NCBI RefSeq assembly: GCF_021389935.1 | Contig: NZ_CP089979.1 | Span: 4,073,001-4,137,000, forward strand | Length of the DNA stretch: 64,000 nt | Direction: 5' to 3' | DNA from: Fulvivirga ligni | GTDB lineage: Bacteria; Bacteroidota; Bacteroidia; Cytophagales; Cyclobacteriaceae | Shown here: in pieces, positions 1 to 64,000 of the stretch | How the letters are laid out: every line of letters starts with the position of its first letter | How positions within the stretch are numbered: the stretch's first letter is position 1 | Notes under the pieces: model-generated | Seen by the model: only the letters and a program-made list of their open reading frames with translations | What the model was told of the DNA's origin: nothing | Database searches by the model: none | Program-made: the position numbers and the translations under genes

Positions 1-97
1 AACTATGGAGACTATTATCAGATACCTTATGACCTGGGCATTATCCGTAATTACTGATTGCTCATCCAACTCATCTTTAAACTTAAATTTACAACTT

Positions 98-1990
98 ATG
101 AAAACTTATAATCAGCTATATATCAAGGTCTTATTGCCTTTATTTTTAATTACTATTTCATTTACAAATACGAGAGCCCAGAAGTTTTTAGGTAACATCT
201 ACCAGAACAGCGCGCCTTCTAATTTCACACAGTTTTGGAATCAGGTAACACCAGAAAACTCAGGCAAATGGGGCAGCGCAGAACCCAGTAGAGACAACTA
301 TAATTGGGGAGCCCTGGATAATGCCTACAACTTTGCTAACCAAAATGGATTGCCTTTTAAGGGCCATACGCTGGTTTGGGGTAGTCAGGCACCTTCATGG
401 ATCGGAGGCTTATCTCAGAGCGACCAGCGCGCTGAAGTAGAAGAATGGATTCGAGACTATTTTCAGCGCTATCCTGGTACCGACTATATTGATGTGGTGA
501 ACGAGCCTCTGCATGCTCCGGCCGGTTACAGAAATGCTCTTGGCGGCAGCGGATCCACTGGCTGGGACTGGGTAATCACTTCCTTTCAGCTGGCCCGTCA
601 ATATGCTCCTAGCGGATGTAAACTACTGTTGAATGAATATGGGATCATCAGTAATCCTACTGAAGCCAACAACTATATGCAGATAGTAAATCTGCTGAAT
701 GCCAGAGGTTTAATTGATGGTATTGGTATTCAATGTCATTCCTTCAACATGGATAATGTATCTACCGGTACAATGAACCAAGTGCTAGGTATCCTTGACA
801 ATGCTGGTTTGCCTATTTATGTATCAGAATTGGATATGAGAGGTACTGACTCACAACAATTGCAGCGCTATCAGCAGAAATTTCCTATTTTCTGGGAAAA
901 CCCTAACGTAGCTGGTGTCACACTATGGGGCTACATTCAAGGTACCATGTGGGAATCAGAAGCATGGCTCATCACTCAGGGAGGTACACAAAGGCCGGCA
1001 TTACAGTGGCTTATGAACTATGTAAATGATAACACTGGTGGTGGCGGCTCTGAAACCATTACTGTAAGAGCCAGGGGTACCGCCGGCAGCGAACATATCA
1101 ATGTAAGGGTGAATAATACCATTGTTGGCTCGTTTACACTAGGCACCTCCATGCAGAATTATACAGCCACCACTAACGCCACAGGCACCGTATCGGTACA
1201 GTTTGACAATGATGGCAGCGGAAGAGATGTGCAGGTAGACTATATTCAGGTAAACGGCACCACCCGACAGTCAGAAGATCAGAGCTCCAACACGGGCGTG
1301 TACCAGAACAGCTCTTGCGGTGGCAGCTATAGCGAATGGCTGCACTGTAATGGTACTATAACCTACAGCGGTGGATCTAGCGGAACAAGCATTAGTGTAA
1401 GAGCAGTGGGCACGGCAGGCACAGAGCACATTAACCTGCTAGTGAATAATCAGGTGGTGGCCAATTGGACTCTATCTACCTCTCTACAGACCTATACCAC
1501 CTCTACTACAGCATCAGGTGAAATCAGAGTACAGTTTGATAATGACGGCACTGGCAGAGACGCTCGAATAGATTATATACAGGTAAATAACAGTACACTG
1601 CAGGCTGAAAATCAAGCTACTAATACGGGGGTTTGGCAAAACAGCTCTTGTGGTGGTAGTTATAGTGAGTGGTTGCATTGCAATGGCTACATCAGCTTTG
1701 GAAGTAGTAATGCTTTGGCGAAGAAGGCCTCTGAGAATACCTCTGGGCTAATAGGTGAATCTGAGCTGTTTCCAAATCCGGCCAGTAACGTACTGCATGT
1801 AAAAGTATCCGGACAGCAAGACCTGAATAGTGATCTTCAGATTTATGATTTGAATGGAGCAATGATAAAGCAAATAATATTGCCGTCAGGTGCTCATGAG
1901 ATAGACATATCTCACTTACAGAGAGGAATTTATATTGTGAAGTTAAAATCTCAGGATCAGGTAAAATCCTGGAGGCTTTTGAAGCAATAA
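98..1990 (+). CDS. GH10 endo-1,4-beta-xylanase with two CBM60-like modules and T9SS sorting domain
   Basis: Secreted xylanase that cuts the xylan backbone outside the cell. The ORF is open further upstream, but the ATG at 98 starts a proper signal peptide (MKTYNQ... ending near TRAQ), so I chose it. The GH10 barrel covers about residues 30-315, with the acid/base Glu136 in VVNEP and the nucleophile Glu244 in SELD. Two modules of about 110 residues follow. Each begins with a VRA.GTAG.EHIN motif and ends in SEWLHCNG, typical of the Ca-dependent xylan-binding family CBM60. The last 75 residues (FPNPASN ... GIYIVKL) are a type A T9SS C-terminal domain, so export to the surface or medium is expected. 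It is convergent with the xylan operon on the other strand. Family calls are from motif recognition and were not searched. Confidence 0.93.
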   Translation: MKTYNQLYIKVLLPLFLITISFTNTRAQKFLGNIYQNSAPSNFTQFWNQVTPENSGKWGSAEPSRDNYNWGALDNAYNFANQNGLPFKGHTLVWGSQAPSWIGGLSQSDQRAEVEEWIRDYFQRYPGTDYIDVVNEPLHAPAGYRNALGGSGSTGWDWVITSFQLARQYAPSGCKLLLNEYGIISNPTEANNYMQIVNLLNARGLIDGIGIQCHSFNMDNVSTGTMNQVLGILDNAGLPIYVSELDMRGTDSQQLQRYQQKFPIFWENPNVAGVTLWGYIQGTMWESEAWLITQGGTQRPALQWLMNYVNDNTGGGGSETITVRARGTAGSEHINVRVNNTIVGSFTLGTSMQNYTATTNATGTVSVQFDNDGSGRDVQVDYIQVNGTTRQSEDQSSNTGVYQNSSCGGSYSEWLHCNGTITYSGGSSGTSISVRAVGTAGTEHINLLVNNQVVANWTLSTSLQTYTTSTTASGEIRVQFDNDGTGRDARIDYIQVNNSTLQAENQATNTGVWQNSSCGGSYSEWLHCNGYISFGSSNALAKKASENTSGLIGESELFPNPASNVLHVKVSGQQDLNSDLQIYDLNGAMIKQIILPSGAHEIDISHLQRGIYIVKLKSQDQVKSWRLLKQ

Positions 1991-1999
1991 TTTAGCCTG

Positions 2000-2044
2000 G
2001 AGGCTGTCTCAAAAGGAACATCATTTCTATTTTGAGACAGCCTC
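2000..2044. repeat. Perfect 15-bp inverted repeat between convergent genes
   Basis: GAGGCTGTCTCAAAA at 2000-2014 is exactly complementary to 2030-2044, with a 15-nt loop. It lies between the convergent GH10 and GH97 genes and could act as a bidirectional terminator. However, the A/T run is on the loop side of the stem rather than after it. The arm also resembles terminal inverted repeats of some insertion sequences, so it may be a miniature remnant. Confidence 0.6.
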
Positions 2045-2051
2045 TAAATTT

Positions 2052-3998
2052 CTAATGTTGTTTAAAGATCAAACCTCCCTGAGGCTGAATGGTAAATTTC
2101 AAAAGTCCATCCTTTTTCACCTGAACTGACTTATGATAGCTGTATCCTTGCTTATCATCACCATAAAACTCCACCTCACTTCCGGCCAACATGGGAAAGT
2201 GAAGTTTTAAATTAATAGCTTCTTTTTGAGCATTTACACCGCAGATATACCATTTATTGTTACTTCTTCTGCCCATAACACAATATTTACCCGGGCTGCC
2301 ATCTAAAAGCAAAGTTTCATCCCAGGTGGTAGGCACTTCTTTCATAAAATCAATGGCAAATCCTGGGGCATCCTCCAGATTGTTAGGAGCCAGCGCAAAA
2401 AACTGAACCGGATTTTGATATAAAACCGCGGTGGCCAGCTGAAAAGCATCAGTAGTTCTTCGGTAATTACCTCCATCATTGGTTTTATTATACCTTTTAT
2501 TGAGCACTACCCCACCAAATTCCATACTGGCCACTGCATTTCTGATAAATGGGTAAAGCGTGGCATTCAAAGCTTCAATATCATTAAATGCCTGACTAAA
2601 CATCAGATTTTCAGAAGCTAAAACTGCCTCACTACCTACATAGTTAGAGTACATCCGCTCCCAGCCCCTGGGCAAGGTGGCACCATGAAATACTACCATC
2701 AATCCATAATCATTGGCATCTGAAAGGATATCTTCATATAGCCTCATGGTCTCCTGTTTATCGCCACCAAAGAAATCCACCTTAATGCCTTTAACACCTT
2801 GCTCCTGCAGCCATTTCATCTCTTTTTTTCTGGCAATGGACGTTTTCATTTTATGTTTCGGCGTTTGTGGAGCATCACTCCAGGCGCCGTTAGAGTTATA
2901 CCAGAGGAAAACTGAAACATGCTTAGAGTCAGCATATTGGATAAGCTCTTCCATTCTATCATAGCCAATATATTTGTCCCACCAGTTATCTATTAAAACA
3001 TATTCATAGCCCAGGCTGGCAGAGAGGTCTATATACTTCTTCTGGTCTTCATAGTTGATACTTCCATCCTGCCACATGATCCAGCTCCAGGTGCCCTTAC
3101 CATATTCATATTTCTGGGAGGGTTCGTATAGCGGCTCCACAACATCGTAAGGGATGGTAGTTTCAACAATAGGCTTTAAGCTTTGTCCTACGGTGATGGT
3201 TCGCCAGGGCGTATATGCCGGAAGGCCTATGGCGGCACCAGTGCTTCCAAAACCATTATTTTCACCAACGTTAGGAAAGGCTATTTGATAATTCCCTTCA
3301 TCATCAGGATCACTGAGGTGCGATCCGCAATAGAGGCTCCTTACTCCTGTTTCTGAGATTAAAATCCATTCACTACCGGATTGAAAGAGTGCCGGAAAGG
3401 TGTAGCCATTGCCATTTGGTGAAACTGTATTTATGTCTTGACCTACTTGATATGGTTCTTCATAACTAGGCTTGGTGCGCTGCCAACCTACCATTGGTTT
3501 AGACTGGGCCGATAAATAGCCTTTAGCCTCAGGCAAGAAGTTGAAGCTTGTCAATTCTTCCTCTACCACCAGTGCTACAGGATCTTCTGTATGGGGCAGA
3601 AAATAACGGAAAGCAATATTATGATTACTGACCTGGAAAATGATATGTATAGGCCTTTGATCACTGTTTTTGAGCTTACAAATCAGTTGATTTGCCTGAT
3701 AATGATTATCATACCTCTTGATCTTCTCTTGCTGATAAGTGTAATCCAAGTTATTAAGTTCTTCTCCTTCCCAACTCAGGTTTTCGGCATAGTTAACCAG
3801 ATTGGTTTTCAGACCTAAACGAGATTCTTCCAGCACTAAATGATCAGTGTACCATACTTTGTAGAATAGGTTTCCTTGCTTTAATTCAACATCTACTTTG
3901 AGTTTGTCATCAGGACTTTTTACTTCTGCCTTTTGCGCCTGTATGAGAAAAGAAATACTAATGAATATGGACAGCAGAATATATCTTAACGTGTGCAT
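2052..3998 (-). CDS. GH97 retaining alpha-glycosidase (alpha-galactosidase-like)
   Basis: Family GH97 enzyme, 648 aa, the usual length for SusB-like proteins. It has an N-terminal signal peptide ending about AQKAEV and no lipobox, so it is probably periplasmic. Residues about 25-285 form the N-terminal beta-sandwich, 290-560 the barrel, and the rest the C-terminal sheet. The barrel has IKVDFF with Asp408 and a Glu at 463 in ASEN. The Asp and its 55-residue spacing match the retaining branch (alpha-galactosidase / beta-L-arabinopyranosidase type), not the inverting alpha-glucosidase SusB, which uses a Glu base. It is the last gene of the xylan operon, 2 nt after the GH10 gene, and likely trims side-chain sugars. 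The exact sugar cannot be read from sequence. Confidence 0.9.
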   Translation of the reverse strand: MHTLRYILLSIFISISFLIQAQKAEVKSPDDKLKVDVELKQGNLFYKVWYTDHLVLEESRLGLKTNLVNYAENLSWEGEELNNLDYTYQQEKIKRYDNHYQANQLICKLKNSDQRPIHIIFQVSNHNIAFRYFLPHTEDPVALVVEEELTSFNFLPEAKGYLSAQSKPMVGWQRTKPSYEEPYQVGQDINTVSPNGNGYTFPALFQSGSEWILISETGVRSLYCGSHLSDPDDEGNYQIAFPNVGENNGFGSTGAAIGLPAYTPWRTITVGQSLKPIVETTIPYDVVEPLYEPSQKYEYGKGTWSWIMWQDGSINYEDQKKYIDLSASLGYEYVLIDNWWDKYIGYDRMEELIQYADSKHVSVFLWYNSNGAWSDAPQTPKHKMKTSIARKKEMKWLQEQGVKGIKVDFFGGDKQETMRLYEDILSDANDYGLMVVFHGATLPRGWERMYSNYVGSEAVLASENLMFSQAFNDIEALNATLYPFIRNAVASMEFGGVVLNKRYNKTNDGGNYRRTTDAFQLATAVLYQNPVQFFALAPNNLEDAPGFAIDFMKEVPTTWDETLLLDGSPGKYCVMGRRSNNKWYICGVNAQKEAINLKLHFPMLAGSEVEFYGDDKQGYSYHKSVQVKKDGLLKFTIQPQGGLIFKQH

Positions 3999-4000
3999 AA

Positions 4001-5143
4001 TTATGGATTGGCAATTTGAATAATGGACAGAACAATAGGCTTTGCATGGTTTTGACGATCAAAGAGTAATGGATAGTCTGTACGTCCTCTTACTGGCCAG
4101 TTATTTCTCCATGAATGGCCATCATTCACGCCCCATAGTGTTACGCGTTCTATGTGTTGTTGGTGCTTCAGAAATAGCTTAAAAAAGGCTTCATAACGCT
4201 CGTGAAAGCTTTTACTGATCGAGTCTGGTAGCTGCTCAGCATATGGATTCATTTGTTTTTGATATTCATATTGATCTGAAACCTCTGCTCCCCTGTTTTT
4301 CCATGTTGATGGAAGCACGGTAAGATCCAATTCCGTGATACTCACCTTTACGCCAAGATCTGCAAATGCCTGCAGGCTTTGCTCAAAATCCAACAATGAA
4401 GGATGATCCAGACCAATATGTGCTTGCATGCCTACGCCATCGATAGGAATGCCAGCTGCCATCAACTTTTTGACCAGCGCCACCACACCTGCTCGCTTGC
4501 CAGGGTTGGACATAGAATAGTCATTATAATAAAGCCTGGCCTGAGGGTCGGCTTCATGAGCAAACTGAAAGGCCAATGAGATGAATTCTTCACCGATTAT
4601 CTCATAGAATTTACTCCTTCGAAATGAGCCATCATCCAAAATAGCTTCATTCACTACATCCCAGGTATGAACGCGTCCTTTATATCGGCCTACTACGGTG
4701 GTTATATGATCTTTCATGCGTTGGATCAGTACGTCCCGAGAAACATCATTACCGTTCTGATCAGTAAAAAACCATTTTGGTGCCTGTGAATGCCATATCA
4801 GTGTATGGCCGTTAATAAACATGTTCTGAGCCTCACCGAAGGCTACAAAACGATCAGAGAAATTGAAATTAAACACGCCCTCCCGAGGTTGGATATTGGC
4901 GCTTTTCATGCAGTTTTCAGCTACTATGGCGTTAAAATGGTGCTTCACCACCTGCATGGCAGCAGTATCTCTGCCCATGATCTGGTCAGTATTTAAGGCC
5001 GTTCCTATATAAAACTTGTCTTGCAGGGCATCCTTTAAATAAACAGTAGATTTCTCTTTTTCCTTCATCACATCGAACCCGACTATGATGAGTAAGAGCA
5101 GTAAGCCGAAGGCCATGATTAAGCTTTTATTCCTATTGATCAT
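4001..5143 (-). CDS. GH10 xylanase, membrane-anchored or periplasmic
   Basis: Single-domain GH10 enzyme of 380 aa. The acid/base is Glu166 (WDVVNEA) and the nucleophile is Glu271 (ITELD). Other GH10 hallmarks are GHTLIWHSQ and the C-terminal WGVNDGHSWRN. The N-terminus (residues 9-23) is one hydrophobic stretch without an obvious cleavage site or lipobox, so it may stay anchored to the inner membrane facing the periplasm. There it would shorten imported xylo-oligosaccharides. It lies 5 nt after the GH43 gene and 2 nt before the GH97 gene, which implies cotranscription. It is distinct from the surface GH10 lipoprotein at 9314-10993. Confidence 0.93.
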   Translation of the reverse strand: MINRNKSLIMAFGLLLLLIIVGFDVMKEKEKSTVYLKDALQDKFYIGTALNTDQIMGRDTAAMQVVKHHFNAIVAENCMKSANIQPREGVFNFNFSDRFVAFGEAQNMFINGHTLIWHSQAPKWFFTDQNGNDVSRDVLIQRMKDHITTVVGRYKGRVHTWDVVNEAILDDGSFRRSKFYEIIGEEFISLAFQFAHEADPQARLYYNDYSMSNPGKRAGVVALVKKLMAAGIPIDGVGMQAHIGLDHPSLLDFEQSLQAFADLGVKVSITELDLTVLPSTWKNRGAEVSDQYEYQKQMNPYAEQLPDSISKSFHERYEAFFKLFLKHQQHIERVTLWGVNDGHSWRNNWPVRGRTDYPLLFDRQNHAKPIVLSIIQIANP

Positions 5144-5148
5144 AATGG

Positions 5149-6744
5149 CTAAAGCTTTAATGTCTCCCCTTTTTCAGGGATATAACCAATGGTGGGATCC
5201 ACTTTAAACCAGTCAATATCTACATAACCGCCCTGGCTTTTAGTAGCATAGTTGAAGAGCATGTACTTGTTGCCAGTGAATATATTGAGCTTGAACTGCA
5301 TATTTTGATCATTTCCAATTTTAGTAAAGCTCTGATTATCGAAACTGTAAGCAAAAGAGGCTTTTCCACTGCCGAAATCCGGCTGAGCCATGAGGTAAAC
5401 GATTTCATTCTTGAGAGGGATGGTTTCAATAATCTCTCCATTATTCATCATGACTAACTCATACATTTTCCCTGTTTTTCTCACCGCCACATAAGCGTAT
5501 GGATCTTGAAAAATAGCCAGTCCGGCTACATCTCCATCTGCCATTTTACTGACATCTAGTTTGGTAATTGCAGTGCTTGGAATGGTGTCAGAATAATAGG
5601 CCCAGGTTCTTTGAGTCAAGCTATTCCTGGCCATTTTAAGATCAGTGGTAATGCTGGCCGTGTGCAGTCTTAAATGGCCTTTACGTTCTTTTAATGACCA
5701 CTTGCTATCATCAGGATTATGATTCCAGCCCCACTGCATCCCCAACTCAGCCTGATCAAAGTCTGATGAAGTGGGAAAAGTTTTTGCAGGATAGGTCTTT
5801 CCAACATCAGGCTTTCGGTAAGTGATCACTCCGCGGCCGTTTTCGCCCACCATGGGCCAGCCATCTACCCAGGTTACAGGTTGCAGCGAAGGGAACCGAC
5901 CCAGCGGGCCACTATCCACAAATAGCATGGTCCACCATTCTCCGGTTTGCGTCTGAATCAGAGCGCCCTGATGCACCCCAAAAGTGGGTCCGGGATTAAG
6001 ATCTTTAATGACTACTTTTTGCTCATAAGGCCCCCAGATGTTCTTTGAGCGCAGCGCCACCTGAATACCATCCCGACCGCCATAAGTGGCGTATAAGTAA
6101 TAATAGCCGTTGAGTTTATATACATGAGAGCCCTCCAGTCCACCTCTGATATTTCCTTTGAAAACTAATGAATCTTTGCTAATGGCCCTGAGGTTCTCGT
6201 CTACCTCAGTAATTTTCACATCGCCATAACCATGTGCAACATAGATTTTACCATTATCATCATAGAAAAGGCCTGGATCATAAAAGCCTTTGGGTAGTTT
6301 TTCCATTTTCCATGGACCTTCAGCTTTATCAGCAGTAAGATGATAGCCGCCTTCATCCAGCGTGATAAATAGAAGATGGAACTTTCCATTATGATATTTC
6401 AAGCTGGTGGCCCACTGACCGTGAGCGTAGCGGCTGCAGCTGTCAAGGTCGTAGCATGGGCTTTCTTCAAATCTGGGTACCGCATTGCTACAATATTCCC
6501 AATTCACAAGGTCTTTTGATTGAATTATACTGACACCCGGAAAAATAAACATTGTGGTGGAAACCATGTAATAGGTATCTCCTACTCTAATCACATCCGG
6601 GTCAGGAAAGTCTGAGGCTATCACCGGGTTGGTGAAAGTACCGTCACCATTATCGCTATGCATTTTCTGCGCCTTAGTGGTCACTGATATAGACAACGCC
6701 AGGCATAGAAGCCACAGGCATTTTTGATTAGGTTTAGTTTTCAT
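5149..6744 (-). CDS. GH43 beta-xylosidase / alpha-L-arabinofuranosidase
   Basis: GH43 five-bladed propeller enzyme, 531 aa, with a signal peptide ending near TTKAQ and no lipobox cysteine. Catalytic residues are recognisable: general base Asp48 (FPDPDV), pKa-modulating Asp156 (YDPGLF) and general acid Glu204 (GGLEGSHVY). Residues about 330-525 form the C-terminal concanavalin-like sandwich seen in many beta-xylosidases. Its job is to release xylose or arabinose from oligosaccharides in the periplasm. It is packed between the GH127 gene (15 nt) and the GH10 gene (5 nt). Whether it prefers xylose or arabinose cannot be decided here. Confidence 0.92.
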   Translation of the reverse strand: MKTKPNQKCLWLLCLALSISVTTKAQKMHSDNGDGTFTNPVIASDFPDPDVIRVGDTYYMVSTTMFIFPGVSIIQSKDLVNWEYCSNAVPRFEESPCYDLDSCSRYAHGQWATSLKYHNGKFHLLFITLDEGGYHLTADKAEGPWKMEKLPKGFYDPGLFYDDNGKIYVAHGYGDVKITEVDENLRAISKDSLVFKGNIRGGLEGSHVYKLNGYYYLYATYGGRDGIQVALRSKNIWGPYEQKVVIKDLNPGPTFGVHQGALIQTQTGEWWTMLFVDSGPLGRFPSLQPVTWVDGWPMVGENGRGVITYRKPDVGKTYPAKTFPTSSDFDQAELGMQWGWNHNPDDSKWSLKERKGHLRLHTASITTDLKMARNSLTQRTWAYYSDTIPSTAITKLDVSKMADGDVAGLAIFQDPYAYVAVRKTGKMYELVMMNNGEIIETIPLKNEIVYLMAQPDFGSGKASFAYSFDNQSFTKIGNDQNMQFKLNIFTGNKYMLFNYATKSQGGYVDIDWFKVDPTIGYIPEKGETLKL

Positions 6745-6759
6745 GAGTTGATTTTTAAA

Positions 6760-9150
6760 TTAGCCTTTGTCCTGCCTCACCAGTCTTACGCCAAATACGC
6801 CACCTGCTACGGCATTTTTATCGGCTTTAAATTTCACAGTAATGCGTTTTTTACCCTCTAACATGCCCGCTGGAATCCGGTATTCTACCGGTTTAAATTC
6901 TTCTGCATTCCATTTAGCTGACAGATCCTCACTGGCCAGTTTTTCATTGTCAATGAGAATATCAAAATGCCTTTCACCTCTTTCATTTCCCCAATAAAGT
7001 ACCCTTAAAGCTAGAGCCGTTTCTCCTTGTGTATCTAGCTCATAGCTGAAATAGCCACCATTTTTGGCGTCTCTCCAGAACTGATCCAGGTGAACACCTT
7101 TTTCTGAGTTTTCAGTTTTTAAACCATGATCAACTTCCGGCTGCTGCTGGCCTGGTATTATCATATCCAATGTTCTTTTTTCCAGGGCTAATCGTTCTGC
7201 TTCCAATACAGCCAGGGAGTCCTGCATGGCGGTATATCCTTCTTTTGAGGTGACCATCCAATACATCATATAGCGAGAGTCGTGAATTCTGAAAAATGGC
7301 TCCAGCGTTAGTGCTGACGACACATTGGCAAGGTTCAAATTGGCCGTAGTAAACTCTAAATCAGCACCTTGCACAGGCTTTATTTCATTTACAACTCCAC
7401 TTTTGTCATCTTCCACAATGATCGGAGCCTCTGTTACTGGCAGCTGCTCGCCATGAGCGATATGCTCCCACCTACCAGCACCGGCTACCAGACCGGCTAA
7501 ATCCTCTGAACCAGTTTTGGCGCCCAGCACAATAGGTCCATGAAGAAAGGCAACATAATCTGGCAGGTTTATTAACGGTTCCATTGTGGTGTGCATGGGT
7601 AAAGTCAGCTTTACCTGATCACCCTTCTTCCACTTCCTGGCTATGCTTATAAAGTGACCTGGTTTAGCCTTTACAGCAATTGTTTTTCCATTCACGACCA
7701 CTTGAATTTGGCCATCACTGACCCAACTTGGATATCTAATCTGCATATCAAAGTCAGCTGATCCTTTGGTGATGGTCAGGGTTGTGGTTTCTTGATCTGG
7801 GAAACTGGTTTCTTGTTTTAAAGTAATGCCTTTTTCCTTCCAGGATAATTCAGAAGCAATGAAAAGATTGATAAAGAGCTTGTTATCCTGATGAGCATAG
7901 ATAAATTCGCCGTACTTGCCGTGATTCTCCATACCTGTACCTACACAGCACCACATGGCTTGATTAGGAGCCGAATAAACCCGGTAATGTCTGGGTCTTG
8001 CGGACGTAAAATACACATAACCGCCATGAACAGGATGCTGAGTGGAAAGTATATGGTTATATAAGGCTCGCTCATAGAAATCTACATATTTCACCTGATG
8101 ATCGCTCTCATAGAGATCTTTGGTGAGCTTCAGCATGTTATTGGTGTTACATGATTCAGGCCCTTCTACCATATTAATGAAATCGATAGTATTGGAAGCT
8201 GGGGGAAAGAACTCTCTTCGGCTATTACCGCCAATGGCAATGCTGCGTTCGCCTGTTACATCTTTCCAAAAGAACTCACTTGCAGCAGCATATTTTTCGT
8301 CGCCAGATTCCTGAGCAATACGCTGAAAGCCAACCACTTTTGGCACTTGGGTATTTGCATGAAGGTTGTCTAAGTTATCCTTACCTTCAGCCATGGCATT
8401 AAGCAGCATTTTATGAGAAAACCGCCTGGCCGCTGTGAGATATTTCTTATCGCCGGTGATGGCATAGGCATCAGCGTATGATTCATTCATGCCTCCATGC
8501 TCGTTGGCCAGCATGCGCTCCATGTCCTCATCAGAGAGGTTTTCTGTCAGGGCTATGCCCCAATCACAGAGTTGAAGAAACACAACCTTGGCCTTTTCAC
8601 TTTTGCCATAAAACCAGGCATCTCTAAGGCCGGCATATATCTTATGAACATTATACCAAGGCACCCAGTAATCCCAAACCGCTGCTACCTCTCCTTTTTT
8701 CACCCTTGACCATATGCCTTCACTATTAGGCACTCCCCCAACATAACCTTTGCCCCATTCCGGATGTGATATAGCATTTTGCTTCTGACAGCGCTCCAGC
8801 TCATCCAGCATATAATTCATTCGCTGAAGGCATGCTTCATTATCGGTAGATGCATAATGGATAGCCATGGCAGAAAGGTAATGCCCACCCACATGGCCAT
8901 CCAGACCCGACCAGTTTTCAAAACCAGCGGCCTTAGGTTTTAGACCTGCCTCTTCTAAAAAGGGATGCAGCAGCCGATCGACATCATATTCAAGTAAAGT
9001 CTTAACGTTAAGATCTTGGGCATGTTTGAAAGGGCCATCTAATAATTGAACATCGGAAAGAGGGAACAGCTCAGTCCTATTTTGGGCCGAAAGGCTATCA
9101 AAAATTAGACACAGAGCAGCAATAAGAAAGGTATAGGTGTAGCGATTCAT
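6760..9150 (-). CDS. GH127 beta-L-arabinofuranosidase-like enzyme
   Basis: Protein of the DUF1680/GH127 family, 796 aa with a signal peptide ending near LSAQN. The family's Zn-thiolate site can be seen: Glu332 and Cys334 in GPESCNTNN, and Cys401-Cys402 in MWCCVGTG. In characterized GH127 enzymes the first of the paired cysteines is the nucleophile. An (alpha/alpha)6 barrel covers about residues 30-430, with beta domains after it. Residues beyond about 640 add an extra beta-rich tail that ends the protein. It probably removes L-arabinofuranose from arabinoxylan fragments. About 160 nt without a gene separate it from the upstream GH10 gene, so a promoter or processing site could lie there. Confidence 0.88.
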   Translation of the reverse strand: MNRYTYTFLIAALCLIFDSLSAQNRTELFPLSDVQLLDGPFKHAQDLNVKTLLEYDVDRLLHPFLEEAGLKPKAAGFENWSGLDGHVGGHYLSAMAIHYASTDNEACLQRMNYMLDELERCQKQNAISHPEWGKGYVGGVPNSEGIWSRVKKGEVAAVWDYWVPWYNVHKIYAGLRDAWFYGKSEKAKVVFLQLCDWGIALTENLSDEDMERMLANEHGGMNESYADAYAITGDKKYLTAARRFSHKMLLNAMAEGKDNLDNLHANTQVPKVVGFQRIAQESGDEKYAAASEFFWKDVTGERSIAIGGNSRREFFPPASNTIDFINMVEGPESCNTNNMLKLTKDLYESDHQVKYVDFYERALYNHILSTQHPVHGGYVYFTSARPRHYRVYSAPNQAMWCCVGTGMENHGKYGEFIYAHQDNKLFINLFIASELSWKEKGITLKQETSFPDQETTTLTITKGSADFDMQIRYPSWVSDGQIQVVVNGKTIAVKAKPGHFISIARKWKKGDQVKLTLPMHTTMEPLINLPDYVAFLHGPIVLGAKTGSEDLAGLVAGAGRWEHIAHGEQLPVTEAPIIVEDDKSGVVNEIKPVQGADLEFTTANLNLANVSSALTLEPFFRIHDSRYMMYWMVTSKEGYTAMQDSLAVLEAERLALEKRTLDMIIPGQQQPEVDHGLKTENSEKGVHLDQFWRDAKNGGYFSYELDTQGETALALRVLYWGNERGERHFDILIDNEKLASEDLSAKWNAEEFKPVEYRIPAGMLEGKKRITVKFKADKNAVAGGVFGVRLVRQDKG

Positions 9151-9313
9151 GAGTTTAAAACGTTATTCTATAAATATATATAAAGTGTAAATAATACACT
9201 TGTTATTTATGAAATAACTTTCCTAGAATAAAATCGCATTAGTAACTATATGCATTGTGGTAGATTAAGGTAGAGCAGCACCCGGAGATGCCACTCTTAA
9301 TTAACCTTACTGT

Positions 9314-10993
9314 TTATTTTAATTCCTGCAAGCCATCGGCAAACCCGGCATAGGCAGGCTTTCTTTCATAATCCAGTGTCCATAGACTTTGGCTTTCACC
9401 AGGTAGCCAATAACTATCTTCCGGGCTATCGGTAATGCCCCACACGGTTATGCCATACCTCTGTGCAGGTGGAATATATTGGTTATACATATCGACTACA
9501 TATTTATACATGGCGGCCTGCTCTTGCAGTAGCTCCCATGAGGGATCTGAGGTGCGAAGCCTCACATCTAATTCAGAAACCTTAATCATCTTACCAGTAG
9601 CAGCCAGTAGCTTGAACATCTCAGCTATATTATCCTTATTAGAATCCAGACCAATGTGCATTTGAGTACCAATACCATCAACCACAACTCCCTGATTTTC
9701 AATGTATTTAATATATTCTATTATACCTCTACATTTATCTAAATTGTATTCAAGGTTATAGTCATTGATAAACAATATGTCGCCCTCATTACCGTATTTG
9801 CGGGCTAATCTGAATGCTTCGACTGCATAATCTTTACCCAGATAGTCTTGCCAGAAGAAGTTGTCAGCAGGTAAGTCGTCACGGCCAATGCCTGTTTTTA
9901 ACTCGTACGGATTACCATCATCCATGGGCTCGTTTACTACGTCCCAGGCTTTGGTGTTACTCTTAGTTACTTCCATAACTCCAGCAATCCAGCGCTCTAG
10001 CTCATAGGTAAGTGTATCACGTTTTTCTTCTGGTGTCTTTTCTTCTATTAGCACCCCTCCTTCTTCATTGTACCTGGTCAACTTCATGTTATCAAAGTAA
10101 TAGTTAGTGGCCGTAGCACCCAGATTGAAGGCTATGGTTGTGACGCCTGAAGTGTTATCAGCTATGGTAATCTCACTGGTGTAAGTGGTCCATTCGGTGG
10201 TAGAACTTAGTGAACCAAAGAAATTCCAATGTTTATAAGCATAAGGCACGGTATGCGCTTGCGTAGGAAAGGTAGCCGGAGCATCTGATTTAATATCCAT
10301 ACTGAAGGTGTACCGCTCGCCCACCACCGTTTCGGGCGAAAAGGTGATAAACAGCTGGCAATCCCAATCATTGGGTCGGACCTCAGCATTGGTCACTTTT
10401 AAGGCCCGGCCTGTGCTATTAGCGCCCTCACCATCAGCAGTAAAGCTCATTACTGCATTGCTGTTACCCAGGTAATTAGAGGCATCATCACTTTCAAAAT
10501 CATTACTGGTCACCTCTTCCCAGGTTGGTCCACCATCACCAGGGATTACTACCGGAGCTATGGTGCTGTTTAGGAATTCGGCATTTTGGTTTGAATGCCA
10601 GCATAATGTATGTCCGTAGATAGATACATCATTGGCAGCCGACAATTCTACTAACTTCTTCACTCCTGTTAAATCCAGGTGTCCGTCATTCTGCACAATA
10701 GCACCGTGTTTCATGGCATAGCCAATAGTGATTTCATCAAAATTATTATTCACCAGGCGATACATTACGCCCTGATCATTATATTCTCCTAATGACACAC
10801 CGGCCCCAAGCTTAAAATGAGGATTCTCATCTCTGCCTACATATTCCTTTAAAGGGTTATAAGCATCTATCACCTCTTGCTGGGCTATGCTTTCAGGCTT
10901 ATCTACATCAAAATCCAATGGATCATTATCTGCACAGGCCATGCTGACAAATATCAATGAGCCACATACAATATTTCTATATTTAAATTTCAT
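9314..10993 (-). CDS. xyn10C: Surface GH10 xylanase lipoprotein with CBM inserted in the catalytic domain (Xyn10C type)
   Basis: GH10 xylanase of 559 aa with a lipobox at VSMAC (Cys20), so it is a lipoprotein and probably surface exposed. The barrel is interrupted. The first part ends near residue 153 after GHTLCWHSNQ. A carbohydrate-binding module of the CBM4/22 type occupies about 155-312, ending NYYFDNMKL. The barrel then resumes with acid/base Glu355 (WDVVNEP) and nucleophile Glu474 (VSELDV). This inserted-CBM architecture is the hallmark of the xylanase that closes the xus core in xylan-using Bacteroidota. It follows xusE by 27 nt and likely makes the first cuts for import by XusA-D. Confidence 0.93.
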   Translation of the reverse strand: MKFKYRNIVCGSLIFVSMACADNDPLDFDVDKPESIAQQEVIDAYNPLKEYVGRDENPHFKLGAGVSLGEYNDQGVMYRLVNNNFDEITIGYAMKHGAIVQNDGHLDLTGVKKLVELSAANDVSIYGHTLCWHSNQNAEFLNSTIAPVVIPGDGGPTWEEVTSNDFESDDASNYLGNSNAVMSFTADGEGANSTGRALKVTNAEVRPNDWDCQLFITFSPETVVGERYTFSMDIKSDAPATFPTQAHTVPYAYKHWNFFGSLSSTTEWTTYTSEITIADNTSGVTTIAFNLGATATNYYFDNMKLTRYNEEGGVLIEEKTPEEKRDTLTYELERWIAGVMEVTKSNTKAWDVVNEPMDDGNPYELKTGIGRDDLPADNFFWQDYLGKDYAVEAFRLARKYGNEGDILFINDYNLEYNLDKCRGIIEYIKYIENQGVVVDGIGTQMHIGLDSNKDNIAEMFKLLAATGKMIKVSELDVRLRTSDPSWELLQEQAAMYKYVVDMYNQYIPPAQRYGITVWGITDSPEDSYWLPGESQSLWTLDYERKPAYAGFADGLQELK

Positions 10994-11020
10994 ATTAATT
11001 AATATCTAGGCTGTAGTAAA

Positions 11021-12046
11021 TCATTTATTTACAGGCATATATGTCTCAAAAGTTACGGCTCGGTCTCTCAACACTAAGGTGTCAGTGCTGGACACCTGCA
11101 TATCATTGAAGTCAATCTCGTAGCTCAGGTAAATGGCATCTCTGTCCTTTTCACCCCAGCTATTTTTCTCGCCGTCTTGCACAAACTTGCCGCTGCCAGA
11201 AGCAGAGAAAGTGGACGAATTGGTGCTTACACTACAGTTGCCATCTTCATCAAAAGACAATAGCAAGTCAATATTTACATTTTCACCCGTTGTGTTTTTA
11301 AATACCAATGGCAACTGAGCCTGGTTAAGGGAGGTGGTGGTCAACTTCTTCACTTCGTCATATTCTACGTACTCTTTGTGACGGACCACGGTTTCTGCTG
11401 TTTCATTATCCCTTTCTATCACATCTTCACCCCTTCTGAGGTAGTTTCCATGCCAGGGGTTCACATATTTCACCGCATAAAGAATGTAATCTTTGGGCTG
11501 AACACTCCAATCTGTGGGAACTGTTCTGTTTGGCTTTTCTACTACCGAAACACCTGATAAGATAGTGTCTGCCTGTAACACATTGGTCATTACCAGCGGG
11601 ATGACATAGTTATTACTAAGTGCCATAGGATCAGCAAAAAAGGCATCAGTAAGCTGTACTTCTAACCCTCCTGACAGCTGCCCTTTGGGAATAATGATGT
11701 GATCAGCGGCAAGCTCATAATAAGAAGCAGGCATTGGAATAACATCATCCCCAGCTTCTTCAAAAAGCAAGTTGTCACAAAGTGTGTTATCTACCGCTAT
11801 GTCTATGGTAACATCACCATCATTATCATAGACACCACCAGTGGTAGCCATGATCATACATTTGTGCTGGTTATCCAGTGAGGTATCGAAAATATCTTCA
11901 CCCAGGGTAATGGTCCTGACCGGATATTGATAAGCAAAGTATATGCTTTGATACTCATAATCAGGAAACTCCCATTCATTATTATCACATGAAGATGCAC
12001 CTGCCATGAGTACAAGAAGGAATATTTTTATAAAGTTATTTTTCAT
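11021..12046 (-). CDS. xusE: Surface glycan-binding lipoprotein, XusE-like (DUF1735 N-terminal domain)
   Basis: Non-catalytic lipoprotein of 341 aa. I chose the ATG at 12046, which gives MKNNFIK... with a lipobox at GASSC. The longer reading from 12076 adds ten residues that spoil the signal peptide. The first half (EYQSIYFAYQYPVRTITLGED ...) has the BT_3987/DUF1735 pattern common in surface glycan-binding proteins, and the second half is a separate beta-rich domain. Position after the two SusCD pairs and before Xyn10C matches xusE. It is thought to hold xylan at the cell surface. Binding to xylan here is inferred from context. Confidence 0.82.
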   Translation of the reverse strand: MKNNFIKIFLLVLMAGASSCDNNEWEFPDYEYQSIYFAYQYPVRTITLGEDIFDTSLDNQHKCMIMATTGGVYDNDGDVTIDIAVDNTLCDNLLFEEAGDDVIPMPASYYELAADHIIIPKGQLSGGLEVQLTDAFFADPMALSNNYVIPLVMTNVLQADTILSGVSVVEKPNRTVPTDWSVQPKDYILYAVKYVNPWHGNYLRRGEDVIERDNETAETVVRHKEYVEYDEVKKLTTTSLNQAQLPLVFKNTTGENVNIDLLLSFDEDGNCSVSTNSSTFSASGSGKFVQDGEKNSWGEKDRDAIYLSYEIDFNDMQVSSTDTLVLRDRAVTFETYMPVNK

Positions 12047-12079
12047 CTTTTCTGTATTTAAATCAGATAACATCATGAA

Positions 12080-13825
12080 TTACCACCCGCTGTTTTGTAC
12101 TAAAGCATCAAACTTTAATATTTCACTGTATGGCACCGGACCATAGTGCATATAGTCTTGATATAGTCGATCTTCCACTGTGATAGTTTCAAAATCACTG
12201 CCTTCGATTCTTACTCCAAGGGCTGTTTCGGTAAGGCTTTCGTCCCACCTCCTGAGATCCCAGAAGCGGAAGCCTTCAAAACATAGTTCCAGCCTACGCT
12301 CATTTCGAATAAGCTCACGCATGGCGGCTTGATCGCCTTTAATAGACTCGAGGTAATTATCTGGCTGACTGATTCCTGCTCGCTGTCTTATGGCGGCAAT
12401 CACATCATAAGCAGAAAAGCCATAATCTCCAGCTCCCATTGGTCCCCAGGCCTCATTAGCCGCTTCGGCATATGCGAGATAGATCTCAGTGTACCTTATT
12501 CTTGCTTTATAATGTTTCTGCGTGTTGGTGGTGGTAGGATTAAGGTTAACATCCTGGCGTAGTAATTTGCGCAGGTAATAGCCGGTTCTGGTAGAGGTTT
12601 CTACGCGATTGAGCGCATCATTAGTAGTACCATCTGCTGATGTGTTAATGGTGACGGCTCCTGGTCCTGCAGTGGCTCCGTTCACTAATACATAAAGTCT
12701 TAATCTTGGATCTCTATCTATATATGGTGCGGCTGGATCATAGCCGCTTGACGCCTCATTTATAGGATAACCATTGGCCATAGGAAAGGCATCCACAAGA
12801 TTTTGAGTGGGATTAAGCATGCCATCACCATAGAGCGTAGGCGGAAAATGCTGTTGTTCCAAAGTGTTGCTCTCTGCCACATCGCTGCGCCACAATATCT
12901 CTGGCGGGTTCACGCCTGAGGCAAGTCCGTTGATCTCGGCAGCATTAGCATACCAGGTGTGACCCGTTGGGGCTATACCTCCTACACCGTTATTTAAGCT
13001 CAAGACCTCTCTTGCATAGCTGGCAGCCTCTTGCCAGGTGGTGCTATTGCCAGCACTGTATGCGGGGCTTGCTGCCAGCAAAGCAGCCTGTGCCCTTATG
13101 GCTTTAGCTATTCGGCCCGTCATCCTTAATCTGGCATATTCACCAAATACACGGTTATAATTGTCAAGATTTTCATACTGAGTGGGAATGTCATTAACAT
13201 CACCCACCTCTTCGTAATCTAAAGGCAACAGCTCTTCTGCTTTAGCTAAATCACTGTATATCTGTTGCATACAAGCTTCAAAGGTATCCCTGCTCTTATT
13301 AAAATCAGATTGTGGTGTTTCAGGATCAAGGATGATGGGCACACCAAGTAACTCGCCATTGGAACCCCAGCCGGCATGAGATTGCAACAGGTAGTACATG
13401 AACATAGCCCGCAGTCCGTAAGCCTCACCTTTTAACCTGTCTTTAAACATCTCGCTTACTTCTTCATTTTCAGCCCAAGCCACTTTATCTACCTCAGCCA
13501 GGAAGATGTTCATGTACTGAATGCCTGATTTGGCATTGGTCCACTGGCTCAGCGGATTGAAATTAGCAGCCCACTGACCTGTAGCGATCTCTCTGTAATC
13601 ATTGCCATTTTGATTGGTGACAGCATCATCAGTGGCCACATCATTAAATGACCACCCGTTAGTAGGTACTCTGGCGTAACCATTGAGCAAGATGCCCTGA
13701 GCATATTCAGCTTCCTGATACATATCATCCAGACCGCGGTTGTTCTCCAGGGCTGGTTCAAACAGGTCATCGCAACCTGATAGGATAAGTACAGCAGCGA
13801 TTAATATTATGAGTTTATTCTTCAT
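12080..13825 (-). CDS. xusD: SusD/RagB family xylan-binding lipoprotein (XusD-like)
   Basis: SusD-family outer-membrane lipoprotein of 581 aa with lipobox LILSGC. The family pattern is clear: N-terminal NNRGLDDMYQEAEYAQGILLNGYAR, TPR-like helices, and a C-terminal RRLELCFEGFRFWDLRRW segment followed by a final PVPYSEI... block. It caps the partner SusC at 13848-16871, lying 22 nt downstream of it. The pair would import xylo-oligosaccharides. This is the fourth gene of the xus core. Confidence 0.92.
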   Translation of the reverse strand: MKNKLIILIAAVLILSGCDDLFEPALENNRGLDDMYQEAEYAQGILLNGYARVPTNGWSFNDVATDDAVTNQNGNDYREIATGQWAANFNPLSQWTNAKSGIQYMNIFLAEVDKVAWAENEEVSEMFKDRLKGEAYGLRAMFMYYLLQSHAGWGSNGELLGVPIILDPETPQSDFNKSRDTFEACMQQIYSDLAKAEELLPLDYEEVGDVNDIPTQYENLDNYNRVFGEYARLRMTGRIAKAIRAQAALLAASPAYSAGNSTTWQEAASYAREVLSLNNGVGGIAPTGHTWYANAAEINGLASGVNPPEILWRSDVAESNTLEQQHFPPTLYGDGMLNPTQNLVDAFPMANGYPINEASSGYDPAAPYIDRDPRLRLYVLVNGATAGPGAVTINTSADGTTNDALNRVETSTRTGYYLRKLLRQDVNLNPTTTNTQKHYKARIRYTEIYLAYAEAANEAWGPMGAGDYGFSAYDVIAAIRQRAGISQPDNYLESIKGDQAAMRELIRNERRLELCFEGFRFWDLRRWDESLTETALGVRIEGSDFETITVEDRLYQDYMHYGPVPYSEILKFDALVQNSGW

Positions 13826-13847
13826 TTCGGTTCAAAGTTAGCGTTGA

Positions 13848-16800
13848 CTAAAAGAGGGCTTTGATACCCAGATTATAGAATCTTGTTTGGGGTGCACCGC
13901 CGACATTCATCTCCAGGATCTCGCGCTCTGGTGACAGTGTGAGCAGGTTAGCTCCGCTGATATACACACCTAATTCTTTAAGCATAGATTTACCCAGAAT
14001 ACCTGCTGGCAGCTGATAGCTCAGCTGCACTTTGGCCAGATCAAATCGGTTAGTGCTGTAAAGCCAGAAGTCAGAAGACCTGAAGTTATTGCTACTATTT
14101 AGCGTGGTTAACCTGGGATAAGTAGCCGCGTTGCTGGTCTCTTCAGTCCAGCGATCACGTACCACTTCAGAATATTTGTCTTCACCATCTACCCAGAAAT
14201 AGGAGTTGTTTTTCATGGCTTTAGCTCCAAACCTGCCAGTGGCCAATGCGAAGAGCGTCAAATTTCTCCAGCGCGCTGATAGATGAACTCCGAAGTTCAA
14301 TGGACTTCCGCTCCATCCGGCTTTACCCAGATAGACTTCATCTTTATTATCGATGACACCGTCACCGTTTTGGTCTTTGTATTTGATATCTCCCGGTGAT
14401 ACCTGTCCGAATACTGACTCTGGCGAGTTCTCAATATCTGCTTGATCTTTATAAAACCCCTGATTTTCCAGCCCATAAATAGCGTCTAAAGGCTTACCTT
14501 CTCTATACTGGTAATCATCCTCAAAAAGCTCCGCTCTTTTGGTGGCTTTAGTATTCAGGTACAAGCCAGAAACACCCCACGACAGGCTTACAGGTCCAAC
14601 GTTTTGATTTAAATTGATATTAAAGTCTACTCCAGTACGTCTGTCATTATTATAATTGACCACTGGCGTGAATGAAGAAACTGGCCATCCTGTATTGAAG
14701 TAGCTCGGATAAAGCACCGATGCTTCTACTACATTTCCGGTAATTTCACTTATAAAGAATGATCCATTAAATGTGATTACCCTTTTTAGTAGCGATGCCT
14801 CCAGGCCTAAGCTCATTTCCTTTCTTTTAGCGAATGTAAGATCAGGGTTTTCACCTCTTCTGGCATCTGTAGTGCGGTTGAGCGCACCATCTCTCCAGCT
14901 GTACCAGGCGCCATCTGTTTGGGTATAAATACTCTTATAAAGATAGTATCCATCAATATCCAGATCAGTATGTAAAACACCTCCTGATACTGATAGCTTC
15001 AAATGATCTATAAATGCTACACCATCCATAAAATCTTCCTCGCTAATCAGCCAGCCCAGAGTAGCAGCGGGTGAGAAGGCCTTTCTTTCACCGTCTGGTA
15101 GTTTGGCTGAATGAATGAGAGCTCCATTGAAATCTATGAAATACTTACCCTTAAAGTCATAGCCAAGATGTAGGCCCAGGTTCACATTGCTGGTTCTATG
15201 ATATTCTTCAGAAAATGACTGCTGAAAGCCCGCAGCAATCAGGTTAGCCGATAAATGATGTCGGTTTCCTATATTTTTTAAGTAATTAAACTGACCTGAA
15301 AATGACACCGTTTGTGCGTACCAGCTATCACTAATATTCTGCACTCCAGACTTAGAATCCTCTCCATATTTTATTAGGCTACTGATCTGATCATAACCTG
15401 CATAGTTATTCCAAACCGGCTGATAAACAGCATAATTATAGTTGTAAGACTGATTGTAGGATGTTTGATAGTCAACACCAAAATTGGTATTAAAGCTCAG
15501 CCCGTCCAGCAAGTTTCTAAGGTCAGCATTAATGCTTGTATTGAACTGAAACTGTCTGCTATTATACTTGTTGTAACCTCCTGCGTAGGTGCTGGCAAAA
15601 GCATTGGTTTGATCCAATTGGGAGCCGCCCAGCAAATACTGACCATCAATCACATAGTTACTATTGGCTACCTGCTGTAAAGTAATCTCATCAGTAGTTT
15701 CTATCATACTGATGGGGATTAAAGGCGCAAATCTGTTAGGCCTCATGGTAGCGGCGCTGCCCCAATAGTTGGCGTTGGCCCCTCTACCATTGTAGTAGAT
15801 GGCCGAAGCACCTATTCCGCAGGTGATATAATCACTTAAGTTAATATCAACATTACCTCTCAGATTGAATCTTTGAGTCTGATTATCAGCTGCTTCTCCA
15901 AAATTCAATAACGACCCGGCCGTCCAGAAACCAACGTTAGTATAATAGCGCGCCAGCTCGTTACCACCAGAAATCTCCATGGTGGCATCATGCCTGTTAT
16001 AGCTATCTTTCACGTATTCAGGTGAGTAATAATCTACATCAGGATAACGATACGGATTATCGCCCGTAGCATGATTATAAATGTCTTCATCACTGTAAAG
16101 TGGGTCTAGACCATCATTGGTTCTGGCTTCATTATAGAGGGTCATATATTCAGCAGAACCGAGATATTTTGGATATCTTTTTGGGGTATAAATACCTGTA
16201 TTGGCTCTTACGCTAACTTTCTGCTTATGCACTTTGCCATGCTTGGTGGTAATGGAAATCACACCTTTGGCACCACGACTTCCATACAGAGCCACAGCAG
16301 AAACACCTTTTAAGAAGGTGATCTGATCTATTTCCGTAGGCATTATACTTCCCACATCTCTTGGAACACCATCTATGAGTATCAGATTGTCATTCAACCC
16401 CCAGATATTTCCTGCTGCGAATCCGCCAGTAAATGCTTCAATACCATCCAGAGGATAAGTAATGTAGTTCTCTTCCATAATTTCTGAGAGATTCACCACT
16501 GCCACGCCTCCGGATAATTCATCATCATTTACTTTTCTATAGGCAATCTGAACCGGTTGGGCATCAGCATCTGCTTCCATAGATATATTCTGAGGACTGG
16601 CAGAGGCAGTAAAGCTTTGGGTTATGAAACCGAAAGCAGTGATGGTTATTTCGTTGCTGGCTGAGGCTTTCAAACTGAAAGCACCTTCACTATCTGTTAG
16701 TGTCTGTGTGCTATCAGCAACACTGGCCACGATAGCACCCTGAACTGCCTCACCATTAGCACTTTGCACCTTTCCTTGTACGTTGATCATTTCAGTATTT

Positions 16801-16871
16801 TGAGCTATGAGCAGCATGGGTAAAATCATGAGCAGCACAGTGATACCGATCTTTATATTTATCTTCTTCAT
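13848..16871 (-). CDS. xusC: SusC/RagA TonB-dependent transporter (XusC-like)
   Basis: TonB-dependent outer-membrane transporter, 1007 aa from the ATG at 16871. The reading frame is open to 16904, but those residues precede a normal signal peptide ending at LLIAQN. An N-terminal carboxypeptidase-D regulatory-like domain covers about residues 30-110. The plug contains DNLILIDGVPRDVGSI and FLKGVSAVALYGSRGAKGVI, a SusC signature. The 22-strand barrel ends in FYNLGIKALF with terminal Phe. It pairs with the SusD gene just downstream, and together they are the second transporter of the xus core. The second pair in such loci is thought to take up longer or differently decorated xylo-oligosaccharides, but this is inference. 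Confidence 0.92.
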   Translation of the reverse strand: MKKINIKIGITVLLMILPMLLIAQNTEMINVQGKVQSANGEAVQGAIVASVADSTQTLTDSEGAFSLKASASNEITITAFGFITQSFTASASPQNISMEADADAQPVQIAYRKVNDDELSGGVAVVNLSEIMEENYITYPLDGIEAFTGGFAAGNIWGLNDNLILIDGVPRDVGSIMPTEIDQITFLKGVSAVALYGSRGAKGVISITTKHGKVHKQKVSVRANTGIYTPKRYPKYLGSAEYMTLYNEARTNDGLDPLYSDEDIYNHATGDNPYRYPDVDYYSPEYVKDSYNRHDATMEISGGNELARYYTNVGFWTAGSLLNFGEAADNQTQRFNLRGNVDINLSDYITCGIGASAIYYNGRGANANYWGSAATMRPNRFAPLIPISMIETTDEITLQQVANSNYVIDGQYLLGGSQLDQTNAFASTYAGGYNKYNSRQFQFNTSINADLRNLLDGLSFNTNFGVDYQTSYNQSYNYNYAVYQPVWNNYAGYDQISSLIKYGEDSKSGVQNISDSWYAQTVSFSGQFNYLKNIGNRHHLSANLIAAGFQQSFSEEYHRTSNVNLGLHLGYDFKGKYFIDFNGALIHSAKLPDGERKAFSPAATLGWLISEEDFMDGVAFIDHLKLSVSGGVLHTDLDIDGYYLYKSIYTQTDGAWYSWRDGALNRTTDARRGENPDLTFAKRKEMSLGLEASLLKRVITFNGSFFISEITGNVVEASVLYPSYFNTGWPVSSFTPVVNYNNDRRTGVDFNINLNQNVGPVSLSWGVSGLYLNTKATKRAELFEDDYQYREGKPLDAIYGLENQGFYKDQADIENSPESVFGQVSPGDIKYKDQNGDGVIDNKDEVYLGKAGWSGSPLNFGVHLSARWRNLTLFALATGRFGAKAMKNNSYFWVDGEDKYSEVVRDRWTEETSNAATYPRLTTLNSSNNFRSSDFWLYSTNRFDLAKVQLSYQLPAGILGKSMLKELGVYISGANLLTLSPEREILEMNVGGAPQTRFYNLGIKALF

Positions 16872-16897
16872 TGTCTTTGCATTTATCATAGTACTGC

Positions 16898-18790
16898 TTA
16901 CCATCCCGGGTTTTGAGGAAACTCGGCGTAAAGGTTGACATCAGAATTCTTCAGCGGAAGCCAATAATGCTTGCTGCTGAAATTTCTCTCCAGGATCACT
17001 TCTTCCCGAATGTTCATTACCCTGTTCTGTGAGGGATCATCCGTATTGATGACGCTTGCCCTATCAAACTCAACTGATTTTTTAAGGGTGTAAGGCTTCT
17101 CGATCAGCAACAACCACCTTCTTAAATCATTAAATCTGTGCCTCTCAAAGGCGAGCTCCACGGCTCTTTCTCGTCTTACTTCGCCCATAAAATCATCCAA
17201 AGAACCCAGGAATTTAGCGGCCACATGGCCTACTCCTGCCCTATCTCTCACTGCATTGATGGCATCTACGGCAGTTCTGGCATATCCTGGAGATTGGCCC
17301 GCCGATGAACCGTAGCCCTGGGCTGCTGCCTCTGCATACATGAGATATACATCTGACAATCGCATCCATGGAATGTGGATGTTAAGATTGTTTCCCCAGC
17401 CATAGCCGTCATCGTATTTATTGGCCGTAATCGGAATGAATTTATAAAGCAAGTAGCCCGTACGACTTCCTGTACCTATGTTTCTATAGCTGCCGCCAGA
17501 ATAGAGATTAGCATAACGATCTCCAGCCACATCTTCCGGCATAGAACCTTTGACACACTTCACTCCGTCATACACTATGTCATTATAAAACCGGGGATCA
17601 CGGTCTTTCCAGGGATATTCAGGGTCATAGCCCGATTCAGCATCGGCCTGGGTGATATCCTGGATGGGAAGGCCATTGGCCATGCCGTAATTATCCACGT
17701 AGTTGGCTGTAGGTAAGAATTTCACATCTCCATCTGCCAGCACAGGAGCCGGCTGATATTGTTTACTGGTACCCCAGTTAGAACCATTGGCACCATAGTA
17801 AGGGCCTCTGAATATAGCCTCAGAGCCGCCGGGTATCTGCCATCCCTGCCCTGTGGTATAGAAGTTCTCGTGATAATCTTCAAAGGGTAACAGGGCATAA
17901 GGTGCTTCACCGTTTTCGCATAATTGAAGTAGCTCAGCAAAAGCATCTGCTGCTCTCTTACAGAGGTCAGCATTGTAAGTACTGCTCCCGGTAGATTCCT
18001 GATTCATCAGAGGACTTCCAGCCCAGAGTAAGTTTTTACCAAGGTACCCTAGAGCCATAATCTTATTAATACGTAGATCATTTTTACCAAGAGTATTGGC
18101 TCCAACCGTGGTTAAATCCCAATCGGTAGGTAAAAGATCGGCTGCTTCTCTGAAATCCTGCGCTGCTTTTTCGGCACAAGCCTGATAACTTAGCCGCTCC
18201 ATAGCCATGCTTTCGCCAGAGCTTGGTATCACCATATCTATATAAGGCAGGCCACCAAAATACTGCATAAACTGAAAGTGAAACCAGGCTCGGAAGAACA
18301 GAAGCTGACCCTTTACAAGATTTCTTTCCTCTAGGGTGGCATCGGTCATTTTCTCCATATTGGCAAGGCCGAGGTTGGCCTTTCTTATGCCATACCAGCC
18401 CATATTCCAGAGGTCTTTATTGAAGCGATCATCATCAGTAGCAGCATTAGGGTGGTTCATCCAACCAGCACCCCAGCCGTCAAATTCTGACTGCCAACCC
18501 CAGAAGTTTCCATCGTCTATTTTACATACAAAATGGAAATTGCGAGCCGTAGATTGGATCTCATCATCCCCCCAATTCCAGGAGTTAGTCCAATAAGCAT
18601 TAGTAAAGTCCGGAATGCAGTGGTATAGCTCTTCAGTATATCCTTGAAAATTATTGAAATTTTTAAAGGCTTCATCTTCAGAAATAATGCTCTCATCGGT
18701 TTTATCCAAATAATCTTCACATGCTGTCATGATGAAAAGTGAGCATAAAATAATACTGCATCTCTGTATAGCTGTTATGAGTTTATTCAT
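16898..18790 (-). CDS. xusB: SusD/RagB family xylan-binding lipoprotein (XusB-like)
   Basis: SusD-family lipoprotein, 630 aa, lipobox IMTAC. It has a typical start (EDYLDKTDESIISEDEAFKNFNNFQGY), helical repeats, and the C-terminal VRRERAVELAFERHRFNDLRRW motif. It lies 11 nt after the frameshifted SusC gene and 26 nt before xusC, so it belongs to one transcript. In Bacteroides the equivalent protein contributes strongly to xylan capture at the surface. Function here is by family and position. Confidence 0.92.
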   Translation of the reverse strand: MNKLITAIQRCSIILCSLFIMTACEDYLDKTDESIISEDEAFKNFNNFQGYTEELYHCIPDFTNAYWTNSWNWGDDEIQSTARNFHFVCKIDDGNFWGWQSEFDGWGAGWMNHPNAATDDDRFNKDLWNMGWYGIRKANLGLANMEKMTDATLEERNLVKGQLLFFRAWFHFQFMQYFGGLPYIDMVIPSSGESMAMERLSYQACAEKAAQDFREAADLLPTDWDLTTVGANTLGKNDLRINKIMALGYLGKNLLWAGSPLMNQESTGSSTYNADLCKRAADAFAELLQLCENGEAPYALLPFEDYHENFYTTGQGWQIPGGSEAIFRGPYYGANGSNWGTSKQYQPAPVLADGDVKFLPTANYVDNYGMANGLPIQDITQADAESGYDPEYPWKDRDPRFYNDIVYDGVKCVKGSMPEDVAGDRYANLYSGGSYRNIGTGSRTGYLLYKFIPITANKYDDGYGWGNNLNIHIPWMRLSDVYLMYAEAAAQGYGSSAGQSPGYARTAVDAINAVRDRAGVGHVAAKFLGSLDDFMGEVRRERAVELAFERHRFNDLRRWLLLIEKPYTLKKSVEFDRASVINTDDPSQNRVMNIREEVILERNFSSKHYWLPLKNSDVNLYAEFPQNPGW

Positions 18791-18801
18791 GATTAGTAGG
18801 T

Positions 18802-21800
18802 TTAGAAAGTGAGATTAAGACCGAGGTTATATCTTTTCACCGTAGGGTAAGCTCCCTGAGATGCCCAGCCTGTACCGGCGAAGTTAGATTCACGATCATC
18901 AGGCATATCCGTCCATAACCACAGGTTGTTACCATTCATGTAGAGGCGTAATGACTCAAAACCTAGCTTCCCTATCCAGGGAGATGAAATGGCGTTAAAT
19001 GTATAGGCCAGTTCCGCATTTTTCAGTCTCACATAAGAACCATCAAACATGTACTGATTGGCTCTATTGTATTCACTAGGTGTAGATAGCCACCTGGGCA
19101 TAGGTGCATCAGGATTGGTGTTATCTCTAGACCAGTAGCTGCCTTCATCATACACCACATGATTTTGAGAACTTAAGCTGGTAAGTACCACCTGGCGAGT
19201 AACGTTATTCACTCCATAAAACTGTACAAAACCACTTAATCCTTTCCATTGGAAGCCTAAAGTGGCATGGTAGGTGTTTTGCGGTGCACCTGAAAAGCCA
19301 TAAGGAATATTATCATAAGAGTCTATGATGCCATCGCCGTTATAATCGACAATGTTATAATTACCTGGAAGTTTCTGATTATCATTAGTGTTATGCTGAG
19401 TGCTGCCATATACTTCATCCCACGAGTTGTAATAGCCATTGCGTACATAAGAATAGGCCTGACCAATTTGCTTACCGGCTCTTTTTTGGTAGTCTGGTAA
19501 TAACTGAGCATCATCGGCAGCCAAAATCTTGTTTTTAGCGTGAGTGAGGTTGAAATTAGACCATAACCTCAAGTTTTGTCCAAACTGATGGTTAAGTCGT
19601 ACTTCTATTTCATATCCTTTGTTTTCTACCTTACCTAAGTTGGCTACCGGAGCGGCGGTTCCGAAATAAGAAGGTATGGCCCTGTCAGTAATCAGAACAT
19701 CGGTTCGGGTGTCTTTGAAAAAATCAACATTACCTTCTAAAAAGCCATTGAAAAAGCCATAGTCAAATCCGAAATTGACCTTCTTCACTTTCTCCCACTG
19801 CACCTGATCATTACCCACGGAAGCTTCTCTATAATACACATAAGGACTCTGCGGAGCAGCCTCACCTGACAATCCTAATCGGGCCTGGCCACCGTACGAC
19901 CATTGGTCTAAATACAGCCATCTGCCGTTCACATTATCATCTCCTATTTCACCGTATGAGGCCCTCAGTTTTAGTAAGTCCAAATATGGTATTGACTCCA
20001 TAAAAGATTCTTTCGAAATGATCCAGCCTAGTCCCCCAGATGAGAAGAAAGCAAAACGGTTTTCTTTACTGAATTTCTCAGATCCGTTATAGGCTCCATT
20101 GTACTCCAGCATATACTTATTATCGAAAGCATAGGTAGTTCTGAACACCCAGTCTTCTCTATAATGCGGTATTTCACTTCCAGTGGCATTTTCATTTCTG
20201 TTGAATAGAGCCATGGCAGTAACATCATGTCTATCAGCCAGATTTACTTTATAGTTCAGCTGAAACTGGTAGAATAGCTTGCGATAAGAAGCATAATCCA
20301 ATACTGTTCCCGGTGCGGAAGTCCATTTTATACCTTCCTGAAAATCAAAGCGATTATTATTATCGTAACTGTTTTTATAGGTTTCCAATCCTGTTACCGG
20401 ATCAATCCATTTTTGCTGATTATCATTATAGAGGTCGTTTACGCCACGGTCACCTTCCAGAAATGAATTATCTAAGGCGATTGTGGCCCTGAAATTCAGG
20501 CCTTTGACCAACTTCTCCAGGTCCTGATCTAAAGTGAAATTGGTATTTAAACGAGTGGTTGTTCTATACTGCACGCCGCTGATAGCCAGCGTTCTCACTG
20601 AGTTTTCTGCTTTACCCTGATTCGGCGCATAATAGCCCCAGCTTCCATCAGCATATTGTGGAAGGAAGGCATCCGGAGCATTACTATAAGCTGCGATCCA
20701 CATACCATATTCTGCTCCGGTCGCCCCCCACGGGCTCTTTTTTTACGCCGTACGACCCTGCCAGTCCTACACTGAGTTTGGTGGAGTTGGTAAGTTGAAA
20801 ATCCAAGTTAGAGCGTACATTTAGCCTGTTAAATCCATATCCAGGATCGTAGCCCCTGTTATTATCAAACTGTCTGAAAAGATCACCTTCTCGCTGAAAA
20901 TCTGCACCAGCAAAATATTTAACGAATTCGGTCCCGCCACTTATATTTAAGCTGGCATTGTATGACATGGCATAATCTTTAAAGAGCGTATTGGCCCAAT
21001 CCACGTTAGGATACCTTTCCATTTCTTCTTGATTAGCAGGATTACGGTATTTATCAATTATGGCCTGAGGTAAATATTCATTCCAGCTGGATGGACTCAT
21101 GGCCAGCTCATATTCTATCACCTCATTTCTAACCTTTAAGGCATCGTAGGCATCATATTTACCGGGCAGCTTGGAGGGCACTTTTACAGTGCTGTTTACA
21201 CGGGCACGGATGGTGGCCTTACCTTCTTTACCACGTTTAGTAGTGATGAGGATAACTCCATTAGCTCCCCGGACACCGTAAACTGCTGTGGCTGAGGCAT
21301 CTTTCAACACAGATATGCTTTCAATAGAACTTATGGCTACGCTGGACATTGGCCTTTCCACTCCATCTACCAGAATCAGTGGTGTAGCATTATTCATGGT
21401 GCTCACCCCACGGATGTAAATGAGTGGATCTTCCTCTCCAGGCATCCCTGTACTGGCGGTAGTGATCACTCCGGGTACGTTACCTGTAAGAGCAGCTCCT
21501 ACACTGGATACACCTCCAGTGCGCTCCAGCGCCTTGCTATCAGTTTGGGTAATAGCGGCCACCACGCTCTCTTTTTTCTGTTCTCCGTAGCCTATAATTA
21601 CTACTTCTTCCAATGAAGTGATATCCTCTTTCAGGCTAACATTAATTTGAGACCTGGCATTTACGGGTACCTCCTGAGTAGCAAAGCCCACGAAACTAAA
21701 CAGTAGCACAGCTTCGTTTGAATTGATTTTGATGCTGTACTTGCCATCAATATCTGTGGTAGTTCCTCTGCCTGTGCCCTTCAAAAGCACCGTTACGCCG

Positions 21801-22036
21801 GGTATTCCTTCCGAGCCATCGGCTGAAGTAACCTGTCCTGTTACTGTTCTCTCACTTTGATAAAGTAATGTCTTTAAAGTAGCGTTTGAGGTATTGTAGC
21901 TGTAATCAGTTGGGCCTTTACTGCTGAGATTGTTGTCGCTGTGTTTTCCATAAGTAGTAGAGTGAAGGAGAAAACATAGCAAGCTCATCATCAGCAAACC
22001 CACCTTGCAGCATGGTTTAGATAAAATTGCTTTCAT
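18802..22036 (-). pseudogene. xusA: SusC/RagA TonB-dependent transporter (XusA-like), interrupted by one frameshift
   Basis: Two overlapping reading frames, 20684-22036 and 18802-20703, are the N- and C-terminal parts of one SusC of about 1077 aa. The first part has a signal peptide, CarboxypepD_reg-like domain (VTGQVTSADGSEGIPGVTVLLKG style), TonB box and plug with VLKDASATAVYGVRGANGVI. The second part holds most of the barrel and ends in NLGLNLTF. The frame changes at a run of seven T (20738-20744, A7 in the mRNA). Removing one base restores VKKSPWGATGAEYGMWIAAYS, the sequence expected for a SusC at this point. As given, the protein would stop early in the barrel. It is the first gene of the xus core. 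A sequencing insertion is the likeliest cause. Confidence 0.9.
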
Positions 22037-22198
22037 ACAAATTGAGTTAATTATTCAACATTTCGTTAAGGTGAAGTTGCAGAGCTGCTAGCCCGGCCTC
22101 AATTGTGGGTAATGGTTTAGGGTGTTTTGGTTAAGGTTATTCATGGTTGTTAAGGTTTATGTTTCAAGTAAGTAATGCTTTAAAGCTCCACCATCAGA

Positions 22199-23927
22199 TC
22201 AAAGCCTGTTGGTGGCGTACATGCCTACCGTAGTTCCGGTAAAGCCAAATGAATTAGCCGTTGATAAATATTGGGCACTGATATTTTCAGCAATGGTCTC
22301 CCATTTTTCGCCATCAGTGCTGCAGTAAAAGTTAAAATTGGTGCCATCAGAAGTAACCTTCAGGTCTATCTTATAATTTCCGGAAGGCAGTGGTTTACGC
22401 TCTATTTCCTCTGTTCCGTTTTCTGAGATCTTCTGTAGAGATACCCTCATTTGACTGTCAGTACCATGAATAGCGAGGAAATACTGGTGCTTTTCATCCT
22501 TATAGAGCAGCAGACCAGCGGCGTCAGCTGCTGTGGCCGGTTCAAAGTGAATGGTAGAATTGACTTCAAACTTATGGTGTTGAATTCTTCGTGCTATAAA
22601 GGGTAATTCCTTCTTTTTCTGTAGATGCTACCGGCGCACATTTCAAAGCTAAATAGCCAGGATTATCTGTTAGAGAATAATAATCTAAAGCTCTACCTCT
22701 CATGGTGAACCATTCTTGATTAAGCTCCTGATTATCAAATGATTCTAATCGATTGAAGTTACCAAATACTGGCTTTTCAGCTCTTTGGAGACCATTCATC
22801 TGCACTACTCTGGGCACTTCTTCATTATCTCTGGTGATGTACGGATAGCCATCGTCACTCCACTTTACAGGCATTAGAAAAGTCTCTCTGCCCAGATTTT
22901 CAAACTCATTATTGATTGGCCGGCAGCCTAAAAACACGGACCACCATTCTCCGTTGGGCTTTTGCACTAAATCAGCATGCCCGGCACAGGTAATCGGCTT
23001 ATTTCTGGAGGGATTTAAATGCTTTTGGGTAAGAATGGGGTTTTGATCCCAAGGTGTGAAAGTTCCCATGGGACTATCTCCTTTAAAGATCACTTCTCTA
23101 TGATTCACTGAGGTACCACCCTCAGCGCACATCAGAAAATATTGGCCTTTGATCTTATACAAGTGCGGTCCTTCAATCCAAACCGGTTTTTCAGAGATAT
23201 CAACACCACCATTGATCAGTACTTTTCTGAGACCAAATGTCTTTTCCGCTTCTACGTCAAACTGCTGAACTCTTATGGCTCTGTGACCATCATAAGTAGA
23301 GCCTTCCTCAGGCTCATCGTTATTCACGATGTAGGCCTTACCATCATCATCAAAGAAAAACGAGGGATCAATGCCCTTCACCTCAGGAAGCCATATCGGC
23401 TCTGACCACTCACCAAACGGATCCTTCGTCTTCACAAAGAAATTGCCCTTGGCTATGTTAGTGGTAATCATGTAATAGGTTTGATTATTCGGATTGTAGC
23501 TGATGGCTGGCGCAAAAATACCCTGACTGGTCCGTTGTCCATCTAGCGGTAATTGCGATGGTCTATTAAGCACATGACCGATCTGCTTCCAGTTCACCAG
23601 ATCTTTACTATGGAAAATAGGTACACCCGGAAAGTAAGAAAAGGTAGATGTTACCAGAAAATAATCATCACCATTAGCGCATACACTTGGGTCTGAATAC
23701 CATCCTGGTAAAATGGGATTATAGAAGTAGTCATTGCCCGGCAGCGGATTGTCATTATAAAAATCATCATTGCCGATATAGTTGAAGGAATCAAAATAGG
23801 CTATTGACTTTTGTCTATTCTCCGGACCTTTAGAGCCATTACCATCCAGCCGAGAGCTGCATGATGTTATAAGGAGAATAAGGGAAAAGTAAAGTAGTAG
23901 GTTGGGTTGAGTAAGTAGTTTTAGCAT
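22199..23927 (-). pseudogene. GH43 lipoprotein (xylosidase/arabinofuranosidase type), interrupted by one frameshift
   Basis: The main frame 22572-23927 encodes a GH43 propeller with lipobox ITSC (Cys23), general base Asp79 (WYSDPSV), Asp187 (GIDPSFF) and acid Glu252 (IEGPHLY). The frame then stops, but a second frame continues to 22199 with a concanavalin-like C-terminal domain of beta-xylosidases (RRIQHHKFEV ... TGTTVGMYATNRL). The shift maps to a T5 run at 22614-22618. Removing one base joins the two as EKKELPFIARRIQHH, giving 575 aa, the usual length. As a lipoprotein it may act at the surface or outer periplasm on arabinoxylan fragments. It lies 162 nt upstream of xusA on the same strand. 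Confidence 0.88.
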
Positions 23928-24183
23928 TCGACAAAAGCGATAAAATAAGTTGCAATCAATTCCGAAATACAGAAAGTCTAAAGAGTAAGAGTAGAGCTAT
24001 TCAACTCTTTCCCTATGTGGACTTTATAAGTATTTCAATCGATTGTAAATGTATTATTTTAAGCTTCTGTCGATATTCTGATTTGTTACAAATGCTTTAT
24101 ACTAGGTAACATCTGGGTATAGAAAGGCGGAAAAGGCCCTGATTCTGTGAAATTTATAACAGTTTTATAATCTATTAGGTACG
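23928..24183. other. Intergenic 256 nt upstream of the GH43/xus array
   Basis: AT-rich spacer between the PI-PLC-like gene and the GH43 gene, both on the - strand. It is a plausible place for a promoter of the xylan array. I could not identify a convincing Bacteroidota -33/-7 element, terminator or structured RNA in it. Confidence 0.4.
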
Positions 24184-25236
24184 CTACTTCAAAATCGGAT
24201 TTTCCCTTTCAAAAGTATCGCCTTCGAAAGACACATGATATTCAGATTTGAATAAAGTACTAGGCACATAATAGTCTGTAGTGATGATATGTGCACCTGA
24301 TTGCTTAGCGGCTTCGAAATCTGAGTAGTCATTATCTCTAGCCTGCTTGGTGCCAGCGTCGGCCCGGGTTCTGATGATGTAACCCTGCTTGACCAATTCT
24401 GGTATGCTGGCATCATGCGGATCATTAATAATCATAGCCGCGGCCTCTGGAGTACCTTGAGGGGCATTTATAAATAGAACTCTACTTTCAAGATTAGGAT
24501 GGTCTTGTTTGTACAACTCTCTCTTAGATCCATTATTATCAAGTATGAACATGAACCTGCCTCGTCCTTCAGAAGCACTTGGCCAATTGCCAGCTAACAC
24601 AGCTTGCTCTAAGGTTTCATGGTCACCACGAACCATATCCGGAGTAATCAGGTGCTCCTCTCCTAACCCACTGATGAGTTCACGATCCAGTTCATCGAAA
24701 GCAGCCGCTGTATAAGGCTCTGGAGTAGTTCCCCATCGGTTAGTTTCTCCATCTTTAGGCTCCAGTGTAATAAATACAGGCGAATGATCAGGATGTTGCT
24801 CTGACCATGATTTCATTGCCTCCAAACAGTCTTTTAAAGTATAATATGAAGTTCTAAAATCAATGTCTAATACATGCAGCATTTTAAAACCAGGCTTCAG
24901 CATTTTTCCCTCCGGGTCATAATTACTATCACCATCCACCAGGTCCAGACCTTTAGGATGTGCATATCTGCCACCTTCCGTATCTATATAAACATCAATC
25001 TCCAGATTTCTAAGCCCCATGCTAAGCTGCTCAGGAATAGGAATATGGGTATATTCTAAAGTCTGAATGCCGTCGGTAGTATCTTTTTCTTCCAGATAAG
25101 CATACAAATTAGGTTCTATGGCTTGCTTATAGCTGTTGTGAGACCCAATGATTTGCACCTCATTGATCTTTTTGTCAACGGGTGATGCACAAGATAATAC
25201 ACTGATTATTAATGGAATATATGCTAGTCGCTTCAT
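24184..25236 (-). CDS. Ca-dependent phosphoinositide phospholipase C-like lipoprotein
   Basis: Secreted lipoprotein of 350 aa with lipobox SVLSC. The fold resembles the PI-PLC-C1 (Ca2+-dependent phosphoinositide phospholipase C) family: IGSHNSYKQ near the start carries the conserved His-Asn, followed by GLRNLEIDVYID, and later VFITLEPKD and HIITTDYYVPS. The family hydrolyses phosphodiesters, but bacterial members have mostly unknown substrates. It is on the same strand as the xylan array, 256 nt upstream. A role in xylan use is not evident, and it may be an independent gene. Confidence 0.82.
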   Translation of the reverse strand: MKRLAYIPLIISVLSCASPVDKKINEVQIIGSHNSYKQAIEPNLYAYLEEKDTTDGIQTLEYTHIPIPEQLSMGLRNLEIDVYIDTEGGRYAHPKGLDLVDGDSNYDPEGKMLKPGFKMLHVLDIDFRTSYYTLKDCLEAMKSWSEQHPDHSPVFITLEPKDGETNRWGTTPEPYTAAAFDELDRELISGLGEEHLITPDMVRGDHETLEQAVLAGNWPSASEGRGRFMFILDNNGSKRELYKQDHPNLESRVLFINAPQGTPEAAAMIINDPHDASIPELVKQGYIIRTRADAGTKQARDNDYSDFEAAKQSGAHIITTDYYVPSTLFKSEYHVSFEGDTFERENPILK

Positions 25237-25728
25237 GTTTATTTTAGGTAAGTAGAAAGGACAGCAAAGTTGTTTCGGCCGTAAAAAACAACCACAATTT
25301 TAATGTAATGATTTAATCAATTAAAGATTATCGAGATGTTAAGCAGCCTAAGCCGCTGGCCTCTCATTACTTATAAGTTAAATTTATTATAGAAATATTA
25401 CAGGAATAATAACCCTGTGAATGGGTGTTAATATTTCCTTAATGATATTGTAACATTCCTATTCTGGCCATGTGAAAAAGATTCTACTAGCTTAGCGCCA
25501 AAATTAAGAGAGCAAGCAAACGTACTTCTTATTTTACCTAATAAATAAGAGGAATAAGCGTCAATAAGCTAAAACGCTTTAGCCCAAAGCTTAAACTGAC
25601 ATAACTGTAGAACCTAAATACGAGATATGATAGAGAACTAATACGATCCTAACACCCAAAAAAGAAACCGCAGTTGCTGCAACAACCACGGTTAACCTTT
25701 AAGCATTACTTCACTAACACTTAAATTG
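25237..25728. other. Divergent intergenic region and long leader of the orphan SusCD operon
   Basis: A 492-nt gap between divergent genes, so promoters for both strands must lie here. Small inverted repeats are visible: CTTATTT/AAATAAG around 25531-25555, and a hairpin AACCG...CGGTT (25666-25693) containing an inner GTTG/CAAC pair, 35 nt before the SusC start. A long structured leader is common for susC genes. No specific riboswitch class is recognisable. Confidence 0.4.
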
Positions 25729-28700
25729 ATGAACTTTAAAGATACTTATTTAAAGCTGGAAAACATAGCTTTTCTGGCCACTATAGCCCTTTCCGTTACG
25801 GTAGGGCAAGCCCAGGCAGAAGGAAATCTGCACAAAGAGAGCAATACAATTGCTGCCACATATTTTCAGTCTAACAAGCAAACAGTAACAGGAACCGTAA
25901 AAGATGAAACGGGATCTCCCCTTCCAGGGGCTACTGTACTAGAGGTTGGCACTAATAACGGAGTTATCACTGATTTCGACGGTAAATTCACCATCCAGGT
26001 AAAATCTGGGGCTTCTATCCAGGTTTCTTATATTGGTTACAAACCAGAGCAGCTAGCGGCTTCTACAACGCCTATAGATGTGCAGCTGGAACTAGATGCT
26101 TCTCAACTAAATGAAGTTTTGGTAATTGGTTACGGTAATCAAACCAAAGCTGATGTTACCGGATCATTAACTAAGCTGGATAGAGCTGACTTTAAGCAAG
26201 GCATCAACCTTTCTCCTGATAATTTATTGCAGGGTAAGGTTGCTGGTGTACGTGTGGTTAACTCCAGCGGTGAGCCAGGTGCAGGCATCGATGTTACTAT
26301 TAGAGGTGTAGGATCTATCAGAAGTGGTAGCACACCTTTATTCGTGGTAGACGGCGTGCCTTTGGCTAATGATAATGTAAGCCCTGGTGGTACTAACGTA
26401 GGTTTCGGTTCTTCTAATGCCAAGAACCCATTAAACTTCCTAAACACCAGCGACATTGAGTCTATCAACGTATTGAAAGATGCATCTGCTGCCGCTATCT
26501 ATGGAGCCAGAGGTTCTAATGGTGTGGTTATCATCACTACTAAAAAAGGTAACATTGGTGAGCCTACATTAAACTTTGAGTCTTCTATGGGTTTCTCTAA
26601 CGTGGCCAACAAGCTTGATGTATTAAGTGCTTCTGAATACAGAAATGCTATAGAAGATCCTGCTTTTGATCATGGCGGCAATACTGACTGGCAAGATGAG
26701 ATCTACAGAACAGGTGTTACTTATAACAACTCTCTATCTTTCGCCAAAGCTACTGAGTCTGGCAACTATTATGTTTCTCTTAGCAACATAGATCAGGAAG
26801 GTATTGTGAAACAAAGTGATTTCCAGCGTACTACAGGTAGAATCAATGCTTCAGAGTCATTCTTCGATGATGAAAGATTAAACTTACAAGTAAACTTAAC
26901 AGCCTCTGAAACCACAGACCATGGTGTGCCTACCAGTGATGATGGTGGATCTGACGGTCAATTGATCATCCATACTTTGATGGCAAACCCTACCTGGCCT
27001 TTGAAAGATGCTGATGGTGAGTACACTAACTTTAACATGAATGCTCACTATAATCCGGCTTATTTGCTTAGCATTTATGAGGATGAAACCCGTACGGTAA
27101 GAGTGCTGGGTAATGCTCAGTTATCATTCAGAATCATTGACGGTTTAACCTATAAGATGAACGTGGGTGTAGACAGATCTACGTCTGAAAGAAACACTAC
27201 CATCTACCCTAACCTTACTGACAGAAGCCCTAATGGTATGTATGTGCAGAGTGATTTTGAGACTACTAACAGCCTTATTGAGCACTATTTAACTTACAGC
27301 CTGCTGAACACTACTCACAAATTAGATGTGTTAGCTGGTTTCTCATATCAGAAGTTTGAGCGTTCGGGAACTACCTTCGGTTTTGACAATTTATCGCCTA
27401 AAGGTGAAGGTGTAAAGCCTGAGAACAACCCTACTCCAAGTAATTCCTTGATCAACATTTCTGGTTTTGCTCAGGAGAATGAATTGCAGTCTTACTTCGG
27501 TAGAATTAACTACGCTTACAATGGTAAGTACATGGTTACTGCTTCAATGAGAGCGGATGGTTCTACCAGATTTGGATCAAACAACAAGTATGGTTACTTC
27601 CCTTCATTTGCCTTAGGTTGGAACCTTACCAAAGAGGATTTCTTAAGCAACACGAATAAAGTAAACAACCTGAAACTTAGAGCTAGCTGGGGACAAACTG
27701 GTAATCAGGAAGTTCAGAACAAGATCACTCAGGAGAGCTATGCACTTTCAGGATCTGAAGGATACTATCTGTATGACAATCTTGATTTAGTAAACGGTGT
27801 AACTATTTTAAGAACGCCTAACCCTGATTTGAAATGGGAAGTGGTAACTCAGTTTAACGTTGGTTTAGATTTCACTTTATTCAACGAGAAGCTTTACGGT
27901 ACATTCGACTTCTTTAACAAAGCCACAACCGATGCCATCCTTAACATTCCTTCACCAGTGCTTAGCCCCTCAGAAGATGTATGGGTAAACATGGACGGAA
28001 AGATTGTTAACACTGGTTTTGAATTGACTTTAGGTTCTACCATTGTGAAAACAGATAATTTCTCATGGAACTTAGATGTTAATGGAGCAGCTATTCATAA
28101 TGAAATAAAAGACCTTCCGGTTTCATACATCCTTTCAGGTAAAGTGTCTGGTCCGGGTATGTCTGGTGTGCAGGCTAACATCTTCACTAATGGCCACTCT
28201 GCTGGTTCTTTCTACTTGTCTGAGCACGCTGGTTTTGATGAAAATGGCTTTGACGTTATCACTGACAGAAACAATGATGGCAGCATTAACAGCCAGGATA
28301 ATTTCATCTATGATGGTGCATTACCTAAGGTTACTTACGGCTTGAATAGCCAGATGAGATATAAAAACTTCGATTTGTCTTTAGCTTTCATCGGCCAGGC
28401 AGGAGGTTATTTATTCAACAACACTGCGCTTAATGCAATCAACATCAACAACTTAGCATCTGATCGTAACGTAGCTACAGACTACTATGAGTCTGGTGCT
28501 AATCCGGCTAACTCACCTACCGCCAGTTCATATTACCTTGAAAAGTCTGATTTCTTCAGATTAAACACTGCTAGATTAGGCTACAATTTTAAAACAGCTA
28601 ATATCAACTGGTTACATGGTGTGAACCTTTACGTAACAGGAACGAACCTATTCACAATCACTAATTACAGTGGTTATGATCCATTAATTAACAGCCCTAA

Positions 28701-28791
28701 GGCCACAGGTGGCAACCAGTCTATCGGTATAGATTACACCAGCTACCCTACTGCCAGAACATTCATTTTAGGCGTAAATGTTAAATTCTAA
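25729..28791 (+). CDS. SusC/RagA TonB-dependent transporter of an orphan SusCD pair
   Basis: TonB-dependent transporter of 1020 aa. The frame includes a TTG three bases earlier, but the ATG at 25729 is the natural start. There is a signal peptide to about QAQAEG. The carboxypeptidase-regulatory-like domain (TVTGTVKDETGSPLPGATV) is followed by the TonB box and plug (EVLVIGYGNQTKADVTGS, VLKDASAAAIYGARGSNGVV), and the barrel ends in FILGVNVKF. It lacks an STN domain, so it is not a FecR-sigma transducer. The SusD gene follows after 6 nt. No hydrolase accompanies the pair, so its substrate is unknown. It faces away from the xylan array and could supply a second import route. Confidence 0.92.
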   Translation: MNFKDTYLKLENIAFLATIALSVTVGQAQAEGNLHKESNTIAATYFQSNKQTVTGTVKDETGSPLPGATVLEVGTNNGVITDFDGKFTIQVKSGASIQVSYIGYKPEQLAASTTPIDVQLELDASQLNEVLVIGYGNQTKADVTGSLTKLDRADFKQGINLSPDNLLQGKVAGVRVVNSSGEPGAGIDVTIRGVGSIRSGSTPLFVVDGVPLANDNVSPGGTNVGFGSSNAKNPLNFLNTSDIESINVLKDASAAAIYGARGSNGVVIITTKKGNIGEPTLNFESSMGFSNVANKLDVLSASEYRNAIEDPAFDHGGNTDWQDEIYRTGVTYNNSLSFAKATESGNYYVSLSNIDQEGIVKQSDFQRTTGRINASESFFDDERLNLQVNLTASETTDHGVPTSDDGGSDGQLIIHTLMANPTWPLKDADGEYTNFNMNAHYNPAYLLSIYEDETRTVRVLGNAQLSFRIIDGLTYKMNVGVDRSTSERNTTIYPNLTDRSPNGMYVQSDFETTNSLIEHYLTYSLLNTTHKLDVLAGFSYQKFERSGTTFGFDNLSPKGEGVKPENNPTPSNSLINISGFAQENELQSYFGRINYAYNGKYMVTASMRADGSTRFGSNNKYGYFPSFALGWNLTKEDFLSNTNKVNNLKLRASWGQTGNQEVQNKITQESYALSGSEGYYLYDNLDLVNGVTILRTPNPDLKWEVVTQFNVGLDFTLFNEKLYGTFDFFNKATTDAILNIPSPVLSPSEDVWVNMDGKIVNTGFELTLGSTIVKTDNFSWNLDVNGAAIHNEIKDLPVSYILSGKVSGPGMSGVQANIFTNGHSAGSFYLSEHAGFDENGFDVITDRNNDGSINSQDNFIYDGALPKVTYGLNSQMRYKNFDLSLAFIGQAGGYLFNNTALNAININNLASDRNVATDYYESGANPANSPTASSYYLEKSDFFRLNTARLGYNFKTANINWLHGVNLYVTGTNLFTITNYSGYDPLINSPKATGGNQSIGIDYTSYPTARTFILGVNVKF

Positions 28792-28797
28792 TTGACC

Positions 28798-30555
28798 ATG
28801 AAAACTAACAATATATTTAAAAAGACCACTGTAGCCCTTATGGCTGCTGGTATGTTCTTCTCCAGCTGTACAGATTTAAATGAAGAAGTACTGGATGAAG
28901 TGCTAATAGACAACAGTGTTACTAACCCTGAAAGAACACTTGCCGCTGCTTATGACAGACTTGGTGATGGTACATTTGTAGATAATAGTGGTATGATCGC
29001 TATGCAGGAGTATACTTCTGACATCGCTTTGTTACCAACCCGTGGTAGTGACTGGGGTGACGGCGGTAAATGGAGAGCATTCCACGAGTTTACCTGGACT
29101 CCTTATAACGAAGTGGTTTTAGGCAACTGGAACAGACTTAACAACGGCATTGCAAGATCTCTCACCGCTATTGAAACTGTAGAAAACAGCGATTTTGCTG
29201 ATAAATCATTATTCCTGGCTGAGGCTAAGGCTTTGAAAGCATTCTACACCTATACTATGCTAGACCTTTTTAACCAGGCTCCGGCTATGGAAAATGAGGC
29301 AGTAGTAGCTCTAAAGGGCGCTGATGATATCGATTTGTTGATTCAGGAAGTAGAGTCTTTAATCCCTGATTTGGCTTCATTAGGAGAAAAATCAACCCAT
29401 GATGGTAGGTTTACAAAAGAGGCTGCTTATGGATTCTTAGCTCAGATGTATTTGAACCGTGCTGTTTTCAAAGACAGATTCAATGCTGCTTCTGAGTTTA
29501 ACTTCAACGAAGCCTCATTAACTGCTGGTAAGTCAGACATGGATATGGTAATTGAGTATACTTCTAAGCTTATCGATTCTGGAAAGTTTAACCTGGCTAG
29601 CAACTTCTTCGAGAACTTCTCTATCAATAACTCTGGTGGCTCTGAAATGATCTTCACTGTGGTACAAAAGATAGAAGGTGCAAGATCTGGAGACAACGAT
29701 TTAGGCTATGTAAACATGGCTAGAAATCAACGCCCTTCGCCAGGAAACAGAGGTACTAATGCTGCTTGTACAACTCCTGAGTTCTTCCACAGCTGGGACG
29801 GTAATCATGATGATCCTCGCTTCTCTAGAAAGTATCAGTATGGAGATGGCACCTGGTTTATGAATGACGGTACAGATGTAAGTGTACCTGCAGAAGATGT
29901 AGTGCCAAACAGCTCTAACGTATGGTTTCACTTTAACAGTGGCATTCTATACGGTCAGCAATATGGCCCTGTTTTAGAAAAAGGTAATTTTATAATGACC
30001 GAGGATGGCAGAATAAAAGTATCTGCCTTGGTAATGGAAAAAAGCTCTGGTACTCCTATGGACTTTACTCCTGAGCTTGACTTTGACACCCCTAGCGAGT
30101 CTATCTTCGCTCAAAATCAGATCAACAGAGGAGCAAGAATCTTCAAGTTTGAGCATGATCCTATGAACGGTAACGGTAGCAGCCGTGTAGATGTGCCCAT
30201 CTACAGATTAGGTGGAATCTACATCATGAGGGCTGAGGCCTATTTCAGAAAAGGTGACAATACCAACGCACTGGCAGATGTAAACATGCTACGTACCAGC
30301 AGAACCAGAGAAGCCCTTTATGGCAGCGTAGCTGGTGAAGCATTAACAAGCTTAGATGAAGCACAGCTTTACAAAGAATTGGGTTTTGAGTTATACTGGG
30401 AAATGCAAAGAAGACCTCAGATGATCCGTTTCGGCAAGTTCGATGAGGCCTACACAGCCAAGCCTAAAACAGAACCATTTAGAAGAGTATTCTGTATCCC
30501 ACAAGCCACACTTGATGTGAACGGAACACTTTTCAAACAAAATGACGGATATTAA
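28798..30555 (+). CDS. SusD/RagB family lipoprotein of the orphan SusCD pair
   Basis: SusD-family lipoprotein of 585 aa. The start is the ATG at 28798. A TTG two codons earlier extends the frame but abuts the susC stop. The lipobox is FFSSC. It has the family N-terminus (LNEEVLDEVL ... TNPERTLAAAYDRL), helical repeats and a C-terminal AQLYKELGFELYWEMQRRPQMIRFGKF motif. The strong terminator at 30577 ends the operon. It binds the glycan and closes the partner SusC. The ligand is unknown. Confidence 0.92.
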   Translation: MKTNNIFKKTTVALMAAGMFFSSCTDLNEEVLDEVLIDNSVTNPERTLAAAYDRLGDGTFVDNSGMIAMQEYTSDIALLPTRGSDWGDGGKWRAFHEFTWTPYNEVVLGNWNRLNNGIARSLTAIETVENSDFADKSLFLAEAKALKAFYTYTMLDLFNQAPAMENEAVVALKGADDIDLLIQEVESLIPDLASLGEKSTHDGRFTKEAAYGFLAQMYLNRAVFKDRFNAASEFNFNEASLTAGKSDMDMVIEYTSKLIDSGKFNLASNFFENFSINNSGGSEMIFTVVQKIEGARSGDNDLGYVNMARNQRPSPGNRGTNAACTTPEFFHSWDGNHDDPRFSRKYQYGDGTWFMNDGTDVSVPAEDVVPNSSNVWFHFNSGILYGQQYGPVLEKGNFIMTEDGRIKVSALVMEKSSGTPMDFTPELDFDTPSESIFAQNQINRGARIFKFEHDPMNGNGSSRVDVPIYRLGGIYIMRAEAYFRKGDNTNALADVNMLRTSRTREALYGSVAGEALTSLDEAQLYKELGFELYWEMQRRPQMIRFGKFDEAYTAKPKTEPFRRVFCIPQATLDVNGTLFKQNDGY

Positions 30556-30576
30556 TCCACTCTGATATTAATAACG

Positions 30577-30604
30577 AAAGCCCGGCATATGTCGGGCTTT
30601 TTTT
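30577..30604 (+). terminator. Rho-independent terminator after the orphan SusCD operon
   Basis: Perfect hairpin AAAGCCCGGC/GTCGGGCTTT with a small ATAT loop, followed by a run of T. It begins 22 nt after the SusD stop codon. Confidence 0.92.
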
Positions 30605-30689
30605 ATGGTGATTATCATGATTTGAGTGTTTTTTTTTCGGTCATTTCTTGAGAGAATTTGGGAAGAGGCTAAGCTTGGTTCATGACAGT

Positions 30690-31007
30690 TCAATGACCTT
30701 TAATATTAGAGGGATTTCTGCTAGTATGGAAAATATCCACGATATACACCGCTTCCTTAGTTACTTCATAAATGATCTTATAACTCCAGATCACCTTGTA
30801 TCTATAATTCCCTAACTCCTGAAGGAGAACAGGTTCCTGTTCAAATTTCTCAGGGAATACATTAAGTTTTTTGACACCTGAGACTATTTTGTTTCTAACC
30901 TTTCTAGCAACATCTGCTGATTCGCGTTTCTTTAGATACTTGTAAATATGCCTTAATGCAAATTTGGCCTCATCATCCCAGATGATTTTTAGCTTTTTTT
31001 GGTTCAT
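30690..31007 (-). CDS. ParE/RelE-superfamily toxin of a type II toxin-antitoxin pair
   Basis: Small basic protein of 105 aa with the ParE/RelE fold pattern: IIWDDEAKFALRHIYKYLKKRE helix region, a central ELGNYRYKVIWSYKIIYEVT strand pair and a C-terminal VYIVDIFHTSRNP. This end motif (D.FH.RRNP-like) is typical of plasmid stabilisation toxins. The gene starts 3 nt after the antitoxin gene, the usual antitoxin-first order. ParE relatives poison gyrase and RelE relatives cleave mRNA. Which applies cannot be told. Confidence 0.87.
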   Translation of the reverse strand: MNQKKLKIIWDDEAKFALRHIYKYLKKRESADVARKVRNKIVSGVKKLNVFPEKFEQEPVLLQELGNYRYKVIWSYKIIYEVTKEAVYIVDIFHTSRNPSNIKGH

Positions 31008-31010
31008 CCT

Positions 31011-31244
31011 TTACCATTCTTCCATTTCGTTTTCAAGGTCTTCATGGCTGGTAAATTGGCCTGAGCTTATCCTGGCTTTTGCATCTTTAATTCTTTGCTT
31101 TAGGGTTTCCTCACTCATTGGCTCACCTGGTAAAGTGAAGTCTTCGCGATCTGTCTGAAATACTCCACGAACTAACCTAAGAGTCCTCTCATCTGCTTGA
31201 TCAATATATTCATGCAATTCTTTTCTCAATTGTACCGTATTCAT
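31011..31244 (-). CDS. Antitoxin partner of the ParE/RelE-like toxin
   Basis: Acidic protein of 77 aa, starting at the ATG at 31244 (MNTVQLRKELHEYID). An AAAGGGA motif about 7 nt upstream could be its ribosome site. The frame is open to 31289 but those residues look like untranslated leader. The N-terminus resembles a short dimerisation/DNA-binding segment and the C-terminus (ISSGQFTSHEDLENEMEEW) an acidic toxin-binding tail, as in many ParD-like or addiction-module antitoxins. Assignment rests mainly on adjacency to the toxin. Autorepression of the pair is likely but no operator was identified. Confidence 0.8.
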   Translation of the reverse strand: MNTVQLRKELHEYIDQADERTLRLVRGVFQTDREDFTLPGEPMSEETLKQRIKDAKARISSGQFTSHEDLENEMEEW

Positions 31245-31435
31245 AGTAAATCCCTTTAGCACAAAATAACAATAAAATATTATATTCAATTCCCATTGGT
31301 AGGATTATTGGCATAAATATGTAGCATTACAAACTCCTATAATGACTATCCTTAGCATCAATTTTATTAAAAGATATGTTCAATTTCAGGTATTAAATTA
31401 ATATCTAACATGCCTTCAATAAATAGTATCATAGC

Positions 31436-32278
31436 TTATTTTGAGTGACTCTTTAATTTGATCTTCTTATTCTCTATACCGACTAGCTTATCCTTTCTCA
31501 ATTGAAATTTAAGATCACTAAATTCTATCCATTCTGCACTAGATAGCAGAAAAGTTAATTTTTCATTTTCCGTTAATCCCTTGGAGTTCAGAATTAAAGT
31601 ATCGTTTTTATTCATCCACAGGCCTTGGGTGAAATCAGAACCATGCCCTCTATTTATCCAAAATTTAAATTCCCCGTTTTTGTTTAGTATAAGTTTTACT
31701 CCAATGTTTTTATTACCAATACCAATAAATTCCCCCTCAAACGAAGTAGTCTTATAATCAGGTGGGCTGATCTCCATAAGAGAATACATTTCTAAATTAA
31801 ATGTATTGACGAAGAAGTCATTTCTATGATAATCGATACATGTTTGACATAAATACAAATTAAGTATTTCTATATTGTTTAATCTCAATGTATCAATCCT
31901 TTGCTCAGAGCATCCAGCATAGCCGCCTGTTGGTTTAAGAAGAATTTGTTTTCCGTCTCTATAAAGAGCACTAGCAAAAAGTTTAATTCGGCCCTGTAGC
32001 CACTTATTATCACTTTCTGATAATTTCAAATCATCCTTTATACTGCAATAAATCAGGAAAGCTCCTAAGGTATTCATCCCCATCACACTTTTCAATAGCT
32101 TGTTTTCAGGGGGGTGAGTGGGAATAGAGTCAAAATGTGAAGGCACATAATTTAGCAGTTGATTAAAGACAGCGTCATTTTTAGTATCAGGACTTTGACC
32201 ATAATTCACATTACTGTAAATAATACCTAAAACAATTAAGAAAAATATTTTCATCAATTTGGGTAAAGTATAATTCAT
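31436..32278 (-). CDS. Secreted protein of unknown function
   Basis: Protein of 280 aa with a signal peptide (hydrophobic MKIFFLIVLGIIYSNVNYGQ, starting at residue 9, so an internal ATG at 32254 is also a possible start). The middle contains a CSEQRIDTLRLNN ... CQTCIDYHRND segment with closely spaced cysteines. The C-terminal third (FEGEFIGIGNKNIGVKLILNKNGEFKFWINRG) looks like the beta-rich domain of small Bacteroidota secreted proteins. I do not recognise a family. It is an isolated gene with no obvious operon partner. Confidence 0.72.
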   Translation of the reverse strand: MNYTLPKLMKIFFLIVLGIIYSNVNYGQSPDTKNDAVFNQLLNYVPSHFDSIPTHPPENKLLKSVMGMNTLGAFLIYCSIKDDLKLSESDNKWLQGRIKLFASALYRDGKQILLKPTGGYAGCSEQRIDTLRLNNIEILNLYLCQTCIDYHRNDFFVNTFNLEMYSLMEISPPDYKTTSFEGEFIGIGNKNIGVKLILNKNGEFKFWINRGHGSDFTQGLWMNKNDTLILNSKGLTENEKLTFLLSSAEWIEFSDLKFQLRKDKLVGIENKKIKLKSHSK

Positions 32279-32414
32279 TTAAAACCTTATTCACCCCCGC
32301 TCAACTATTAGCGGGCAAATAATTATCACAAAAAAAACGAGAAAACATAAAACCACATTGTTACAAGTCTTATCTAAAACTGTATCATTTATAGCAGTGG
32401 AGTAAATTCACCAG

Positions 32415-32450
32415 AAAAAAGGTCAGAACCGTCGTTATGACCTTTTTTTT
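32415..32450. terminator. Bidirectional terminator hairpin
   Basis: The stem AAAAAAGGTCA / TGACCTTTTTT is flanked by A and T runs on both sides. It lies just downstream of the broken secreted gene on the - strand. Confidence 0.8.
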
Positions 32451-32474
32451 GATCAGCAGCATTGTAAAACCATT

Positions 32475-33003
32475 CTAGTTACTATCAACTGCATTCTTCT
32501 TCAACATCTTAGTATCCAACGTAATGGTGCCACATTGTGACCAGCAGGCTCCTTGAGGAAAACCTGAAAAATCATAGGAAGCGGTGAAGTTCACGAAATG
32601 GTCAGTCATTTTTAGGAAATTGGAACCATCAAGCCAGTTATACAAAAACATAGTCTAACTTGCCGCTAGCAGAAAAATGTAAGGTGAAATAGATAGAAGT
32701 CTTACGTTTAGTAAAGTTGTAATCCTCGTAGTTGACAGAAGCTAGGAAGTCATCCCTAAACTGATGCCAGTTGATACTTATTTTGGCATCAATTTCCTCA
32801 GGAGTTAAATCTTTAAACTCAGCCTTATCTTTAATAGGATATTGTTTTAAGAGTGAATCAACAGTATTGGTGTTTTCAAACACCCGGTAATTAGCAAAGA
32901 GGATGTCGTTAACGGTATTTGAATAATAAGCTTCTTTCGATTGAGAATAAGATGAGAAGCTAATGAATAGAACACACAGGCTCAGGAAAATAGTTGATTT
33001 CAT
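32475..33003 (-). pseudogene. Secreted protein of unknown function, one frameshift near the C-terminus
   Basis: A signal peptide (MKSTIFLSLCVLFISFSSYSQ) and about 95 further residues are followed by an early stop at 32638. A second frame continues coherently (LYNWLDGSNFLKMTDHFVNFTASYDFSGF, then PQGACWSQCGTITLD) to a stop at 32475. The shift maps to an A5 run at 32644-32648. Removing one base gives a 175-aa protein. The restored C-terminus contains a paired-cysteine motif CWSQC. No family was recognised. A terminator follows at 32415-32450, which supports 32475 as the true end. Confidence 0.75.
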
Positions 33004-33360
33004 GGGTTGTAATAATAAGTTCGATGCTTATAACCGATGAGTACTGGAATTATTGTCTTTGAAGGTGTGTGGTTTAGTTGGTGATAACACCAACTAAGGC
33101 GAAATGGTTTTTTTCGAATGTCATATCGAGACCGAACATTTGGTACCCAACCGCACAAAACGAAATGACGTTAAGATAGAAGTGGCCTGTACAATATAGC
33201 CGTACCTCGTATAGTGCAATTTGCCTGTCCTCGAGCATGGTTGGATAGAAAGGAGTCACAAAGTATGGTACTTCCTTGTTTAGGAATGTCCGATTGGTAG
33301 TCTGTCGTGTACAATATTTCATCCTACAGGTCTTTGTTTATCTTTTAAAATATTTTAGTC
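33004..33360. other. Non-coding left flank of the IS110 element, candidate bridge-RNA region
   Basis: A 357-nt gap containing the palindrome at 33074-33097 and about 260 nt before the transposase ATG. IS110-group elements encode a bridge RNA in this left non-coding end. A 10-nt direct repeat TGTACAATAT occurs at 33188 and 33308. An open frame on the opposite strand (33074-33322) looks accidental. The RNA itself is an inference from the family. Confidence 0.4.
33074..33097. repeat. Palindrome R3, copy 1 (left of IS110)
   Basis: A 10-bp perfect inverted repeat TTAGTTGGTG/CACCAACTAA around an ATAA loop. An identical 24-bp copy lies at 35087-35110, on the other side of the IS110 element. Degenerate copies are at 43321 and 49624. 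Confidence 0.85.
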
Positions 33361-34770
33361 ATGAAAAAGATGAGAGCAAATGCTGCAGGCATAGATATAG
33401 GTGCCAAGCACATTTTTGTGTCCTTAGAAAACAAGGATGTTCGAGTTTTTGAGACCTTCACTGAAAGTTTTCGAGAGGCATCTTCCTATTTATTATCAGA
33501 GGGGATCGAGACAGTGGCTATGGAAGCTACAGGTGTTTACTGGATCATCCTTTATGAGATCCTTGAATCAGCAGGTTTAGATGTCTGGTTAGTAGATGGG
33601 CGCCAGACTAGACAAGTACCAGGTCGAAAGACTGATGTAAAGGACTGTCAATGGATTCAGCAACTCCATAGTCATGGTTTGTTGAATCGCTGTTTTGTTC
33701 CCGATGCTCAAGTAAAGGAAGTTCGTGCTTACCAGCGCTTGAGAGAAGATCATCTGAGAACAGCCTCTATGCATGTAAATCATATGCAAAAGTCACTAAT
33801 TGAGATGAATATTCGACTCAAAGAGGTGCTCAGTCAGGTACATGGAGCCAGTGGTCTGGCAATCATAGAAGCCATCCTGTCAGGAGAACGTGATGCCCAA
33901 AAGCTCTTATCCTTGTGCCATAGCAGTATTAGAGAAAAAAAGGCATCTCAAGTCCTCAAGGCGCTTTCAGGCTATTATACCGAGGCTGGGTTGTTTGCTT
34001 TGGAACAGGCATACAGCGGTTATAAATTTTATAAGCAACAAATACAGGCATGTGACCATAAACTAGAGGAAGTTATGAAACGGGTCAATAACTACGATTC
34101 AGATATGCAAAGCAAAAATGAAATAGAGTCTGTTAAAGACCGAAAACCAGTTAGGCATAATAAGCCTGATATTGACCACTTAGGAGGACACCTACTCAAA
34201 ATTTTTTCAGGCAAAGATGCTACGTGTTTGCCGGGCATTACCGATTATACCTGGCTACAATTGTATTCGGAAATAGGTCTGGAACTTTATAATTGGCCAA
34301 GCGAGAAACATTTCACTTCATGGCTAGGGTTATCTCCAGGTCAACACCAGTCCGGCAAGAAAAACAAAACCAGAAACAGAAAGTACAGGCCGAAGGCTGG
34401 ACAAATATTTAGGCAACTTGCCCACCCAAAGTTTAATTGAAAGCAAAAAGATAGCACTAGGTGCTTTTGGGCGCAGATTAAAAAGCAAAAGAGGTCCTGG
34501 AATAGCGACTAAAGCCACAGCACGAAAACTGGCAGTACTCTACTGGCGGCTTATGGTAAAAGGTCTTGACTACACAGAAAAAGGGATCAAAGCATATGAA
34601 GAAAAAATGCAGCTTCATAGAGAAAAGTGGCTAATAAAAACAGCTAAAGAATTAGGTTATGAGCTTGAACAAATACCTATTTAGTTTATTACGTCATTGG
34701 TAACGGCAGTGAGATATCTATGGATTTGAAGGATAAGAAAGGTCGGTACTACTCACTACATAGATCTCTC
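33098..34770 (+). mobile_element. IS110-family insertion sequence (approximate limits)
   Basis: The element contains a DEDD transposase with a long non-coding left flank and a short right flank. Its left limit is placed after the palindrome, and its right limit before the start of dispersed repeat R1 near 34770-34820. IS110 elements lack terminal inverted repeats, so the exact ends cannot be read from one copy. The transposase is frameshifted as given. Confidence 0.7.
33361..34684 (+). pseudogene. IS110-family DEDD transposase, interrupted by one frameshift
   Basis: RNA-guided-type recombinase of the IS110/IS1111 family. The N-terminal RuvC-like domain carries Asp12 (GIDIG), Glu55 (MEATGVYW), Asp92 and Asp95 (TDVKDCQW). 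The C-terminal Tnp_20 domain has the conserved catalytic-type Ser in SPGQHQSGKK. The first frame ends at 34440, while the family C-terminus (QSLIESKKIALGAFGRRL ...) continues in the next frame to 34684. Dropping one C from the CCC at 34421-34423 joins them as RQLATQSLIESKK, giving 440 aa. IS110 elements are not known to use programmed frameshifting, so this is an inactive copy or a sequence error. Confidence 0.9.
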
Positions 34771-34819
34771 CTTTCGTCGAGAGGACTTTGATTAATAGCA
34801 ATTTGAGTCTGCGTTTATG

Positions 34820-35065
34820 CAACTCTTGCTGCCCAGTCGTGCGACTAAAAAATATTGAAAAACAGTCCCATCTCAAGTCCTTGGTGGTAGTTCCGATCTA
34901 TAAAATGCTCCAGCTCTCGGAAGACCTTGCAGCAAGAAAGACTTTTTTGTTACTTTTTTGGTCGATTGCAAAAGAGTAAAGGAACTGTAGCTATGAAATA
35001 CCAACAGTGATAATCTCATTACAAATGATAGGCTCTACAAATCCTCGTTGGAAACAAGGATTAGG
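34820..35065 (+). repeat. Dispersed intergenic repeat R1, copy A
   Basis: A unit of about 246 bp running from CAACTCTTGCTGCCCAGTCG to AACAAGGATTAGG. Other copies are at 43569, 43989 and 49230. It includes an inverted pair CTTGCTGC/GCAGCAAG and a hairpin TTACTTTTTTG/CAAAAAAGTAA (here one mismatch). Short frames inside it are not conserved as proteins. Confidence 0.85.
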
Positions 35066-35086
35066 AGGATTTTGAAGGCAGGTGAT

Positions 35087-35110
35087 TTAGTTGGTGATAA
35101 CACCAACTAA
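35087..35110. repeat. Palindrome R3, copy 2 (right of IS110)
   Basis: Identical to the 24-bp palindrome at 33074-33097. Both are preceded by a TTTGAAGG motif. It is followed by AAGGC as in the other copies. Confidence 0.85.
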
Positions 35111-35264
35111 GGCAAAGAAAACAAGTGTTTGAGAATTTTCTAACACGTTCCCCCCTTCCCAATCACTTTAACCACCTACAATCATCCAACAAAAGGTCTA
35201 ATATCGTACAAAACTGTCGCTGGACTGCTTTAGAGGCTATTTTCTGATCTATAAACTTGGTATA

Positions 35265-35927
35265 ATGCTGATAAAACCGTTATTAGTTTTGGCAGACCTA
35301 CAACTACAGCAGCTTCTTACTAAGATCGCCGTTGATAATGATCAGCGGGCTTTCAGTCTTTTCTTTGATCAGTATCAAACAAGGCTTTTGAGGTACGCTA
35401 ACCTCTATGTGAAAGACATGCAGGCAGCGGAAGATGTGGTGTCTGATGTGCTGATCAGGCTGCTGAAGAACAGGAAGAAGCATTTTGTTAAAGACAATTT
35501 CATTAGCTTTTTATTCACATGTATCAAAAATCAGTGCCTGGATCACTTGAAGAAGGAGAAACGCCGTACTGCACTGATTGCCGCTGATTCTGACGAGATA
35601 GAATACTTCGTATTTAATCACCAGACACCATTCACCAAAATGATACAGAATGAGCTGGATGAAATCATCAAGCACTGTATAGAGGCGCTTCCTCCTAAAC
35701 GAAAGGCCGTATTCCTGCTGGTGAAAGATGATCAACTGCCACACAAAGAGGTGGCAGAGATCATGGGCATTTCTGTGAGAACGGTAGAAGTACATTTGAA
35801 ACTGGCCCTGCTGGATATTAAAAAGGTCATTGATAAATACCTGGAAAATCCTGGCTTAAGATCAGATCATAAAATGCAGATTATCAAAGCATTTAGCCTG
35901 CTGGCAGTAAGCCTACTTCAGCATTAG
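35265..35927 (+). CDS. ECF-family RNA polymerase sigma factor
   Basis: Sigma-70 family ECF protein, 220 aa. Region 2 is at about residues 25-95 (NDQRAFSLFFDQYQTRLLRYANLYVKD ... EDVVSDVLIRLL). Region 4 is at about 135-195 with the helix-turn-helix (LPPKRKAVFLLVKDDQLPHKEVAEIMGISVRTVEVHL). The start ATG at 35265 is the first in frame; a slightly later start is possible. The next gene is a FecR anti-sigma factor and then an STN-type SusC. This is the classic arrangement in which substrate binding by SusC releases the sigma factor to activate the operon. Confidence 0.93.
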   Translation: MLIKPLLVLADLQLQQLLTKIAVDNDQRAFSLFFDQYQTRLLRYANLYVKDMQAAEDVVSDVLIRLLKNRKKHFVKDNFISFLFTCIKNQCLDHLKKEKRRTALIAADSDEIEYFVFNHQTPFTKMIQNELDEIIKHCIEALPPKRKAVFLLVKDDQLPHKEVAEIMGISVRTVEVHLKLALLDIKKVIDKYLENPGLRSDHKMQIIKAFSLLAVSLLQH

Positions 35928-36011
35928 AAAAAATATTTCAAACTCCATTACGGGATTTCCCTCTCCTCGTCGTCATCCATTTAAAGGCGCTGAAAACCGC
36001 CTGTTTATCAC

Positions 36012-37037
36012 ATGAATAAATCAGCCGAACCATCATATATTGATGATCTATTATACAAACACTTTTTTGGTGTTATCAGTCAGCAGGAAAGTATGGAGCT
36101 GCAAGTCTGGCTTCAGAATCATAGCAACAACCAGCTACTGTTTGATGCTATGGGCCGCATGATGAGGACTCAATATGAATCTCCCTCTTACATTCATGCT
36201 GCCGAAATGAAGGATAAGATCATGCGTGAAGGTTTTGGCTCTGACGCTATTTCACCGGTCAAAAAAAACGCACCTCTATGGCTCAAGGTGGCGGCTGTCA
36301 TTATCTTCTGCTTTACTCTAGGCAGTTCTATCTATTTTATAAACTCATCTTCCCCTTCCCAAACAGTGGTACCGGCGCTTATTGTAAAGAAGAATCCTCC
36401 AGGAGTCAAATCCAGAGTAATTCTTTCAGATAGCTCTATTGTATGGCTTAATGCCGGCAGTACTTTGAGTTATTTTGCCACCTTCTCAGATACACTTAGG
36501 CTGTTGCATTTAGATGGTGAAGCCTTTTTTGAGGTAAGTGAGGATAAGAAAAGGCCATTTATAGTTAAATCAGGCAATATTGAAACCATCGCACTGGGTA
36601 CTTCCTTTAACGTGCGTTATTACCCTGAAGAACATGAAACCAGGGTATCACTACTCACTGGCCATGTGGCTATCAGTTCATTGGAGCCCTCAGATACGAA
36701 CAAATATTATCTCAACCCTTATCAGGAACTAACAGTTGCCAGCAGCTGGCAGCAAGCCCAAAAGACCAACATGTCTGGTAATGGTGTGGCCGCGTGGAAG
36801 GATAACATTCTCCGCTTCGAGGGTGCCAGCTTCACCGAGGTAGTTAACGAATTGCAGCGATGGTACGGTGTGCAGATAGAAGCTACAGATTACACCCATA
36901 AAAACTGGAAATACAACGCTGAATTCAAAAATCAGAGTCTGGAGCGCGTGCTTCAACGCATGGGTTATACACAGAATTTTGGGTTCTCCATTAACCATAA
37001 ACAAATACTTATTTACGATGAAAACAACCCGAACTAA
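36012..37037 (+). CDS. FecR-family anti-sigma factor
   Basis: Inner-membrane anti-sigma factor of 341 aa. The cytoplasmic part is residues 1-90, one transmembrane segment is at about 95-112 (WLKVAAVIIFCFTLGSSIYF), and the periplasmic FecR domain follows (GVKSRVILSDSSIVWLNAGSTL ... LDGEAFFEVSEDKKRPFIV). A C-terminal DUF4974 domain holds FEGASFTEVVNELQRWYGVQI. It lies 84 nt after the sigma gene. It should sense the STN domain of the SusC at 37118 across the periplasm and control the ECF sigma. Confidence 0.94.
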   Translation: MNKSAEPSYIDDLLYKHFFGVISQQESMELQVWLQNHSNNQLLFDAMGRMMRTQYESPSYIHAAEMKDKIMREGFGSDAISPVKKNAPLWLKVAAVIIFCFTLGSSIYFINSSSPSQTVVPALIVKKNPPGVKSRVILSDSSIVWLNAGSTLSYFATFSDTLRLLHLDGEAFFEVSEDKKRPFIVKSGNIETIALGTSFNVRYYPEEHETRVSLLTGHVAISSLEPSDTNKYYLNPYQELTVASSWQQAQKTNMSGNGVAAWKDNILRFEGASFTEVVNELQRWYGVQIEATDYTHKNWKYNAEFKNQSLERVLQRMGYTQNFGFSINHKQILIYDENNPN

Positions 37038-37117
37038 TGAACAACACCTGTGGGATACTGGCTAGGCCCCTCTCTACGCCAGAAACTACAATCAAAACAA
37101 TCCTAAAAGTTAAACGC

Positions 37118-40100
37118 ATGAATAAACACATTTACTACAATTTTAAACACTGCATGAGGATCGGTGCCTATATTTTGGTGCTGCAATTTACCTTGTTTAG
37201 TGCCGTGCTGGCCAGTAGTGGCGCAGCTCAGACCAAACCTTTGGATGAAACCTATGTCACCATCCAGGTTCAGAATGTGAAGTTGAAAGAAGCTTTGCAT
37301 ACCATCGAAGGTCAGACAGAATATACCTTTGGCTTTGACCAATCCATAGCAGCAGAAGGCAGAGTAACACTTTATAAAGAGCGTGCCTCTGTAAAAGATG
37401 TACTGGTAGAAATCTCTAAACAAACCAGGGTCAACTTTCGAAGAATCAATAATTACATTGATGTAAAGCAGGCCAAAAATGAAAAGGCTCAGACCAAGGT
37501 GATAGATGAAATAGCTGTGAGTGGTATTGTAACTGATGAAAACGGAGAAGCATTACCTGGCGCTACCATAATCGTGAAAGGAACCACCACTGGTGCTATC
37601 ACTGATGCCGAAGGTAGGTATCAGCTGCAAGTGCCTGAAGATGCCACCACACTGGTCATTTCCTTTGTTGGTTATCAAACGCAGGAAATAGCTTTCACCG
37701 GGCAAACGAACATTGATATTACCTTATCCTTAGATGTGACCAGCCTTGAAGAGGTAGTGGTTGTGGGTTATGGTACACAGACCAAGCGAGATCTTACCGG
37801 TGCTATTGCCAGTCTGGATGCTGAAAAGCTGGAAAATGAAAGCCCCAATGCTATTCAAGATATTCTGAGGGGTAACGTGGCTGGTGTGAACGTAGTGGGC
37901 TACTCCACGTCGGCCAAAGGTACTGGCGCCAGCTTCCGAATTAGAGGACAGAACTCGTTAAATGCCAGCACTTCGCCACTCATCGTGCTAGACGGTGTTA
38001 TTTATTATGGAGACCTCTCAGATATCAACCCTAATGACATCGCCACCATGGACGTGCTGAAAGATGCCAGCTCAGCAGCGGTATACGGTGCCAAGGCCGC
38101 TAGTGGTGTGATAGTAATTACAACTAAAAAGGCTAAAAAAGAAACCACCACTATTCAGGTAGATGCCAATTTCGGGGTTGCCACCATGGCTACGGATATG
38201 CCTGTTTATCAAGGAGATGGATTTATCAACTGGAGACAGGACGTGATGAAAAGCATTAACGTAAACAGCCAGCCTTATCAGTTTTCAGATCCAAGGTATT
38301 TGCCAGATGATGTTTCGCTGGAGCAATGGCTTTCATACGACGGTGCTAATGGTAATCCTCTGGATGTTTGGCTCAGTAGATTGGGTTTACAGCCTGTGGA
38401 AATAGAAAACTACAAGGCAGGAAAAAGTATTAACTGGTACGACAAGGTATTTCAAGCAGCAAAAAGGCAGGATTATAATATATCCGTTTCAGGCTCTAAG
38501 AAAGATGTAGGCTACTACTGGTCGTTGGGTTATATGGATAACGAAGGTATAATCACCGGAGATAAGTTCTCCACCCTTCGTTCACGCCTGAAGCTAGACC
38601 TGGATGTAACAGACTATCTCACTGTAGGTATTAACACACAGTTTGCCCGTAGGGACGAAAGTCAGGTGCCGGCAGACTGGTGGCAGATTACTCAGGCATC
38701 TCCGTGGGGCTCAGAGTATAATGATGATGGCTCGTTGCGTTTCAGTCCGCAGGATGATCCTGGTGGCAATTCCAGAAACCCGTTTTTAAGCATGACATAC
38801 ACGGATAAGATGAGGGATTTTTACACCTTAAACAATATCCTTTATGCAAAACTAAAATTGCCTTTTGGCTTCTCCTTTCAGACCAATTTCACCCCTAAAT
38901 TAGAATGGCATAGAGACTATGAGCATATCTCCGTAGAGCACCCTGACTGGACAGCCAGAGGCGGTACGGCAAGAAGATATAACCATCAGGAATACTATTG
39001 GCAAATTGATAATATCCTGAGATGGAACAAGCAGTTTGGCCAGCACCATGTAGAGTTTACCGGATTAGTAAATGCTGAAAAATACCAAAGATGGTCGAGC
39101 CAAATGAGTAATATCGGGTTCGATCCACATGATAGACTGGGCTACCATAACCTGGGCTCAGGCACCACCCCTAACATTACCACTAATGACGAGTACAGCA
39201 CCGGTGATGCTCTTATGGGTAGAATCTTCTATTCGTTTAAAGACAAATATCTGCTTACGGTCACCACTCGTAGGGATGGCTATTCGGCCTTTGGACAGAA
39301 AAATCCACGCGCACTTAACTCATCCGTAGGGTTTGGCTGGATATTCTCCGAAGAGGCATTCCTTAAACCCTCATGGCTCAACTTTGGTAAGCTACGTTTC
39401 TCCTGGGGCTCTAATGGAAACAGGGATATTGACAGGTACGTGGCCCTATCAGACCTGAATTCAAGCAAATACCTTTATGCCTCACCAGATGATGGTACGG
39501 TGTCTCAGGTAACGCAGCTTTTCGTGAACAGAATGAACAATCAGAACCTGAAATGGGAAAAGACTACATCATTCAATATTGGTCTTGACTTTGGCTTGCT
39601 AAACAACAGAATCAGCGGTAGCATAGAAGCCTACAGTTCTACTACTGAAGATCTATTGGTGGCGAGAAGTCTTCCGGATATCCTCGGATTTAGCAGTGTG
39701 TGGGATAACCTCGGTGAAGTAAAGAACAAAGGAATTGAGTTCTCTATCAATGCTAAAGTGATAGAAAGATCTGACTTCAGCTGGAGCACTGGTTTCAACA
39801 TTACTACCAATAAAAATGAGATTGTAAGCTTATACGGAAACATGGAGGACGTGCTTGATGATCAAGGTAATGTGATTGGTCAAAAAGAATCAGATGACAT
39901 TTCTAATGGCTGGTTCATTGGGCGCGCCATAGGTGAAGTATGGAATTACAAAGTGCTGGGCGTATGGCAGGAGAACGAAGCTGAAGAAGCTGCCAAATAT
40001 GGTGTAAAACCAGGTGACTTTAAGATTCTGGATAAGAATGGAGACTTTCAGTACACCAATGATGACAAGGAATTTTTAGGTCAATATACACCGAAAGTAA

Positions 40101-40531
40101 GATGGTCATGGAACCATAGTTTCTCATACAAAAACTTCGATTTGTCTTTTATGCTGTATTCTTCGCTAGGGCATATCAACACTTTCAATCAGGCAAAGAA
40201 CAATTCTGGTTTCCTGGATAGAAACAACTCTTTCGTTTATCCCTACTGGACTCCTGAAAACCCTAGTAATGAATATGCCAGGTTATATTCCAGCAATGGA
40301 AGCGCTAACTTCAGTGTATACCGATCTAAGAACTTTATGAGGTTGGATAATATCTCATTGGGTTATACCCTGCCCCAGCCCCTGGTTCAGAAACTTCACA
40401 TGACCAGGTTCAAAGCTTTCTTTAACGTGCGAAATGTAGCAGTATACGCCCCTGACTGGGAGTATTTCGACCCTGAGGAAAGCAATCCTATTCCAAGGAC
40501 TTACACCCTGGGACTAAACTTCACCCTCTAA
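37118..40531 (+). CDS. SusC/RagA TonB-dependent transducer with N-terminal STN domain
   Basis: TonB-dependent transporter of 1137 aa from the ATG at 37118. The frame extends upstream to 37037 but those 27 residues precede a normal signal peptide ([25 protein letters not shown]). The STN (secretin/TonB short N-terminal) signalling domain covers about residues 45-115 ([21 protein letters not shown]). Then come the carboxypeptidase-regulatory-like domain, the TonB box/plug ([39 protein letters not shown]) and the barrel ending YTLGLNFTL. The STN domain marks it as the transducer for the FecR/ECF pair upstream. The substrate is unknown. Confidence 0.94.
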
Positions 40532-40544
40532 AGCACATTCAACG

Positions 40545-42395
40545 ATGAAATATTTAAAGATGAAGAATATATATATTATTGCGTTTGCACTAATCATCAT
40601 AGCAGGCTGTAAGGAAGACTGGCTTGAACCAAAGCCGCTCTCCTTCTATGCACCTGAGAATACTTACAACACGCCAGATGGACTTCGGTCAGGCATAGTA
40701 TCCTGCGATGCTAACCTCCGATACACCGAGTTTTATGGTGATGGGGCAGCTATTGTTACCGAGCTCATATTCTCTGATGTAGCTGTGGAAGGCACCACTG
40801 ATAAATCGGGGCCAGCACAGAACATGAACTTGCAGATACAGCCTGATGCTCAGCTAAATAACACCAATAACAACCGTATAGGAAGATACTGGTACGAAGG
40901 CTACAAAGGCATTAAATATGCTAATACGGTCATTTCAAGGATAGATGATGCCGAGTATGAAAATGAGCAGGAAAGAAATGAAATTTTGGCGGCTGCCTTA
41001 TGGCATAGAGCTTATCGCTATTACCGATTAGTGCATCAGTTTGGTGATGTGCCATTGATCCTTCAGGAAATTACAGAGCCCAGGTTAGACTTTTACTCCA
41101 CCAAGAGAGAGGTAATCCTACAAAAGATCAAGGAAGACCTGGAGTTTGCTGAGCAGTGGGTTCCGTACGTAGTGAACAGAGGCACTGTGACCAAAGGAGC
41201 TGTTAGCCATTTACTGGCCAAAGTTAATCTGGCACTGGGAGATTTCGATGGAGCCATAGCTGCCGCTTCTCATGCTATAGATGACGGTCCTTACGCCCTC
41301 ATGACAGAGCGATTTGGTGTAGACGCCTCTGATGCTTCTAAGAATGTGGTTTGGGACTTGCACCGTCCATTAAACAAGTCTTTACCTGAAAACTCTGAGG
41401 TGCTCTACGTGCTGATCGACCGTCCTGATATGATTGGTAATACTACAGATCTGTTTCAGGGCATCCAGACTATAAGAAATGCAGGACCATTCTACTCTAT
41501 TGCGGGTGCTAATGCTATAAGAACCCCAAACGGAAATGTAGGTATGAATGGAAATGGTGGAATCGAGATTCCTCTCTCAGAAATGTATGGCAGAGGAATT
41601 GGCCGATGCCGGGCCACCTGGTATTCCACCCACCTTATCTGGGATGATGAAAATGACCTGCGTCATGCTCCAGGCAACTGGATGAGAATGGAGGATCTGG
41701 TTTACAATAATGAGAACCTAAAAGGAGTAGACCCATATTATGGTCAGCCTCTGCAGCTCTATTCTGAAGATGGCACCCTCCTTACCAACGACACCATAAG
41801 AAACTGGTTCGACTGGCCTCATTACAAGCTTTGGGTGCCTGATAATATCAACGTACCTCAGCGTGGTGGTAACTCAGACTGGTATGTGTTCCGACTGGCA
41901 GAGACCTATCTATTAAGAGCGGAGGCTCACTACTGGAAAGGCGAATTAGGCCTGGCTGCTGATGATATTAACAAGGTAAGAAACCGTGCAGGAGCCGGTA
42001 GCTACACAGCAGGTGATATTAACATAGGAACTATACTGGATGAAAGAGCCAGAGAGCTGTACTACGAAGAGCCAAGAAACACCGAGCTCAGCCGAATAGC
42101 CTATATCTTCGCCCAAACAGGCGAGGCCGCGTATAATGGTAAATCCTATAATCTGGCCGATTTTGGTAAGGATAACTTCTGGTTCGACAGGATCATGGAA
42201 AAGAATGATTTCTACAATAAAGGCGTAGTTACCGTACATGGCGATACTTACACCATGAGCCCTTACCATGTTTTATGGCCTATCCCTATCAACGCTATCG
42301 TATCTAACAGCCAGGGAAAAATCCATCAGAACTTTGGTTACAACGGCTACGATCCATCAGTACCGGTATTGGAAGAGATTGAAGAAACTGAATAA
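40545..42395 (+). CDS. SusD/RagB family lipoprotein of the sigma-controlled operon
   Basis: SusD-family lipoprotein of 616 aa, lipobox IIAGC. The start could be either the ATG at 40545 or the one at 40560; the latter gives a tighter signal peptide. The family C-terminal region is present ([34 protein letters not shown] ... ARELYYEE). It lies 13 nt after its SusC partner. The ligand is not deducible. Confidence 0.92.
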
Positions 42396-42404
42396 AGAAT
42401 TATC

Positions 42405-43235
42405 ATGAATAAAAATAGATTATTAGCACAATGGTTTGGAGCACTCATGCTGCTTGTAACAATAGTTAGCTGCAGTGATGATGATGGCCCCAACCCAAAA
42501 GGCAGTTTCACTACTGCCATTGATGAAGAAAACACGTTAACCGTTCGTTTCACCAACACCTCTCAAAATGCCAGTGAGTATACCTGGGATTTTGGTGATG
42601 GCACTAGCTCAACAGAGGAAAGTCCTGCCCACACCTATGCTGAGGGTGGTGTTTTTAAAGTGATTTTGATAGCTAAAGGGAATGGTGGCAGTAATGAATA
42701 TATCAATTTTGCATTGCCAATTACTCCTCCTCCTCCCATTGTCAATGAATTAGCCAATGCTGATTTTGAAACCAATGACAATTGGGAGATCCTGCAATTT
42801 GGAGATAATGATGTGACCATGACCATAGATGGGGAGCTCAAGCTCACCGCCAGTGGCAATGTAAACAGCTTTATTTATCAGGTAATTGAAGTGGAAGCGG
42901 GCAAGAAGTACCAGTTTACCGGAGAGATTACCGGTAACGACCTCAACAGCACCTGGATAGAGGTTTATATTTTAGAGGGTGAAACAGCTCCCGCCTCTGA
43001 CCCCAGCAGTGGCATGTTCCTGGGCTGGTCTACCTGGTGTGATGATGCTAGCATAGACGGCAACTTTACTGATGCCGAATGTAATGGCTCAGGCTCTGCC
43101 CATGGTAAAAATGGTATCATTCAATTTGACACCGGAGGCAAAAAGATCTTCGGTATAAAAGCAGGAATCTGCTGCGGTGGCACCTGGGGCGATGGTATCA
43201 CTATGGACAACTTCCTGTTCACCGCCATAGAGTAA
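42405..43235 (+). CDS. PKD-domain surface lipoprotein, likely glycan-binding
   Basis: Lipoprotein of 276 aa (lipobox TIVSC). A PKD domain is at about residues 35-108 with the signature YTWDFGDGTSS and HTYAEGGVFKV. A C-terminal jelly-roll-like domain of about 150 residues follows (NADFETNDNWEILQFGDNDVTM ... FIYQVIEVEAGKKYQFTGEI). Such domains often bind carbohydrate. It has two CC/C-rich spots (WCDD, ICCGG). It is the last gene of the ECF-FecR-SusCD operon, 9 nt after susD and just before a terminator, the usual place for a surface glycan-binding protein. Confidence 0.85.
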   Translation: MNKNRLLAQWFGALMLLVTIVSCSDDDGPNPKGSFTTAIDEENTLTVRFTNTSQNASEYTWDFGDGTSSTEESPAHTYAEGGVFKVILIAKGNGGSNEYINFALPITPPPPIVNELANADFETNDNWEILQFGDNDVTMTIDGELKLTASGNVNSFIYQVIEVEAGKKYQFTGEITGNDLNSTWIEVYILEGETAPASDPSSGMFLGWSTWCDDASIDGNFTDAECNGSGSAHGKNGIIQFDTGGKKIFGIKAGICCGGTWGDGITMDNFLFTAIE

Positions 43236-43258
43236 AAAGAGTAAACATGTAGTAAGGG

Positions 43259-43304
43259 AAAGGGTGCCCACAGCAAAACGAGGTTTGCAGGGCGCCCTTT
43301 TGTG
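43259..43304 (+). terminator. Terminator of the ECF-sigma SusCD operon
   Basis: Stem AAAGGGTGCCC / GGGCGCCCTTT, with an inner GCAAA/TTTGC pairing and a T run after it. It starts 24 nt after the lipoprotein stop codon. Confidence 0.88.
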
Positions 43305-43520
43305 TTCATACATTATAGAGTTAGTTGGTGATAACAGCTTATAAGGCTGAGAATTTATGATCCCAGCGCCATAGCCCCCGTCAATTCGACATTAGGAGGA
43401 ATCTATGAAATAGAAAGCACAGGATGAGGACTACAAATCTGCGTTGGAAACAAGGATCAGTGGGAGTACGTGAAAATTGTTCAACCTAGAGGTGACTCCC
43501 ATGAAAAAAAGGAACCAATT

Positions 43521-43934
43521 CTGATCGTCTACCCTTCGACGGAGCTCAGGGTGACTCGGTTGATGTAGCAACTCTTGCTGCCCAGTCGTGCGGTGAAAGA
43601 ATATTGAAAAACTGACTCGTCTCAAGTCCCTAGTGGTAGTTGCTATCAATGAAATTCTTCAGCTCTCGGAAGACCTTGCAGCAAGAAAGACTGTTTTGTT
43701 ACTTTTTTTGGTCGATTGCAAAAAAGTAAGGGGACTGTAGCTATGGAATACCGACAGTGATAATCGCATTACAAATGCTCGGCTCTACAAATCCTCGTTG
43801 AAAACAAGGATTAGGTTGAGTCTTTAAAAACAGAATATCCTTACCGATGAAGATTTGAATGCATTTATACCGGGTCACAGACCCTAGTTATCATTGATAA
43901 TTTGAAGTCACCCCTCGGTAGACTCCAAATAGCT
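43521..43934 (+). repeat. Composite 413-bp intergenic repeat unit, copy B (R5+R1+R2)
   Basis: It starts with a CTGATCG/CCTACCCTTCGACGG...CTCAGGGTGACTCGG module, continues with R1 (43569-43815) and ends with module R2 (43821-43934). R2 contains the hairpin GGGTC-ACA-GACCC and ends in AGACTCCAAATAGC. Nearly the same unit recurs at 49181-49593 in the same orientation. No conserved protein frame was seen. Confidence 0.85.
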
Positions 43935-43988
43935 TAGTCCTTTGGTCGAGATGAATTTAATGAATAGTAATTTGAGTGTGCATTCATA

Positions 43989-44234
43989 CAACTCTTGCTG
44001 CCCAGTCGTGCGGTGAAAGAATTTTGAAACACAGTCCCATCTCAAGTCCTTGGTGGCAGGTCATATCTATGAAACACTCCAGCTCTCGGAAGACCTTGCA
44101 GCAAGAAAGACTTTTTTGTTACTTTTTTGGTCGATTGCAAAAAAGAAAGGGGACTGTAGCTATGGAATACGAACAGTGATAATCGCATTACAAATGCTAG
44201 GCTCTACAAATCCTCGTTATAAACAAGGATTAGG
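43989..44234 (+). repeat. Dispersed intergenic repeat R1, copy C
   Basis: A third R1 copy, 246 bp, only 55 nt after the end of copy B and in the same orientation. It has the same CTTGCTGC/GCAGCAAG pair and the T6/A6 hairpin. The short open frames here are not conserved between copies. Confidence 0.85.
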
Positions 44235-44259
44235 TTGGATCAGTAAGCAGTTTCGTAAT

Positions 44260-44288
44260 ATTACCACCACGCCAACCATGGTGGTAAT
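44260..44288. repeat. Inverted repeat hairpin in the leader region
   Basis: Perfect 9-bp stem ATTACCACC / GGTGGTAAT with an 11-nt loop, about 265 nt before the Kazal-like gene. It could be a terminator-like structure or a REP-type element. The rest of 44290-44553 is AT-rich with no recognised site. Confidence 0.6.
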
Positions 44289-44553
44289 TATTCACTATTA
44301 TTTGTTAATAATTCATCATACACAAATAATACCATAAGATAAATCATAATTTTTTAAAGCATAAATATTGATGTTTGGAAGTGCATTTCCTAAATTAGTA
44401 TGGCTTCGGCTTAAGTGTGGTGCGGCCTTATTAACTCATTTAATAACGTTAAAAGCCTGCTCCTGAGCTATTAGCAATGTTTTAATAATAAATTCTAAAC
44501 CATCTTAATGGCTCTGCCTTAAGATTCAATTAATTAACCTAAACTTTAATCGT

Positions 44554-44793
44554 ATGAAAAAAACTAGAATTTTTGTAGCCTCAGCTTTGGTACTAGGAAG
44601 TGTATTAACAACATTGGCTTCAGGCGTTTTTGAACCAAAACCAGCTGCAAAGCCATGTGGATATGAATGCCCAATGGTTTATGACCCAGTTTGTATTATT
44701 GCAACAGGTCAGAAATTTGGCAATTCTTGTCTTGCCAGTTGTGCAGGCTACACCGCCGATCAGTGGACGAGATGCGGAGACCAAATTCAATAA
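44554..44793 (+). CDS. Small secreted Kazal-type protein
   Basis: Secreted peptide of 79 aa. The signal peptide is about residues 1-22. The mature part contains six cysteines in a Kazal-like order: C.YEC...YDPVC......GQKFGNSC.ASC...........RC. Kazal domains inhibit serine proteases, and bacterial ones are small periplasmic or secreted proteins of mostly unknown target. A terminator follows directly. It stands alone between repeat arrays. Confidence 0.82.
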   Translation: MKKTRIFVASALVLGSVLTTLASGVFEPKPAAKPCGYECPMVYDPVCIIATGQKFGNSCLASCAGYTADQWTRCGDQIQ

Positions 44794-44810
44794 CATTCAA
44801 TATGATAAGG

Positions 44811-44834
44811 GAAGCACGATTTTGTCGTGCTTTC
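44811..44834 (+). terminator. Terminator after the Kazal-type gene
   Basis: Hairpin GAAGCACGA/TCGTGCTTTC with a short T-rich loop, 18 nt after the stop codon. Confidence 0.75.
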
Positions 44835-44996
44835 AATTACAATACTCCTGCCTCAAATGCTGGCTCACCACAAAAATCTTTTGGAGTCCCTATGATTTTT
44901 GCGTCATTATGTCCCCTTTCAATTTACTTGGTATTAACCTCCATCACCTCTGATTTAGGCCAGAATTTTAAAATAAAATCAGACATCCAGTGGTTA

Positions 44997-45731
44997 TTAA
45001 CCATTTATCCATTCAATCCGCTCATTTTCAGAATTAAAGGTGACATAAGTTACTGATTTAATAAAACCCAGTTCCATTTTTGAATTATGGTGATTCCATT
45101 TTGCACTTAAGCTTTCTATTGACGCACTTAGTGTAATACCCATTTCGAAAGAAAACCCAAATTCATCATCTGATAGCCATTGAGGGTCTTTGAATGTTTT
45201 TAAGCCATCAATATGATATTGAAACGTTTCAATTAATAGAATTTCATGCTCTACATTTTTATCAGGCATAGTGAATACAACGAAGAGCTGAACCTTATTT
45301 TCTTTCAATTTTAGTTTTAATGATGATTTTGCAGTTTTGCTTTTATTTAATTGTGGTTTTGAGCTATAGCAAAATGCAATACCATCATTCAAGCTTTGGG
45401 CATAAGCCCTCTCAATGGCTAATTTATCCCATTTTAAGTCGTCTGCTGCAAGTAAAAATGAGTCTGCTATAAGCTCCAAAAAGGCCCTTCTATTCTCTTC
45501 ATCAGAATTAGAATTTAGCTTTGACTGATCAAAATATTTCCAAACAGACTTAATACTTCCTTCAAGCCACATTCTTTGATCTGCTTCGCGAGATACAATA
45601 TGAATGTTAAACCTTTGGTTTTGTGTACTGATCCCTTTTAAGTTTTTAGAGAAAGTCCAAATGACCTCGGTGAGACCATTAAAATCTTGTTCTAAATCAT
45701 AAATGGTAATATATGGTGAAAACTTAATCAT
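44997..45731 (-). CDS. Protein of unknown function
   Basis: A 244-aa protein with no signal peptide or membrane segment, so cytoplasmic. It mixes alpha and beta segments (YDLEQDFNGLTEVIWTFSKNL; RAFLELIADSFLLAADDLKWDKLAIERAYAQ). I recognise no family. It is preceded by a truncated VOC gene on the same strand, and the two may have been brought together by a deletion. Confidence 0.7.
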   Translation of the reverse strand: MIKFSPYITIYDLEQDFNGLTEVIWTFSKNLKGISTQNQRFNIHIVSREADQRMWLEGSIKSVWKYFDQSKLNSNSDEENRRAFLELIADSFLLAADDLKWDKLAIERAYAQSLNDGIAFCYSSKPQLNKSKTAKSSLKLKLKENKVQLFVVFTMPDKNVEHEILLIETFQYHIDGLKTFKDPQWLSDDEFGFSFEMGITLSASIESLSAKWNHHNSKMELGFIKSVTYVTFNSENERIEWING

Positions 45732-45801
45732 TAATTGCTCGTCATGCCAGGAACTAAAGGTTTTGAGGTTTTATATTTTTTAAAACTATCTGATTTACAG
45801 G

Positions 45802-45993
45802 CTATTTGCAACCTATCATGGCCACTTCTACGGACTGGTTGCCCAGGCCTATAACTCGTCCTGCCCATTCGCCCTCTACCATCATTCGTCCTTCTAGTGT
45901 AAGACCTATTTCTGTAAAAAATGCAATGGCATTGTCAAGAGATTCTACAACGATGCCTACGTTGTTCATTTCCAGTAATTTGCTTTTAGTCAT
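45802..45993 (-). pseudogene. Truncated VOC (glyoxalase/bleomycin resistance) family gene
   Basis: Only the N-terminal half of a vicinal-oxygen-chelate protein is present: LLEMNNVGIVVESLDNAIAFFTEIGLTLEGR and the strand VIGLGNQSVEVAMI. It then runs out after GCK at a stop. Full members have about 130-150 aa. No frame downstream continues the domain, so this looks like a 3' truncation and not a frameshift. Confidence 0.75.
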
Positions 45994-46118
45994 GGTCGGT
46001 TTATGGTTTTAAATGTTGGTTAGGGTCGAAAGTATCTGTTGGGGTTGCGAGCCATTATGAAGAGAATGGCGGAACGAGGGGCAAACGAGATATTCGATAA
46101 AGGCGATTAATTCTCATC

Positions 46119-46214
46119 TCAATTTAGTTTCTGTTGTAAAATCTTCTCAAGTTCCTCTGGCTTTGGATCGATTGAAAGAATAGTACCATCTTTATCTACT
46201 AAAACCATCAAACC
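46119..46214 (-). pseudogene. Remnant of a TlpA/thioredoxin-like C-terminus
   Basis: A short frame reading TGLMVLVDKDGTILSIDPKP and then EELEKILQQKLN matches the end of TlpA/AhpC-type thioredoxin proteins (the VDKDG.I strand and final helix). A stop lies just upstream, so the rest of the gene is gone. It is another decayed fragment next to the truncated VOC gene. Confidence 0.5.
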
Positions 46215-46453
46215 TGTTTATAGGTATCACCCTAACCAGTTTTTTGCCAATTGACCAGAACGGTCATGTCAAAAATCTCTTATATGTAATTATTAGTAAA
46301 AATATTCATATTAACAAATTCTTGAACAATCAATTTTTATCCACAAAAAATTTTAATATCATATTAAGATTCCTGGTATAGTTCTATCAAATTTATTAAG
46401 GTATGAATGGAAGGGATTTTCTAACTTTGAGCAAGACCTGAGCCATACTATAA

Positions 46454-47329
46454 TTGAAATCCTCCTTTTTAAATAGCATTGTAGTCCTTTTTAAGCAACC
46501 CTATCCATTTTATTATTCCGGAAAGTCTCTGTTAATTATTTCAGTAATACTTTTCATTATGGCCGCGTTGTTTAACTACCTTTTTCAGCCCTTTGTGGTA
46601 TACTTACCTGAGCATAAAATGAATTTTTTTATGATCAGTGTTATTCATGCCTTGGTAGCAGTGGTAGATCTATTTGTCATCTCAGTTATGATCAGGCTAT
46701 TTAATGCTGAGGACACATGGCATATAGGAAAGGAAATCGGCTTTATATTGGTTTTACTTTTGCTGGTTGGAATATCTCAGTTTCTGATACGAGATATTGT
46801 CTATGATAATCCCTCTAATTGGTCTTTTGGTTATTTCTTTGAGGAAATCAAAAATGCCTACTTGGTGGGTATCCTCTTTTTTCTCATACTGTTACCATTA
46901 AACTTTACCCGGTTAAATAACAGACATATCAAGAATGCTCAAAGAATAAATGCATTAAGTAATTTTAGTAAATCAGATAAGCCATCTGAGGTTTTCATTG
47001 AGACTAAACTAAAAAGCGAAAGTCTCCGTTTCGACATCACAAATTTTCTTTTTGCCAGAGCTGATGGTAATTATATTGAAATTTTTATTGATCAGCATGG
47101 GTTGGTGACAAAGAATATACTACGGATGACCATTAAGGATCTGGAGTCCGACCTGGATTCGTTCTCTAATATCGTAAAAACTCATCGGTCGTATATAGTG
47201 AACATAAACCATATAAATGAGGTAAGTGGGAATGCTCAGGGGTATAAATTAACCATTAAACATTCAGATCAGGTAGTGCCTGTTTCCAGGGCTATGATTC
47301 ATCATTTCAACACATTAATAAAGAGATGA
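46454..47329 (+). CDS. Membrane-bound LytTR-family transcription regulator
   Basis: A protein of 291 aa with about four transmembrane helices in residues 20-160, followed by a linker and a C-terminal LytTR DNA-binding domain at about 190-288 (FLFARADGNYIEIFI ... FSNIVKTHRSYIVNINHI). No ATG exists before the first helix; the start is a TTG at 46454, which is unusual. Such membrane LytTR proteins are regulators in Bacteroidota, often of neighbouring membrane genes. The acyltransferase gene follows after about 100 nt on the same strand and is the likely target or partner. Confidence 0.87.
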   Translation: MKSSFLNSIVVLFKQPYPFYYSGKSLLIISVILFIMAALFNYLFQPFVVYLPEHKMNFFMISVIHALVAVVDLFVISVMIRLFNAEDTWHIGKEIGFILVLLLLVGISQFLIRDIVYDNPSNWSFGYFFEEIKNAYLVGILFFLILLPLNFTRLNNRHIKNAQRINALSNFSKSDKPSEVFIETKLKSESLRFDITNFLFARADGNYIEIFIDQHGLVTKNILRMTIKDLESDLDSFSNIVKTHRSYIVNINHINEVSGNAQGYKLTIKHSDQVVPVSRAMIHHFNTLIKR

Positions 47330-47432
47330 GCACCAGGCTTGTTATTTATCACAAATAGCATGCAATTCATCACAAGGGTCGTTTTCCATAGTTTTCAGCC
47401 TGCCTTTAGCGATACATTTGTCAAAAAAAACT

Positions 47433-48584
47433 ATGCGACGTTACGATTTGGACTGGCTGAGAGTACTTGTTTTTGCTCTACTGATATTCTATCATGTGGG
47501 AATGTTTTTTGTTCCCTGGGGCTTTCACATTAAAAATAATCATCTCTATTCAGAATTAGTTTATCCTATGTGGTTTCTAAATCAGTGGAGATTACCTGTA
47601 TTATTTATTATCTCCGGAATGGGGACATACTACGCTTTGCAAAAGAGGACAAGCAAGCAATTTGCCTGGGAAAGAATTAAGAGACTACTGATTCCCCTGA
47701 TGTTTGGCATGTTATTCATCATTCCCCCACAGGTATATATAGAAAGAATAGCCAAGCAGCAGTTTGATGGCAATTACCTCAACTTCTGGATAAATGAAGC
47801 CTTTATTGGAGTATATCCAGAAGGTAATATCAGCTGGCACCATCTGTGGTTTTTACCTTACCTTCTCATATTTTCACTGGTGCTGATACCGCTGTTCAGT
47901 TATTTAAAAAAAAATCCTGACACTAAAATGATCAGCATTTTAAGAAAATTGGTAGCTAACCCACTAACTATTTATACCCTTACAGCACCTCTATTGATTA
48001 CAGAATATCTACTCAATCCTTATTTCCCTGTGAATCATGCTTTGGTTGGAGATTATTATACCATAGCGCATTACATCATTATTTTCCTTTATGGCTTCCT
48101 TTTTATCACAGTACAAGAACAATTTTGGGCCACGGTAAAACGCTTTAGAATTCACAATCTAATCATTGGTGTAGTTTGTTTTTCTACTCTAATATTAATA
48201 CCAGAGAGTGCCCCTGGCGCTATTGGGTCATTGGTTTCAGTAGTAAATGCCTGGTCCTGGATTTTAACAGTATTTGGTTTTTCTGCCAGGTATCTTCATG
48301 TAAATAGCGGACTACTCAAATATTGCAACAAGGCAGTCTACCCCTTTTACATTCTGCACCAGACCGTTATGCTAATATTGGCATATTTTGTCATGGACAA
48401 GGACTGGGGCTTTATTTCTAAGGCAACACTAATGGTAATGGGGACATTTGCAGCAAGTTGGATTATCTATGAGTTTATTATCAGGCGAATAGTTTTTTTT
48501 CAGCCGTTGTTTGGACTAAAAAGAACGATAAGTGAAAGCGAAAGGTCGGATAAAAAGGTCAATGAAGTGAACCTGGCTGAGTGA
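47433..48584 (+). CDS. Acyltransferase 3 family membrane protein
   Basis: An integral membrane protein of 383 aa with about ten hydrophobic segments. The ATG at 47433 (MRRYDLDWLRVLVFALLIFYH) is chosen over a TTG five codons earlier. The start RYDLDWLRV..L.F.H is the acyltransferase_3 signature, with the conserved His in FYHVG. The Bacteroidota branch with a WFLNQWRLPVLFIISG motif resembles OpgC/glucan-modifying enzymes. It would transfer acyl groups onto a surface glycan or lipid, target unknown. It is probably coupled to the LytTR regulator upstream. Confidence 0.88.
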   Translation: MRRYDLDWLRVLVFALLIFYHVGMFFVPWGFHIKNNHLYSELVYPMWFLNQWRLPVLFIISGMGTYYALQKRTSKQFAWERIKRLLIPLMFGMLFIIPPQVYIERIAKQQFDGNYLNFWINEAFIGVYPEGNISWHHLWFLPYLLIFSLVLIPLFSYLKKNPDTKMISILRKLVANPLTIYTLTAPLLITEYLLNPYFPVNHALVGDYYTIAHYIIIFLYGFLFITVQEQFWATVKRFRIHNLIIGVVCFSTLILIPESAPGAIGSLVSVVNAWSWILTVFGFSARYLHVNSGLLKYCNKAVYPFYILHQTVMLILAYFVMDKDWGFISKATLMVMGTFAASWIIYEFIIRRIVFFQPLFGLKRTISESERSDKKVNEVNLAE

Positions 48585-48617
48585 TTTTAAAGAGGCTGAA
48601 GCATGGTAGTGGTATTC

Positions 48618-48710
48618 GCCATTTCTCCTAGCGTCGCACGGCTCTGCCGTGTGGATGCTATTTCTGAGGTCTCTGCCAATTAGTTACAGATGCACTTGAA
48701 GAACTAGCAT
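48618..48710 (+). repeat. Dispersed repeat R4, copy 1
   Basis: A segment with CGCACGGCTCTGCCGTGTG followed by a CTATTTCTGAGG stretch. It is the reverse complement of the right ends of R4 copies at 53700-53945 and 55945-56255 (GTCACGCGGCAGAGCCGAGCG, CAGAAATAG). The sequence has diverged in places. Confidence 0.7.
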
Positions 48711-48967
48711 AAGTCAGGCGTCTTTGGTGGTATCGTCCGCTACTATCCATACTTTGTGAGAGCATCCGCTCAAATTCCTTTCTGCATGAACTAACTTGTG
48801 CTGATGAAATGCTGACTAAGCAGTGTAGTTCACAGACATTTGCTTATCTTATTCCGAGCAAATGCTCTTGATCATTGTAGGTCGTAGGACCGCTGCGCTT
48901 AACCTACGACCGGTTGGTACAAATGCCAGGCTCTACAAATCCTCGTCAAAACATGGATTAAGTAGGG

Positions 48968-49083
48968 TCTTTAAAAAAACAGAATATCCTTAACGATGAA
49001 AATTTGGATACAATTATACCGGGTCACAGACCCTAGTTATCATTGATGATTGAAGTCACCCTTCGGTAGACTCCAAATAGCTT
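48968..49083 (+). repeat. Repeat module R2, stand-alone copy
   Basis: The module ACAGAATATCCTTA ... GGGTCACAGACCC ... GACTCCAAATAGC without a full R1 before it. Only the last part of R1 (about 48919-48962) is present. This shows R2 can be separated from R1. Confidence 0.75.
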
Positions 49084-49180
49084 AGTTAGTAAAAACAAGG
49101 ATTAGGTTGGATCGGTAAGCAGTTTCGTAGGTGGAGACACCTACAAAAGCGTAGACTCCAAATAGCTTAAGTATAAATTC

Positions 49181-49593
49181 CTGATCGCCTACCCTTCGAC
49201 GGGGGCTCAGGGTGACTCGGTTAATGTAGCAACTCTTGCTGCCCAGTCGTGCGGTGAAAGAATATTGAAAAACAATCCTGTCTCAAGTCCTTAGTGGCAG
49301 AACATATCTATGAAATTCTTCATCTCTCGGAAGACTTTGCAGCAAGAAAGACTTTCTTGTTACTTTTTTGGTCGATTGCAAAAAAGTAAAGGAACTGTAG
49401 CTATGAAATACCAACAGTGATAATCGCATTACAAATGCTAAACTCTACAAATCCTCGTTATAAACAAGGATTAGGTTGGGTCTTAAAAAAAAGAATATCC
49501 TTACCTATGAAGATTTGAATGTATTTATATCGGGTCACAGACCCTAGTTATCATTGATAATTTGAAGTCACCCTTCGGTAGACTCCAAATAGC
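49181..49593 (+). repeat. Composite 413-bp intergenic repeat unit, copy D (R5+R1+R2)
   Basis: Direct repeat of the unit at 43521-43934, with R1 at 49230-49475 and R2 at 49481-49593. The two units bracket a segment of about 5.2 kb carrying the Kazal gene, the unknown at 44997, the VOC and TlpA remnants, LytTR and the acyltransferase. Confidence 0.85.
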
Positions 49594-49623
49594 GAAGATT
49601 AGGGACTTGCGAGGGTAGGTAGT

Positions 49624-49647
49624 TTAATTGGTGATAACATCAACTAA
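49624..49647. repeat. Palindrome R3, variant copy
   Basis: TTAATTGGTG-ATAA-CATCAACTAA, a slightly degenerate form of the palindrome flanking IS110. As at 33098, it is followed by GGCGAAA. A more degenerate copy starts at 43321. Confidence 0.75.
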
Positions 49648-49775
49648 GGCGAAAAGTAGCTTATCTGCGGGGTTTACTCATCTGATATTGATTTGTTCAC
49701 ACAAATGAGTATAACCCTCAGCCTATTTGGTAATTGAAGAAGCCAGCATTTTCATACATTGTCAGCATTTCATTA

Positions 49776-50228
49776 TTATTTTATCATCGATTTAAGTTGT
49801 CCAATTGCCTTTTGGTAACCACCGATTTCAAACAGCAAAGGCTGAATATTTATCGGTTCGTCTGGTTCCGTATCAGTAGGGTAGCCATCGCTGTGGACAA
49901 AATTGGTCCATTCAACATATGCTCCATGATTTATAACATCAAACATAACCGCTCCGCATCCTTCATCACCGCAGCATGCACAGACATATACAGATTGAAA
50001 ACCATTAGCAAAATCTGATTTTTTAAAATTGATAAGTCTTTCGGCACGAGACAGTTCATACTCTCTATTATTTCCCCATCCATAAGGTGTTATTGGATCT
50101 ACAATTTTTCCAAGTAGTTCGGATAATTACTTTCCATCAACAATAAAGTCAATGAATGGACGGTCCACATTTAGTTCTTTGTCTTTGGGAAGAATCGATC
50201 TTCTGAATGCTAATTGACTAAATCTCAT
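49776..50228 (-). pseudogene. Hypothetical gene with one in-frame stop
   Basis: Reading from the ATG at 50228 gives MRFSQLAFRRSILPKDKELN, VDRPFIDFIVDGK, then a TAA at codon 34 (50127-50129), then a long coherent frame (LSELLGKIVDPITPYGWGNN ... VYVCACCGDEGCGAVMFDVI ... QLKSMIK) to 49776. In total 150 codons. A CAA to TAA change would explain the stop. The CACCGDEGCGA segment looks like a metal-binding cluster. I recognise no family. Translation could restart internally, but there is no strong start after the stop. Confidence 0.7.
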
Positions 50229-50312
50229 TTTTATATTTGTCTTAACCTACAACCAGATGGGGCAGCTCATAAGTATGAACGAACTAATAAATATTAGCGC
50301 AGCCGCATAGAG

Positions 50313-50936
50313 TTAGCGTAAGTATACTTCGTAATCAGAAAGCCCTTCATTTAGCATATTCACAACTCCTTTACTAGTTAAGGTAGCGCCAGAAATACCA
50401 TCAACTCTTTGTGCACCCTTAAGAACTAATTGGTCGTTTTGGTATAAAGAGAACCCCTCTTTAAAATAAATTTTTTTATTAATGAAATTAGCTTTAAATG
50501 TTTCACTGGTGATTTTTGATCCGAAAGTTGGAGCTTCATTTCGATGTTCAAATTTAATATCGAGTATTTTCATAGTGCTTTTATCAATAACAACTTTAGC
50601 CCAAATCTTACCCCATTGTCCTTCCCCATAAACAGGTAAAATCACTTTCGAAGAATGCTTAATTTCAAAGATTGGCAGCAACTCTCGTGCTTCATTATCA
50701 ATGTTTTCATAATATATTGTTAAAGCGTCATCTTTCTTAATCGTTCTGACATTTGTGCCGTCTAAAACTTTGAAAGAAATTAAAGAGTCTAAATCTTTTT
50801 GATCATTATAATTATCATCAATCATTTTCCCCAGTTCCAAAGCTAATTGATCAACATTGATTTGGTGTTGAGCTATTATTTTGTTGCCTGCCAGATTAAA
50901 AAATACAAATATTAAAAAAAAGGTGGTTTTACTCAT
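50313..50936 (-). CDS. Secreted FMN-binding (NqrC-like) domain protein
   Basis: A protein of 207 aa with a signal peptide ending near IIAQH. The C-terminal half is the FMN-binding domain of NqrC/RnfG: IKFEHRNEAPTFGSKI and the flavinylation motif DGISGATLTS, in which Thr185 would carry covalent FMN placed by ApbE. NqrC itself is about 250 aa with a membrane anchor and sits in the nqr operon. Here the gene is alone and no other nqr genes are present. A periplasmic single-flavin electron carrier is plausible. The redox partner is unknown. Confidence 0.85.
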   Translation of the reverse strand: MSKTTFFLIFVFFNLAGNKIIAQHQINVDQLALELGKMIDDNYNDQKDLDSLISFKVLDGTNVRTIKKDDALTIYYENIDNEARELLPIFEIKHSSKVILPVYGEGQWGKIWAKVVIDKSTMKILDIKFEHRNEAPTFGSKITSETFKANFINKKIYFKEGFSLYQNDQLVLKGAQRVDGISGATLTSKGVVNMLNEGLSDYEVYLR

Positions 50937-50995
50937 ACTTAATTTGTGCTACGATTACTATATGGGAGTATCCCAAAAGATACACTTTTTTAAAA

Positions 50996-52138
50996 TTACC
51001 CTTCTATTCTATATATCTCTAAATGCCCCTGACAGGTAAAATAGCTTAAAAGATATAATTCATTCTTTCCATCATTGTCAGTGTCAAATTCAAAGAAAAT
51101 CAGGTTTCCAATGTCCTTAAAGATTAGTTTTCCCTTGTTTCTTGTTATGGTTACAGGATTTCTTCCGGTGTCGTCACATTGCATTTGCTTGCGTTCGACT
51201 TCTATCTTTCCGAGACTTGATTTGAAGTTTTTCTTTTCAAGTACACAACTGATATCATACTCACCATTTTTCAACTCTTTTAATTTTCTGTTAGTTGTAT
51301 AACCGTTCACCTTTATTTTCTGATTACAGACTGTGTCAATTTGCTCATAAACCCAAAGTCCTGATGATTTAAATTGAAAGTTAATGGCCCCAATATGTAC
51401 TGTTAAATATTCGTTTTCACAAACAGGGATATAGCCTAAAAATAAGGATTCTCCCAATTCTATCGATCTATTCGAACTGTCATATGAATCGAAAAGTAAA
51501 TAAACTTTAAGGTCTGTATTGTTAATTATGGATGTGTCTTTGGCTATAAGTTTTGTCTTCAATTGGATAGGAAGCAATGTATCACCCTCAATCGAAAAAG
51601 AGAGTGTTTGTCCCCATAAATCTCCGTTCCTGAAGTTCTGCTTTAGCTTTAACTCCCCGTTTTCGTAAAATTCAGTCCAAGTTCCATTATGACGATTTCC
51701 CTTTGACTTAACTGCACCACTTTGATAATAGCTAATAGCTTCACCCACCAATGTGTCATTATCAAAATTTGCAACATAGCTTATATGTCCATTTTCAGAG
51801 TAATGAATAGACTCACCGTATTTTTTTCCAGCTTTGTAAAACTCCCTTTCTTTTACTGTTCTGTCTACATAAAACTGAAGCCACAGACTGTCCCTTAATC
51901 CATTTTTATAATATCCTGTCGACCAGGTTTTCCCGTCTTTTGTGAATTGTCGAAAGAAGCCATTTAAAGTATCATTCCTATATGTGCTTTCAAACAACCA
52001 ACTTCCTGAATATCCATCATGAACGCCTTGTTTTCGTCCCAGCTCGTCCTTATAGGTTTTTGTCTGTCCAAATACAAAAATTGGGATAGTCAGAATCAGG
52101 AATAATATATTTCTTTGTAGTCTCATTTTAATTATCAT
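50996..52138 (-). CDS. Secreted MORN-variant (YwqK-like) repeat protein
   Basis: A protein of 380 aa with a signal peptide ending near VFGQT (a second ATG lies at 52126). Residues about 20-195 contain a series of MORN-like repeats of about 22 residues (YRNDTLNGFFRQFTKDGKTWSTGYYKNGLRD; GTWTEFYENGELKLKQNFRNGDLWG). They match the family often annotated as toxin-antitoxin YwqK components. The C-terminal 180 residues are beta-rich and unrecognised. The role is unknown; such repeats usually bind other proteins or membranes. Confidence 0.82.
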   Translation of the reverse strand: MIIKMRLQRNILFLILTIPIFVFGQTKTYKDELGRKQGVHDGYSGSWLFESTYRNDTLNGFFRQFTKDGKTWSTGYYKNGLRDSLWLQFYVDRTVKEREFYKAGKKYGESIHYSENGHISYVANFDNDTLVGEAISYYQSGAVKSKGNRHNGTWTEFYENGELKLKQNFRNGDLWGQTLSFSIEGDTLLPIQLKTKLIAKDTSIINNTDLKVYLLFDSYDSSNRSIELGESLFLGYIPVCENEYLTVHIGAINFQFKSSGLWVYEQIDTVCNQKIKVNGYTTNRKLKELKNGEYDISCVLEKKNFKSSLGKIEVERKQMQCDDTGRNPVTITRNKGKLIFKDIGNLIFFEFDTDNDGKNELYLLSYFTCQGHLEIYRIEG

Positions 52139-52217
52139 CAGAACCCCGGTTAGGCGCTGCTCTGAGCTTTGTTAGTTGCGCTAAAAGTAGCTTATCTGCT
52201 GTTACATTCAAAGTATC

Positions 52218-52748
52218 TTAATTCATAACCCATCCAGCTTTCAGGAATGTAAGCCTGGCGTTTTCAATGAACTCCGTTAAAGGTTCATTGCCCTTGATGT
52301 TATCGTTTTGAAGTTCAAACAGATAAACCTGCGGGTTTGCAAGTTGGATGTCTCCAAGTGTTCGATCGACATGTGTAAATCGAAATCTCTTTACCCTCGG
52401 GTCGTTAGATAAAAAGTAGAGTGGCTGAATACTTTGTATTTTCATGTTATTTAGTCCCAAGAGTTGTGGATAGATGAGTCCTTTTTTGAAAATGAGTTCG
52501 GTTTCAGGGCTACCTAAATATTCTATGTACTGTTCATCAAAAATTATTCGGTTAGACGAGGTTAGAACGGTTCCATCATACTTTGGATATTCAGTTATTG
52601 AATACTCTTTCTTAAAAAGTTCTTGCGCCCAATAATCCTCTTGTTCACCCTGATTGGCAAATGAAGGCTTAAGCTCAGCTGTTGACTGAAGCCCTGGAGT
52701 TCAGCCAAGAGTAAGAAACGTCAGAAGAGCTAATAGGTAAAGTTTCAT
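52218..52748 (-). pseudogene. Secreted hypothetical protein with an in-frame stop in the signal peptide
   Basis: From the ATG at 52748 the frame reads MKLYLLALLTFLTLG, a normal signal sequence, then TGA at codon 16 (52701-52703), then TPGLQSTAELKPSFANQGEQ and an open frame to 52218. In total 176 codons. A TGG to TGA change would explain it. The mature part (YPKYDGTVLTSSNRIIFDEQYIEYLG ... FELQNDNIKG) has no family I recognise. A later ATG at 52460 leaves only 80 residues and no export signal. Confidence 0.65.
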
Positions 52749-52955
52749 AGTACGATTATGCCACATAACACTCAACATTTAGATAGAAATAATTGATTAT
52801 CAAGGTTATATCAATTTACAAATACTTTCTGATTGTAGCATCCGCTATAACCTTATATTCTCTAGCCTAGGTTCAAGTACTGATTAAGGTTTAACGAATC
52901 ATATTAATGAACATTGTGGTTACGGGCGTCCTTTGTCAAAGCAGCATTCTAATTT

Positions 52956-53639
52956 TTATTCCTTAAGTATTTCTTCATTTACAATAGGTCTTTCGTTAAA
53001 ATACAATGTGTCAATCTTATTGTCACTTACTGTTAAAATTGTGGTATGTATAGCATTAAATGTTCCATTATGCCATAGTCTTACAAATTTGAAGTCATTA
53101 ATTCCATCTTTGTTGAAATCCACAACTTCAATTTCAGGTGTAGTGATTTCAAAGTCTGTTTTTAGATTTGTTGAAGTTAGTTTTCCATTGTTGTGGTGGT
53201 ACAAACCGAAAAGATTAAAGTCAAACACGCTGTTTGCAAATTCCTTCTGTTGATTGTCATAAAATAGCACTCTGCTATTAACTTCACCTGTCGGATAATG
53301 CTTCAAAAGAACTAAATATATAGTCTGTAGGCTGTCGTGTAGTCGAACTGTGTTTATATAAATGTCTTTATATGTTTGAGTACTATCAAAATATTCAAAA
53401 TCTTTAGCATAGACTTTAACCGTTTCTTCAATTTTGGAATTGATTCCGTCATTCAAATGAACGTAATTGTTATGGTCTTCAAAATTTAGCTCATTTAGTC
53501 GTAATGGCAGTTTCCCGTCAATTACTGATATTTCAAATTTACCTGAAGGCTTATTTTTATGGTTAATATCTTTTTCCGATTTTCTATCAGAGCAACTAAA
53601 CATAATTGTCAGTAAAAATATGGCAGCTAACGTTCGCAT
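52956..53639 (-). CDS. Lipoprotein of unknown function
   Basis: A lipoprotein of 227 aa from the ATG at 53639 (MRTLAAIFLLTIMFSC). The frame is open to 53672 but those residues spoil the signal. The C-terminal part contains IEVVDFNKDGINDFKFVR, a calcium-binding-like D.N.DG..D loop as in FG-GAP/VCBS-type propeller repeats. No family was assigned. It stands alone between repeat-containing spacers. Confidence 0.75.
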   Translation of the reverse strand: MRTLAAIFLLTIMFSCSDRKSEKDINHKNKPSGKFEISVIDGKLPLRLNELNFEDHNNYVHLNDGINSKIEETVKVYAKDFEYFDSTQTYKDIYINTVRLHDSLQTIYLVLLKHYPTGEVNSRVLFYDNQQKEFANSVFDFNLFGLYHHNNGKLTSTNLKTDFEITTPEIEVVDFNKDGINDFKFVRLWHNGTFNAIHTTILTVSDNKIDTLYFNERPIVNEEILKE

Positions 53640-53699
53640 GGTGGTCTGTTTATAATTGCTTGTAATACCCAATATTAGAACACTTAATTATATAATTGA

Positions 53700-53945
53700 T
53701 CATTAGCTTGGTCGCTAACTTGATTGCGGCCTTATTCTCCTGCACAATCGCTCAGCTCCAGCTGAGTGATCAATATAATTTAGGCCTATGGCCGATAAAG
53801 CACAAAATGCCCTAAGGCCTAAATATTGAACAAGTAGAGAAGAATCTGACTTAACCTAGTCCTAACCATAGTTAAGTGCATCTGTACCTAACCGGCCAGA
53901 GGCCACAGAAATAGTCGTCACGCGGCAGAACCGAGCGACTGGGGG
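53700..53945 (-). repeat. Dispersed repeat R4, copy 2
   Basis: Fills the 277-nt gap before the next gene. It shares TAACCGGCCAGAGGCC, CAGAAATAGTCGTCACGCGG and AACAAGTAGAGAA with copy 3 at 55945-56255 and, reverse-complemented, with 48618-48710. It contains a CAGCTCCAGCTGAG palindrome and paired GGCCTA/TAGGCC motifs. Confidence 0.75.
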
Positions 53946-53949
53946 GGAA

Positions 53950-54972
53950 TTAGTTCTTATATAGTGAGAGGAAAATTGTTTCTATTGTTTTTAAATCCTC
54001 TTCCGAAACCCAGTTACCTCTAATGACTACACCATGCCCATCTTTAACTGTGGCATAATAAGCTAAATTATTTGAGATTGAAATGCTGCGATATAGTTTG
54101 TCATCCAATTGCATATCAACCAATGATGAAGCTCCCATCCGCTGGCCCCATGAAGCTGAAACACTGGAGATAATATATTTGCCATTTGGACTGATATCCC
54201 TCTCACGTATATCAAGCAAAAATCTTGAATCATTTACGGAATTCTTTATTTCTACCAAAGTGTAATTGTAATCTATACTACTAAATTTTTCCGTGATTAT
54301 CCAGGATTCAGGAACGGTCAACTCTTCATTAAAATAGTTATTCACATATCTATTGTTAATTATATAGCCTTTTTTTCTTTCGTTCAGCTCTCTTTTCTGA
54401 TCCAGAGAGAGTGTATCCATCTCGATATCGAAATACTCCCCAATAGAGAAAAATTTTAATTTAGCATTTTTACTTATGTCCCGACGATCCCCTATAAAAT
54501 CGACCTTTCTTTCAAAGTAAAACTCCAAACCTTTAATGCTTTTCAATGACCCTAGGCTGTCTAATTGATTTAAGTAACATCTTAGGCCTTCTTTTTCTTG
54601 ATATTGAATATAAGAAATGGACATACCAATATCATATACATTCTGGACTGAACTGCCGACACCTAAGCCGCTTTTTGTCATGTAGCGTTTGTCATACACT
54701 TTCATGGCATTTAGTTTGCCTTTGATGAATTTGAGATGAATTAATTCATTACTATTATTAGAAATAACCTTGTATTTATAAACTCTTGGGGCAATGCCGT
54801 CCAAATAAGTCTCTACATCGTAGTTAGAGATTAATTTATCAATCTGGTTTTCATCATCTCCAATTTTGAATAAGCCTGCCCTCGTATTTGTGATAACATA
54901 ATCGTTCTCTGAAATAAAAGAGAAAAAGATTATTAATAATGGAATACTTATTGTCATTAATTTTGAAGTCAT
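53950..54972 (-). CDS. Secreted or anchored protein of unknown function
   Basis: A protein of 340 aa with an N-terminal hydrophobic stretch (MTISIPLLIIFFSFIS) that serves as signal peptide or anchor. The body is alpha/beta. Near the N-terminus, TRAGLFKIGDDENQIDKLI resembles the start of small periplasmic beta-propeller-like or SH3-type proteins, but I make no assignment. No catalytic motif was seen. It ends five nt from R4 copy 2. Confidence 0.7.
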   Translation of the reverse strand: MTSKLMTISIPLLIIFFSFISENDYVITNTRAGLFKIGDDENQIDKLISNYDVETYLDGIAPRVYKYKVISNNSNELIHLKFIKGKLNAMKVYDKRYMTKSGLGVGSSVQNVYDIGMSISYIQYQEKEGLRCYLNQLDSLGSLKSIKGLEFYFERKVDFIGDRRDISKNAKLKFFSIGEYFDIEMDTLSLDQKRELNERKKGYIINNRYVNNYFNEELTVPESWIITEKFSSIDYNYTLVEIKNSVNDSRFLLDIRERDISPNGKYIISSVSASWGQRMGASSLVDMQLDDKLYRSISISNNLAYYATVKDGHGVVIRGNWVSEEDLKTIETIFLSLYKN

Positions 54973-55091
54973 AATGAGGTAATTAGGAATTAAGCACTAA
55001 AAAATTATTAATGTGATTTTACTTCATTGTATAAAACATGTATTAGCTTGGTCGACAATTATATTGCGATCAAGCTCATTGCCGCAGTCTT

Positions 55092-55760
55092 TTATGTATC
55101 GGTTGAAATATCATCCCATTCTTGATCCATATAATTAACTAACCAATTCAAAGCATAATGCCTTTCATAAACAACTCCAGGATTCAAATCTTTTAAATCC
55201 AATCCATTAATTCTAGCATCAACACAGGCCCAGTCAATTCGGTAGTATAAGTCATTTGCATCAAGAATCTCTGCTTTTGTTCTTGATTCAGTAATACTCT
55301 CAATGAAATCATTAGGGTCTTTATTTTGCCCAATAGGATACTTTTCGGCGGTAATATTATTTAAGTCACACATTTGATTTGGATATCCTAAATCATCAAC
55401 AATTTTTAACGACCACATTAAAGTCCAAATTGCTTCGCATTTCCAAGTTTCTTGACTTTTCTTCTCATCAGTTGGGTCTTCTAAAAAATTCTTTTCATCA
55501 GATGTCACATAATCCCAGAGATTATATGCTTGTAAATATTCTATGGCTTCTTCACCTGTAATCCCATTGAACGCAACCATGTTTGTTGTAGCCAAAACAG
55601 TAACTCTTTGAGCTACTTCTTTAGGGCTTCTCAAAATAGTTTCTTCTTCTGATTCAATAGGTGGTAGGTTATAATTGATTTTTACTTTTTTCTTCTCTAA
55701 AAATTTTTCTGTTTTTTCTTTTCGAGTTAGTTCTTTTTTAGATTTAAATAGTCCAAACAT
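55092..55760 (-). CDS. DUF4272 domain protein
   Basis: A cytoplasmic protein of 222 aa. The family pattern is visible: LRSPKEVAQRVTVLATTNMV, later WKCEAIWTLMWSLKI, and the C-terminal ILDANDLYYRIDWACVDARI then GVVYERHYALNWLVNYMDQEWDD. DUF4272 proteins are widespread, function unknown, and are sometimes found among polymorphic-toxin immunity genes. A lysine-rich N-terminus (KSKKELTRKEKTEKFLEKKK) precedes the domain. No toxin gene is adjacent. Confidence 0.88.
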   Translation of the reverse strand: MFGLFKSKKELTRKEKTEKFLEKKKVKINYNLPPIESEEETILRSPKEVAQRVTVLATTNMVAFNGITGEEAIEYLQAYNLWDYVTSDEKNFLEDPTDEKKSQETWKCEAIWTLMWSLKIVDDLGYPNQMCDLNNITAEKYPIGQNKDPNDFIESITESRTKAEILDANDLYYRIDWACVDARINGLDLKDLNPGVVYERHYALNWLVNYMDQEWDDISTDT

Positions 55761-55944
55761 TTCCTTATTATCGTTAAGTTGAGAATCCTACGAGGGGATT
55801 TCGTGTGATATTAGTTTTTCAATGGAGCCTTTAATACTGGCAACGTCCGTGTATAGCGCTGTGCGTACTTAGCCCTCCCGTCCTTGCCATGCCCTGCCTG
55901 GTGGTACTGCTTTGTGTCATTAGGCTTAAATCAAGCATTCCCCT

Positions 55945-56255
55945 ACCCTAGGTTTGTTGCCAATTATATTGCGACCTTATTCTTTTGGCATTTGTAATGC
56001 TTCTGTTCTCAAACTTAATGAATAAAGACATTACAAATGCCCATGAAAATAGCAATCTCAATGTAATTGCGATCGAGCTTAAATTTATAACTCTGGCCAA
56101 TAAAGCACGAAATATCCTAAGCCTAAATACTGAACAAGTAGAGAAAATCTGATTTAACCTGGATCTAACCACAGTTATTCAAGTGCCTCAGCACCTAACC
56201 GGCCAGAGGCCTCAGAAATAGTCGTCACGCGGCAGAGCCGAGCGACTGCGGGAGA
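55945..56255 (-). repeat. Dispersed repeat R4, copy 3, with internal hairpin
   Basis: Lies in the 500-nt gap between the DUF4272 gene and the nuclease operon. It contains a perfect 13-bp inverted repeat GGCATTTGTAATG (55987-55999) / CATTACAAATGCC (56029-56041) that is absent from copy 2. The part from about 56090 on matches copy 2 closely. The GCATTACAAATGC core also occurs inside R1. Confidence 0.75.
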
Positions 56256-56262
56256 ACGAGGC

Positions 56263-56748
56263 TCAGTTATATATAAGACTTAGAATCCTTACACTTAATT
56301 CCATCACTTCTTTATCTGAATGACCTTCTTGATCCATTAGCTCATTCATAAAATGAAAATGAGTAAATATAAATTTTTCGAGCTCATCAATGTTGAATTG
56401 AATTAAACTTACCCCTGAAGATTTCTGGATATCTTCAATGGGACATAAACAAGTAACAAATAAAGCCAAGGGTGAATAATGCTTAGGAAAGTCATGATTT
56501 AAATAATAAAACCAATATGGGAAAGACCTATCTAGAAAGTCAAGGTAGTCTCTTATTTCTGGCAATTCATGTAACTCTCTTGGATCATTGTCATATCCAT
56601 GAATTAAAATACATAGTTTATTGTAGAATTTTCTTGGGTTTTCATGCATTTCCATTAATGCACCATAAATGTTAGTAAAATCAAATTCTTCAATATCTTC
56701 CCTTGAGATAACTAAATTGATTAGTTTATGCTCTTCTCCTAAATTCAT
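56263..56748 (-). CDS. Small CRR6-like protein, partner of the nuclease gene
   Basis: A cytoplasmic protein of 161 aa. The central motif IHGYDNDPRELHELPEIRDYL ... LDRSFPYWFYYL resembles a widespread uncharacterised bacterial family related to the chlororespiratory reduction 6 domain. The ATG overlaps the stop of the upstream gene (ATGA at 56745-56748), so the two are translationally coupled. It may be a regulator, chaperone or immunity-type partner of the nuclease. This is inferred from coupling only. Confidence 0.72.
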   Translation of the reverse strand: MNLGEEHKLINLVISREDIEEFDFTNIYGALMEMHENPRKFYNKLCILIHGYDNDPRELHELPEIRDYLDFLDRSFPYWFYYLNHDFPKHYSPLALFVTCLCPIEDIQKSSGVSLIQFNIDELEKFIFTHFHFMNELMDQEGHSDKEVMELSVRILSLIYN

Positions 56749-58329
56749 TTCAATAAATCATCAAATTCTTCAAATGTTAAAACTTTATATTCGTCCACAA
56801 GATATTTTAATGTGTCATTCGACCCAGTTATGAAATATTCTTCAAACGTTACATCCTGTGCAATTTCAATATTAACTCTTTTCAGGAATTCATGCCTTAT
56901 TGATGACATATTAGATTTGACCCAAGCAATTTTTTTTAAAAACTTTTGGTGGTATTTCTTTTGCCGAAAATGATCATTTATTACTTGACCTAAGCTTCGA
57001 GCATCAACTATAGGAGCTAAAGCCTTACACTCAATAATTCGAATCAGTTTTTCCGATTCATTATAGGCAAGAATGTCAATTTCTCCACAAGAAATTGGTT
57101 TTCCATTAACTTTTTCAAGACGTAAGCACCTATTACTTTTATCTTCAAGCAATTTTGTTACCTCTTTTTCAAATATCGATATTCGATAAAAAGATTCAAT
57201 CTCAGCAATTGCCTTATTCTGTAAAGAATTCGATTTTAAATCTTGCCTTTGCCCTAATGAAAGCTTAGTGATATACACATCCAACCATTCAACAAACATT
57301 CTCTGGCTAATCAAAATGTGCTGTCTCGATTTTTTTATATCATCCCTATTTGCAGTTTTTTTATCATATATAGTTTCGAATTCGGATTCCAAATTTAGAA
57401 CTATGCCAGCATGAAATAACATTCTATTATGTTGACTCTTTCTGAGAAAGTCTCTTTGTTCATTGGCTTGAGCACTGATATTTAAAAATGATAAACTAAT
57501 AAGAGATTCTATTTTAGATCCAGCTATACCAGTAAGAGATGCTAATAAGTCAATAAAGTCATTTAAGGGTTGCACCGTGATGGAAGCTCCAGTCACATTA
57601 GAAATTTTTTCTATTATTGTTTTAATAATTAATCGAATTTCTTCAATTGAAATAGAGTAGAATTCTTGACTAAAGTTATTCACTTTAGTCGTTATTATTC
57701 TATTGTTAGGTGCAAAACTGGAATATTTGTTCCAGTCAGTTTTTTTTAAAAATTGATTCTCGTATTTTTTGGAAGAGCTCTTTTTCAGGTGGTTTGAGTA
57801 TAAATAATTTACGAAATAGGTCGGGGGAAAAAACAATTTTAACAGAGGATATTTTTTTACTTAGATTTAGATAATGTAAATAATTTGAAAATTCTGAGGA
57901 CTGCCCCATACCAATGAGATATGTTAAAATCAGGGTCATTTGTTTTTCATTAGGCCTTATCTGTTCATATTCATATTCTCCAGACGCTAACCTTTCTAGT
58001 TCAATTTCAATTACGTATCTCCAACCATACCGTCCAATTGGAGCAAATTCTTTGTGCCCTGTTATATATTCAATACCATCCTCAAAATAAATAACTGTCC
58101 ATAGTTCCAATTGCTTATATGCTTCTACAATAACACCAGCTGGGTGAATTTTATTAAGTTCTTTTAAGAGTTGATTTTTAAGATCCTCATAACAATCATT
58201 ATAGAACTTTTTTACGGTGCTTATCTCAGAAATCTCATTAAATTTTTCTTTTGGCCAACAGTTGAATATTGTTCTATTTAAAACTGAATCTTGAGGTGTT
58301 TGATATGGACTTACTTTATGAATTTTCAA
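56745..58329 (-). pseudogene. PD-(D/E)XK nuclease-like protein, interrupted by one frameshift
   Basis: Frames 57736-58329 and 56745-57836 overlap and are two halves of one protein of about 527 aa. They join at a T8 run (57740-57747, A8 in the mRNA); removing one base gives RESIFKKTDWNKYSSFAPNNR. The N-terminal half is unrecognised. Near the C-terminus a restriction-endonuclease-like core is visible: GEIDILAYNESEKLIRIIECK, with Glu416, Asp418, Glu433 and Lys435 in the restored numbering (57024-57083). This is the E..D...(D/E)xK pattern. The gene is visibly richer in A+T than the hydrolase loci, which suggests acquisition. It is coupled to the small gene at 56263. A defence or DNA-repair role is possible but not shown. 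Confidence 0.72.
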
Positions 58330-58439
58330 AAGTTTCTTTTAATAATTTTTTACCCAAAAGATAATTTACAATTCATTAATTTAAAATAAAAATTAAAATA
58401 TTATGTAATTTAATATAAATTGTACAATTTCTCGTAATT

Positions 58440-58470
58440 AAAAAAAAACCGCCATGCTCTCACATGGCGG
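58440..58470 (-). terminator. Terminator of the GH76-GH97-esterase cluster
   Basis: Read on the - strand: CCGCCATG, loop, CATGGCGG, then eight or nine T. It starts 28 nt after the esterase stop codon. A classic rho-independent structure. Confidence 0.93.
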
Positions 58471-58497
58471 CTCCTAAAACACGAAACATCAATTTTA

Positions 58498-60099
58498 TTA
58501 CTCCCTCACAATCTTCACTGACATTACCTCTCCACCATCAACGGAGACATAATAAATACCTGATTTTAAACTGCTTACATCTAATTGATAAGTATCCATA
58601 GAGCTGTCTAGCTGTTTTTTTAGCATTACTTTGCCTGATACATCAGCGATTAACAACTGCGTGCCTTTTACATTTTTTATGGTGATGTAGTCTCCTGAAA
58701 CCGGGTTGGGGTACACTACGGCTGGCATGTCTTCGTCCAGGGCTGGGGCGGCTACTTTTGCTGAGGCATTGGCCGCGGCTATCAGTCGCCATTGGCCGTG
58801 GAGTTGGTTGTTGTCATCATATTGGATGATGTTGTCACCGTTATTGAGTCCTCCTCCGGTCACTTCTACTACTCGGCCGCTGTGGGCTGCTTTTAGTTTG
58901 TAGTTGCCTCCGCCAGCGTTCAACACAATAAACCTTTGATTGGTATTACCTGAGTAAGTCCACTGCAGCACGTTAGCTACGTTAGAGGTGCTGCCACCTT
59001 CCACATCCATGGCTTTGCCTGATTGTGCGTTTATCAGGCTGTAGGCACCATCACCGCGATCGGTTAGGGTGAAGCGCTGGTTGGCGGCTCCGTGGCCGGT
59101 CCACTGTAATATGTTGGCACCATCGGCTCCGCTGCCTGCTGCCACATCCATATACTTTCCGCTGTTCGCATTTTGAATGGTGTAGGTGCCATTGAGGCCT
59201 GTTACGCCATTGGCTCTCACCCGAATGGAGGTAAACAGATCGTTCCAGCCACCCAGGCAGCCATTGTCTGCGGTTAGTGTCAGGTAGTTGCCCTGAAAGT
59301 TATCATCTACATAAGCAAACACTCTATACCCCTGCGGCACCTGTATAGATGAGATGTCATCATTACTAATTCCTCTGGCTATCAGATCATTAGCGGTATA
59401 GTCGCCTATTCCCAGTTTAACGCCATAACCATAGTAATTACAATCTTGATAGAAAGTAGGCACCCGTGGTGTAATGCCATCAAAGGCGGCTTTGGCTACT
59501 ACCCTGGCTCCCGCTGCATTGGGGTGGAGGTTATCATTGTAAAGGGTATTTCTGGAATTGCGCGTAGGCGTGTTGAAATCTAAAATAGAAGTGTTTCTGT
59601 CTCTGCTTATTTGCGAAACTATGGGTATCAGCTCGTTCTGCAGATTGCTCATCTGGCTGTTATCTCCATAGCAGGTCACAGGGTAGCAAACATAAATCTT
59701 AGGATTACGTCCATTCTGTCTGAACTGGGCAATCATATCGGCATAATCATTATAAAAATCCGATTTATACTGCCAGTTATTCGGGTGCGCATCATTAGTG
59801 CCCAGGGCAATGATCAGGATATCCGGATTGTAGTTTTTAGCATCGTTGAACCTGGAGGTGTTCCAATAAGGATAACTGCCTCTTTTTAGCATAGTAGTAC
59901 CACTAACACCACAGTTAAACACCTGATAATTATTGCCCAGCATTACGCCCAGCTGTGCCGGCCATGATTCTACTGAAGCGTTATTTAGGCCATAGCCTTC
60001 CGTTACACTATTGCCCACACAAACCACTCTGATTTGGGCATACATATCCAGGGACAATAGCAAAAAGGCTATTGCCAATATTAATTTGTTGGTTTTCAT
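58498..60099 (-). CDS. Secreted SGNH esterase with crystallin-like, ricin-type and T9SS domains
   Basis: Modular enzyme of 533 aa with a signal peptide to about MYAQ. The SGNH hydrolase is at residues 22-210: Ser31 in GNSVTEG, Gly64 in NCGVSG, Asn102 in GTND, Asp189 and His192 in DNLHP. A beta/gamma-crystallin-like domain (about 220-297) is followed by a ricin B-type lectin domain with QxW-like repeats (about 300-440; ILQWTGHGAANQRF, VLQWTYSGNTNQRF). A T9SS type A C-terminal domain (VVYPNPVSGDYITI ... GIYYVSVDGG) ends the protein. Likely a carbohydrate (acetyl) esterase acting outside the cell. It is the last gene of the cluster. Confidence 0.9.
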   Translation of the reverse strand: MKTNKLILAIAFLLLSLDMYAQIRVVCVGNSVTEGYGLNNASVESWPAQLGVMLGNNYQVFNCGVSGTTMLKRGSYPYWNTSRFNDAKNYNPDILIIALGTNDAHPNNWQYKSDFYNDYADMIAQFRQNGRNPKIYVCYPVTCYGDNSQMSNLQNELIPIVSQISRDRNTSILDFNTPTRNSRNTLYNDNLHPNAAGARVVAKAAFDGITPRVPTFYQDCNYYGYGVKLGIGDYTANDLIARGISNDDISSIQVPQGYRVFAYVDDNFQGNYLTLTADNGCLGGWNDLFTSIRVRANGVTGLNGTYTIQNANSGKYMDVAAGSGADGANILQWTGHGAANQRFTLTDRGDGAYSLINAQSGKAMDVEGGSTSNVANVLQWTYSGNTNQRFIVLNAGGGNYKLKAAHSGRVVEVTGGGLNNGDNIIQYDDNNQLHGQWRLIAAANASAKVAAPALDEDMPAVVYPNPVSGDYITIKNVKGTQLLIADVSGKVMLKKQLDSSMDTYQLDVSSLKSGIYYVSVDGGEVMSVKIVRE

Positions 60100-60127
60100 T
60101 TTTAATTTGGTTTAGGTCATAAAGGCG

Positions 60128-62086
60128 CTATTCCAGCCGGGCCACCCAGCCGCCATTGCGCACCATTTTTATAGTGATCTTGTCACCATTTTTCACTTGT
60201 TTGGTTTTCTTACGGTAGTCCATGGCCTGTCTGCCGGCATTAATGCCATCTTCAAAATAGGTCATGGTGTACGTTTTGTTCTTGTCGAGAAAATCAAAAT
60301 TGAGCGTTACTTCGCGGGCATCCTGAGCTCCGTTGGTAATGCCACCTACGAACCACTTCTCCCCTTTTCTTTTGGCCACCACTGCCAACTGTCCTACCTC
60401 AGCCTCTAAAGCTTGGGTCTCATCCCAGGTTACGGGCACCGAGGTGATAAACTCAGTACAGTCAGGGTTTTTGTAGTACATGGTGGGGTTATCGGCCAGC
60501 ATTTGCACACCACTTTCAAACACTACAAACAATGCCATCTGATAGGCTCTGGTGCCAATACTGGCAGAGTTAGGCCTTTCAGAACGATAGACATTAGGCT
60601 GCATGCTGATCATGGCACCTGGCGTATAATCCATAGGGCCAACGGCATTTCTGATAAATGGGAAATAGATACTGTTATCTGGTGTACAACCGCCCATTTG
60701 CTCCATGCCTCTTACCCCCTCGTAAGAAATCAGGTTAGGATATTTATACTCCAGACCGGCAGGTTTAAAAGAACCATGAAAATCAACAATCAGCTGATGT
60801 TTGGCGGCTTCTTTTACCACTCTTTCATAGTAGTCTACCATCCACTGGTCACTCCTATCCATGAAGTCGATCTTCACACCCTTCACGCCCCAGTCTTTGT
60901 AAGCTTTGAAAACATCCATGTGGTTTTCTACTGATAACCAGGTGAGCCACAGGATAATACCCACATTTTTCTGCTTACCATATTCCACCAGTTCTTTAAC
61001 ATCTACCTGTGAGGAAGCTGTAAAAGGATCGGTGGTGCTTTTGGCCCAACCTTCATCTAAAATGATGTAAGAGATGCCATATTTGGAAGCAAAGTCAATG
61101 TAGTATTTGTAAGTATCCTGATTTTGTCCACTTACGAAGTTCACGTCAGGTCCATAAGGTGCTGCGCCGTTCCACCATTCCCAGCTCACCTGTCCCGGCT
61201 TTATCCAGGAAGGATCATCGATCCGGCTTTTAGCGGCCAATTTCAGGGTCATGGTGTTTTCCATCAGTCCTTTGTCATCGGTAATCACGAAATAGCGCCA
61301 TGGTAGCGTTCTGGAGCCTTTGGTTTTGGCGATATAATCGGCCTCTTTGGTTATTTTTAAGCTTCTATCACCGTCAGGACCAAACTCCAGAGGAGCTTTA
61401 GGAAACACCGCCTTCACCGTATTACCCTCATTTGATTTTAAGAACATAGCAGGATAATCCGAAAGATCAGATTCACTGATCAGGATCTTGTATTTATCTT
61501 TGGTATCAATCAACACCGGCAGAGAGCTCATTCTATCGCTGGCTTTCCATTGACTAGACTCTACGTGGCTGTAAGGCTCTTCGCATGAAGTTTTGAAGCC
61601 TCCCGGCTGCTGCAAATGCAGGAGATAATCCTCAGGAAAACCTATGGTAAAGTCTTCATTATAAACCTCCATATCACCTTTTTCGCTGGTGATAAGCCTG
61701 TAGGCCACGCCATCATTAAATACTCTGAACTCAACCGCATAGCCATTACCTAATGACAACTCCACACCGTTGTACTCTGATTTTACTGTATTATACTTTA
61801 AAGAAACATAGGGATGAAGTTCCTCTTTTCCACTAGTAGTCTTTGTTTTCTTCAGCGCTGGCTTCTTCATTTCTGGTCCGCCAATAGCTATGCCTAAATG
61901 GCAATCAGTAAGTAAATTCTTTCCATTAGCACTGATAGTATAATTGATCTTATCGCCTACCGTAATGCTGACAGCCAGCTTGCTATCTGGAGATTTAACG
62001 GTTACTGGTTTATCCTTCGCTGATAAGCTCTGAAAGGAAAGAAAAAGAACGACTATTGTAAAAAGGTGTCGGGTTGATTGGTTCAT
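60128..62086 (-). CDS. GH97 retaining alpha-galactosidase-like enzyme
   Basis: A second GH97 protein, 652 aa, with a signal peptide ending near LSAKD and no lipobox. The catalytic region has VKIDFMDRSDQ with Asp407 as nucleophile and Glu462 in YEGVRGMEQ as acid/base. The 55-residue spacing agrees with the retaining alpha-galactosidase branch. It is distinct in sequence from the GH97 at 2052-3998, so it is not a recent duplicate. It lies 28 nt before the esterase gene and 181 nt after the GH76 gene on the same strand. Substrate inferred only. Confidence 0.92.
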   Translation of the reverse strand: MNQSTRHLFTIVVLFLSFQSLSAKDKPVTVKSPDSKLAVSITVGDKINYTISANGKNLLTDCHLGIAIGGPEMKKPALKKTKTTSGKEELHPYVSLKYNTVKSEYNGVELSLGNGYAVEFRVFNDGVAYRLITSEKGDMEVYNEDFTIGFPEDYLLHLQQPGGFKTSCEEPYSHVESSQWKASDRMSSLPVLIDTKDKYKILISESDLSDYPAMFLKSNEGNTVKAVFPKAPLEFGPDGDRSLKITKEADYIAKTKGSRTLPWRYFVITDDKGLMENTMTLKLAAKSRIDDPSWIKPGQVSWEWWNGAAPYGPDVNFVSGQNQDTYKYYIDFASKYGISYIILDEGWAKSTTDPFTASSQVDVKELVEYGKQKNVGIILWLTWLSVENHMDVFKAYKDWGVKGVKIDFMDRSDQWMVDYYERVVKEAAKHQLIVDFHGSFKPAGLEYKYPNLISYEGVRGMEQMGGCTPDNSIYFPFIRNAVGPMDYTPGAMISMQPNVYRSERPNSASIGTRAYQMALFVVFESGVQMLADNPTMYYKNPDCTEFITSVPVTWDETQALEAEVGQLAVVAKRKGEKWFVGGITNGAQDAREVTLNFDFLDKNKTYTMTYFEDGINAGRQAMDYRKKTKQVKNGDKITIKMVRNGGWVARLE

Positions 62087-62167
62087 ATTTTATGATTGAT
62101 TTTTACGCTTTTAATGTGTTGAACATGTGATACCAAATTTATCAGTAATAAGCTACGAAACAAATTT

Positions 62168-62199
62168 GAGAGACTCACCCGATTAGGGGTAAGCCTCTC
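62168..62199. terminator. Imperfect hairpin between GH76 and GH97 genes
   Basis: A 13-bp stem GAGAGACTCACCC / GGGTAAGCCTCTC with two G-T type mismatches and a short loop. It may attenuate transcription between the GH76 and GH97 genes. No T run follows on the - strand. Confidence 0.45.
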
Positions 62200-62267
62200 T
62201 CCTTCTTATGTTCAAAACTAAAACTACTACTGTGTAAACATAAATATCTAATTATCAAGCACTAACA

Positions 62268-63905
62268 TCATGGCACTAAGCTCCATTTTTGGTTATCAGC
62301 ATCATTGATGTTCCATTGAAGGATGTTAGCTCCATTTTCGTTAGAACCGCCTGCTACATCCAGTGCTCTTCCGCTGGCTACTGACACTATGGAATAATAT
62401 CCTTGTCCGTCAGGCACCAGGTACCACATTTGGTTGCTACCACCATTCCAGCCCCACTGTATCACATTAGTGCCGTTGGCTGTGTTGCCACCTTCAAGAT
62501 CTAAAGAAAGGCCACTTCCTGCACTTCTTATGCGGTAAGCATTGGTAGCAGCTTCGGTGATGACCCACCTTTGGTTAGGCTGGTTATAATTGGTCCATTG
62601 AAGGATATTGCCACCATTGGAGGTAGAACCTGCTTCTACATCTACCGCTTTTCCACTGGCTTTGGATATAATGCTGAAAGTACCTCCTGAAGTTATTCCA
62701 GGCCTTTTGGCTGGGGCAAACTGTAACCAGGCCACCGCACTTACATGCTGTGTAGGTATCATGCTGCCGTTATTCGGAGTTTGCTGATTCCAGGCGTTCC
62801 AGGTCAGGTTATAATCGGTTCTTCTGTTATTCCAGATGGAAGTGGCATTCTGCACCATCCAGTCACCAAAAGTATCCCAAAGCTCAGGGTTATCAGTACA
62901 TAAGTGTCCCAGACCTCTGGCAAATTCAGCTGCCCAGGTATTCAGGTATCCTGCTCCGTTGGAGATGATGCCGTTACTGGTCATGTTGTTTTTTACATAT
63001 GAGGCAGCACGTGTTGCGTCTCTCAGGTAGTTAGGATTTCCGGTAAGCTTCCACAATACGTTAGCAAAGTCGATGAAAGCACCCTGGTTATAAACCGCAG
63101 TACCCTGATCTACCTGTCCGTTAGGATAGATACCTCTGTACACCTGGCCAGTTTCAGCATTAAACAAATGCCACCATACCCAGTCATAAATCTGAATAGC
63201 ACGGTCAAGATACCACTGATCGCCATTGCTTTGATAAATCATACATGCCAATAGCCCGGTAGGGTTATTAGATAAGGCCTCTTTAATGATTTCGCCACCT
63301 TCAGGTGTGTAGTCAGGCTGCTGTTCCCAGATACCGCCATTGTTATACTGCGTATCCCAACCTCTGCTCCAGATATAATCGAAGCAGTAGCGGGCCTGAG
63401 TTAGGTAGTTGCTGGTGCCGGTCATCTGGTGTCCTCTGGCCAGTACCAAACCAAACCAGGCGATGTCATCATTCCAGCCATCCCAATCGTATGGTGGTGG
63501 ATTCAACTGTAAGAAGCCATTAACCAGGTTGTTAACCAGCGTTCTATGTTCTGGCAGTCCTGTTCTTTCATATACGTCCATCATGCCTTGGATATCAAGG
63601 GCGAGCGTCCAGGTGCCATCAGAGGCATTGTCATTCAAGGCGCGCTTGTAGTAAGTTCTGCCTCCAGAGGTAGTGAGGAAAGCACTGTTGAAGCCACGAT
63701 AAGCCATGTCCGCCCAGGCAGGATTTATGCCATTATCACGGGCCACACGGCCGTTATCAATGGGTTTTTCAATCAGTACATCAGTGTTTTCATCTTCTGA
63801 CTGCTGAGGTTCAAGTTCATCTTGCATACAACCTGGAATAGACCATAGCAAAACGCATAATACACTCAGAAGTAAGAGTTTTTTAGGTTTTGTGTAGTTT
63901 TTCAT
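62268..63905 (-). CDS. GH76 family lipoprotein with ricin-type lectin domain
   Basis: A protein of 545 aa from the ATG at 63905 (MKNYTKPKKLLLLSVLCVLL), with lipobox SIPGC (Cys26). The frame is open upstream to 63977 but those residues precede the signal. The GH76 (alpha/alpha)6 domain is at about residues 60-400 with the consecutive catalytic aspartates Asp146-Asp147 in WDGWNDDIAW. Family members cleave alpha-1,6-mannan. The C-terminal 130 residues are three ricin-type QxW repeats (NILQWTNYNQPNQRW, VIQWGWNGGSNQMW, NILQWNINDADNQKW). It heads the GH76-GH97-esterase cluster, which would act on a mannose/galactose-containing glycan. Confidence 0.92.
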   Translation of the reverse strand: MKNYTKPKKLLLLSVLCVLLWSIPGCMQDELEPQQSEDENTDVLIEKPIDNGRVARDNGINPAWADMAYRGFNSAFLTTSGGRTYYKRALNDNASDGTWTLALDIQGMMDVYERTGLPEHRTLVNNLVNGFLQLNPPPYDWDGWNDDIAWFGLVLARGHQMTGTSNYLTQARYCFDYIWSRGWDTQYNNGGIWEQQPDYTPEGGEIIKEALSNNPTGLLACMIYQSNGDQWYLDRAIQIYDWVWWHLFNAETGQVYRGIYPNGQVDQGTAVYNQGAFIDFANVLWKLTGNPNYLRDATRAASYVKNNMTSNGIISNGAGYLNTWAAEFARGLGHLCTDNPELWDTFGDWMVQNATSIWNNRRTDYNLTWNAWNQQTPNNGSMIPTQHVSAVAWLQFAPAKRPGITSGGTFSIISKASGKAVDVEAGSTSNGGNILQWTNYNQPNQRWVITEAATNAYRIRSAGSGLSLDLEGGNTANGTNVIQWGWNGGSNQMWYLVPDGQGYYSIVSVASGRALDVAGGSNENGANILQWNINDADNQKWSLVP

Positions 63906-64000
63906 TTTTCTGAATTTAGGTTTGTTTAGAAAAAAATTGGTCAAAGCATTCCTATAAACAACTGGTGTTGTTTTCATTTTTGTGCCAGATCTAAGTCCTG

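Follow-up and report, generated by a model that had tools for sequence, protein, structure and literature searches.

A pair of overlapping genes in Fulvivirga ligni encodes a compact protein related to the C-terminal half of the nuclease Upx, together with a small protein of the Crr6 (DUF1817) family. Both genes lie on the minus strand of the window, i.e. the whole stretch of 64,000 nucleotides that was analysed. Taken as a whole, the pair is best explained, with a probability of about one half, as an accessory Upx-type defence nuclease accompanied by a Crr6-like binding partner. The nuclease would have a PD-(D/E)XK nuclease domain preceded by an N-terminal region, and its translation would be coupled to that of the Crr6-like protein. 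As an accessory defence effector, it would cut invading DNA, or cellular DNA when triggered, and the small partner would most likely bind it and mature, hold or release it. Upx is a named antiviral defence protein, the 1272-aa 'Restriction endonuclease' entered as PDLC02221 in PADLOC and as 9wuf in the PDB, and the Crr6 family is best known from photosynthesis.

Three minus-strand open reading frames (ORFs) were confirmed at the locus, as was the overlap, described in the first-pass annotation, between the stop of the nuclease and the start of the small gene (Table 1). The frames at this locus are too long to be due to chance: the longest stop-free run spans 371 codons, against a maximum of 126 in 1000 base shuffles, none of which gave a run of at least 197. 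Moreover, the pair is A+T-rich and adjoins an interspersed repeat of about 175 bp, as had been described, with a G+C content of 0.302 versus 0.408 in the whole window. The host genome is a single 6.5-Mb contig in which the stretch is present once, the sole further match being 54 bp long. A DNA search of 37 other genomes of the genus, family and order, with up to seven candidates scored per genome, did not find the gene pair; the matches in these genomes lay outside both genes, nearly all of them in or near the downstream repeat. Furthermore, a PADLOC scan of two neighbours in the window returned one weak match only (0.015), and no RNA family exceeded its gathering score between window positions 53000 and 59000.

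Table 1. Features of the gene pair and its immediate surroundings (positions are those of the window)
Feature	Position	Strand	Description
N-terminal nuclease ORF	57736..58329	-	197 aa, TTG start; without detectable homology
C-terminal nuclease ORF	56745..57836	-	363 aa; PD-(D/E)XK-type core, relative of the Upx C-terminal half
Active-site motif E-I-D ... E-C-K	57024..57083	-	From the ORF translation; aligned with the family and with Upx
Overlap of the 197-aa and 363-aa ORFs	57736..57836	-	Frame changes here
Crr6-like (DUF1817) gene	56263..56748	-	161 aa; ATG overlaps the nuclease stop (ATGA)
Interspersed repeat	56082..56256	-	Starts 6 bp past the stop of the Crr6-like gene

The two nuclease ORFs lie in different frames, and a protein of 527 aa is obtained only by reading through the frame break; the intact 527-aa gene of the first-pass annotation is not present in the sequence. 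The two ORFs would nevertheless represent one gene, because of their overlap, their order and their total length (527 aa versus 534-581 aa in relatives). The break is likely a sequencing error or decay, and a sequencing error is its simplest cause because two other genes within the same 64 kb are similarly broken. These are a gene for a SusC-type receptor (window 18802-22036), found as two overlapping ORFs in different frames that encode the plug half (450 aa) and the barrel half (633 aa), and a GH43 xylosidase gene (window ~22190-23927), which has an early stop and whose C-terminal domain is carried on in another frame. The alternatives for the nuclease gene are real decay and a two-subunit arrangement.

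Relatives of the nuclease are thinly scattered. With the 363-aa ORF alone, they were found in two of 395 genomes of the phylum including its own, i.e. in one of the 394 others, while no homologues appeared in plasmids, in phages or in a peptide-pattern scan of genome contigs. That sole phylum relative, a protein of 561 aa, opened a wider family, which is represented at 14 loci in named genomes and on plasmids of Hymenobacter and Enterobacter. Profile searches located this family in 10 of 245 genomes of the taxonomic family (profile A3) and in 5 of 375 genomes of the class (profile A8), both counts including the own genome and long Upx-like proteins. Full-length short members measure 534-581 aa, and the same C-terminal domain recurs in the long members, whose open frames span 1244-1284 codons, or 957 in a single instance. 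In profile comparisons, the read-through protein matched two distant short relatives over residues 332-504 (probability 96.7, score 80.8) and the Upx-like C-terminal halves (probability 91, score 58.7), with a weaker match to the best-populated short group (probability 23, score 35.9). The top score among the controls, which comprised 60 shuffles for each of three profiles plus 34 window ORFs, was 25.2, and for the two profiles that gave 80.8 and 58.7 the controls stayed at or below 24.4. Judged by these scores, the C-terminal part of the nuclease is clearly homologous both to the stand-alone short proteins and to the C-terminal half of Upx. For the first 165 residues of the read-through protein, no homology above chance was found and only position and length are claimed, because their scores were equalled by 7, 9 and 9 of 60 shuffles. 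The nuclease scored above the cut-off of no Pfam or NCBIfam family (the best Pfam match was DUF234, at 19.3 bits versus 22.5), and neither of its two ORFs matched Upx or any other PADLOC model at E ≤ 1.

The active-site motif lies exactly where the first-pass annotation had placed it, comprising E252, D254 and E269-C270-K271 of the 363-aa ORF, or E416-I-D418 ... E433-C-K435 in the numbering of the read-through protein. G415, E416, D418 and K435 are invariant in an alignment of nine sequences, and the acidic residues are followed by (D/E)-X-K in conserved spacing, as in the PD-(D/E)XK motif. Metal-dependent DNA cleavage, a property of PD-(D/E)XK nucleases, would be predicted. Modelling of the joined 527-aa protein, as the first-pass annotation had envisaged, was poor, with an overall pLDDT of 44.6 (15 sequences) and a top PDB match to Upx that was not significant (E 0.094). 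Over part of its C-terminal domain, the block-mean pLDDT reached 66-83, and the succession of a helix, strands, helices and a strand in this domain is the one expected of PD-(D/E)XK. In contrast, a relative from Mangrovibacterium lignilyticum (L042), which shares 20% identity with the window protein (alignment A11), gave a confident model (pLDDT 86.9, pTM 0.86), for which Upx 9wuf was the one PDB match to reach E ≤ 0.001 (E 3.2e−8, probability 1.00, 551 columns; TM 0.58 by query length, rmsd 7.3). Matches of this model to McrC chains and R2 endonucleases were not significant (E 0.06-0.5), with probabilities of up to 0.93. Sequence searches of the PDB with the read-through protein, the Crr6 alignment and the short-nuclease profile found nothing. 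The earlier assignment to PD-(D/E)XK is thus supported through homology to a family with a confidently modelled relative that matches Upx.

The relation to Upx was also evident in the long members of the family. Both of the long relatives scanned matched the PADLOC model of Upx (L038 at 2.7e−31, L039 at 7.4e−29), and a profile of four long relatives (A6) matched the solved chain 9wuf_A at 8.2e−42; among five short relatives, one matched the PADLOC model weakly (L029, 0.0017) and the other four did not. The window nuclease and Upx have the same C-terminal PD-(D/E)XK-type motif (GEIDIL ... IECK here, GDIDLL ... IECK in 9wuf), and a relative of the former with about 540 aa superposes on about half of Upx. 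Nevertheless, the window nuclease is 527 aa long versus 1272, about half of Upx being missing, and differs further in its ORFs having no PADLOC match to Upx, in its N-terminal 165 residues being without detectable homology and in the Crr6-like gene that lies downstream. In the available text of two papers (PMC12629846; PMC10855318), Upx is mentioned only as a named system, which the latter credits to Gao et al. 2020.

Turning to the second gene, the 161-aa protein had been called CRR6-like in the first-pass annotation, and its score of 35.3 bits against the Pfam family Crr6 (PF08847) passes the cut-off of 25. On the other hand, it stays far below the equivalog cut-off of NF038024, the cyanobacterial NdhI maturation factor (35.7 versus 125 bits), from which it also differs in having a nuclease as its partner and a host that looks like a non-photosynthetic Bacteroidota, to judge from its xylan-utilisation genes and its relatives. 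By its sequence, it is a genuine but distant relative of Crr6/DUF1817. Within the phylum sample, Pfam detected Crr6 in the own genome only (1 of 395), and direct searches found Crr6-like genes in 47 plasmid records, 16 of which were examined with their flanks. These 16 plasmid proteins and that of locus L006 have in common a signature around GYDxDPREL-x-EIPEVR, and four of the nine plasmid proteins scanned with Pfam exceeded the Crr6 cut-off. Locus L007 holds an incomplete and divergent Crr6-like ORF that Pfam does not match, while matches in L008, L009 and L010 were dropped for having a stop inside the match and unrelated ORFs around it. A viral scan with the 161-aa sequence gave no match; the signature pattern led to four viral contigs (L061-L064), all with Crr6 profile matches, and in L064 the Crr6-like ORF adjoins apparent phage head and terminase genes (ORFs judged by eye). 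The neighbours of other Crr6-like genes were varied, including AbiE toxin-antitoxin genes, a UvrD helicase, site-specific integrases with an HTH gene, and metabolic genes. In particular, AbiE-type genes directly adjoin the Crr6-like gene in two of the 16 plasmid loci (L021, L025), and in two Comamonadaceae plasmids (L014 3413-5610, L020 3426-5619) an HTH gene and a site-specific integrase flank it within one closely spaced operon.

Two of 17 Crr6-like loci, L006 and L016 (Pseudanabaena WP_126391473), encode a DUF4365 domain in the same protein, at 106 and 113 bits, respectively. The Crr6 parts of these fusions remain under the Pfam cut-off of 25 (13.7 and 13.5 bits), and their assignment comes from direct comparison with the window protein (8e−9, and 9e−8 over 52% of it), as well as, for L016, from the annotation of the record itself. 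They resemble the window pair in combining a Crr6-like domain with a PD-(D/E)XK-type nuclease domain, but the nuclease is DUF4365 and the protein single and fused, whereas an Upx-like nuclease and two overlapping genes are found here. Such fusions give partial support to a possible functional link between the Crr6-like protein and the nuclease. According to the available text of PMC10810196, the DUF4365 nuclease of a short-Argonaute system breaks down DNA once activated. DUF4365 nucleases joined to other control domains, known for such activated degradation of DNA, are the nearest precedent for a controlling domain on a nuclease of this type. A DUF4365-APAZ or short-Argonaute system (SPARDA-type) was rejected for the window itself, where five ORFs were scanned and neither DUF4365 nor an Argonaute-system match was found.

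The pair was not supported as a conserved two-gene module, as the first-pass annotation had framed it. A Crr6 profile search spanning 64 loci showed no Crr6-like ORF, in flanks of about 0.3-6 kb, at any of the 20 other short-nuclease loci (L004, L028, L029, L034, L035, L041-L054 and L056; L031-L033 were left out as duplicates of L049, L052 and L050, with identical profile scores), nor was one found near the seven long Upx-like loci (L036-L039, L057-L059), so that the pairing is not conserved. Likewise, none of the 17 Crr6-like loci (16 in plasmids and L006) had an Upx-like nuclease in the available flanks, and no annotated nuclease stood directly beside the 16 plasmid Crr6-like genes except in the fusions, many of these neighbours being hypothetical. 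The close overlap of the two genes here and the fusions elsewhere are what still speaks for a partnership of the two proteins, which is no more than suggestive.

These counts would agree with a chance meeting in accessory DNA between a Upx-like nuclease gene in decay and a Crr6-like gene that is neither related to it nor shares a function with it, which we consider possible but rather unlikely. Such a meeting would also be in line with the frame break, the variable neighbours of both families and the low G+C content of a stretch with repeats. However, the two genes overlap by start and stop, two Crr6-nuclease fusions exist elsewhere, the open frames have remained long, and the other broken genes of the window point to sequencing error. 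Coupled translation, as the ATGA overlap suggests, would in turn suit a pair resembling a toxin-antitoxin system, in which the Crr6-like protein restrains a host-damaging nuclease and, being labile, is lost during infection or plasmid loss, with release of the nuclease. The presence of Crr6-like genes in plasmids, two of them beside AbiE-type genes, points in the same direction, but the short nuclease relatives occur without a nearby Crr6-like gene in all 20 cases and, apart from the fusions, nucleases are not annotated next to the plasmid Crr6-like genes examined, many of whose neighbours are hypothetical; we consider this arrangement unlikely.

The reading as an accessory defence nuclease with a Crr6-like partner draws its functional part from Upx: kinship with that protein lends plausibility to a role in defence. 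Counting against this reading are the lack of Crr6-like genes at the other short-nuclease loci, the weak match to the best-populated short group, the poor model of the window protein, the N-terminal third without detectable homology and the frame break. Regarding the 'new defence or repair module' of the first-pass annotation, defence thus remains plausible, while the composition is not unprecedented, the nuclease being a relative of Upx. The neighbourhood of the relatives was scanned with PADLOC in 70 of 144 non-nuclease ORFs from 13 loci (L041 was left out), and 72 families were matched at E ≤ 1e−5. The first 25 of them, matched by one ORF each, include PDC-S32, OLD/AriA/Gabija-like ATPases, WYL and SspE. 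This defence-like neighbourhood is only suggestive because the scan had no control set. In locus L035 (271-2655), a short Upx-like nuclease is followed after ~20 bp by a gene whose 249-aa product is similar to the HEPN partner found in reverse-transcriptase defence systems (4.7e−8, PADLOC). A nuclease that serves DNA repair or housekeeping and has no part in defence is very improbable: several relatives look solitary by position, with flanking ORFs on the other strand or distant, but the very patchy spread of the family in both genome samples (A3 and A8), the relation to Upx and the occurrence of some relatives near defence-like genes, albeit in that scan without a control, argue against it.

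The repeat beside the pair was analysed separately. Besides the copy next to the Crr6-like gene, it appears at window positions 53777-53949, at further sites of the same genome (L080-L082) and in two other members of the genus (L083-L085), and its consensus contains 13-bp inverted segments, as seen by eye. Six of the 14 aligned copies, a set that excludes two partial ones (window 48633-48705 and L083 2950-3029), start at most 10 bp past the point where an unrelated, equally oriented ORF of 90 aa or more stops, a placement that looks cassette-like. An integron cassette array was rejected because no integron integrase (TIGR02249) scored above the cut-off in the own genome, where ten matches fell below it. 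As for an attC site, the repeat does follow the gene; the paired core sites of attC were not seen in it by eye, and its single-strand fold was unremarkable (z −1.68).

Neither the pairing of Crr6 with a nuclease nor the short Upx family appeared in an open-access paper among the matches listed, subscription papers and outside preprints lying beyond this coverage. In a more general reading, Crr6-like (DUF1817) proteins outside photosynthesis would be accessory to PD-(D/E)XK defence nucleases at large, a module present on plasmids and islands either as DUF4365 fusions or as Upx-like coupled genes and aiding the folding or release of the nuclease, in a way comparable to the maturation of NdhI by CRR6; so broad a role is speculative and quite doubtful. 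The gene pair itself is informative, though probably an ordinary one of defence type. With these findings, nucleases of the Upx kind come to include a scattered family of about half the length of Upx, whose members stand as genes of their own and have a homologous region within the long proteins, in their C-terminal half. Because this short family occurs as solitary genes, the C-terminal half of Upx may be a self-sufficient effector. Finally, the window pair offers an initial clue to the 'chlororespiratory reduction 6' proteins that are annotated on plasmids of non-photosynthetic organisms.
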